Program-made: the position numbers and the translations under genes
From: Campylobacterota bacterium
GTDB lineage: Bacteria > Campylobacterota > Campylobacteria > Campylobacterales > Nitratiruptoraceae
Assembly: GCA_009659895.1 (NCBI GenBank)
Contig: PUXX01000089.1
Location: 1 to 37,691, forward strand
DNA length: 37,691 bases
Direction: 5' to 3'
Shown: positions 1 to 37,691 of the stretch, one piece after another
Layout of the letters: every line of letters starts with the position of its first letter
How positions within the stretch are numbered: the first letter of the stretch is position 1
The notes under the pieces: generated by a model
The model's input: only the letters and a program-made list of their open reading frames with translations
The model's database searches: none
What the model was told of the DNA's origin: nothing

Positions 1-557
1 CTCGCTATCAAGAAGCATTGATGCATCAGCGCCAACGCTTCGGTAAACTGCTCGAAGTGGCGTTTGCGCAGCTTCCCCCACATCGCCGGGACCAAGATGA
101 TGTCTGCTCCCCTGAGCCGCTCCCAGATCTCGATGAAGCGCAGCTCAAAACAGATAAGAAGCCCTACCTTCAGTCCATTGACTTCAAAAAGTCCGATATC
201 TTCCAGCGAGCCGCTGCTAAAGTAGTCGGTCTCGCCGCCAAACTTGAAGAGCCGGACTTTGGGCTGCTCGTAGATGAGTTTTTCTTGGTAGAGGACTTTG
301 GCGAAGTTGTAGAATTTATCGCCTCTTTTTTCTATCTGAGTGTAGCAGATGAGGCGATTTTTGGAGAGGGGTAAGAGCTCTTGGAGAGCTTTTTGGCTAA
401 AGGCTGCTGCCTCTTCGAAGCGATCATAGGCGAAGCCGGTCAGACAGACTTCGGGAGCCACGGCGAAGTCGCCGCTTTTTTGGAGCAGTTTTTTGAGTGT
501 TTGGAGGTTGCGATCGAAATCCTCCCCCGTCTTCATCTGAATGGCACTAAAAATCAT
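1..557 (-). CDS. Carbon-nitrogen hydrolase (nitrilase superfamily), 3' end missing
   Basis: About 185 residues are visible before the frame leaves the window at position 1. The nitrilase-fold Glu-Lys-Cys catalytic triad is readable: Glu36 in APEVCLTGF, Lys100 in the QPKVRLF stretch, and Cys136 in LLICFELRF. Family members are amidases or omega-amidases that cleave C-N bonds; the substrate cannot be told from this. I chose the ATG at 557 because it gives the typical N-terminus [17 protein letters not shown], where AIQ is the first beta strand. The internal ATG at 536 would delete that strand. The gene starts inside the last codons of nrdB (11-bp overlap), so the two are probably translated together. 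Confidence 0.88.
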
Positions 558-1572
558 CGAAATCGAGGCTTCCTTTCGAGTAGTTGGTGACGTTTCCTTC
601 GAAGAAGTTGGTCTTTTGATCGTTGAATTTCGCAAAATCATCCACCCATTTGATAGGATGCTCCACGTTATACATCGGCTCCAGGCCTACTCTTTGGAGT
701 CTGTCGTCGGCAAGGTATTTGATGTACTGCTCGATGATCTCGTCTGTGAGTCCCAAGATCTGGCCTTGGGTGATATATTTGCCCCAGCTAGATTCCAGCT
801 CCACCGCTCCTTCGAACATCTTGTAGACGTCGTCGATGAGCTCTTTGGTGAAGAGTTCGGGGCGCTCTTTTTTGACGGTGTTGATCATGTTTTGGAAGAT
901 GAGCAGGTGGGTTACCTCATCGCGCTGGATGAAGCGGATCATCTGAGCAGATCCTAGCATCTTGCCGCTTCTTGCCAGCGTGTACATGTAGGTAAAACCA
1001 CTATAGAAGTAGATGCCCTCCAAGATCTGGTTGGCGAACATCGCCTTGACGATATTCTCATCACTAGGCTCAGCCGCCAGCTCTTCGTAGACTTGAGCGA
1101 TGTAGTCGTTTTTTTGTTTGAGTTTGAGATCTTCTCGCCAAAGCTCATAGATCTCATCGGTGTTTTGGCTGATGCTATCGACCATCACCGCGTAGCTTTG
1201 GGAGTGGAGCGCCTCTTCGAAGGCTTGGCGCACCAGGATGAGGTTGATTTCGGGTGCGGTGATGTAGGGGTTGACGTTGTCGATGAGGTTGTTGGTCTGG
1301 AGCGAGTCCATGAAGATGAGCTGGGCCAGCACCTTGTCGTAGGCCAGCTTCTCCGCGTCGGTGAGGAGCTTGTAGTCTCTAGCGTCCTGGGTCATGTCGA
1401 CCTCTTTGGGGAACCATGTATTGGCCAGCATCATCTCCCAGAGGTTATAAGCCCACTGGTACTTGATCTTGTTGAGCTCAAAAATCCCCGTGGGATCGCC
1501 GCCGAAAACCTTGCGCTCGTTGACGCTTTCGTGAGAGTCGGGATTGTAGATCTTCTTTCTGTGGTATATCAT
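547..1572 (-). CDS. nrdB: Ribonucleoside-diphosphate reductase, class I, beta (radical) subunit
   Basis: This 341-residue subunit carries the di-iron/tyrosyl radical that NrdA needs to make deoxyribonucleotides. The metal ligands fit the E. coli R2 pattern: Asp89 (FMDSLQ), Glu120 and His123 (EEALHSQSY), Glu185 (ILEGIY), and Glu219 and His222 (RDEVTHL). Tyr127 sits four residues after His123, the radical tyrosine position. The C-terminus GSLDFDDF is the acidic, aromatic tail expected to dock on NrdA. The ATG at 1572 has an AGGAGG site about 6 bases upstream, right next to the inverted repeat at 1584-1627. nrdA is not adjacent; it lies at 4355-6724 in the purB operon. Confidence 0.97.
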
Positions 1573-1583
1573 GGCTGCCTCCT

Positions 1584-1627
1584 AAAATATCTATAAACCT
1601 CTTTAAAAAAAAGTTTATAGATATTTT
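1584..1627. promoter_or_regulatory. Perfect 15-bp inverted repeat in the nrdB leader
   Basis: Left arm AAAATATCTATAAAC (1584-1598) and right arm GTTTATAGATATTTT (1613-1627) are exact reverse complements, separated by 14 A/T-rich bases. The element fills the gap between the divergent nrdB and the gene at 1668 and abuts the nrdB ribosome-binding site. Because the genes diverge, it is not a terminator for either. It could be an operator for a dimeric regulator or an RNA hairpin controlling access to the nrdB start. It does not match the NrdR box as I know it. Confidence 0.7.
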
Positions 1628-1667
1628 TCTACAATTTGGGATACTATTTTATCATAAAGGATCGCCG

Positions 1668-2162
1668 TTGAAAATCGCCACCACGTTTGGGGCTTCCAAA
1701 GCCTCCAAAGAGAGTCCGGAATATAAAGAAGGCATAGCGCTTGGCAGAGTTTTGGCTTCGAAGGGGTACAAGGTCAAGTGCGGCGGATACGGCGGACTCA
1801 TGGAAGCGGTGAGCCAAGGAGTAAGAGAGGCTGGGGGCGAGTGTATCGGTATCACGCTGGAGCACTTTGAGTCCTTGAGGCCCCCAAATCCCTATCTGAC
1901 CCAAAAAATCGTAGCCAAAGATCTCTTTGAGAGGCTCAAGCTCTTAATTGAGGGAAGCGAGCTTTTCGTAGCCCAAAAAGGAAGTATCGGCACCCTCAAC
2001 GAGATCTTCATGGTAGCTGCTTTGAAATACGGCGGCTTGATGCCCGATATTAGGATCACTCTATTGGGCAAGGAGTATAGGAGTTTGAATTGCTTTGACA
2101 AAAACTTTTTGGATGTAGTAGAGTTTTATGATGATTTAGAGCAACTGGCAAAAACTTTGTAA
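1668..2162 (+). CDS. LOG-family (lysine-decarboxylase-like) Rossmann nucleotide-binding protein
   Basis: The 164-residue protein has the Rossmann fold of the LOG/YgdH/TIGR00725 families. FGASKASKESPEY is near the N-terminus, and CGGYGGLMEAVSQG (about residues 44-57) corresponds to the family's glycine-rich segment. The usual PGGxGTxxE motif appears as QKGSIGTLNEI (about residues 104-114), which keeps GTxxE but loses the PGG. LOG enzymes release cytokinin bases from nucleotide monophosphates; in most bacteria the substrate is unknown, and the altered motif makes activity uncertain. The start is TTG at 1668 after AAGGA. The zinc peptidase gene follows 9 bases downstream. Confidence 0.8.
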   Translation: MKIATTFGASKASKESPEYKEGIALGRVLASKGYKVKCGGYGGLMEAVSQGVREAGGECIGITLEHFESLRPPNPYLTQKIVAKDLFERLKLLIEGSELFVAQKGSIGTLNEIFMVAALKYGGLMPDIRITLLGKEYRSLNCFDKNFLDVVEFYDDLEQLAKTL

Positions 2163-2171
2163 GGAGCGAAC

Positions 2172-3035
2172 GTGCGATTGGAGAATGAGCAGCAAAGCAG
2201 CAACGTAGAGGATAGAAGAGGCAAGAGCGGTGGAATGGGATCGATGATAGGAAGATTGGGCGGCATGGGGCGGCTTATGGCTATTTTGCCCTTCATCCGT
2301 CCCCTTCTTCGATCCAAGACCGGCTGGATTTTGTTGGCGGTGGGAGCGTTTATCTACTTTAGTACCCAAGGGGGCGGTGTGGCCCGCGATAGCGCCAAGG
2401 AGGACAAGCAGGCCGTCTTCATCTCCAAAGTGCTCAAAACCACCGAGGATGTATGGAAAAAGGAGCTCCCAAAATATGGCTATACTTACAAAGAGCCCAA
2501 GCTTGTCCTCTTTCGTGGATCTACCAGGAGTGGATGCGGATACGCTTCGGCGCAATCGGGACCCTTTTACTGTCCTGCCGATCAAAAGATCTACCTCGAT
2601 CTCTCCTTCTTCGACGAGCTGGCCCATCAGTTCGGCGCCAAAGGGGACTTCGCCCAGGCCTATGTCGTGGCCCATGAGGTAGGACACCATATCCAAAATC
2701 TTTTAGGAATTTTGCCCAAAGTCCAGCGTCTTCAAGAAAGGGCCCTTCGCACGGGCAATCAAAAGGCCGTCAACAAGCTCCAGATCCCGGTGGAGCTCCA
2801 AGCCGACTGCTTGGCGGGAGTATGGGCCCACCATATCAGGCAAAAGCTTGATCCCGGAGATATCGAAGAGGGTATCAACGCCGCGGCACAGATCGGAGAC
2901 GACATGATCCAAAAACGCTCCCAAGGATACGTCATCCCCGATAGCTTCACTCACGGCACTTCCAAGCAGAGGGTGAGCTGGTTCGTGCGAGGCTATAAGA
3001 GCGGGGATCTTCGCTCTTGCAACACTTTTAAGTAG
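2172..3035 (+). CDS. Membrane-anchored neutral zinc metallopeptidase (YpfJ/KPN_02809 family)
   Basis: The 287-residue protein matches the YpfJ-type putative neutral zinc metallopeptidases. It has a Gly/Met/Arg-rich N-terminus (GMGSMIGRLGGMGRL), one hydrophobic segment near residues 51-64 (GWILLAVGAFIYF), then an extracytoplasmic domain. That domain contains the zinc motif HEVGH (His168, Glu169, His172) and the later VELQADCLAGVWAHH segment, whose Glu is a likely third ligand. The substrate is not known for the family. The start is GTG at 2172 after AAGGAG. The 3' end overlaps the convergent gene at 3028-3420 by 8 bp. Confidence 0.88.
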   Translation: MRLENEQQSSNVEDRRGKSGGMGSMIGRLGGMGRLMAILPFIRPLLRSKTGWILLAVGAFIYFSTQGGGVARDSAKEDKQAVFISKVLKTTEDVWKKELPKYGYTYKEPKLVLFRGSTRSGCGYASAQSGPFYCPADQKIYLDLSFFDELAHQFGAKGDFAQAYVVAHEVGHHIQNLLGILPKVQRLQERALRTGNQKAVNKLQIPVELQADCLAGVWAHHIRQKLDPGDIEEGINAAAQIGDDMIQKRSQGYVIPDSFTHGTSKQRVSWFVRGYKSGDLRSCNTFK

Positions 3036-3420
3036 TCCGAAGCCCTTTTGCCCACTCTTCCATAGCGGCGTTCGCTTGGGGGTTGGGGGCTTCGAGGAAG
3101 CTGATGACGAATCGATCCTCTTTTTCGGCCACACCGATGCTTCTTGGTCGCACCCCCATCACTTCCGGTTTAGGTAACTCCTTGCCGAAACAAAAGATGA
3201 TGTTTTTCGCCGCTTTGATATCTTCGGCTATATTGCCTTCGGGCAGACTCTTCGTATGGGCGTAGTGATCGAAGATAGCGATGAAAGTAGCGACGGGATG
3301 GGCTTCGATCTTGCTTTTGAGATAGTTGATGATCTCATCGACGCTTTTTTTGTCCGTCTCATTCTTTTCAAGCTCCAACACAAAAAGAGGGTATTTTTCC
3401 ATGAGTGTGATCTGTTTCAT
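3028..3420 (-). CDS. Conserved hypothetical protein, 130 aa
   Basis: I do not recognise a named family with certainty; it resembles small uncharacterised proteins seen in Campylobacterota. The protein is soluble with no signal peptide or membrane segment. It begins MKQITLMEKYPLFVLEL and has an acidic and lysine-rich helix at about residues 20-40. A segment with IAIFDHYAHTKSLP follows, then KAAKNIIFCFGKELPKPEVMGVRPRSIGV. It is a single-gene unit with a good AAAGGAG site and a TATAAT box (3441-3446) upstream. It runs convergent to the zinc peptidase gene. Confidence 0.75.
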   Translation of the reverse strand: MKQITLMEKYPLFVLELEKNETDKKSVDEIINYLKSKIEAHPVATFIAIFDHYAHTKSLPEGNIAEDIKAAKNIIFCFGKELPKPEVMGVRPRSIGVAEKEDRFVISFLEAPNPQANAAMEEWAKGLRTT

Positions 3421-3440
3421 CCTGACTCCTTTTTGAGGAT

Positions 3441-3446
3441 ATTATA
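3441..3446 (-). promoter_or_regulatory. -10 box for the hypothetical gene at 3028-3420
   Basis: The minus strand reads TATAAT here, about 20 bases before the start codon at 3420, with AAAGGAG between. No convincing -35 box is present, as is common for the housekeeping sigma factor in this phylum. Confidence 0.5.
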
Positions 3447-3469
3447 GTTTGTTATGACTTTTATAGGGA

Positions 3470-3847
3470 TTAATTATCACTGTTTGGCACGAACTCTAAG
3501 CAGACACCATTGATGCAGTATCTTAGCCCCGTAGGAGGCGGTCCGTCTTCAAAGAGGTGGCCCATATGGGCTTTGCAGTTGGCGCAGTGCACCTCCGTGC
3601 GCACCATGCCGTGGCTGGTGTCGATCTCCTCTTCGATCGCTTCAGAGCTTATGGGAGCGTAGAAGCTGGGCCATCCCGTACCGGAGTCGAACTTCGCTTC
3701 GGAGCTAAAAAGAGGGGTTTTGCAGCATCTACAAAGATAGACCCCTTCTCTCTTTTCGCCGTAGAGCGGACTGGTAAAGGGCGGCTCGGTGCCGTGCTCG
3801 AACATCACGTGGTATTCGAAAGGGGTGAGTTTTTCTCTACACTTCAT
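3470..3847 (-). CDS. msrB: Peptide-methionine (R)-S-oxide reductase
   Basis: This 125-residue protein is a single-domain MsrB, which repairs R-methionine sulfoxide in proteins. Two CxxC pairs bind structural zinc (Cys39/Cys42 and Cys88/Cys91). The signature [10 protein letters not shown] (about 53-62), the [13 protein letters not shown] block and catalytic Cys111 in RYCIN are all present. The frame is open further upstream, but ATG 3847 gives the standard [14 protein letters not shown] start and overlaps the macro-domain gene by only 11 bp. It is the last gene of the purB-nrdA-macro-msrB unit. It looks cytoplasmic, as no signal peptide is seen. Confidence 0.94.
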
Positions 3848-4364
3848 AGTCGATCCCCAATATTTTCGCCGTCTGGATATAGACCTCATAGTCTCTTTTA
3901 TTGTGCAGGACGCAGATCACCTCCATCTCATAATAAGCGCAGTTTTCCAAAAACCACTCGATAGTGGAGAGGGCGATCTCGCTGGCCTCTTCTATCGGGT
4001 AGCCGTAGGCTCCGGTACTGATGGAGGGAAAGGCGATCGAGCGAAGTTCGTAGCTTCTGGCGATACAAAGACTATTTTCGTAGCAGCGTTTCAGGATGAT
4101 GGGCTCACCCTCTTTGCCCCCTCTCCAGAGAGGTCCTACCGTATGGATGACCCACCTGGCCGGGAGGTCGTAGCCGTGGGTGATTTTGGCTTGTCCCGGA
4201 TTTGCGCCACCAAGACTCTTGCACTCTTCCAAAAGCTTCGGACCCGCGGCTCTATGGATGGCGCCGTCCACTCCTCCGCCGCCCAGCAAAGAGGGGTTGG
4301 CGGCGTTGACGATAGCGTCCACGGAGAGCTTCGTAATATCACCTTGGATGATCTTTATTGACAT
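3837..4364 (-). CDS. Macro domain protein (ADP-ribose binding, YmdB/MacroD-like)
   Basis: The 175-residue protein is one macro domain. [20 protein letters not shown] and [14 protein letters not shown] (residues about 7-40) form the first ADP-ribose-contacting loops. [16 protein letters not shown] is the second phosphate-binding loop. The family removes ADP-ribose from proteins or deacetylates O-acetyl-ADP-ribose; which applies is not decidable here. ATG 4364 is preferred because GGAG lies 8 bases upstream, inside the nrdA tail. A GTG at 4373 would add three residues but sits too close to that site. It overlaps nrdA by 10 bp and msrB by 11 bp. Confidence 0.93.
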
Positions 4365-6724
4365 CCGTGACACTCCATGCTTCGATCGGCTACATCTTCG
4401 CTCACTTCAGGAGATTGGCTGCGCAGATAGTAGGTCGATTTGAGACCCAGCTGCCAGGCCAGTGTGTAGATCTCATGGAGGTACCGCCCGCTGGCTCTAT
4501 CTAAACGTATGAAGATATTGACGCTCTGGCCCTGATCGATCCACTTCTGGCGCACTGCTGCTGCTTTGATGAGGAGGCGCTGATCCAGGTCATAGGCGGG
4601 AGTGTAGTACTGCCACGTATCGGGGCCTAGGTTGGGTACGACGACGGGGATGAGACCAGAGAGGTTCTCCTCGAACCATTTGCGCTTGTAGACCGGCTCT
4701 ATGGTCTGGGTGGTACCGGTGAGGATGGAGATGGAGCTGGTGGGTGCTACTGCCATCAAGTAGCCGTTGCGCATGCCATCTTTTTGCACCTTTTGGCGCA
4801 GTTTCTCCCAGTCGTAGATATAGCCAAAAAGTCCGCCTCGATCGGGTGTGAGCTTTTTGGCCTCTTTGTTGGCCGTATCGATAGGGAGTATCCCTTGGCT
4901 CCATTTCGATCCTTCGAAGAGGGGATAGATGCCCTTCTCTACCGCAAGGTTGGAGCTAGATCGGATGGCATTGTAGCTGATCATCTCCATCACTTCGTCG
5001 ATTTTCTTGAAGTGTTCGTCGCTGCCCCATTTGATCTTCGCTTCTGCTAGCATCTGAGCCTCACCCATGACCCCAAGGCCTATGGCTCTGGTCTGGAGGT
5101 TGGTCTTTTTGACCTTTTCTAGGGGATAGAAGTTGAGGTCGATGACGTTGTCGAGCATTCTGACCGCGATGGGGACGACACGCTCGATATCCTCTTTCGT
5201 GTGGACTTTGGAGAGGTTGATAGAGGCTAGGTTGCAGACTGCAGTGAGACCGTCGATCTTCTCTTTTTCGACGATGTAGACCTTTTTGCCTCCGATACTA
5301 TCGAGGCTCGTGATCTTCTTGGCCTTTTTGGTAATACCAAGATCGGTGGTCACATCCTCCTCTTCGTCGTAGAACTCGACCGATCCATCTTCATATTTGA
5401 CTTTGACTTTGTAGTAGTTTGGTTCTGTGTTTTGAAAGATCTCTGTACAGAGATTGGAGCTGCGGATGATCCCTTTGTGGGAGTTGGGATTGCATCGGTT
5501 GGCGTTATCTTTGAAGCATAGAAATGGATTGCCTGTCTCAAAGTAGCTTCGAAGGATCAGCTTCCACAGCTCTTTTGCTTTGACCTGTTCCTTGATGATG
5601 TCGTCTCTTTTTTCGTACTCTTCGTAGCGTCGCTCAAACTCCTCTCCCCACACCTCCGTTAGATCCTTGACCTCATAGGGGTCGAAGAGGGTCCAGATGC
5701 CATCCTCTTCCACTCTTTTCATGAAGAGATCATTGATCCAAAGAGCCGGGAAGAGATCGTGGGCCCGCCGGCGCTCTTCACCGCTGTTTTTCTTAAGATC
5801 AATGAAGTCCTTGATATCCAGGTGCCACGGCTCTATGTAAACAGCGATAGCCCCTTTTCTGGTGCCTAGCTGATCGACGGCTATGGCGATGTCGTTGGTG
5901 ATTTTCAAAAAGGGGATGATTCCTCCCGCGGCGTGCTTGTGTCCATCGATGTAGCTGCCCATCGCCCTCACACCGCTCCAGTCCCATCCGATTCCACCGC
6001 CAAATTTGGAGAGCAGAGCCATCTCTTTGTAGCCGTCGAAGATCCCTTCGATATTGTCCGGGGTGCTGCCTATGTAGCATGAGCTGAGCTGATGGCGGGT
6101 GGTTCTAGCATTTGAGAGTGTGGGGGTGGCCACCATCACCTCAAATTTGCTGATCACGTCGTAAAATCTCTTTGCCCATGTCTGGCAATCAAGCTCGTTT
6201 TGTGCCAGGAACATCGCCACCGCCATGAAGAGTTGTTGCGGCAGCTCTATGGGTCGGTTCTCTTTGTCTTTGAGCAGATACCGGTCATAGAGGGTTCTGA
6301 TACCAAGATAGGTAAATTGCAGATCCCTTTCTGGCTTGATGTAATCGTTGAGATCGTCGAGGTCATATTTTTCCTTGAGGCCCGGGATGATACGCCCCTC
6401 TTTTTCTCCTCTTTCAAAATATTCTCGAAGGTGTGTATAGCCTGTAAATCCACTCACTTTGTGGTAAAGATCATACAAAAAGAGTCTAGCAGCCACGAAT
6501 GTCCAGTTGGGCCGATCTACATCGATCTTGTCTACCGCCGTGCGGATGAGAGTTTGCTGGATCTCCTCGGTGGTGATGCCGTCTCGAAACTGGATCTTGG
6601 CATCTACTTCCAGTTCGCTTTGGCTTACTCCATCCAGCCCATCACACGCGGCTTTGGTGTATTTTTGGATTTTGGTGATATCTAGCGGTTCGACACGTCC
6701 GTTTCGTTTGATGACTCTGATCAT
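4355..6724 (-). CDS. nrdA: Ribonucleoside-diphosphate reductase, class I, alpha (catalytic) subunit
   Basis: The 789-residue catalytic subunit has one N-terminal ATP-cone (about residues 1-90, starting [13 protein letters not shown]), the allosteric activity site. The barrel contains SSCYIGS (first redox cysteine), NLCTEI (catalytic Asn-Cys-Glu), [11 protein letters not shown] (second redox cysteine) and the radical-transfer pair in STYYLRS. The C-terminal CHGC (residues 785-788) is the swinging-arm thioredoxin-exchange pair. It overlaps purB by ATGA and the macro-domain gene by 10 bp. It works with NrdB, encoded separately at 547-1572. Linkage to purB, as I recall from Campylobacter, supports the lineage. 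Confidence 0.98.
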
Positions 6725-8052
6725 TTCCCAAATACCCTCTCAAAAATTTTGTCCACGTTCTTGGTGTAGTAGTCATAGTCAAAAAAGCCTCTGATCGTAT
6801 CTTGATCTATTTTTTTCGTCAGTTCTTCGTCTTCCAAAAGATACTGCAAGAAGAGGCTCTCCCCCTTCTCGTTCATAGGAGCGTCGCCCTCCTGGATCCT
6901 CTCCCAGACCTTCATAGCGTTTCGCTGGACGATCTTGTAGGCGTCTTCTCGGCTCACCCCCCTTTTTGTCAGCTCCAAGAGCACTCGCTGACTGAAGACG
7001 AGTCCTCCGGTGAGGTTGAGATTTTTCATCATGTTTTTGGGATAGACCATGAGATTGGCGATGACGTTGTTGAGGCGGTGCAGAGCGAAATCGAGCGTGA
7101 TGAAGCCATCAGGTAGGATAAAGCGCTCCACCGAAGAGTGGCTGATGTCTCGCTCGTGCCAAAGAGCCACGTTCTCAAGGGCCGGGACGACCATGCTGCG
7201 GATCTCTCTGGCAAGCCCCGTGAGGTTTTCGCTTAGCACTGGATTTCGCTTGTGAGGCATGGCGGAGCTTCCCTTTTGCCCTTTGCTGAAGTACTCTTCT
7301 GCTTCGTAGACCTCCGTGCGCTGGAAGTGGCGGATGTTGGTCGCTATTTTTTCGATGGTGGAGGCGATAAGAGCCAAGGTGGTAAAGAGCCTTGCGTAGC
7401 GATCGCGCTGGATCACTTGGTTGGAGACGGGAGCGGGCTTTAGCCCAAGCTCCTCGCACACGAGTTCTTCAAGCTCCATCGGAGCGTGGGCGAAGTTGCC
7501 CATAGCGCCGCTCACCTTCCCTACGCTTATGACTTCCAAAGTCTCTTCGAGGTTTTTGAGATGCCTCGCAAACTCATCATACCAGATAGCAAGGACCAGC
7601 CCGAAGGTGATGGGCTCTCCGTGGATTCCGTGGCTTCTGCCCACCATCAGCGTCATTTTGTGCTCATACGCTCTTTTCTTGATGCTCTCCATCACCATCT
7701 TCACATCTTCGATGATGAGCTTGAGGCTGTCTCGCATCTGAAGCGCCACGGCGGTGTCAATTGTATCGGAGCTGGTCATCCCGTAGTGGACCCATCTCGA
7801 CTCCGGTCCCAAAGACTCCGCCACGCTTGTCAAAAAGGCGATGACGTCGTGCTTGGTCTCCTTTTCGATCTCATCGATGCGCTTGACGTCGAATTTGGCA
7901 TTTTGCAAGATTTTTCGGGCGTCTTCGTCGGGGATGAGCCCCAGCTTGTTCCACGCTTTGACGGCTGCTAGTTCCACATCCAGCCATGCTTGATATTTGG
8001 CCTGCATATCCCACTTTTTGGCCATCTCTTCTCGTGCGTATCTCTCTACCAT
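6721..8052 (-). CDS. purB: Adenylosuccinate lyase
   Basis: The 443-residue enzyme of the fumarase/aspartase superfamily acts twice in purine synthesis: SAICAR to AICAR, and adenylosuccinate to AMP. The signature GSSAMPHKRNPVLSE is present in the C-terminal half, along with HYGMTSSDTIDT and GRSHGIHGEP, which carry the conserved active-site residues. I chose ATG 8052, giving MVERYAREEM, because GAGGTGG lies just upstream. An in-frame extension to 8085 has no ribosome-binding site. It is the first gene of the purB-nrdA-macro-msrB unit, putting purine supply and deoxyribonucleotide production in one transcript. Confidence 0.97.
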   Translation of the reverse strand: MVERYAREEMAKKWDMQAKYQAWLDVELAAVKAWNKLGLIPDEDARKILQNAKFDVKRIDEIEKETKHDVIAFLTSVAESLGPESRWVHYGMTSSDTIDTAVALQMRDSLKLIIEDVKMVMESIKKRAYEHKMTLMVGRSHGIHGEPITFGLVLAIWYDEFARHLKNLEETLEVISVGKVSGAMGNFAHAPMELEELVCEELGLKPAPVSNQVIQRDRYARLFTTLALIASTIEKIATNIRHFQRTEVYEAEEYFSKGQKGSSAMPHKRNPVLSENLTGLAREIRSMVVPALENVALWHERDISHSSVERFILPDGFITLDFALHRLNNVIANLMVYPKNMMKNLNLTGGLVFSQRVLLELTKRGVSREDAYKIVQRNAMKVWERIQEGDAPMNEKGESLFLQYLLEDEELTKKIDQDTIRGFFDYDYYTKNVDKIFERVFGK

Positions 8053-8117
8053 TGCCACCTCTTTTTTATATATAATGCTATCCAAAAAAAACTTTAGATT
8101 TTATCAAAAGGAGAGGC

Positions 8118-9017
8118 TTGCCCTTTGTCAAAAAGGTGATTCAAAATGATCGGCCTATCAAGCTCTTCAAGCTCTTGATGGATGAGTTTGGTATCTCATT
8201 ACGTGAGGCTCAAAAGATGATCGATACCCAAAAAATTTCCCAAAATGGGCATCTTTTGAAAGAGAAAGGGGCTGTGGTCACAGATGATGTGGAGGTGATC
8301 TGGTTCGAGCCCAGGAGTCAGGGTCTAGGTCCGCTCTTTGAGACGATGGATTTTGCCATCTTTGACAAGCCCTCTGGTGTGATGGTCCATCCAAGGAATA
8401 GAGAGAGTGGATACACGCTAGTGGATGAGGTGCGCTGGCACTTTGGCGATGGGGCCAATATTGCCCATAGACTGGACAAAGAGACTAGTGGGTTGGTCCT
8501 TTGTGCCAAGCACAAGGATGCGGAGAAGAGGCTCAAGGGTATGTTTGAGTCCAAAAAAATCCAAAAGAGCTATCTAGCCCTTGTACGTGGGGATCTCAAA
8601 GAGGAGCTCTTCATAGACGAGCCTATTGCTCTTAATAGGGATTATTCGAGAATAAAACTCAAAGTCATTATCGATAAAGAGGGAAAACCTGCCCAGACCA
8701 TCGTGCGTCCTTTGGAGCGTTTTGGCGAGTATACACTTGTCGAGGCGATTCCTTTGACGGGGCGCCAGCACCAGATCCGAGTCCATCTGTTTCACGTGAA
8801 ACACCCTATCGTAGGAGATCCTATTTATGGCGTCTCCACGGATATCGCCATTGCTTATCTGGACAAAGAGCTCTCCAAAGATGAGAGGATTTCCCACACT
8901 GGAGCCGATCGATTGATGCTCCATGCCAGAGCATTGGAATTTGGGTATGGAGAGAGTCGATACAAGATCTTCTCCAAGCAGCCTTTTTTGGAGGAGTGCA
9001 TGAAGATTATCTCTTGA
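8118..9017 (+). CDS. RluA-family 23S rRNA/tRNA pseudouridine synthase
   Basis: The 299-residue enzyme has an N-terminal S4-like RNA-binding segment (about residues 15-62, with DEFGISLREAQKMIDTQKI) and a catalytic domain. IFDKPSGVMVHP and the RluA motif HRLDKETSG (residues 117-125, catalytic Asp120) are clear, followed by LTGRQHQIRVHL. Members isomerise specific uridines in rRNA or tRNA; the target site is not predictable here. The start is TTG at 8118 after AAGGAGAGG. It is divergent from purB and its end overlaps the tiny membrane ORF at 9007 by 11 bp. Confidence 0.92.
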   Translation: MPFVKKVIQNDRPIKLFKLLMDEFGISLREAQKMIDTQKISQNGHLLKEKGAVVTDDVEVIWFEPRSQGLGPLFETMDFAIFDKPSGVMVHPRNRESGYTLVDEVRWHFGDGANIAHRLDKETSGLVLCAKHKDAEKRLKGMFESKKIQKSYLALVRGDLKEELFIDEPIALNRDYSRIKLKVIIDKEGKPAQTIVRPLERFGEYTLVEAIPLTGRQHQIRVHLFHVKHPIVGDPIYGVSTDIAIAYLDKELSKDERISHTGADRLMLHARALEFGYGESRYKIFSKQPFLEECMKIIS

Positions 9018-9099
9018 ATGTCACGATGATAAATCCAATGACACCTATGACCACCGTAGCGCTGATAATCAGAAGCATGGCATTATCAAGAGCGCTCAT
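9007..9099 (-). CDS. Tiny single-pass membrane protein, 30 aa
   Basis: The frame encodes 30 residues, starting [12 protein letters not shown], with a hydrophobic stretch over about residues 8-27 and ending in TFKR. It is almost entirely one transmembrane segment with a positive C-terminus. The ATG at 9099 has a strong AGGAGG site 6 bases upstream, the main reason to think it is real. It overlaps the 3' end of the upstream small ORF (9086-9208) by 14 bp and the convergent pseudouridine synthase gene by 11 bp. I know no function. Confidence 0.6.
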   Translation of the reverse strand: MSALDNAMLLIISATVVIGVIGFIIVTFKR

Positions 9100-9208
9100 C
9101 TAGATCCTCCTCATGCTCTATCGTGATCTTGACGAAGGCCACCACCATGAAAATGACGGCGATGACGAGGACTAATACCATGATCAGTTCGTAGTTTTTA
9201 AAGGGCAC
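9086..9208 (-). CDS. Small single-pass membrane protein, about 40 aa
   Basis: From the GTG at 9208 the frame encodes 40 residues. After a short KNYEL segment comes a long hydrophobic helix (about residues 10-27, [15 protein letters not shown]), then [14 protein letters not shown], an acidic cytoplasm-type tail. The GTG overlaps the rlmN stop, suggesting coupled translation. GAGA and GGTGG lie upstream with poor spacing, so the start is uncertain. The ATG nine codons downstream is the alternative. An upstream in-frame extension inside rlmN (to 9271) is polar and unlikely to be translated. Function unknown. Confidence 0.6.
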
Positions 9209-10268
9209 ATCCACCACTCTTCTCCTTGAGTTGTCCGCATGCGGCGCTGATATCGAGTCCTTTGGACTCACGCACGGTGCATAGTATACCGTGATCGAGT
9301 AAATAGCGCTGAAAAGCTTTGACCCTCTCTTCGTCGGGGCGCTGGAAAGGGCTGCCGGGATAGGGATTGAAGTAGATGAGATTGACTTTGGCTTTGATGC
9401 CGTGCAGGAGCTTGACCAGTTTTTTGGCCGCTTTGATGTCGTCGTTGAGGTCTTTGATCATAAGATACTCGAACATCACCCGCTTTCGCTGATCGATTGG
9501 AAACTCCTTGACCGCTTGGATGACGCTCTCGATGTTGTAGGCTTTGTTGATAGGCATCAGTTTTTGGCGCAGTTCGTCATCGACGGCATGAAGACTTATG
9601 GCTAAGAGCACGCCAAGATCCATTTCTCCAAGTTTCTTGATCTTTGGCGCAAGGCCGCTTGTGGAGATGGTTTGGCGCCTTGGAGAGATGCTCAGGCCAT
9701 TTTCGTCGCTAAAAATCTTGATGGCTTTGGCCACGTTTTCTAGGTTGTCCAGCGGCTCTCCCATCCCCATATAGACGATATTGACTCGCTTGTTTGCCGG
9801 GATCTGGTTGTCCTCCTTGATAGCCAAGACTTGGCCGACGATCTCTGCTGGAGTGAGGTTGCGCACGAATCCCCCTTTTGCCGTGAGGCAAAATTCACAC
9901 CCTACCTTGCATCCCACTTGGCTGGAGACGCAGATGGTATATTTGGCCTCTTTGATGATATTGCCCTCTTCATCTCTTTGCTCTTTTTTCATAGGCAGAA
10001 GCACCGATTCGATCGTATGGCCATCCTTGAGCCCCAAGAGATACTTTTTACTGCCGTCTTTGCTCTTTTCTACGTTTAAGATCTTTGGCGGTGCGATCTC
10101 AAACTTTTTTTCCAGCTCTTCACGCATCTTTTTGGGCAGATTGGTCATCTCCTCGAAGGCCTTCGCCCCTTTTTGGTAGATCCACTGAAAGATCTGCTTG
10201 GCGCGAAACTTGGGGCTGACCTCTTGTTCGAGCTCCTCTTTGGTGTAGTCTAAGATATTCTTTTTCAT
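9198..10268 (-). CDS. rlmN: Dual-specificity 23S rRNA/tRNA adenine-C2 methyltransferase
   Basis: The 356-residue radical-SAM enzyme methylates A2503 of 23S rRNA and A37 of some tRNAs. The cluster-binding motif C-x3-C-x2-C is at Cys120, Cys124 and Cys127 ([13 protein letters not shown]). [10 protein letters not shown] follows, the SAM-binding GEP motif, then [11 protein letters not shown] and LAISLHA. The C-terminal [16 protein letters not shown] supplies the second conserved cysteine of the methyl-cysteine mechanism. ATG 10268 overlaps the preceding gene by ATGA. It sits in the hisF-PNP-rlmN unit with the two micro-proteins downstream. Confidence 0.97.
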
Positions 10269-10798
10269 AGGCTAAATTTCTCCCTCACATAGCGTTCAAG
10301 CCTTTGTAAGGCCTCTTTGAGATTGGTTTTGTAGGCTTCGTGGGCCTTTTTGTTGCAATGGTTGGTGATGATGAAGATGCCGCCGGCAGGGATATTGTGC
10401 TCCTTGGCTACTTGCAAAAGGGAAAAAAATTCCATATTTTCTGCATGGATTCCTTGCTTTGTGAAGTATGGCCAAAGGCTTGGATCGGTAGTGATGTAGT
10501 TGGAGGAGTTGATCAATGTTTCATGTGAAACATTGAGCCCTTCGCTGGTAATTACGTTATCCAGGGGCGTATAGCACCCCTTTTTCCAAAAGCAGTGCTC
10601 TATTTGGGAGGCTCCTCTGCTTTCGATGATATCGAAAATCTCATGCTCACCAAAACTTCCCGCCGTGCCGACGAAGAGCAAGAATTCTGGCTTATCAAAG
10701 AGTGCCATCTGTGTTAGATTCATCGCTGCTTCTATAAGCCCCACACCGATGGGATGGGCAAACGAGAAATATTCCGTCCGTCCAGCACATACTATCAT
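10265..10798 (-). CDS. Purine-nucleoside phosphorylase / nucleosidase-like protein
   Basis: The 177-residue protein belongs to the PNP/UDP phosphorylase superfamily but is short compared with the usual 230-240 residues. [12 protein letters not shown] (about 40-51) is the glycine-rich phosphate/ribose strand, [28 protein letters not shown] corresponds to the Met-Glu nucleoside-binding block, and an aspartate-equivalent position is occupied by ITNHCNK. It probably works in purine nucleoside salvage. The start overlaps hisF by ATGA and the end overlaps rlmN by ATGA. The shortened N-terminal part leaves the exact substrate open. Confidence 0.8.
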
Positions 10799-11556
10799 AG
10801 TCGAACCGGTATCCCTTCTTTTTGGAGGTAGTATTTAAGATCGAGGATATCGATCTCCTTGTAGTGAAAGATACTCGCCGCCAGTGCCGCGTCCGCTTTG
10901 CCTTTGGTGAAAGCCTCCTTGATATGCTCCATCGTTCCGGCTCCCCCACTGGCGATCACCGGGATATCCACCGCTTCGCTGATGGCACGTGTCAGCTCCA
11001 CATCATACCCCTCTTTGGTACCATCGGCGTCCATGCTGGTCAGAAGTATCTCCCCTGCTCCTCGCTCATAAGCCTCTTTCGCCCACTCTATCGCGTCTTT
11101 GCCCGTATCGATCCGCCCCCCGGCGACGAAGACGTTCCAGCTATCCCCCACCCTTTTGGCATCGATCGCCACGACGATGCACTGGCTTCCAAATCGTTTG
11201 GCGCTCTCGTCGATGAAGTTTGGTCGCTTGACAGCGGCGGAGTTGATGCTCACCTTATCACATCCCACCGCCAAGAGGCGGTAGATATCCTCAAGCTCTC
11301 TGATTCCTCCTCCAACGGTCAAAGGGATAAAGACCTCTTTTGCCACTTCTTCGACGATATGCACAATTGTGTCGCGATTTTCATAAGTAGCGGTGATATC
11401 CAAAAATGTGATCTCATCTGCCCCCTCTTCGTTGTAGCGCTTGGCGACCTCTACCGGGTCTCCGGCATCTTTGAGTCCGACGAAGTTGACCCCCTTGACC
11501 ACTCTGCCATCTTTGACATCGAGACAGGGGATGATACGCTTGGCGAAATAGTCCAT
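10795..11556 (-). CDS. hisF: Imidazole glycerol phosphate synthase, cyclase subunit
   Basis: The 253-residue (beta/alpha)8 barrel closes the imidazole ring in histidine synthesis, using ammonia from HisH. The N-terminus [19 protein letters not shown] carries the first catalytic aspartate. VVAIDAKRV and [15 protein letters not shown] surround the second. [12 protein letters not shown] and [10 protein letters not shown] form the two phosphate-binding loops. The start ATG 11556 has GAGGAG upstream. It heads the unit hisF, PNP-like, rlmN and the micro-proteins; hisH is not in the window. Confidence 0.98.
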
Positions 11557-11722
11557 ACTCTCCTCTTTCTATTTTTGGTTGATATGACCAATAATAAAAC
11601 CAGATACCGCCCAAATTGTGAAAGCAAAAACTTTCGCTATTCTTCTTTCCTCTTATTGGTTGAGAGGTGGTCATATCGTTATTTGTGAAGCGTGTCATAT
11701 CAGTTATGGTATTATACCATCT
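11557..11722. promoter_or_regulatory. Divergent hisF / nth control region with repeated GATATGA motif
   Basis: The 166-bp gap contains GATATGACC (11581-11589), its exact inverse GGTCATATC (11669-11677), and another TCATATC (11695-11701) 24 bases later. TTATTGGT at 11653-11660 is the inverse of the ACCAATAA that follows the first copy. A 7-bp palindrome, ATGGTAT-T-ATACCAT, occupies 11706-11720, directly before the nth ATG. The nth frame is open through part of this gap but shows no homology there, so I treat it as noncoding. Confidence 0.4.
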
Positions 11723-12361
11723 ATGAAAAAGATCGATGAAATTCTCAAAATCTTGCGGCAAGAGTATCCAAAATGGAGAGCGCCCGCTAAGGATCTGGCC
11801 CAAAACTACCGCTATCCAAGGACCCCTTATACCATATTGATCTCTACGCTCCTTAGTTTTCGTACCAAAGATGAAGTGACCTTTGGAGCTGCTCACAGGC
11901 TCTTCGCCTTGGCCGACAACCCCTTTGACATGGTCAGGGTTTCACGTGAAACGATAGCCAGAGCCATCTATCCGGTAGGGTTTTACAACCAAAAAGCCCA
12001 AGCGGTGCTGGACGTAAGCCATGAGCTCATCACTCGATTTGGCGGTAAGGTGCCAAAGAGTTTTGGTGAGCTGACCTCTATCAGAGGTGTTGGACCAAAA
12101 ACGGCGAAGATTGTGCTAGAAAACGCCTATGATCAATCTGTCGTCGCTGTCGACACTCATGTCCACCGTCTTTTCAATCTTTGGGGAATTGTGGAGACGA
12201 AAACACCAGAACAGACAGATAAAGTGCTGGGTGAGATCTTGGAAGAGCGTCAAAAAAAGGGGCTCAATAGAATTTTGGTCTCTTTTGGTCAAACTATCTG
12301 CATTCCCAAGAGAGCAAGATGTGCGGACTGCCCCATAGCCCATCTGGTACCATGCTCTTGA
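11723..12361 (+). CDS. nth: Endonuclease III-type DNA glycosylase/AP lyase
   Basis: The 212-residue enzyme excises oxidised pyrimidines in base-excision repair. The helix-hairpin-helix TSIRGVGPKTAKIV includes the catalytic lysine, and VAVDTHVHRLFNLW includes the catalytic aspartate. The C-terminal [4Fe-4S] cysteines are present as C-x6-C-x2-C-x7-C; E. coli has x5 in the last interval. ATG 11723 (MKKIDEILKILRQEYP) matches the family start, although no Shine-Dalgarno is visible. An upstream in-frame extension to 11618 would add residues unlike the family. Confidence 0.94.
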   Translation: MKKIDEILKILRQEYPKWRAPAKDLAQNYRYPRTPYTILISTLLSFRTKDEVTFGAAHRLFALADNPFDMVRVSRETIARAIYPVGFYNQKAQAVLDVSHELITRFGGKVPKSFGELTSIRGVGPKTAKIVLENAYDQSVVAVDTHVHRLFNLWGIVETKTPEQTDKVLGEILEERQKKGLNRILVSFGQTICIPKRARCADCPIAHLVPCS

Positions 12362-12368
12362 CATATGC

Positions 12369-12388
12369 AAAATATAAAGCTATATTTT
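12369..12388. terminator. A/T-rich 8-bp palindrome after nth
   Basis: AAAATATA (12369-12376) and TATATTTT (12381-12388) are perfect arms around a 4-base AAGC loop, starting 8 bases after the nth stop. The arm ends in T4, so it could act as a weak terminator of nth, or as an operator for rsmA, which starts 42 bases further on. The all-A/T stem is a reason for caution. Confidence 0.35.
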
Positions 12389-12429
12389 ATGAGACTTTTA
12401 GGCAAAAAAAGCTAATATAAAGGGCTCTT

Positions 12430-13290
12430 TTGAAAATCGAAGCAAAGAAGCGATTTGGACAAAATTTTTTAAAAGATAACGCTGTTTTGAACAAAATCAT
12501 CCAATCGATGCCCGAGGGGAATCGCAAGGTTGTCGAGATCGGGCCTGGGTTAGGTGATTTGACGCAGAAGCTATTAGAGAAAAAAGATGTGATAGCTTTT
12601 GAGATCGATAGGGATCTATGCCGTCTGCTCAAAGAGAAGTTCGCAAAAGAGATTGAGCAAGGAAGGCTCAAGCTTATCTGCGCAGATGTGCTAGATCACT
12701 GGAAGCAGAATTTAGCCCAAGAGGAGTATGATTTAGTAGCGAACCTCCCCTATTATGTGGCGACCAATATCGTTTTAAAAGCGCTCCAGGATGAGCGGTG
12801 CAAAAATATTTTGGTCATGCTGCAAAAGGAGGTGGCGGATAAGTTTAGCGCCCAGCCAAAAGAGAGAGAGTTCTCCTCTTTGGCAGTTTTGGCGCAAAGC
12901 ACAGGGGAGGCGAAGAGACTTTTCGTGGTCAAACCCACATCTTTCTCTCCTCCGCCCAAGGTCGATTCGGCGGTATTGCTTATCACAAAGCGCCAAAATC
13001 TGGCGGATGAGGATTTTATGCGTTTTTTGAAGGTTGCTTTCAAGCAGCCGAGAAAGACGCTTATGAAAAATCTCTCTGAGCAATATCCAAAAGAGCTACT
13101 AACTCAGATCTTCTCATCTTTGGGGCTTGCTTCTTCCCTTCGACCTCATGAGGCTACCACATCTATCTATCACCGGTTATATGAAATGTTAAAGGAGAAG
13201 ATAGATGGCAGAGCAACCCCACAACCAGCAAAACAGTCAGAACAGTCAAAAGAACCAGAGGAAAAGACATCCAAATCAGGGGGTTCATAA
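12430..13290 (+). CDS. rsmA: 16S rRNA dimethyladenosine transferase
   Basis: The 286-residue enzyme (KsgA) dimethylates two adenines at the 3' end of 16S rRNA. RFGQNFLKD (about 8-16), the SAM site VEIGPGLGDL (35-44), acidic FEIDRDL, and the catalytic motif NLPYY (105-109) are all present. The core ends near residue 258. The last roughly 28 residues are a polar tail encoded by the 86 bp shared with rnj. TTG 12430 is used, as no ATG or GTG gives the conserved MKIEAKKRFGQNF start. rsmA-rnj-kdsD is, as I recall, also the order in Helicobacter. Confidence 0.96.
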   Translation: MKIEAKKRFGQNFLKDNAVLNKIIQSMPEGNRKVVEIGPGLGDLTQKLLEKKDVIAFEIDRDLCRLLKEKFAKEIEQGRLKLICADVLDHWKQNLAQEEYDLVANLPYYVATNIVLKALQDERCKNILVMLQKEVADKFSAQPKEREFSSLAVLAQSTGEAKRLFVVKPTSFSPPPKVDSAVLLITKRQNLADEDFMRFLKVAFKQPRKTLMKNLSEQYPKELLTQIFSSLGLASSLRPHEATTSIYHRLYEMLKEKIDGRATPQPAKQSEQSKEPEEKTSKSGGS

Positions 13291-15022
13291 AGATATCAAA
13301 AAGGCCTTGGGGGCTAATGAGCGGACCCAGCAAAACAGACTCACCCCTCGTATCAACACAAAATCTAGCGCCAAGGTACGCATCACGCCCCTAGGGGGTC
13401 TTGGAGAGATCGGTGGCAATATCACAGTCTTTGAGACCGATCGTAGCGCTATTGTCGTGGATGTGGGCATGAGCTTTCCTACGGAAGATATGCATGGAGT
13501 CGATATCTTGATTCCCGATTTTACCTATTTGCGTGAGATCAAACACAAAATCAAGGGGATCGTCATCACCCATGCCCACGAAGATCATATCGGAGCGGTG
13601 CCCTATCTCTTTAAGGAGATGCAGTTTCCAATCTACGGCACTCCTTTGCCTCTAGGGATGATCGGCAACAAATTTGACGAACACGGCATGCGCAACCACA
13701 AAAGCTATTTTCGCTATGTAGAAAAGCGCAAACCGATTCGGATTGGGGATTTTGAAGTGGAGTGGATGCATGTGACCCACTCTATCATCGACGCCTCCGC
13801 TTTGGCTATCACTACCGATGCTGGTACCATCATCCATACGGGAGATTTCAAGATCGACCACACTCCAATCGATGGCTACCCTACCGATCTGCACCGCTTG
13901 GCCTACTACGGGGAGCGGGGTGTATTGTTGCTGCTTTCTGATTCTACCAACTCCCACAATCCTGGCATCACCAAATCGGAAGCGAGTGTGGGGCCGACCT
14001 TTGATCTGCTCTTTTCCCGGGCGAAGGGTCGGGTGCTTATGAGTACCTTCTCATCCAATATCCACCGAGTCTACCAAGCCATCGAACATGGGATCAAGTA
14101 TGGGCGCAAGGTCTGCATCATCGGTCGATCGATGGAGAAGAACCTCGATATCGCCATGGAGCTTGGCTATATCAAGCTTCCAACCAATATCTTCATCGAG
14201 CCCCATGAGCTTGGCAAATATCCTGACAATGAGATCCTCATCGTTACCACAGGAAGCCAAGGCGAAGCGATGAGTGCGCTCTATAGAATGGCTACGAACG
14301 AACACCGCCACGTCAAGCTCAAGCCATCCGATACGGTGATTCTTTCAGCCAAGGCGATTCCGGGCAATGAAGCGAGCGTCTCGGCGCTCATTAACTTCAT
14401 CCAAAAGTGCGGTGCGACGGTGGCCTATCAGGATTTTAGTGAGATTCATGTCTCCGGCCATGCGGCGCAAGAGGAGCAAAAGCTGATGCTGCGTCTTACC
14501 AAGCCCAAATTCTTCTTGCCGGTGCATGGCGAATACAACCACCTCATGAAACACAAAGAGACCGCCGTCAAGTGCGGCGTGCCCGAGCGCAATATCTTTT
14601 TGATGAGTGACGGAGATCAGATCGAAGTGACGCCAAAATATATGAAAAAGATCAAGACGGTACGCACCGGCAAGACCTATATCGACAATCAGCTCAACGA
14701 AGAGATCGCCAACGACGTGGTGATTGATAGACAAAAGATGGCGACCGAGGGGATCGTGGTAATTGTAGCCCAGATCGACAAAGACACCAAGAAGTTCATC
14801 ACCCCGCCAAAGGTGAGCAGCTTCGGGCTTGTGGCAGACGCGAAGGATAAAGCTTTTGCTAAGGAGATCAGTGATCTTTTAGAGCAGTTTTTAGCCAACA
14901 AGCCAGATCTTGTGGAAGCACCTAAGAAACTGGAGAACGATTTTCGCCAGGTGGTGCGCAAGCATATCTTTCGTAAATATAAAAAATACCCCACGATCGT
15001 ACCGACGATCTTTATCATGTAG
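13205..15022 (+). CDS. rnj: Ribonuclease J
   Basis: The 605-residue metallo-beta-lactamase/beta-CASP nuclease is a main RNA-decay and maturation enzyme in this lineage. A Gln/Asn/Lys-rich extension of about 56 residues comes first, then KVRITPLGGLGEIGGN. The zinc motif is HAHEDHIGA (from residue 123), with later ligands in HTGDFKIDH and the beta-CASP block LMSTFSSNIHR. LPVHGEYNHL lies near the C-terminal side of the active site. ATG 13205 has AAAGGAGAAG 4 bases upstream, inside rsmA, confirming the 86-bp overlap. Helicobacter RNase J also has an N-terminal extension. Confidence 0.97.
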   Translation: MAEQPHNQQNSQNSQKNQRKRHPNQGVHKDIKKALGANERTQQNRLTPRINTKSSAKVRITPLGGLGEIGGNITVFETDRSAIVVDVGMSFPTEDMHGVDILIPDFTYLREIKHKIKGIVITHAHEDHIGAVPYLFKEMQFPIYGTPLPLGMIGNKFDEHGMRNHKSYFRYVEKRKPIRIGDFEVEWMHVTHSIIDASALAITTDAGTIIHTGDFKIDHTPIDGYPTDLHRLAYYGERGVLLLLSDSTNSHNPGITKSEASVGPTFDLLFSRAKGRVLMSTFSSNIHRVYQAIEHGIKYGRKVCIIGRSMEKNLDIAMELGYIKLPTNIFIEPHELGKYPDNEILIVTTGSQGEAMSALYRMATNEHRHVKLKPSDTVILSAKAIPGNEASVSALINFIQKCGATVAYQDFSEIHVSGHAAQEEQKLMLRLTKPKFFLPVHGEYNHLMKHKETAVKCGVPERNIFLMSDGDQIEVTPKYMKKIKTVRTGKTYIDNQLNEEIANDVVIDRQKMATEGIVVIVAQIDKDTKKFITPPKVSSFGLVADAKDKAFAKEISDLLEQFLANKPDLVEAPKKLENDFRQVVRKHIFRKYKKYPTIVPTIFIM

Positions 15023-15030
15023 GATTGAGA

Positions 15031-15993
15031 ATGGATTTTGCAGCAATAGCCAAGGAGGTGCTCCAGATCGAATCAGAGGCCCTTTTGGCTTCTAAGGAGC
15101 GCATCGGCAAGAATATCGATGAGGCGGTAGAGCTCATCGCATCCATCAAAGGCAAGCTCATCGTCACCGGTGTGGGCAAGAGTGGACTTGTAGGATCGAA
15201 GATGGCTGCTACTTTCGCCTCTACAGGGACTCCTAGTTTCTTTTTGCATCCAACAGAAGCCCTTCATGGAGATCTTGGGATGATCGGCAAGGAGGACGGG
15301 GTATTGGCTATTAGCTATAGCGGAGAGAGCGAGGAGCTCATCAAGATCTTGCCCCATATCAAGCGTTTTGACATTCCATTGATCGGGATGAGTAGTGATC
15401 CTGGCTCCACGCTCGGTCGCTATAGCGATATCTTCATATCCATCGCCGTACCAAAGGAGGCCTGTCCTTTGCAGGCTGCTCCTACTGCCTCTACGACGCT
15501 GACGATGGCCCTTGGGGACGCTTTGGCTATCTGTTTGATGAAAAAGAGAGATTTCAAGGTAAGCGATTTTGCCTCTTTTCATCCGGGAGGCTCTTTGGGG
15601 AGGCGACTTTTTATCAAGGTCAAAGATCTGATGCGCAGCTCCAATCTTCCAATCATCGGCGAAGATACCCCGCTCAAAGAGGCTATCGTGGTGATGAGTG
15701 AGGGTAAGCTTGGCAATGTCTTGATCGTCGATGAGGAAGGGAGGCTCAAAGGGGTGCTTAGCGACGGAGATCTGAGGCGGGCTTTGATGAGTGATGAGTT
15801 CTCTTTGACTAGAGCTGCTTTGGATTTTGCTTCTCAAAGTCCAAAGAGGATCGAAGATGAGTCGATGTTGGCCAGTGAGGCTTTGAAACTTATCGAAGAT
15901 CACAAGATCCAGATGCTTGTTGTCACCGATCATGAAGGGCATGTCAAAGGGGTGCTTCATATACACGATCTTGTGGAGGCAGGAATAAAATGA
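15031..15993 (+). CDS. kdsD: Arabinose-5-phosphate isomerase (KpsF/KdsD family)
   Basis: The 320-residue enzyme converts ribulose-5-phosphate to arabinose-5-phosphate, the first step to Kdo for lipopolysaccharide. An N-terminal SIS sugar-isomerase domain (TGVGKSGLVGSKMAATFASTG, then SYSGESEELI) is followed by two CBS domains (about 205-320). The CBS repeats include VLIVDEEGRLKGVLSDGDLRRAL and MLVVTDHEGHVKGVLHIHDL. The ATG at 15031 has AGGA 6 bases upstream; a TTG at 15025 would add two residues. It directly follows rnj and overlaps the next gene by ATGA. Confidence 0.95.
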   Translation: MDFAAIAKEVLQIESEALLASKERIGKNIDEAVELIASIKGKLIVTGVGKSGLVGSKMAATFASTGTPSFFLHPTEALHGDLGMIGKEDGVLAISYSGESEELIKILPHIKRFDIPLIGMSSDPGSTLGRYSDIFISIAVPKEACPLQAAPTASTTLTMALGDALAICLMKKRDFKVSDFASFHPGGSLGRRLFIKVKDLMRSSNLPIIGEDTPLKEAIVVMSEGKLGNVLIVDEEGRLKGVLSDGDLRRALMSDEFSLTRAALDFASQSPKRIEDESMLASEALKLIEDHKIQMLVVTDHEGHVKGVLHIHDLVEAGIK

Positions 15994-16772
15994 GACTCAA
16001 CAAATATATCTCCCACAACACCTCCTACTCAAGGAGAGAGGCCGACAGACTCATTCAAGAGGGCCACGTCAAGGTCAATCGTCAAGTGGTCAAGGAGCCC
16101 TTCTATGACGTGCAAGAAGGGGACAAGGTTTTCGTCAAGGGAAAACTGATCAAGCCGAAAGTCGGCTACACCGTCATCGCCTATCACAAGCCAAAAGGAG
16201 AGCTTGTGAGCAAAAAAGATGATAGAGGACGGCGCACCATCTACGACTCTTTGCCTGGAAAATTTAGACACTTTATCCCTGTGGGACGACTCGATTTTGC
16301 CAGCGAGGGGCTTTTGCTCCTCACCGATTCTCCAAAAGTGGCCCAAGCCTTGATGGAGGGGGATCTGCCAAGAGTCTACAACGTCAAGATCAAAGGGGAA
16401 GTCACACCTCAGATGGAGCTGGCGATGCAAGAGGGCTTGGAGCTTGAGGACGCAAGGGCCGGAGGGCATGAGAGAAGTGATATCCAAAAGATGAATTTTG
16501 CTCCCTTTTTTGCCTATCGTATCGACAAAAACTCCCCTACCTACTCCAAGCTCAAAGTAGCGCTCACAGAGGGGAAAAACAGAGAGATTCGAAGATTTTT
16601 TGCCCATTTTGGCAAAGATGTGGTAGACTTAAAAAGAGTCGAATATGGTTGGATCAAGCTTAATGCCCTGCCCAAAGGCAAGGTCCGCTACCTTGATCGC
16701 GGCGAATATAAAAAGCTCAAAGAGTATCTAAAGGAACAAGATGACAAGCGTGCATCTAAAGACAAATCATAA
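15990..16772 (+). CDS. RsuA/RluB/E/F-family pseudouridine synthase
   Basis: The 260-residue protein has an N-terminal S4 RNA-binding domain (MRLNKYISHNTSYSRREADR, residues 1-50). The catalytic domain carries HKPKGELVS and the family motif GRLDFASEGLLLLT (from residue 99, catalytic Asp102), then LTEGKNREIRRFFAHFG. It is closest in layout to RluB, which modifies U2605 of 23S rRNA, but RsuA-type targets cannot be excluded. It overlaps kdsD by ATGA at the start and the YjbQ gene by 32 bp at the end, where its Lys/Asp-rich tail is encoded. Confidence 0.92.
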   Translation: MRLNKYISHNTSYSRREADRLIQEGHVKVNRQVVKEPFYDVQEGDKVFVKGKLIKPKVGYTVIAYHKPKGELVSKKDDRGRRTIYDSLPGKFRHFIPVGRLDFASEGLLLLTDSPKVAQALMEGDLPRVYNVKIKGEVTPQMELAMQEGLELEDARAGGHERSDIQKMNFAPFFAYRIDKNSPTYSKLKVALTEGKNREIRRFFAHFGKDVVDLKRVEYGWIKLNALPKGKVRYLDRGEYKKLKEYLKEQDDKRASKDKS

Positions 16773-17136
16773 ATCGGAGATGATAGAGATCACCGAGATC
16801 GTCAAAGAGGAGGTGATCAAAAGTGGTGTGAGCAACGGCAGCTGTATCGTCTATTCGCCTCATACCACCACTGGCGTTTTGCTCTTTGAAAATGTCGATC
16901 CTTCACTTCAAAGAGACTATCTGGCCCATATGAGCCGTCTTGTGCCCAAAAGCGATCGCTACGCCCACGGCGAGAACGCCGACGCCCATCTCAAATCTGC
17001 CCTATGTGGCAACAGCGTCTCTATCCCTGTCGTGGATGCGAAGTTGATGCTTGGCAAATGGCAAGGGATCTTCTTTTGTGAATTCGATGGTCCAAGGGAA
17101 GAGAGGGAAATCTATATCAAAGTGGTCGATGGATAG
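16741..17136 (+). CDS. YjbQ/UPF0047 family protein
   Basis: The 131-residue protein is the compact UPF0047 beta-fold. The conserved VYSPHTTTGVLLFEN (about 38-52) supplies a putative metal or active-site His-Thr cluster. HGENADAHLKSALCGNSVSIPV and GKWQGIFFCEFDGPREER are the other two family blocks. E. coli YjbQ shows thiamine-phosphate-synthase-like side activity, but its physiological role is unclear. It starts inside the pseudouridine synthase gene (32-bp overlap) and ends 8 bp inside rarA. Confidence 0.9.
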   Translation: MTSVHLKTNHKSEMIEITEIVKEEVIKSGVSNGSCIVYSPHTTTGVLLFENVDPSLQRDYLAHMSRLVPKSDRYAHGENADAHLKSALCGNSVSIPVVDAKLMLGKWQGIFFCEFDGPREEREIYIKVVDG

Positions 17137-18301
17137 CTTTCGTCCCAAAAGCTTGGAAGAGTTCATAGGTCAGCGCCATCTTCTCAATCCCCAGGCCCTG
17201 TTTTATAAACTTTTGCATCAGCGTGCCCTCCCCCACTCTTTCTTCTTCGGTCCTCCAGGCACAGGCAAGACTACGCTGGCTAGGATTATTGCCAAGATCT
17301 ACGATAGTGACTTTTTTGAGCTCAACGCCACCAGCCTCAAGATCGATCAGATCAGAAAGATAGTCGCTGAGTATCAAAACTCTTTCATGCGCCCTATTCT
17401 CTTTATTGATGAGGTCCATCGCCTCTCTCGTACCCAACAAGAGGTCCTGTTGCCTATTATGGAGAGGGATCGGGCTTTGATCCTGGGGGCTAGCACAGAA
17501 AATCCTTTTTTCTCCCTGACAGCAGCTATACGATCAAGAAGCCTGCTCTTTGAGTTGAGGCCTCTGGAGGATGGGGAGCTAGAAGAGCTTATGGATAGGG
17601 TCGCTAGGAGATTGGCTTTGGAGATCGATGAGGATGCTAGAGCCTATCTTTTGCGTATTGTCCAGGGGGATGCTAGAAATCTCATCAAGTTTTTGCAAAC
17701 CGCTTCTGTGGCTTCCAATCATATTACATTAGCGCTCTTAAAAGAGCTAGCTCCCATGAGCTACCACGAAGGCTCAAACAGTGCCGATACCCACTATGAT
17801 CTAGCCAGTGCACTCATCAAGAGCATCCGAGGCAGCGATATCGACGCGGCTCTTTACTATCTAGCCAGACTTATCGAAGGGGGTGAGCCGCCAGAATTCA
17901 TAGCCAGACGCCTCGTGATACTGGCCAGTGAAGATATCGGCAACGCCAACCCCAACGCTCTCAATCTGGCCGTCTCCACCCTGACGGCCGTGAAGAATAT
18001 CGGCTATCCTGAAGCTCGTATCATTCTCTCCCAGTGTGTGATATATCTAGCCTCATCACCAAAATCCAACGCCGCCTATACCGCTATCAACAAGGCCCAA
18101 GAAGCGGTGCGAAAAGGCAAGATCCACCCCATCCCCCATCATCTTAGACCACCGAAATTTCAAGGATATCTCTATCCTCACGACTATGGTGGATGGGTAG
18201 AGCAGGCCTATATGAGCCGTCCGATGAAGTTCTATGAAAGCAGAGGGATAGGCTACGAGAAGCGACTGGAGGAGTGGCTGGAGAAGATTAAGAGAAAATA
18301 A
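17129..18301 (+). CDS. rarA: Replication-associated recombination protein A (MgsA) AAA+ ATPase
   Basis: The 390-residue clamp-loader-like ATPase acts at stalled replication forks. It has the standard RarA start (MDSFRPKSLEEFIGQRHLL), Walker A GPPGTGKTT (about 42-50), Walker B ILFIDEVHR and sensor 1 GASTENPFF. The RarA-specific C-terminal part follows (ARRLVILASEDIGNANPNAL, and GKIHPIPHHLR). ATG 17129 overlaps the YjbQ gene by 8 bp. An open extension to 17051 reads in another frame of YjbQ and is not family-like. It ends the long plus-strand run begun by nth. Confidence 0.96.
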   Translation: MDSFRPKSLEEFIGQRHLLNPQALFYKLLHQRALPHSFFFGPPGTGKTTLARIIAKIYDSDFFELNATSLKIDQIRKIVAEYQNSFMRPILFIDEVHRLSRTQQEVLLPIMERDRALILGASTENPFFSLTAAIRSRSLLFELRPLEDGELEELMDRVARRLALEIDEDARAYLLRIVQGDARNLIKFLQTASVASNHITLALLKELAPMSYHEGSNSADTHYDLASALIKSIRGSDIDAALYYLARLIEGGEPPEFIARRLVILASEDIGNANPNALNLAVSTLTAVKNIGYPEARIILSQCVIYLASSPKSNAAYTAINKAQEAVRKGKIHPIPHHLRPPKFQGYLYPHDYGGWVEQAYMSRPMKFYESRGIGYEKRLEEWLEKIKRK

Positions 18302-18349
18302 AGCCCTGCCGTGCTTTAATCTATAAATAGCTCTTATGAGGAGATAATG

Positions 18350-18784
18350 ATGAAAAAGGCATTTATAGGGCTCTTGGCGCTTTTTGTTTTGATCCAGTTC
18401 ATACCGGTCGATCGAAGCAATCCACCCGTCAAAGGGGAGCCCCGGTGGGACTCTGCGAGGACAAAAGAGCTCTTTATGAGGGCTTGTGGCGATTGCCACT
18501 CCCATCATACCAGATGGCCGTGGTATAGCTATATCGCTCCTGTCTCTTGGCTCATAGCCTATGACGTGCATGAAGGGCGCAAACATCTCAACGTCTCCAT
18601 GTGGGGCTATCAAGAGCAAGAGGCAGATGAAGCTGCTGAAGTGGTGGAAAAGGGGGAGATGCCGCCATTTTTGTATCTTTTGGCCCATCCGGAAGCTAGA
18701 TTGAGCGAGCAAGAGAAGAGAGAGCTTATTGAGGGACTCAAAAGAACCTTTGGAGAAAAGGATGAGGAAGAGGATGAGGATTAG
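18350..18784 (+). CDS. Membrane-anchored haem-binding (cytochrome c-like) protein
   Basis: The 144-residue protein has an N-terminal hydrophobic anchor or signal (about residues 4-19, AFIGLLALFVLIQFIP). The single haem-attachment motif is Cys46-Gly-Asp-Cys49-His50, followed by SHHTRWPWYSYIAPVSW. This matches the haem-binding domain family (PF14376 type), with MPP in KGEMPPFLYL as a likely axial methionine. It should sit in the periplasm and carry electrons. The C-terminus is strikingly acidic (EKDEEEDED). The second of two adjacent ATGs is chosen because GAGGAG is 6 bases upstream. Confidence 0.87.
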   Translation: MKKAFIGLLALFVLIQFIPVDRSNPPVKGEPRWDSARTKELFMRACGDCHSHHTRWPWYSYIAPVSWLIAYDVHEGRKHLNVSMWGYQEQEADEAAEVVEKGEMPPFLYLLAHPEARLSEQEKRELIEGLKRTFGEKDEEEDED

Positions 18785-18787
18785 CGC

Positions 18788-19162
<375 letters not shown>

Positions 19163-20446
19163 TTATTTGAGATTGAATCCTCTCTCACCATGGACCGCTT
19201 CGTCAAGTCCCATGACCTCAGTCTCCTCATCCACTCTTCCACCACCTGTAAGGAGGCTGGAGATAAAGTAGACAATTGCGGTCACGACACCGGTAAAAAC
19301 CATAGTCACCACCACAGATTCTAGCTGCACTAGCATCTGAGCCATACGATCGCCGTGATCTTTGAGGGGGCTTCCATCCCATGCAAGCTCTTGGAGGGCG
19401 AAAAGTCCCGTCGCCAGTGCTCCCCAAAGCCCCGCTAGGAAGTGGACACCAAAGGCATCGAGGCTATCGTCATATTTGAAGACCTTTTTGAGCCACGCTA
19501 CACCCCAAAATCCAACTACACTTCCGCCGATTCCGATGATGAGAGCTCCTAGCACATCCACAAATCCAGCTGCTGGAGTGATGGCGACCAGGCCAGCTAC
19601 CGCACCGGTCGCAGCGCCAAGGAGGGTCGGCTTTTTGTAGACGATCCATTCGATAATCACCCATGTAAGAGCACCAATTGCAGCTGCGAAGTTGGTCATA
19701 AGAAGCGCGCTTCCCGCTACGCCATCTGCGGCAAATTCGCTTCCTGCGTTGAATCCAAACCAGCCAAACCAAAGGATAGCTGCTCCAAGAGCCGTGAGGA
19801 TGACGCTAGAAGGATGCATCGCCTCTTTTGGATAGCCACGGCGTTTGCCAAGCATGAGGGCAAGTACCAGCCCGGCCAGACCGCCGTTCATATGGACGAC
19901 CGTACCACCAGCAAAATCCAAAGCCCCGTCGTTGTACAAAAATCCACCTCCCCAGACCATATGGGTGATGGGCACATAGACAAAAGTGACCCAAAGCACA
20001 CTAAAGATCACCCATGTGGAGAACTTCATCCGCTCGATCACCGAACCACTGGCGATTGCTAGGGTAATAGCTGCGAAAGTGCCCTGGAAAGCGATGAAAA
20101 CAAACTCTGGATAGGTCCCGCTGAGACTGTCGACGGTGACCCCTTTTAAGAAGATCTTGCTAAGATCTCCGATGATCGCTCCATCTCCGTTGAAGGCTAG
20201 GGAGTATCCCCACATCACCCAGACAATTGAGCCAATGACATAGGCGATGAAGACCATCATATAGGTATTGAGGATATTTTTGGCTCTGGTCATCCCCCCA
20301 TAAAAGAGCGCCAGTCCAGCTGGTGTCATGAGCATGACGAAGGCCGTAGCCACGATCATCCATGCCGTGTCTCCGCTATTGAGCTTATCTTTTGCGAATG
20401 CGAATGTAGGCAAAAGCGCCGCCATCGCGACCATCCACTTTTTCAT
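19163..20446 (-). CDS. amt: Ammonium transporter (Amt/MEP/Rh family)
   Basis: The 427-residue membrane channel takes up ammonium. MKKWMVAMAALLPTFAFAKDK is a signal peptide, as in AmtB, followed by 11 hydrophobic segments. ALFYGGMTRAKN is the start of the family signature. The pore histidines are in VVHMNGGLAGL and FGVHFLAGLWGAL. ATG 20446 has AAGGAG 7 bases upstream; the open frame extends further to 20698, but that part runs through the divergent regulator and is not Amt-like. Control is probably through the inverted repeat at 20466-20501 and, for activity, through PII. Confidence 0.96.
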   Translation of the reverse strand: MKKWMVAMAALLPTFAFAKDKLNSGDTAWMIVATAFVMLMTPAGLALFYGGMTRAKNILNTYMMVFIAYVIGSIVWVMWGYSLAFNGDGAIIGDLSKIFLKGVTVDSLSGTYPEFVFIAFQGTFAAITLAIASGSVIERMKFSTWVIFSVLWVTFVYVPITHMVWGGGFLYNDGALDFAGGTVVHMNGGLAGLVLALMLGKRRGYPKEAMHPSSVILTALGAAILWFGWFGFNAGSEFAADGVAGSALLMTNFAAAIGALTWVIIEWIVYKKPTLLGAATGAVAGLVAITPAAGFVDVLGALIIGIGGSVVGFWGVAWLKKVFKYDDSLDAFGVHFLAGLWGALATGLFALQELAWDGSPLKDHGDRMAQMLVQLESVVVTMVFTGVVTAIVYFISSLLTGGGRVDEETEVMGLDEAVHGERGFNLK

Positions 20447-20465
20447 ACCATACTCCTTTGGATAG

Positions 20466-20501
20466 TTTTGACGAAAAAATTGTATCGAAGCGGCGTCAAA
20501 A
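20466..20501. promoter_or_regulatory. Inverted repeat between amt and the divergent NtrC-like gene
   Basis: TTTTGACG (20466-20473) and CGTCAAAA (20494-20501) are perfect 8-bp arms 28 bp apart centre to centre, close to three helical turns. They lie between the two divergent starts. That is the arrangement of an operator for a dimeric DNA-binding protein; the NtrC-like protein next to it is an obvious candidate. Binding is inferred. Confidence 0.5.
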
Positions 20502-20507
20502 ATATTG

Positions 20508-20513
20508 TATAAT
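20508..20513 (+). promoter_or_regulatory. -10 box for the NtrC-like gene
   Basis: TATAAT lies 21 bases before the ATG at 20535 with AAAGGAG between. Its position just downstream of the inverted repeat at 20466-20501 would let a bound regulator affect it. No -35 box is clear. Confidence 0.55.
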
Positions 20514-20534
20514 TTTTGCACAAAAGGAGTGGAG

Positions 20535-21248
20535 ATGGAGAGCTTTATCGCAAAATCCCCCCAAAGTATCAAAGTGCTCAATGTCTTGCGAGTGAGCGCT
20601 ACACTGCCTGTGAATATTCTCATCGAAGGGGAACGGGGTACGGGCAAGGAGACGCTAGTCAATACAGTCTTCAAAAACATTCCAAAATTTAGCGTCAAGG
20701 ATCTAGAAGAGCACAGACCTCAAGATAAGGAGATCTTTATCAGAGATTTTGAGAACGTCTCTGACGTGATGAGTTTCATGGGCCGTTTCAAGGAGTATCG
20801 CATCATCGCAGCCTCTACAAAGAGCAAGGAACTGTATGAGGACTATTTTCCTGTGCGTATATTCATCCCTCCCCTCTCTCAAAGGCCAGAAGATCTTGAA
20901 GAGCTCAAAAGGATCTATATCCAAAAGGCGATGCGAGAGTTTGAGCTAGAGAAGATGCCTGAGCAGTTTGATCTAGATCTGAGTGCCAACGCCATCTCCT
21001 TGAAGCGATCCATCTATGAGCGGGCTCTTTTAGAGAAGCTTGATGAGGGACGATTCATGAGGCTTTGTGAAGAGTTCTTCGCCAGTCGGCTTGAGAGGGG
21101 GTATAGGGAGTTGCTGAGCTTTTTTGAGATCCCTTTGCTCCGAGCTGCCAAAAAGCGCTACAAGAGCGCTTTGGCTATCTCAAAAGTCCTGGGACTCAAT
21201 CGGGCCACTCTCACCTCAAAGCTGAAAAAATATCAATCTAAGTTATAA
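20535..21248 (+). CDS. Shrunken NtrC/bEBP-like protein, no GAFTGA loop, Fis-type DNA-binding domain
   Basis: The 237-residue protein aligns by eye with the AAA+ part of sigma-54 activators. A Walker A-like GERGTGKE (about 34-41), a weak Walker B-like EIFIRDFEN, RIIAASTKSKEL matching the RIIAATN strand, and PLSQRPEDLEEL matching PLRERxEDI are visible. About 40 residues between Walker A and B, where GAFTGA should be, are missing. The end (ALAISKVLGLNRATLTSKLKKY) is a good Fis-type helix-turn-helix. It is therefore probably not a normal sigma-54 activator; it may be a repressor or act on sigma-70. It is divergent from amt-glnB. AAAGGAGTGGAG precedes ATG 20535. Confidence 0.75.
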   Translation: MESFIAKSPQSIKVLNVLRVSATLPVNILIEGERGTGKETLVNTVFKNIPKFSVKDLEEHRPQDKEIFIRDFENVSDVMSFMGRFKEYRIIAASTKSKELYEDYFPVRIFIPPLSQRPEDLEELKRIYIQKAMREFELEKMPEQFDLDLSANAISLKRSIYERALLEKLDEGRFMRLCEEFFASRLERGYRELLSFFEIPLLRAAKKRYKSALAISKVLGLNRATLTSKLKKYQSKL

Positions 21249-21903
21249 AGGGTAGCTCTATGTGGATTGTATCTTTTTCGATGGAGATGATAAAGTCGTC
21301 ATCTTTGATGTTTTGTATGGATGGGATCTGAGGGGACTTGATGTCGATATTGATGACCGGATAGCGTTTGTTATCGATCTTGATGCTACATCCTGTGGCG
21401 ATAGCGACACGGATATAGATGGAGGGGCTGTTCTTTAGGGCTTTGAAGATCTTATTGAGAAGCTGGAGAAAATTGTTGATATTGAGTTTGAACTCAGGGA
21501 TAGAGACATCATATTCCGCTTCGATTGGTGTGGAAGGGTCTAGATTGGTGTTGATGGCGATGTCAAGTAGCGTGAAGATGTTGGCAAACTGAAGATCTTC
21601 GTTGATCGCTTTATATTTTTTGCTACAGACGTTTTTGTGGAGCATGATACCTATGGTGTCGCTGTTGATATACCCAACACTGATGGCACAAAAGCTCGAG
21701 TGACCTATATCGATATCCAAAAAGGAGTGTTTGAAGCCAAAACTCATGGATGCGTGAGAGACGGCGAGGTTGTAGAGCTCGTCCTTGTCGATGACAGAGA
21801 GGATATATTCCCCTTCGTCGTTGTACTGCAAGACATGGCCTTCTGCGTCGAAGACGACAAAGGGATTGATATTGTTGTCGATAAAGGCTTTGTAGAGATC
21901 CAT
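21238..21903 (-). CDS. PAS-like protein with degenerate kinase-like C-terminus
   Basis: I know no named family for this 221-residue protein. The N-terminus (NNINPFVVFDAEGHVLQYNDEGEYILS) reads as a PAS domain start, as in NtrB-type sensors. The C-terminal part (NNFLQLLNKIFKALKNS, a strand with YIRVAIATG, then DDDFIISIEKDTIHIELP) has the layout of a histidine-kinase ATPase domain. It lacks the phospho-histidine box, the N-box asparagine and the glycine boxes. It is probably a sensor without kinase activity. It converges on the NtrC-like gene with an 11-bp overlap and is downstream of the gene at 21917-22384. Confidence 0.6.
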   Translation of the reverse strand: MDLYKAFIDNNINPFVVFDAEGHVLQYNDEGEYILSVIDKDELYNLAVSHASMSFGFKHSFLDIDIGHSSFCAISVGYINSDTIGIMLHKNVCSKKYKAINEDLQFANIFTLLDIAINTNLDPSTPIEAEYDVSIPEFKLNINNFLQLLNKIFKALKNSPSIYIRVAIATGCSIKIDNKRYPVINIDIKSPQIPSIQNIKDDDFIISIEKDTIHIELPFIT

Positions 21904-21916
21904 ACTATAATTATAA

Positions 21917-22384
21917 CTAAACTTTCGCCCAGCCGTGGAGCTTCTTGGCGGTAAGGGCTACGACATCTTGAAGCTCTATGGGATTGATGGCGACGTAGTT
22001 GAGCTCTTCTAGAAGTCTCTCAAGAGCCTCTTGCTCTTGGGGTGTGGTATATAAAACGATATCTCCGGCATTTTTTGTCATCCGATAGATCTTGCGCAAA
22101 AGAGCTTCCAGATCCAAAACCTTTTGTAAGGGGTAGCTAACAAAAATGGTATCAAACATCATGGAACGCTGATTGTAGCGCTCCTTTTCTTGCGCTATGC
22201 GCCTGCTTTTTGAGCCTAGATCTTTGATCTGCTCATAGATCTCATCCTCAAAAGCTACGATCTCTAGATAGTGTCCTTTGGCTTTGCAAAACTCACTTAG
22301 CTGCTTTGATGTTTCATAATCCTTGGCAAATTCAAAAACCCGGACAGCTGGAAGTTTGGGAATGATCTCAAATAGCTCCTTCAT
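21917..22384 (-). CDS. Methyltransferase-like protein lacking the SAM motif
   Basis: The 155-residue protein has an alternating strand-helix pattern like a class I SAM-dependent methyltransferase: AVRVFEFAKD, GHYLEIVAFED, MMFDTIFVSYP, and AGDIVLYTTP with a final ELNYVAINPIELQDVVALTAKKLHGW. It has no GxGxG glycine motif, so catalysis is doubtful. ATG 22384 overlaps the pgeF stop by ATGA and has GGAGG upstream; a longer start at 22399 is less likely. It follows pgeF and precedes the PAS-like gene. The exact function is not known to me. Confidence 0.6.
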   Translation of the reverse strand: MKELFEIIPKLPAVRVFEFAKDYETSKQLSEFCKAKGHYLEIVAFEDEIYEQIKDLGSKSRRIAQEKERYNQRSMMFDTIFVSYPLQKVLDLEALLRKIYRMTKNAGDIVLYTTPQEQEALERLLEELNYVAINPIELQDVVALTAKKLHGWAKV

Positions 22385-23049
22385 CGCTCCTCCATCCAAA
22401 TTATCGTAGCAAAACGCCCTGTGACTCCCTCCCTACGGTAGGAGTAGTAGCGCTTATCGCAAGCTGTACAGATATTGTAGTCATAGATCGATTCTACCCC
22501 ACCCTCTTTCAAATCTTCATAAATAATTTTCTTAATATCCAAAAAGCGATCTTTTTTAATAAATCGTTTGGGGTATTGAGCCGCTAGCTGGGGCGATATC
22601 TCATAGCAGCAAACATGGATGCCCGGACCAATAATGGCGTGAGGATTTTTGGCGCCAAACTCGTTGAGCTTGGCGATACCTTTTTTGACGATACCTTCGC
22701 TGGCTCCAGATCTGCCGGCGTGCAAAGCTGCGATGACACCGGCTGCTTCGTCATAAAGAAGGACCCCAAAGCAGTCAGCGCTCATAATGGCTAGAGGAAG
22801 GTTGGCTCTATCGGTGATGAGTCCGTCGCAGTGGGGCGCAGAAGAGATTTTGTCTATATAGCGGATCTGGGTGCCGTGGATCTGGTGGGCGAACTGGGCC
22901 TGGGTGATATTGGCCTTTTGAAAAAGGATCTGGCGATTGCGCTCCACAGCTTTTGGATCGTCACCGGTATGATAGGCGATGTTGAGGGAGCTATAGGGTG
23001 CTAGGCTTACACCTCCATACCGATCGCTTATATAGTGGCCTACTCTCAT
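22381..23049 (-). CDS. pgeF: Laccase-domain protein (YfiH; peptidoglycan editing factor PgeF)
   Basis: The 222-residue protein is the DUF152/multicopper-polyphenol-oxidase fold. The three conserved metal/active-site blocks are present: AHQIHGTQIRYI, IMSADCFGVLLYD and AALHAGRSGASEGIV. The last differs from the usual HAGWRG by HAGRSG. PHAIIGPGIHVCCYEIS is the fourth conserved block. In E. coli, PgeF removes wrongly incorporated L-serine from peptidoglycan precursors. It overlaps dtd and the following gene by ATGA each. Confidence 0.9.
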   Translation of the reverse strand: MRVGHYISDRYGGVSLAPYSSLNIAYHTGDDPKAVERNRQILFQKANITQAQFAHQIHGTQIRYIDKISSAPHCDGLITDRANLPLAIMSADCFGVLLYDEAAGVIAALHAGRSGASEGIVKKGIAKLNEFGAKNPHAIIGPGIHVCCYEISPQLAAQYPKRFIKKDRFLDIKKIIYEDLKEGGVESIYDYNICTACDKRYYSYRREGVTGRFATIIWMEER

Positions 23050-23489
23050 AACTCCCCGCTATCTGCGATGATGGTGACGGGGCCGTCATTGACGACGCCT
23101 ACCTCCATCATTGCCCCAAACTCCCCTGTTTGCAAGGGCAGATACTCCTGAAGCCTTTGGCAAAAGAGCTCATAGAGTCTCTTGGCCTCCTCAGGGGGTG
23201 CTGCAGCGCCAAAGTCAGGGCGGTTGCCCCGTTTGATACTGGCTGCTAGCGTAAACTGACTCACCACCAAAATCTCACCCTGTACTTGGAGGATGTTTTT
23301 GTCCATTTTGCCCTCTTCGTTGGGGAAGAGACGGAGATTAAGAATTTTTTTGATCAGTTTGTCGACATCCTCAATAGTGTCCCCTTTGACGATGCCTAGC
23401 AGGATGTTGTAGCCCTTTTGGATCTGAGCGATCTGGTGCCCTTCGATCTTGACCCAGGATGAGGATACTCTTTGAATCACCGCTCTCAT
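23046..23489 (-). CDS. dtd: D-aminoacyl-tRNA deacylase
   Basis: The 147-residue enzyme hydrolyses D-amino acids wrongly attached to tRNA. It begins MRAVIQRVSSSWVKI, has VSQFTLAASIKRGNRPDFGAAA (the conserved SQFTL catalytic motif) and ends with GEFGAMMEVGVVNDGPVTI (the cross-subunit Gly-Pro motif). ATG 23489 has AAAGGAG upstream and a TATAAT box 20 bases away. It is the first gene of the unit dtd-pgeF-methyltransferase-like-PAS-like. Confidence 0.96.
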   Translation of the reverse strand: MRAVIQRVSSSWVKIEGHQIAQIQKGYNILLGIVKGDTIEDVDKLIKKILNLRLFPNEEGKMDKNILQVQGEILVVSQFTLAASIKRGNRPDFGAAAPPEEAKRLYELFCQRLQEYLPLQTGEFGAMMEVGVVNDGPVTIIADSGEL

Positions 23490-23508
23490 TTGGCTCCTTT
23501 TGTGCTAT

Positions 23509-23514
23509 ATTATA
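23509..23514 (-). promoter_or_regulatory. -10 box for the dtd-pgeF unit
   Basis: TATAAT reads on the minus strand, about 20 bases before the dtd ATG. The 47-bp gap (23490-23536) is shared with the divergent phosphoribosyltransferase gene, whose own -10 box probably overlaps this one (TATTAT on the plus strand). Confidence 0.5.
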
Positions 23515-23536
23515 GTAAAGAATGAGGAGGTTGACA

Positions 23537-24166
23537 ATGGTTTTTCGTGATCGTTTTGAGGCGGGAGAGCTGCTTGCAGAGGCGCTCAAAGAGTATGCAA
23601 AAGATCCTGATACCATCGTCTTGGCGCTGCCAAGAGGAGGTGTGCCGGTAGCCTATGTGATAGCCAAAAGATTGGGGCTTCCTATGGATATCTTCTTCGT
23701 CAAGAAGATCCCCTCCCCCTACAATCCAGAAGCTGCTGTTGGTGCGGTGAGCGAGAATGGGCTGGAGTATCTCAATAGGAGGGCTTTGATGATGCTCAAT
23801 ATCTCAAGACCCTATATCGAAGAGCAAAAGAGAGCGATTTTGGACAAAATCATACAAAAAAGGGCTCTTTATGGGAAATCTCGCATACCGGTAGAAGGTA
23901 AGAGAGTGATACTCGTAGATGATGGTGTGGCGACGGGGGCTAGTATGTATCTAGCAACAAAAGCCTTGAAAGAGGAAGGGGCCAAGGAGGTGATCATAGC
24001 CGTACCCGTCGCTCCTGCTGAAAGCCTGGCTCTTTTGAAAGAGGTGGCCGATAAGGTGGTAGTGCTCCAAGTGCCTATGGATTTCATGGCGGTGGGACAG
24101 TACTACGAAGATTTCCATCAGCTCAGTGACGAAGAGGTGATGGATCTACTAAAAGATACCCCGTAG
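23537..24166 (+). CDS. Type I phosphoribosyltransferase
   Basis: The 209-residue protein has the type I PRTase core: ALPRGGVPVAYVIAKRL (about 30-46) and the PRPP-binding VILVDDGVATGASM (about 124-137). The base-binding hood is of the group often annotated simply as phosphoribosyltransferase (Erp/COG1926 type). The base it uses is unknown. ATG 23537 is preferred because AGGAGG lies 7 bases upstream; an earlier ATG at 23522 overlaps that site. The end overlaps the convergent DUF218 gene by 18 bp. Confidence 0.88.
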   Translation: MVFRDRFEAGELLAEALKEYAKDPDTIVLALPRGGVPVAYVIAKRLGLPMDIFFVKKIPSPYNPEAAVGAVSENGLEYLNRRALMMLNISRPYIEEQKRAILDKIIQKRALYGKSRIPVEGKRVILVDDGVATGASMYLATKALKEEGAKEVIIAVPVAPAESLALLKEVADKVVVLQVPMDFMAVGQYYEDFHQLSDEEVMDLLKDTP

Positions 24167-24838
24167 ATAGAGGCTCAAAAGCCCCAGGTATTCATGCATG
24201 GCCCAGTAACTCTTCCACATAGCCCCCATGGATGGGAGTATATCCAAAGGCTCATATTGGCTCCACCCTCTATAGTCCGTGGGGGCTGCTCGTACTTCAA
24301 ATCCGAAATGGCGGAAGAGACGGTAGCTCCTGGGCATATGGAAGGCCGAAGTGACCAGGTAGATGCTCTTGGGAGCCAGGGTGGCGCTTTTTGCAGCGTT
24401 TTGGAAGGTGTCTTGACTTACTCCTTCGATGGTGAAATGGAGAGGTTTTGGGGTGGAGGACTCTTTGAAAGGGAGCCCAAAGGCCTCAGAGATCTGAAGG
24501 ATGGTGGCTTTGGCGCTTTCGTTCTCTTTACCGCTGACGATGAGGGGGAGGTGATCCTGGTAGGCCAGCATGAGTCCATAGAGGATCCGTTTGGTGCCTG
24601 CTGGGGATGTGGGGAGATTTGGAGCCTGGGGGATATCGCCTCCTCCTAGGACCACCACCGCCTGGGGAGGGGAGTGGGGTATGGGATAGGAGCGATACTC
24701 TAGGCTCTTGATCAACAGATCCGCTACAGGATGGAGACTGATCATCCAAAGCGCAAAAGCTAGAGCCAGAAATATTCTCTTTCGTAGAGTGATAAAAAGA
24801 GCAAAGAAGATGACGATCAAAAGCCCTGGCGGGAGCAA
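24149..24838 (-). CDS. DUF218/ElyC-YdcF-like membrane protein
   Basis: The 229 residues have two N-terminal hydrophobic segments (about 5-18 and 22-34) and then a periplasmic DUF218 domain: AVVVLGGGD, YGLMLAYQDHLPLIVSGK, TFQNAAKSA and IYLVTSAFHMPRS. E. coli ElyC of this family acts in envelope integrity and lipid-carrier metabolism. The only standard start is TTG 24838, but the frame is open upstream and encodes IYLLSKILKAF, typical of the family N-terminus. A start at ATT 24880, after GGGAGGGG, is possible and would overlap purM. Confidence 0.82.
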   Translation of the reverse strand: MLPPGLLIVIFFALFITLRKRIFLALAFALWMISLHPVADLLIKSLEYRSYPIPHSPPQAVVVLGGGDIPQAPNLPTSPAGTKRILYGLMLAYQDHLPLIVSGKENESAKATILQISEAFGLPFKESSTPKPLHFTIEGVSQDTFQNAAKSATLAPKSIYLVTSAFHMPRSYRLFRHFGFEVRAAPTDYRGWSQYEPLDILPSMGAMWKSYWAMHEYLGLLSLYLRGIF

Positions 24839-24870
24839 AAAGGCCTTGAGGATCTTGGAGAGGAGATAGA

Positions 24871-25863
24871 TTAGCGTAATCGCACCCCTCCCGATCCTTT
24901 TGTGAGGCTGCCGACGATATAGCCGTCGCTTTGTGCAAGCACCGCCTCCGCATCCCTGGGATCGACGGCCAAAATCATCCCCACGCCCATATTGAAGGTT
25001 TTGTACATCTCCTCTTCGTCCACGTACTTTGCGATGAAGTCGAAGATGGGCAAGGTTTTGATCTTGGACTTTTCCACTATGGCGTCTAGACTATCTGGGA
25101 GGATTCTGGGGAGATTTTCCACGATACCTCCGCCGGTGATATGGGCTAGGGCTTTGATGCGGGGTTTGAGCTTTTTGAAGGTCTTGACGTAGATGCGGGT
25201 CGGCTCAAGCAGCACCTCTTTTAAGGGCCTTCCTTCGAACTCATCCTCCAAGCTCATCCCAAGCTTTTCGAAAAAGAGCTTGCGCACCAGGCTATATCCG
25301 TTGGAGTGGATGCCGGATGAGGGAAGGGCGATGAGGATGTCCCCTTCTTGGAGTGGGGGGCGGTGTTCAAGCTCCTCTTTTTCAGCTATACCCACCGCGA
25401 AGCCGGCCAGATCGAAATCCCCTTCTTTGTACATACCAGGCATCTCCGCCGTCTCGCCGCCGATCAGCGCGCATTCGGCCTCTTCGCACCCTAGGGCGAT
25501 CCCTTTGATCACCTCTTTGGCCTCTTCTACATCCAATTTGCCCGTAGCGTAGTAGTCCAAGAAAAAGAGAGGCTCGGCGAAACTACAGATGAGATCGTTG
25601 ACGCACATGGCCACCAGATCGATGCCTACGCTATCGAACTTCTTGGCGTCAATCGCTAGCTTGAGCTTCGTGCCGACCCCGTCGGTAGCTCCAAAGAGCA
25701 CGGGAGATCTGTAGCCTTGGGGCAGGGCGAACCCTCCGGCGAAGCCGCCGATACTTCCTAGGACGTGTTCGTTGAAGGTGGCTTGGACGAAGGGTTTGAT
25801 CTCTTCGACAAGTTTTGCGCCGGCGTCGATATCGACGCCGCTATCTTTGTAGCTTATACTCAT
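24871..25863 (-). CDS. purM: Phosphoribosylformylglycinamidine cyclo-ligase (AIR synthetase)
   Basis: The 330-residue enzyme closes the imidazole ring in purine synthesis (FGAM to AIR). It starts MSISYKDSGVDIDAGAKLV, with the ATP/substrate motifs FGATDGVGTKLKLA, MCVNDLICSFAEPLFFLDY and IGGETAEMPGMY, and later GIHSNGYSLVRKL and HITGGGIVENLPRIL. ATG 25863 overlaps the upstream small membrane gene by ATGA; a six-residue longer frame is unlikely. Confidence 0.97.
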   Translation of the reverse strand: MSISYKDSGVDIDAGAKLVEEIKPFVQATFNEHVLGSIGGFAGGFALPQGYRSPVLFGATDGVGTKLKLAIDAKKFDSVGIDLVAMCVNDLICSFAEPLFFLDYYATGKLDVEEAKEVIKGIALGCEEAECALIGGETAEMPGMYKEGDFDLAGFAVGIAEKEELEHRPPLQEGDILIALPSSGIHSNGYSLVRKLFFEKLGMSLEDEFEGRPLKEVLLEPTRIYVKTFKKLKPRIKALAHITGGGIVENLPRILPDSLDAIVEKSKIKTLPIFDFIAKYVDEEEMYKTFNMGVGMILAVDPRDAEAVLAQSDGYIVGSLTKGSGGVRLR

Positions 25864-26081
25864 TTCTTGTCCCAGTCGCACTTACCGAAGACTTTGTTGA
25901 AGAACCAAAGACTTGGGCAGAAGTTGGTAAAGGCGAAGATCAAAATCATGATGATCATGAAGGTCTGCAAAATCACCGCGATCTGAAACATGGTCTGATC
26001 CGTTCGTCCCATAGCGAAGAGATACATCGTAAGTCCCAGCATGATAGCCATCAAGATTCGTTGCATCTTGTCACCGCACAT
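25860..26081 (-). CDS. Small two-helix membrane protein, 73 aa
   Basis: The 73-residue protein has two hydrophobic helices (about residues 8-24 and 31-52). It ends NFCPSLWFFNKVFGKCDWDKK, which recalls the YgaP/DUF2892-type small membrane domains with a C-terminal CPxxxLxG-like motif. ATG 26081 has AAGGAG about 6 bases upstream. Its stop overlaps the purM start by ATGA. No function can be given. Confidence 0.75.
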   Translation of the reverse strand: MCGDKMQRILMAIMLGLTMYLFAMGRTDQTMFQIAVILQTFMIIMILIFAFTNFCPSLWFFNKVFGKCDWDKK

Positions 26082-26108
26082 CGTTCGCTCCTTGGATTTT
26101 TAGTATAA

Positions 26109-26114
26109 ATTATA
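26109..26114 (-). promoter_or_regulatory. -10 box for the small membrane protein-purM unit
   Basis: TATAAT reads on the minus strand, about 27 bases before the ATG at 26081. The spacing fits a short leader containing the AAGGAG site. Confidence 0.5.
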
Positions 26115-26137
26115 TCATCTAACTCTTTAACTTTTTG

Positions 26138-26161
26138 TATAATTTAGCGAAATTTGCTAAA
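26138..26161 (+). promoter_or_regulatory. speE promoter with overlapping palindrome
   Basis: TATAAT at 26138-26143 is a -10 box for the speE operon. A perfect 6-bp palindrome, TTTAGC-GAAATTT-GCTAAA (26143-26161), begins on its last base and covers the expected transcription start. A dimeric protein bound here would block the promoter. The regulator is not known. Confidence 0.55.
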
Positions 26162-26193
26162 ATCAGACAAAATTTATCTTAAATGGAGCTGTT

Positions 26194-27033
26194 ATGTGGT
26201 TCGAGGAGATACACAACGACTTTTTCAAACAGGGTATCAAAGTAGAGGCGAAGATCTACGAGACCAAGAGTAAATATCAGACGATCGAAGTATATGAGAG
26301 CAAGGAGTTCGGGCGAGTTTTGGTAATAGACGGACACGGAATGCTGTGTGAAAAGGATGAGTTCATCTATCACGAGATGATGGCCCATGTGCCAGCATGC
26401 ACCCACAAAGAGCCAAAAAGAGCCCTGGTGATTGGAGGCGGGGACGGTGGCGTGGCCAAGGAGCTCTTGCGCCACCCCGAGATCCAAGTCGATATGGTCG
26501 AGATCGACGAAGAGGTGGTGAACGTGAGCAAGGAGTTCTTCCCCCATATCGGCGATTGGGAAAATCCTAGGCTCAATCTCATGATAGATGATGGCATCGA
26601 ATATGTCAAAAACGTTCCCGCCGCTACCTACGATCTGGTCCTAGTCGATTCCACCGATCCCGAAGGTCCCGCGGAGGGACTTTTCGATCGCAACTTCTAC
26701 GCCCATGTCTTCAAGATACTCAAAGACGACGGCATCGTGGTGGCCCAAGGGGAGAGCTGGTGGATCGATATGCCCTTGCACAAGCAGATCATGGGAGTAA
26801 TAGGAGAGTTTTTCAAGATCGTCATGCCTTACCGCTTCGAGATGTATGTCTATCCCGGATGCAACTGGAACTTCATCCTTGGCAGCAAGCTCTACCATCC
26901 CACCGCCGATATTATCTTACAAAGGGCCGATCTTTTGGATGATCTACGCTACTACAACTCCGATCTGCACAAAGCCAGCTTCGTTTTACCCAACTACGTC
27001 AAAAAAGAGCTGGGAGATCTCTATAAGTGGTAG
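26194..27033 (+). CDS. speE: Spermidine synthase (polyamine aminopropyltransferase)
   Basis: The 279-residue enzyme transfers an aminopropyl group from decarboxylated SAM to putrescine. The family blocks are clear: KSKYQTIEVYESKEFGRVLVIDG, YHEMMAHVP, the nucleotide site ALVIGGGDGGVAKELLRH (from residue 77), VEIDEEVV and the catalytic LVDSTDPEGPAEGLF. ATG 26194 has GGAG 8 bases upstream. It opens the operon speE-coaE-dapF-glucosaminidase-NDH. Specificity for other polyamines cannot be excluded from sequence alone. Confidence 0.95.
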   Translation: MWFEEIHNDFFKQGIKVEAKIYETKSKYQTIEVYESKEFGRVLVIDGHGMLCEKDEFIYHEMMAHVPACTHKEPKRALVIGGGDGGVAKELLRHPEIQVDMVEIDEEVVNVSKEFFPHIGDWENPRLNLMIDDGIEYVKNVPAATYDLVLVDSTDPEGPAEGLFDRNFYAHVFKILKDDGIVVAQGESWWIDMPLHKQIMGVIGEFFKIVMPYRFEMYVYPGCNWNFILGSKLYHPTADIILQRADLLDDLRYYNSDLHKASFVLPNYVKKELGDLYKW

Positions 27034-27629
27034 AGCTTCCCTACGCTATCGCCCTTACCGGAGGGATCGCTACGGGCAAGAGTACGGCGGCGAACCTGCT
27101 TAAGCTCCACGGCTTTCATGTCATCGACGCCGACGAGGTGGCCCATCGGGTCTTGGACGATCAAGCCGGTGCCGTCGCCGAGCTTTTTGGCGAGGAGTAC
27201 GTCAAGGGAGGCAAGGTCGATCGCAAGGCTCTTGGAGCCTTGGTCTTTAGCGACGAGAGCAAAAGAAGAGAGCTCGAAAGCCTCTTGCATCCCCTCATCC
27301 GAGAGCGGATTTTGGAGCTTGCGCGAAAGGAGGAGCGTTTCAACGTGCCTTACTTCATCGACATTCCGCTCTTCTTTGAGACCAAAAACTACCCCCTCTC
27401 CCCTGTAGCGGTCGTCTATGCTCCAAGATCTTTGCAACTGGAGCGGTTGATAAAAAGAGACGGTTTGACTCAGGAGGAGGCTATGCAGCGCCTCGATGCC
27501 CAGATCGATATCGAACAAAAACGGCGCATGGCCGATTATGTGATCGACAACAGCGGCGATCTCAAACATCTCCAAAAACAGATCGAGCTCTTCGTAGACC
27601 AGATAAAGGAGCGTTATGCAGTTGGCTAA
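27027..27629 (+). CDS. coaE: Dephospho-CoA kinase
   Basis: The 200-residue enzyme phosphorylates dephospho-CoA, the last step to coenzyme A. The P-loop GGIATGKST (residues 12-20) and VIDADEVAHRVL (substrate-binding Asp) are present, then DIPLFFE and the arginine-containing RLIKRDGLTQEEAMQRL. The GTG start at 27027 overlaps the speE stop by 7 bp. The 3' end overlaps dapF by 14 bp. Confidence 0.95.
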   Translation: MVELPYAIALTGGIATGKSTAANLLKLHGFHVIDADEVAHRVLDDQAGAVAELFGEEYVKGGKVDRKALGALVFSDESKRRELESLLHPLIRERILELARKEERFNVPYFIDIPLFFETKNYPLSPVAVVYAPRSLQLERLIKRDGLTQEEAMQRLDAQIDIEQKRRMADYVIDNSGDLKHLQKQIELFVDQIKERYAVG

Positions 27630-28365
27630 ATATAGTGCGAGCGGAAACGACTTCGTGATATTTCATAGCTTCGTCAAGCGAGACAGGAGCGAGACGGCCA
27701 GAAGGCTTTGCGATCGATTTGGGGGGATCGGTGCCGATGGCCTCATCGTCCTTTTGCCCCATGAGGAGTATGACTTTGAGTGGGAATTCTACAACGCTGA
27801 CGGAAGCGTGGCCCAGATGTGCGGCAACGGCAGCCGGGCTGCGGCTCATTACGCTTTTACTTATGGCTTGGCTCCAAAGAAAATGCGTTTTTTGACGCTT
27901 GCTGGTGTGATAGAGGCAGTGGTGGATGGGGAGATGGTCGAATCCCAGCTTACGGAACCAAAAATACTAAAAAAAGGTATCCATGAGGAGGGTCTGGAGT
28001 GGTGGCTCATCGATACGGGCGTACCTCATCTGGTTGCGTTTGTAGAAGATCTGAAACAGTTTGATAAAAAAATCGCTAAAAAACTTAGAGATAAATATGA
28101 TGCAAATGTAAATTATGCTAAAATTACGGATTTGGAAAAAATGGGTATCCGAACTTTTGAGCGTGGGGTCGAAGATGAGACCCAGGCTTGCGGTACAGGT
28201 ATGGCAGCTGCATTTTTACGGGCCAATGAGGAGGGTAGGGTCAAGGAGAGGGTCTTGATCTACCCAAAAAGTGGAGAGGAGCTCCAGCTTCGTATCCAAA
28301 AAGGACTCTATTTCAAAGGTAGAGTGGAGAAAATTTTTGAGACCTTCAAGGAGGGAATTGTTTGA
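27616..28365 (+). CDS. dapF: Diaminopimelate epimerase
   Basis: The 249-residue enzyme makes meso-diaminopimelate for lysine and peptidoglycan. Both catalytic cysteines are in place: Cys69 in MCGNGSRAAAH and Cys192 in ACGTGMAAAF. YSASGNDFVIF near the start and WLIDTGVPHLV are the other conserved blocks. It is slightly shorter than the E. coli enzyme (274). ATG 27616 has AAGGAG upstream inside coaE. Confidence 0.97.
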   Translation: MQLAKYSASGNDFVIFHSFVKRDRSETARRLCDRFGGIGADGLIVLLPHEEYDFEWEFYNADGSVAQMCGNGSRAAAHYAFTYGLAPKKMRFLTLAGVIEAVVDGEMVESQLTEPKILKKGIHEEGLEWWLIDTGVPHLVAFVEDLKQFDKKIAKKLRDKYDANVNYAKITDLEKMGIRTFERGVEDETQACGTGMAAAFLRANEEGRVKERVLIYPKSGEELQLRIQKGLYFKGRVEKIFETFKEGIV

Positions 28366-29060
28366 GACGTCTGTTTGTGTTATTGATAATGATGGCACTT
28401 TTTGTTGGGGCTGCTGAGAAGATTCCTGGCTGGTATTATGCTATCAAAAATATCAAGCTTCAAAAAGAGAAGTTCTTTGAGATCCTAAAGCCGCTCGTAG
28501 AACAAGAAAACAAAAAGATCCTTCAAGAAAGGGAGTTTGTAGAGCGTTTTTTCAAAGCCTATGAGCAAAATCCCTTGGTAGAGGAGGCTCTTTTGGAGAA
28601 GTTGGCTCTCTTGGCCAAGAAGTACAGGATTAAGCATCTTTATGACAAAGAAGCCTATCTCAAGAAAATCGACACGATCCCCACGGCTTTGGTGCTAGCA
28701 CAAGCCGCACTTGAGAGCGGGTGGGGCAAGAGTCGGTTCGCACGGGAGGCGAACAATCTTTTTGGAGAGTGGACCTACGGCAAAAGGGGCCTCGTGCCAA
28801 AACATCGAGCACCTGGCAAAAAACATAAAATCAAGATCTTCGATACGCTGAGTGATTCGATAGCTTCTTATATGCTCAATCTCAACCGACACAGAGCCTA
28901 CAGGGAATTTCGCGCTGCCAGAGCGCAGGCTAAGAGAGCTGGCAGACGTTTTGGTGCTTTGGAAGCTGCGATGACGATGCATCGCTACTCCCAACTAGGG
29001 AAGCGCTACAACTATCTCGTCTCATCCATCATCCGCAAAAACGGACTCCATCTAGACTGA
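28362..29060 (+). CDS. Exported Bax/FlgJ-like glucosaminidase
   Basis: The 232-residue protein starts with a signal peptide (residues 1-18, hydrophobic, ending VGAAEK). The C-terminal glucosaminidase domain carries ALVLAQAALESGWGKSRFA, where Glu118 is the expected catalytic residue, then ANNLFGEWTYG and the later LNRHRAYREFRAAR. It probably cuts peptidoglycan glycan strands in the periplasm. The start is TTG at 28362, overlapping the dapF stop by 4 bp. No flagellar genes are nearby, so a FlgJ role is not supported. Confidence 0.88.
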   Translation: MRRLFVLLIMMALFVGAAEKIPGWYYAIKNIKLQKEKFFEILKPLVEQENKKILQEREFVERFFKAYEQNPLVEEALLEKLALLAKKYRIKHLYDKEAYLKKIDTIPTALVLAQAALESGWGKSRFAREANNLFGEWTYGKRGLVPKHRAPGKKHKIKIFDTLSDSIASYMLNLNRHRAYREFRAARAQAKRAGRRFGALEAAMTMHRYSQLGKRYNYLVSSIIRKNGLHLD

Positions 29061-30193
29061 TGCATATCGTGGTGCTTGGAGGGGGCTACGGAGGACTGCG
29101 CCTCATCGAGTCCCTTCCAAGAGATTACCAAATCACCCTCATCGACAAAAATCCCTATCACTACCTTCAGACCGAAGCCTATGAGTTTCTCTCAGGGCGC
29201 AAGAACATCTGCGACATCACTTTTAGTCTCCAAAGCTTTTGCGCCTACTTTCCCAACGTCTCTTTCGTTCAAGACGTGGCGGTAGCGTTGGAAGAGAAAG
29301 AGGTGGTGGGCAAAAAGGGACGCTACCCTTTCGATAGGCTTGTCATCGCCGTGGGAGCTGAGGACTACTTTCCGCCCTTTATCAAGGGGCTCAAAGAAAG
29401 AAGCGTAGCTCTCAAGGAGCTTCCAAGCGCTTTTGGGTTCAAAAAGGCCTTTTTGCAGCGTCTTTTTGATGAGGTAGCCTATCAGCGTCCCGCCCGAATT
29501 GTCGTGGGAGGAGGCGGGCTAAGTGGCGTGGAGCTGGCGGCTGATTTCATGAGTGTGGCTAGAGAGTGTGACAGCCAAGTGGGGCAGTGCCCTATGATCG
29601 AGGTGATTTTGATCGAAGCGACTGAGTCTTTACTTCCAGGAAGCAGCCCCTTTTTGCAGCGTGCCACGCAGGAGCGGCTGGAGAAGCTGTGTGTGCAGGC
29701 GCGGCTCAATAGTCCTATTCAAGAGGTGGACGAGCGGTTTGTCTATTTGGAAGGGGAGCGAATCGCTTACGATCTCTTCATTTTCGCTGGCGGTATCCAG
29801 GCCGCCGCTTTTGTGCGAAATCTTGCTTTTAAAAAGAACCGATTGGGACAGCTCATAGTGGATCGATATCTGAGGGTGGACGATCATATCTACGCCATCG
29901 GCGATTGCGCCCAGATCCGAAACAAAAAAGGAGAGATTCTCCCTCCTACGGCCCAGATAGCCGAGCAGAGCGCCGAATATGTAGCTGCTCACATAACCGG
30001 CAGGCGCAAAGATCCCTTTAATGGCCGGGTCTATGGCGTCTTCGTAGCCCTTGGAAGAAACTACGCGGTGGGAGAGATATTCGGGCTCAAGCTCAAAGGG
30101 CGTGTGGCTTCGTGGATGAAGGAGCTGATCACCAAGATCTATGCTTGGGGGATCAAGATCAAGGTCAACAGCGGGTACAAGAAGCGGTTATAA
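29060..30193 (+). CDS. NDH-2-like FAD-dependent NAD(P)H dehydrogenase
   Basis: The 377-residue flavoprotein has two Rossmann folds: the FAD motif GGGYGGL (residues 7-13) and the NAD(P)H motif [13 protein letters not shown] (148-160). [10 protein letters not shown] is the second FAD contact, and the C-terminal segment ([20 protein letters not shown]) may form an amphipathic membrane-binding helix. NDH-2 enzymes reduce quinones without pumping protons; a sulfide:quinone reductase is less likely because the redox cysteine pattern is not evident. It starts on the last base of the upstream stop codon (TGATG). Confidence 0.85.
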
Positions 30194-31255
30194 TCCGGCT
30201 TCTTGTATCTTTTGGGCTTGGTAGTGGGCGATGAGGGGCTCGATGATCTGATCGAAATCGCCCCCTTGCATGATCTCATCGAGCTTGTAGAGAGTCAGTC
30301 CGATTCTATGGTCGGTGATGCGGTTTTGGGGGTAGTTGTAGGTGCGGATCCGCTCGCTCCTGTCGCCGCTGCCTACCTGTTCTTTTCTATCTTTTGCCAA
30401 GGCCTCTTGCTGCTCGCGTATCATCTTTTCGTAGATACGGGCTTTGAGGACTTTCATTGCTTTTTCTTTGTTCTTGTGCTGGCTCTTTTCATCCTGCATC
30501 GCCACGACGATGCCGGTGGGAATATGGGTGATGCGCACGGCGCTATCGGTGGTGTTGACCGACTGTCCCCCGCAGCCGCTGGAGCGGTAGACGTCGATTT
30601 TGAGATCGTTTGGATTGATCTGTACGTCCACGTCATCCACTTCTGGCATCACTGCCACGGTGACGGCGGAAGTGTGGATGCGCCCTTGAGACTCCGTTTC
30701 TGGCACTCTTTGGACTCTGTGGGTGCCCGCTTCATATTTGAGCCGGCTATAGACACCCTCTCCCTTGATCTTGGCTATGAGCTCCTTGTATCCACCCGTA
30801 TCGCTCTCACTGGAGCTGACGATCTCTACTCTCCACCCCTTCTTCTCGGCGTATCTTGCGTAGGCTTTGAAGAGATCCGCAGCAAAAAGAGCAGCCTCCT
30901 CTCCACCCGTACCGGCTCTGATCTCTAAGTAGATATCCTTTTCGTCGTTGGGATCTTTTGGGATGAGAAGTACTTTGATCTCCTCTTCCAGGGCCTCTTT
31001 TTTGGGTTCAAGTTCTCTTAGCTCCTCTTTGGCAAGCTCTCCTAGCTCCTCATCTTCGATGAGGCTTCTGTTCTCTTCGATGGCGTCGACGATGGCAAAA
31101 TACTCCTTCGCTTTTTCGACGATTGGTTCTATATCGGATTGCTCTTTGGATAGAGCTGTCATTTTTTTGATATCGCTTGTGATCTCCGGAGAGCTTAGGA
31201 GACGGTTGATCTCTTCGTAGCGTTCAATGAATGGGGTGAGTTTTTCTTTGAGCAT
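30188..31255 (-). CDS. prfA: Peptide chain release factor 1
   Basis: The 355-residue factor terminates translation at UAA and UAG. The catalytic GGQ lies in [44 protein letters not shown] (here starting LKYE) surrounds the codon-recognition region, PETESQGR being its usual context. It overlaps the convergent NDH-2 gene by 6 bp and follows rpsT by 19 bp. A hairpin spans the rpsT stop. Confidence 0.98.
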
Positions 31256-31262
31256 GGAGGCT

Positions 31263-31294
31263 CCATGAGGCCGCTTATGCGGCTTCGTTCATGG
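31263..31294 (-). terminator. Hairpin across the rpsT stop codon
   Basis: On the minus strand, CCATGA (31294-31289) and TCATGG (31268-31263) pair outside an inner GCCGC-ATAA-GCGGC stem. The rpsT stop TAA lies in the loop. The element falls just before prfA and could slow transcription into it, limiting prfA relative to the ribosomal protein. No T-run follows, so it is not a classic terminator. Confidence 0.45.
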
Positions 31295-31547
31295 AGTTGA
31301 CGAGTTTGTGGAGCTTGGAGACTTTTCTAGAGGCGTTGTTTTTCTTGATGATGCCTTTGCTCACATATTCATGGATACGTTTGTTGGCCACTTTCAAAGC
31401 TTCGATCGCTTTTTGCTTATCCCCTGTGGCCACAGCCTCTTTGACAGCTTTGATGATGTTTTTCATTCGCGTTCTGTAGAATCTGTTGCGTTCCGTTCTC
31501 TTTTTTGTCTGGCGAACTCGTTTGAGAGCCGATTTGTGATTTGCCAT
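31275..31547 (-). CDS. rpsT: 30S ribosomal protein S20
   Basis: The 90-residue basic protein binds 16S rRNA. It starts [21 protein letters not shown] and ends with [20 protein letters not shown]-type helices, as in S20. The ATG at 31547 is chosen for the conserved MANHKSA start; a 3-residue longer frame is rejected. prfA follows in the same direction, a common pairing in Campylobacterota as I recall. Confidence 0.97.
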
Positions 31548-31576
31548 GGGCTTCAATCCTTTTTTATCTATTTTAG

Positions 31577-31590
31577 GCTAGAATACTAGC
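31577..31590. promoter_or_regulatory. Short inverted repeat in the rpsT / glmM gap
   Basis: GCTAG-AATA-CTAGC forms a 5-bp palindrome in the roughly 100-bp A/T-rich divergent region (31548-31648). On the minus strand it contains TATTCT, a possible rpsT -10 box. The rest of the gap is A/T-rich promoter-like DNA, with GGAGG ahead of glmM. Confidence 0.3.
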
Positions 31591-31648
31591 GCAAAATTGT
31601 TTAAATTTTCTTTAAATTAATAAACTTTTAAGTTTTATCGGAGGCGAC

Positions 31649-32986
31649 ATGAGGCTCTTTGGAACGGATGGAGTACGGGGGAAGGCAGGCAAGAAGCTCA
31701 CGGCCCAGCTTGCTATGAGATTGGCGATGGCAGCGGGGATCTATTTTCGCAAAAACAGCGTTACCAACAAGATCGTCGTGGGCAAGGATACCAGACGAAG
31801 CGGCTATATGATAGAAAACGCCCTTGTAAGTGGTCTGACGGCAGTAGGCTACAATGTCATCCAGGTAGGTCCCATGCCGACACCGGCGATCGCCTTTTTG
31901 ACCGAGGATATGCGCTGTGATGCCGGGATCATGATAAGCGCCTCACACAACCCCTACTATGATAACGGCATCAAGTTCTTCGATCATAAAGGGGACAAGC
32001 TCCAGGAGAGAGATGAAGAGGCTATCGAGAAGATCTACTTCGACGACGAGGCTATCGAAGATAATCAAAAAGTAGAAAAAGAGATCGGAGCGTCGAAGCG
32101 GATCGACGATGTGATCGGGCGCTATATCGTGCATCTAAAGAACTCCTTTCCCAAAGACTTGACCCTGAGCACTCTTCGTATCGTCATCGACACTGCCAAT
32201 GGAGCTGCCTATAAAGTCGCTCCCACGGTCTTTAGTGAGCTTGGAGCGGAGGTGATCGTCATCAATGACAAGCCAAACGGTTTTAATATCAACTACAAAT
32301 GTGGTGCCATGCATCCAGAGGAGCTGGCCCACAGTGTCAGAAAGTATCGTGCCGATGTGGGGTTTGCCCTAGATGGTGATGCCGATAGATTGGTGGTAGT
32401 GGATGAAAGAGGTGAGATTGTCGATGGAGACAAGATCTTGGGAGCCTTGGCTCTTTATCTTAAAAAGTGTGGCCGTCTCAATAGAGATAAAATGGTCGCC
32501 ACTGTCATGAGCAATCAGGCCTTGGAGGACTTTTTGAAAGCCAACGGTATCGATCTTGTGCGCTGTGGGGTGGGAGATAAGTATGTGCTAGATGAAATGA
32601 AAAAAGAGGGGCTCAATTTTGGAGGAGAGAATAGTGGTCATATCGTTTTTGGTGACTACGCCAAGACGGGAGACGGACTTGCCAGCGCTTTGCAAATAGC
32701 CGCATTGATGCTAAGAAGCGGCAAAAAAGCAAGTGAGATACTAAGCCCTTTTGAACCCTATCCGAGCCGGCTGGAGAATATCAACATCAAGGAAAAAAAG
32801 CCCTTCGAGCAAATCGAGGGCTTTGGGGAGTGGCAGGAGGAGATCAAAAGAAGAGGGCTTCGATCCCTCATTCGTTATTCGGGTACTGAGAACAAGCTGC
32901 GCATCCTTTTGGAAGGAAAAGACGCCAAAGCCTTGAACAAAACGATGGATGAGCTTGTGGAGTTTTTTCAAAAAGCGCTGGTATGA
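31649..32986 (+). CDS. glmM: Phosphoglucosamine mutase
   Basis: The 445-residue enzyme converts glucosamine-6-P to glucosamine-1-P for peptidoglycan and lipopolysaccharide. It starts [14 protein letters not shown], and the active-site phosphoserine is Ser99 in [16 protein letters not shown]. The metal loop is [12 protein letters not shown], the sugar-binding [10 protein letters not shown], and the C-terminal phosphate-binding [17 protein letters not shown] precedes ATG 31649. It overlaps lspA by ATGA. Confidence 0.98.
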
Positions 32987-33420
32987 GGGGACGCATAGCC
33001 TTTTTGTCGATGGCTTTGGGGGTGTTTCTCATCGATAGAGCCCTCAAGGAGCTCTTTTTTGCGGGGTTTTATTGGGAGAGCGCGTGTATCACGCTTGGCT
33101 TCGTGCTCAATAAAGGGGTCGCTTTTAGTCTCTTTGCCTTTTTGGGTGAGTGGCTCAAGTGGATCTTGGTAGGGCTGATAGCCTTCGTACTGGGCTATGC
33201 TCTCAAAGAGAGGATTATCGATCGCCATCCTCTTCTTAGCGGTATGCTCTTTGGCGCGGCTTTGGGCAATCTCTATGATCGCTTCGTCTATGGGGGTGTG
33301 ATCGATTATGTCTATTGGCACTGTGGGTTCGATTTTGCGGTGTTCAATTTTGCCGATGTGATGATCGATTTGGCGGTGGCTGGCTTTATATATTTACATT
33401 TTTTCAAAAAAGATGTATAA
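32983..33420 (+). CDS. lspA: Lipoprotein signal peptidase (signal peptidase II)
   Basis: The 145-residue aspartic peptidase in the inner membrane removes lipoprotein signal peptides. Four hydrophobic segments are visible. The catalytic aspartates fit Asp108 in GGVIDYV and Asp125 in [15 protein letters not shown] and [10 protein letters not shown] are the other signatures. It overlaps glmM by ATGA, and tRNA-Val follows after 10 bp. Confidence 0.96.
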
Positions 33421-33430
33421 TTTCACCGTC

Positions 33431-33505
33431 GGTCGCGTAGCTCAGGGGTAGAGCACTACGTTGACATCGTAGTGGTCAGAGGTTCGAATCCTCTCGCGAC
33501 CACCA
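33431..33505 (+). tRNA. tRNA-Val (GAC)
   Basis: A 75-nt cloverleaf with encoded CCA. The acceptor stem is GGTCGCG (33431-33437) paired with CGCGACC (33495-33501), discriminator A. The D-loop has the usual AGCTCAGGGGTAGAGC form. The anticodon stem CTACG/CGTAG closes loop TTGACAT, anticodon GAC. The T-arm has GGTTCGAATCC. It lies between lspA and thrS on the same strand. Confidence 0.97.
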
Positions 33506-33550
33506 TTAGTCATTGGACATGGCTTGTGTGAGCTATGCCCTATGATTAAT
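33505..33550 (+). promoter_or_regulatory. Long imperfect hairpin between tRNA-Val and thrS
   Basis: Bases 33505-33524 pair with 33531-33550: 18 pairs including two G-U, with two mismatches, around a 6-base TGTGTG loop (CTTGTGTGAG at the tip). It starts on the terminal A of the tRNA and ends 13 bases before the thrS TTG. No T-run follows. It could be a processing signal for the tRNA 3' end, or a leader controlling thrS translation. Confidence 0.65.
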
Positions 33551-33563
33551 GAAAAGGAACTGA

Positions 33564-35402
33564 TTGGAACCGATTGCGATCAAAAAAGATGATGAAATCA
33601 TAGACCTCCAAACCGCAAAAGCAAAAAACATCGACATAGAATCCTCTCACAAAATCTACCCGGAAAACTCCAAAGAAGCTTTAGAAGTGATTCGCCACTC
33701 CACTGCCCATCTCATGGCCCAAGCTATCAAAGAGCTCTATCCCGATGCCAAATTCTTCGTAGGGCCTGTGGTGGATGAGGGCTTTTATTACGATTTTCGT
33801 ACCAATGAAAAAATTAGCGAAGATGATCTCAAAAAAATAGAGAAAAAAATGGCTGAGATCGCCAAACGAAAGCTTGAAATCGAGCGCTACGAAATCTCAA
33901 AAGATGAGGCAATTGAAAAGTTCAAGGATGACGATCTCAAGCAAGAGGTGCTCAAATCTATCCCAAGCGACGTGGTCTCGATCTATCGCCAAGGAGAGTG
34001 GGAGGACCTTTGTCGAGGACCCCATGTGCCCAATACGAAGTTTTTGAAGCACTTCAAGCTCATGCGCGTCGCCGGAGCCTATCTTGGCGGCGATGAGAAC
34101 AAAGAGATGCTCACCCGCATCTACGGCGTCGCTTTTGCCGATAAGAAGGCTTTGAAAGATTATGTGACCATGATCGAAGAGGCCAAAAAGCGCGATCACC
34201 GAAAGCTTGGCGGTGAGCTCGAGCTTTTTATGTTTAGCGAAGAAGTAGGAGCTGGACTGCCTCTTTGGCTTCCAAAGGGAGCTAGGCTTAGAAGCAAGCT
34301 TGAAGATCTCCTTTTCAAAGCCCACCGCAAAAGAGGCTACGAGCCGGTGCGAGGGCCGGAGATACTCAAATCCGATCTTTGGAAAAGAAGCGGCCACTAC
34401 CAAAACTACAAAGAGAATATGTACTTTACTGAGATTTGTGATGACGAGAGCAAGCAGAGCTGCGTAGAATATGGCATCAAGCCAATGAACTGCGTGGGCC
34501 ATATCATGATCTACAAATCCAAAAAGCGCAGCTACCGAGAGCTTCCAATAAAGTATTTTGAATATGGCGTGGTGCATCGGCATGAAAAGAGCGGTGTGCT
34601 CCACGGCCTCTTTCGCGTGCGTGAATTTACTCAAGATGACGCCCATATCTTCTGTAAACCGGAGCAGATCAAAGATATCGTCATCGAGGTGCTAGGCTTT
34701 GTGGATGAGATTATGCGAAGCTTCAATTTCTCCTATGAGATGGAGATCTCGACCAAACCCCAAAAGGCTATCGGCGATGACGCTATCTGGGAGGTAGCGA
34801 CAAAGGCGCTCAAAGAGGCCCTTGACGAAAACGGCCATCGATATGGTATCGACGAGGGGGGTGGCGCTTTTTACGGCCCAAAAATCGATATCAAGATCAC
34901 CGACGCTATTGGCAGGAAATGGCAGTGTGGCACCATTCAGGTCGATTTCAACCTCCCTGAGCGCTTCGAGCTTGAGTTTACCGATAGTGACAACAGCGCA
35001 AAGCGCCCCGTGATGATCCACAGAGCCATTTTGGGATCATTCGAGCGCTTTATCGGAATACTTATCGAGCACTACGCAGGGGAATTTCCCTTCTTCATCG
35101 CCCCGATACAAGTGATTTTCGTCCCTATCGCCGAGCCTCATGTAGCCTACGCAAAAGAGCTTCAAAGCAGGCTTCTTGAGATGGGCGTCGATAGCGAGAT
35201 TTATGACTCCAAAGATAGTCTCAATAAAAGAATTAGAAATGCTGAAAAACAGAAGGTGCCGATGGTGGTGGTCATAGGTGATAAGGAAGTTGAGCAAAAA
35301 AGCGTGGCCATAAGAGACAGAAGAGAAAAAATGCAGTATAATTTAGAAGAAAAAGAATTTTTTGAAAAAATTAAGGAGAAACTAAGTGAGGTTCGATTTT
35401 GA
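33564..35402 (+). CDS. thrS: Threonyl-tRNA synthetase
   Basis: The 612-residue class II synthetase charges tRNA-Thr. The TGS domain is almost gone: only about 40 residues precede the editing domain, whose HSTAHLMAQ motif is present. The catalytic core has the zinc-binding cysteine in PMNCVGHI, motif 2 in [24 protein letters not shown], and motif 3 in [11 protein letters not shown]. The C-terminal anticodon-binding domain begins [10 protein letters not shown]. The start is TTG 33564 with AAAAGGAA upstream. It overlaps infC by 4 bp. Confidence 0.97.
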
Positions 35403-35935
35403 GTAGGAAAAAAGAGGAGAGGGTGCTCTTAAATGAAGAGATCCGTGCACCCCAGGTACGGTGTATAGGTGATGATGGTACCCAATATGGGATAATTTCA
35501 CGTGATGAGGCCCTCTCCTTGGCTGAGGAGAAAGGTCTAGATCTCGTCCTCATCGCTCCCAACGCCAATCCTCCCGTCTGTAAGATTATGGACTACGGGA
35601 AGTTTAAGTATCAACAAGAGAAAAAGAAAAAAGAGGCCAAGAAGAAACAGGCCAAAATCGAAGTCAAAGAGATCAAGCTCTCCGTCAAAATCGCTCAAAA
35701 CGACATCGACTACAAAGTCAAGCATGCCAGAGAGTTTTTGGAAAAGGGCAAACACGTCAAATTTCGCGTCTTTTTGCGAGGGCGGGAGATGGCCCATCCA
35801 GAAGCGGGAGTCGAGGTGCTTGAGCGCATCATCCCCCTTATCGAAGATATCGGCGTAGTGGAGAAAAAACCTCACCAGGAGGGGCGCTATATCAATATGA
35901 TGGTCGTTCCCAAAAAAGAGGAGAAGAAAAAGTAA
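35399..35935 (+). CDS. infC: Translation initiation factor IF-3
   Basis: The 178-residue factor prevents premature subunit joining and checks the start codon. [28 protein letters not shown] is the N-domain start and [28 protein letters not shown] leads into the lysine-rich linker. The C-domain has [35 protein letters not shown]. The start is TTG 35399 (TTGA with the thrS stop); in many bacteria infC uses a rare start such as AUU, so a weak start is in character. Confidence 0.97.
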
Positions 35936-35943
35936 CCCTCTTC

Positions 35944-35957
35944 GGCGCTTTGGCGCC
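35944..35957. terminator. GC hairpin after infC
   Basis: GGCGC (35944-35948) pairs with GCGCC (35953-35957) around TTTG, 9 bases after the infC stop. It is followed by AATTAACTTTCCTTTT rather than a clean T-run. It may be a weak terminator or attenuator ahead of the promoter at 35999. Confidence 0.4.
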
Positions 35958-35998
35958 AATTAACTTTCCTTTTAAATATCTTCTTTAGTAAAATCTGC

Positions 35999-36004
35999 TA
36001 TAAT
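35999..36004 (+). promoter_or_regulatory. -10 box for rpmI-rplT
   Basis: TATAAT lies 31 bases before the rpmI ATG in an A/T-rich stretch, with AAAGGAG in the leader. It suggests rpmI-rplT has its own promoter besides readthrough from thrS-infC. Confidence 0.6.
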
Positions 36005-36034
36005 AAGCGCCTTAAATTATGTAAAGGAGCCATA

Positions 36035-36229
36035 ATGCCAAAGATGAAGACCCATCGCGGAGCGGCGAAGCGGTTTAAGAAGACCAAAAACAAGATCAAG
36101 CGGGGAAGCGCTTTTCGAAGCCACATCCTCACCAAAAAGTCGCCAAAGACGAAGCGACACTTAAGAGCGCCTCACTACGTGAGCAAGGTAGACGAGCCAA
36201 GAATTAAAGAGTTGATATCGACATATTAA
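36035..36229 (+). CDS. rpmI: 50S ribosomal protein L35
   Basis: The 64-residue basic protein begins [19 protein letters not shown] and has [23 protein letters not shown], the L35 signature. AAAGGAG precedes the ATG. It lies in the conserved infC-rpmI-rplT order. Confidence 0.98.
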
Positions 36230-36234
36230 GGTAT

Positions 36235-36271
36235 TGACTCCACCCAAATGGGTCAAGTCCGCATCAAGCGG
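36235..36271 (+). promoter_or_regulatory. Paired stem-loops in the rpmI-rplT gap
   Basis: In the 77-bp gap, GACT-cc-ACCC-AAAT-GGGT-ca-AGTC (36236-36259) folds as one stem, and CCGC-ATCAA-GCGG (36259-36271) as a second. L20 controls its own operon through RNA leaders in other bacteria, so this is a candidate site. The stems are short. Confidence 0.35.
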
Positions 36272-36306
36272 CACCTCAAAAAACAAAAAGGTAAAGGGAG
36301 TAACCA

Positions 36307-36657
36307 ATGAGAGTAAAAACTGGAGTCGTTCGAAGACGAAGACACAAAAAGATCCTCAAGCAGGCCAAAGGTTTCTATAGTGGACGAAGAAAGCACTTTC
36401 GAAAAGCCAAAGAGCAGCTCGAAAGAAGCCTCGTATACGCATACCGCGACAGAAAGCAGAAAAAACGAGATTTTCGAAAGCTTTGGATTACCAGAATCAA
36501 CGCCGCATGTCGGCTCAATGATATTAGCTATTCGCGATTTGTCTATGGGCTTAAGCAAGCCGGAATTGAGCTTGATCGAAAAATCTTGGCAGATATGGCG
36601 ATGAACGAACCGCAAGCCTTCGCGAAAATCGTCGAGAAAGCAAAAGCCGCTCTTTAA
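36307..36657 (+). CDS. rplT: 50S ribosomal protein L20
   Basis: The 116-residue protein binds 23S rRNA early in assembly. [36 protein letters not shown] and the [23 protein letters not shown] block are the L20 signature. The stop codon shares bases with the stop of the convergent gene at 36654, leaving no room for an intergenic terminator. Confidence 0.98.
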
Positions 36658-37691
36658 TCCTCTTCGGGCTTTTGCCCGATGAACTGCTGAATTATTTCTG
36701 GATCTCCTTGGAGCTTTATATATTGATAGACATAGAGTTTATGATCTAATCCATCTGTATCTATGATGTGAGAAAAGTTGAATTTTCGACTCATCTTCAA
36801 ATAGTTTATTTTTTGATTGAGCAGTGTATCGATATTTTCGAGCCAAGTAGGGCAGTTGGTGCCAATTAGTAGATCATCTCCAGTCCATTCCATTACTTCT
36901 TCAAGCTTTGATCTTTCCTCTTTGTGGATAGTTACGGGAAGAATAGGTATGTATTGTTCATAGCAGTCAAATTTATTTCCATTATAGGAGCCTTTTGCAT
37001 GGACCACACCCTCTTCGTAGTCGATATCGAGGGTGGCAATGAGTCTATTTTGATTGATTTGAAGGTCGATTTGCTCTTGCTTTTGGATCTGGGTGATGGT
37101 AATGGAGGTTTTATTGAGCTCCCAGTTTTGATCGGCCTCTATTTTACAGTTGTAGACAATGGCTCCTTGATACCATGAATTAGTTTTCAAATAGAAAGAA
37201 GTACCTTTGTAAATGGCGCTTGCTTCATCATGGCAAGAGGTTTTTTTATAATTCAATGAAGTACCATCGGCACTTTTGTTGTAGACAAACGACACCTCAC
37301 TGCCACTCATCGAAAAAGAGATATGAGAGAGAGGATCTGCTCTGCCGTCGCCATTTTCGTCAAGATAGTCGAAGTTGTGATTCTCATCGGCACCCATGAG
37401 CTTGAAAGTCATATCCTGGGTAATATAGACCCATGAGAAGGCATTAGTACCATAGAGCTCTTTGTCTTTGGGAAAGTCGATGAAGATAAAATAGCCTGAT
37501 GGATGCTGAATATCGAGATCTTGTGGGATGGCTTGAAGAGGGAGCCACCCAAAGGCATCCTGGGATGTTGGAGTCTTGCCCATGAGACGAAAGGCAGATC
37601 CAGAGGCAGTATCGATATAGAGCCAGTCGTTTCTGGCGATCTTGCCGTCGTGATTGAAATCGTACATATAGAACTTCCCATTGATAGAGAA
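36654..37691 (-). CDS. EF-hand-motif protein, 5' end beyond window
   Basis: The frame enters from the right edge and gives 345 residues. [12 protein letters not shown] is a textbook 12-residue EF-hand calcium loop (Asp at 1, 5 and 12, Asn at 3, Gly at 6). [13 protein letters not shown] is a second, dockerin-like one. Two similar units are visible: (W/F)LYI or WVYI, then F(R/K)LMG. The remaining part is a Cys-containing beta-rich domain ([25 protein letters not shown]). Such proteins are usually exported, but the signal peptide would be outside. The gene is richer in A/T than its neighbours. I do not know the function. Confidence 0.7.

Follow-up and report, generated by a model that had tools for sequence, protein, structure and literature searches.

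Two neighbouring genes of a Campylobacterota bacterium, here designated A and B, are likely to be descendants of the nitrogen regulators NtrC and NtrB that dispense with sigma-54 and with phosphorylation and run nitrogen assimilation in much of the Campylobacterota, and it is with the same degree of confidence that the full mechanism presented below is proposed. Regulation of nitrogen genes by A is strongly supported, without binding, expression or interaction data, whereas the action of B and of the PII protein, including the binding of B to PII or to A, is inferred. A candidate regulator is now named, together with its operator, the geometry of its promoters and its predicted targets, all of which can be tested directly. 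The pair shows a route from a sigma-54, phosphorylation-driven regulator to a contact-driven sigma-70 activator, with retention of the target genes and of an NtrC-like operator geometry. The pair also lends itself naturally to the question of which components of NtrBC are indispensable.

Organization of the locus

The window, by which the whole 37,691-nucleotide stretch of analysed DNA is meant, contains A at positions 20535–21248 of the forward strand and B at positions 21238–21903 of the reverse strand. The two genes are convergent and their tails overlap by 11 bp. Divergently from A, at a distance of 88 bp, lies amt (19163–20446, reverse strand), which encodes an ammonium transporter (PF00909, E = 3e-118). 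It is adjoined at its end by glnB (18788–19126, reverse strand), which encodes a PII protein (PF00543, E = 6e-36). Both amt and glnB are predicted targets, and PII is the likely signal input. No glnA was found in the assembly from which the window originates, which is 86% complete.

Gene A encodes a shortened NtrC-type protein

From its ATG, A encodes 237 amino acids comprising the remnant of a P-loop AAA+ domain and a Fis-type helix-turn-helix. Two Pfam models match the protein, Sigma54_activat (E = 4e-5), confined to the N-terminal 46 residues, and HTH_50 (E = 6e-7), at the very end. The NCBIfam model of NtrC (TIGR01818) matches with E = 1e-9, the score of 37.6 bits missing the model cut-off of 558.6. 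When the 49-member A family was compared with E. coli NtrC using hhalign, a probability of 98.7% was obtained (E = 3e-16). The alignment starts at NtrC residue 136, A beginning at the AAA+ domain; by this comparison, the receiver domain with its phosphorylatable aspartate is missing. NtrC residues 215–220, around the GAFTGA motif, face a gap. Profile matches in the PDB include NtrC1, FleQ, ZraR and Fis. The AlphaFold model (pLDDT 95) is matched by Foldseek to NtrC-family AAA+ domains with TM-scores of only about 0.55–0.6, because a large part of the domain is missing.

The extent of the loss was measured between landmarks of the AAA+ domain. A reading of the sequence alone (the sequence-only reading) had noted a Walker A-like motif and a Fis-type helix in A, and the loss of about 40 residues including GAFTGA. 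The two motifs are confirmed, and the loss is close to the estimate: 50 residues are gone, Walker A and sensor I lying 57 residues apart in A as against 107 in E. coli NtrC. A further 11 residues are gone where NtrC has FREDLFHRL, the arginine-finger segment. Walker A is kept throughout the family, with G32 and G37 in 49 of 49 members and K38 in 48. The Walker B glutamate is never present, the position being occupied by F, I, L or Y in 49/49. In the helix-turn-helix, N222, R223 and T225 are likewise conserved in all 49 proteins. That A consists of an NtrC-type AAA+ core with a Fis-type helix-turn-helix, and is of NtrC descent, is clear. Judged from its residues, A may still bind a nucleotide, since Walker A is intact, and should neither hydrolyse it nor remodel a sigma-54 promoter.

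Gene B encodes a PAS protein with a predicted NtrB-like fold

The relationship of B (221 amino acids) to NtrB is weak by sequence and clear by structure, as far as a predicted model allows. No Pfam model matches B. NCBIfam gives weak hints at best, among them NtrB NR(II) with E = 0.11. The profile search has ZraS and NtrB among its hits, and the direct comparison with NtrB by hhalign gave a probability of just 12%. In that alignment, the segments EYDVSIPEF and IDNKRYPV of B face DYDPSLPEL and LHGERYRL of NtrB, with near-equal spacing (46 residues in B vs 49 in NtrB). The AlphaFold model of B (pLDDT 91) superimposes onto the catalytic domain of NtrB (1r62) with a target TM-score of 0.60 (E = 7e-6), and B shares this catalytic fold with NtrB as well as the stretch just described. 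Other structural matches are PAS-containing histidine kinases, and NifL-NifA (9qq6) is among the matches.

The PAS-like start and the kinase-like ATPase layout without histidine or glycine boxes, which had been read from the letters alone, are borne out by the structural matches and by the alignment columns. B is about 90 residues shorter than NtrB ahead of the DYDPSLPE stretch, the dimerisation and phospho-acceptor helices with the H box being missing, and the alignment of the B family has no column of conserved histidine. After the YRL stretch, 45 residues remain in B vs 77 in NtrB. The G1 and G2 boxes are missing, with neither DxGxG nor GxGxG. It is inferred from these missing residues, without activity data, that B is not a kinase.

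A 19-bp dyad lies upstream of nitrogen genes

Comparison of the amt|A intergenic regions within the genus revealed a palindrome, TTGTATAATTTTTATACAA, over the -10 element of A. In relatives in which amt has moved next to B, the palindrome travels with amt. When the search was extended over the genus, the palindrome recurred ahead of the second glnB-amt operon, ahead of narK and ahead of glnA, where it is perfect, for instance in G003; the identities of these genes were confirmed. It is a 19-bp dyad of the Fis/NtrC type with a constant core, GNNYAAWWWTTRNNC, and variable half-sites (TTGATTAA, TTGCTTAA, TTGTATAA, TTGCTCAA). Further dyads precede narK and nirA in other families. The window has a single site scoring at least 11 bits, TTGTATAATTTTTGCACAA at positions 20505–20523, in the amt|A promoter region.

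The NtrC consensus is TGCAC-N7-GTGCA, with a TG-N13-CA spacing, and the TGNNN-N7-NNNCA geometry of the dyad equals it. A site of the CRP/FNR type was ruled out: the half-sites of an FNR box are 4 bp apart, unlike TTGAT and ATCAA of the dyad, which are 9 bp apart. The core GNNYAAWWWTTRNNC also fits the rule for Fis sites, which calls for 15 bp of AT-rich core flanked by G and C, with a pyrimidine-purine step at ±3–4 (PMC4784862). Covariation between the recognition helix (R-N-T vs R-A-T) and the letters of the half-sites was considered (P = 1e-5 overall; P = 0.3 outside the genus, with 5 genomes) and dropped as evidence, being confounded by ancestry.

Some matches lie elsewhere. A perfect TTGATTAATATTTAATCAA occurs at G003:C1:1138732-1138750 within a stretch of repetitive open frames where no nitrogen gene is evident. 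In genome G008, TGGTATAATTTTTATAAAG is repeated at least 9 times over several contigs and probably belongs to a mobile element rather than being the operator.

The enrichment of the dyad was evaluated against control regions, which were cleaned, as the upstream regions of A and of other divergent genes share the tested sites. With a weight matrix built only from the amt sites of the genus, the regions ahead of glnA (n = 14, P = 3e-8) and of narK (n = 9, P = 4e-7) score well above the controls within the genus. With a matrix built from all sites of the genus, glnA sites are found in the other A/B-bearing families (n = 34, P = 2e-20 vs 637 controls), at -80 to -93 in most of these genomes. Where A/B are lacking, in 8 genomes, the same matrix detects no enrichment of glnA sites (P = 0.14). 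Control of both glnA and amt-glnB through a 17-bp dyad of the NtrC type is supported at the level of site statistics, without binding data. The role in nitrogen control, which the sequence-only reading had tentatively inferred beside amt-glnB, is supported by the occurrence of the dyad ahead of glnA, amt, glnB-amt2, narK and nirA.

Other features were noticed around narK. The second glnB-amt2 operon (L211:5645-7216, G000:C72) is divergent from narK, with dyads in between. On the same contig, a gene encoding a fusion of a PP2C phosphatase with a Ser/Thr kinase (L211:2563-4182, G000:C72) lies between narK and genes of a DmsB/DmsC-like reductase. N-termini resembling this fusion come after narK in other families (L351, L353, L358).

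The dyad is phased with sigma-70 promoter elements

The distance from the end of the dyad to the -10 hexamer was determined for 86 nitrogen-gene sites. It is 20 bp in 31 of them and 30–31 bp in 47, with about 1 per spacing position expected from shuffled sequence; sites of related genomes and of shared divergent regions are not independent. These spacings place the centre of the dyad near -42 or -52, two positions that differ by one helical turn and that would suit an activator in contact with the sigma-70 polymerase. A composite of the dyad and a correctly spaced -10 is found upstream of glnA in 44/48 genomes with A/B and 0/8 without (Fisher test, 3e-7), as well as in 19 of 864 control regions. 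Since some of the control regions belong to loci that were fetched for carrying the motif, this comparison is conservative. No glnA composite was recognised in four A/B genomes (G007, G028, G052 and G059).

In the window, the predicted -10 of amt, TACAAT (20479–20484, reverse strand), lies exactly 20 bp from the dyad, while the predicted -10 of A, TATAAT (20508–20513, forward strand), lies within it. The positions are observed; the effect they suggest, namely activation of amt and self-repression of A, is inferred. This arrangement could also be taken to mean that A chiefly represses the nitrogen genes and lets go of them under nitrogen limitation, as the dyad covering the -10 of its own promoter in Nitratiruptor is in a repressor position. 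Such a general repressor role is improbable: the dyads of glnA, amt and narK, centred around -42 or -52 and so phased by one helical turn, occupy the usual site of a sigma-70 activator, and a repressor needs no such phase. Activation of the nitrogen genes by A, with repression restricted to its own promoter, is the reading retained.

A is maintained in genomes without sigma-54

None of the 22 genomes of the family of the window (f1, G000–G021) has sigma-54, and neither do families f6 and f12; A is kept in all of them. The suggestion that the regulator does not use sigma-54, made earlier from the letters alone, is supported by this absence from carriers together with the loss of GAFTGA and of ATPase residues and the placement of the site relative to a sigma-70 -10 element.

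In family f1, flagellin is found in 19 genomes and sigma-54 in 0/22, from which it follows that flagella are made there without RpoN.

A and B are inherited together

A and B are not chance frames, as homologues occur across the genus, with 43–69% identity for A and 44–71% for B, and more distant ones in more than 20 families. Among 60 Campylobacterales genomes, A is present in 52 and B in 51, the single exception being G020, a draft assembly with A alone. The same 8 genomes lack both genes, with losses in five families. Family f9 comprises genera that carry A/B as well as genera that do not. In a class-wide sample searched with alignment queries, A and B were found in the identical 30 of 111 genomes. 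Genomes are related, so that the counts of co-occurrence are not independent. Named records with B come from an uncultured Nitratiruptor, Sulfurimonas (including S. indica) and Sulfuricurvum. Canonical PII is present in 52/52 A-bearing genomes vs 3/8 of those without A, PII being absent or divergent in the other 5/8.

A and B, which are convergent in the genus of the window, lie side by side on the same strand in eight families (f6, f7, f8, f12, f13, f15, f16 and f18), in most cases with their ends overlapping. The gene amt or glnB adjoins the pair or is near it in six families. In genomes of the Sulfurimonas type, A and B are apart: A is flanked by slyD and fabD, B follows rpoD, and neither is beside amt. 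Neither outcome that the sequence-only reading had named as refuting it was obtained, namely a profile search without an NtrC or histidine-kinase relationship, or genes unlinked in every relative. A and B are linked in the majority of families, and they are inherited together also where they lie apart. A and B are an ancient, co-inherited pair that behaves as one unit.

The neighbours of B leave room for a different target. B adjoins rpoD in ten loci and is near flgG in several, with flagellin close by in two f13 genomes, and B might act on sigma-70 itself or on flagella, its link to A being indirect. The near-perfect co-occurrence with A and the tight same-strand pairing in eight families make this doubtful, and B is kept where flagellin is absent (G026, G032 and G045). 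Flagella were rejected as the main role of the pair, since A/B are present in these three genomes and missing from several that bear flagellin. A remains the preferred target of B.

Slightly less probable still is that the dyad is bound by another regulator, such as the orphan response regulator resembling HP1021/CemR, whose C-terminus is of the Fis type, with A/B merely co-inherited. Besides A, the family of the window has one clear Fis-type protein, this HP1021-like one, which is present in 53/60 genomes; it is missing from G028 and G052, which are among the four A/B genomes without a recognised glnA composite. It does not explain the dyad, since 7/8 genomes without A/B contain it and the glnA composite is missing from every one of them. 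The dyad is moreover found at the promoter of A itself in most genomes of the genus, which also speaks against the HP1021-like protein as the binder. The preferred binder is A. The HP1021/CemR-like gene (L369:1802-2704, G000:C8) and its homologues lie between ispDF-like and ATP-sulfurylase-like genes.

That A and B, which both lack catalytic motifs, are decaying, functionless remnants of NtrBC is hardly tenable given their intact frames, conserved columns (N222, R223, T225), confident folds, co-inheritance and matching operator; the frames are full-length and without internal stops in all matches of the 60-genome set, and with the strong conservation a pseudogene reading was rejected.

Proposed mechanism

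It is proposed that a dimer of A binds the 19-bp dyad through its Fis-type helix-turn-helix, a step that is strongly inferred. A would then activate the sigma-70 polymerase at glnA, amt, glnB-amt2, narK and nirA in a class II-like manner, standing in for the -35 contact at dyads centred at about -42 or -52; the sites and their spacing are observed, the activation is inferred. In Nitratiruptor, the dyad over the -10 of A would let A repress itself while activating the divergent amt, an effect inferred from position. Going by its residues, A would perhaps bind a nucleotide, without hydrolysis and without remodelling of a sigma-54 promoter. B, made of a PAS domain and a dead ATPase fold of the NtrB type, is presumed to switch A through direct contact. 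It would probably relay the state of PII to A in the manner of NifL and NifA. PII binds NtrB via its catalytic/ATPase domain. The step from PII to B is put forward because PII co-occurs with the pair, B keeps the domain with which NtrB meets PII, and NifL-NifA provides a precedent.

A more general hypothesis can be put forward, in which PII would control a dead NtrB (B), and B in turn, through contact, an NtrC with a dead ATPase (A) that activates sigma-70 promoters. The logic of NtrBC would be retained minus phosphorylation, ATP hydrolysis and sigma-54, and this chain would be the chief nitrogen regulator in the majority of free-living lineages of the Campylobacterota. In this generality, the proposal is as apt to fail as to hold.

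Comparison with known regulators

As in the NtrB-NtrC system of E. coli, the predicted targets of A/B are nitrogen genes, beside PII and amt, and A is related to NtrC over the AAA+ domain and the helix-turn-helix. Unlike NtrB-NtrC, A/B have no receiver domain, GAFTGA, Walker B glutamate or phospho-acceptor histidine, many carriers lack sigma-54, and the operator is at -42 or -52 of sigma-70 promoters.

The NtrC proteins of Rhodobacter capsulatus and Caulobacter lack GAFTGA, work at sigma-70 promoters and control glnA; they keep the receiver, the AAA+ domain and phosphorylation by a real NtrB kinase, and Caulobacter NtrC requires Walker A and B (PMC10274813). A resembles them in lacking GAFTGA, in being placed at sigma-70 promoters and in having glnA as a predicted target, and differs in that far more has been lost and that its partner is predicted not to be a kinase. 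An NtrC that lacks GAFTGA and acts on sigma-70 promoters is therefore already known, and the known ones keep a receiver and a working kinase partner, unlike A.

NifL controls NifA by contact, with an input from PII (GlnK). A/B fit the NifL type of arrangement, in which a kinase-like protein lacking phosphotransfer is paired with an NtrC-family protein, B being PAS-containing as NifL is. The two systems differ in that NifA acts on nif genes as a full sigma-54 activator, which A is not, and in that the sites of A are at general nitrogen-assimilation genes.

A literature search restricted to open access, with most subscription journals outside its scope, returned no description of the A/B pair or of its regulon. 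Within the same scope, it returned no nitrogen-assimilation regulator described for deep-sea vent or sulfur-oxidising Campylobacterota.

TyrR and HupR are AAA+ regulators without GAFTGA that act at sigma-70 promoters, with a full-size AAA+ domain and other signals sensed. VspR is a GAFTGA-less enhancer-binding protein of sigma-70 promoters (PMC10274813). A is proposed to act at sigma-70 promoters like these three AAA+ regulators, VspR too having a full-size AAA+ domain and sensing another signal, and differs from them in its shortened AAA+ domain. With Fis, A shares the type of helix-turn-helix and its dyad the 15-bp core rule, whereas Fis, which serves as a global nucleoid protein, lacks an AAA+ part.
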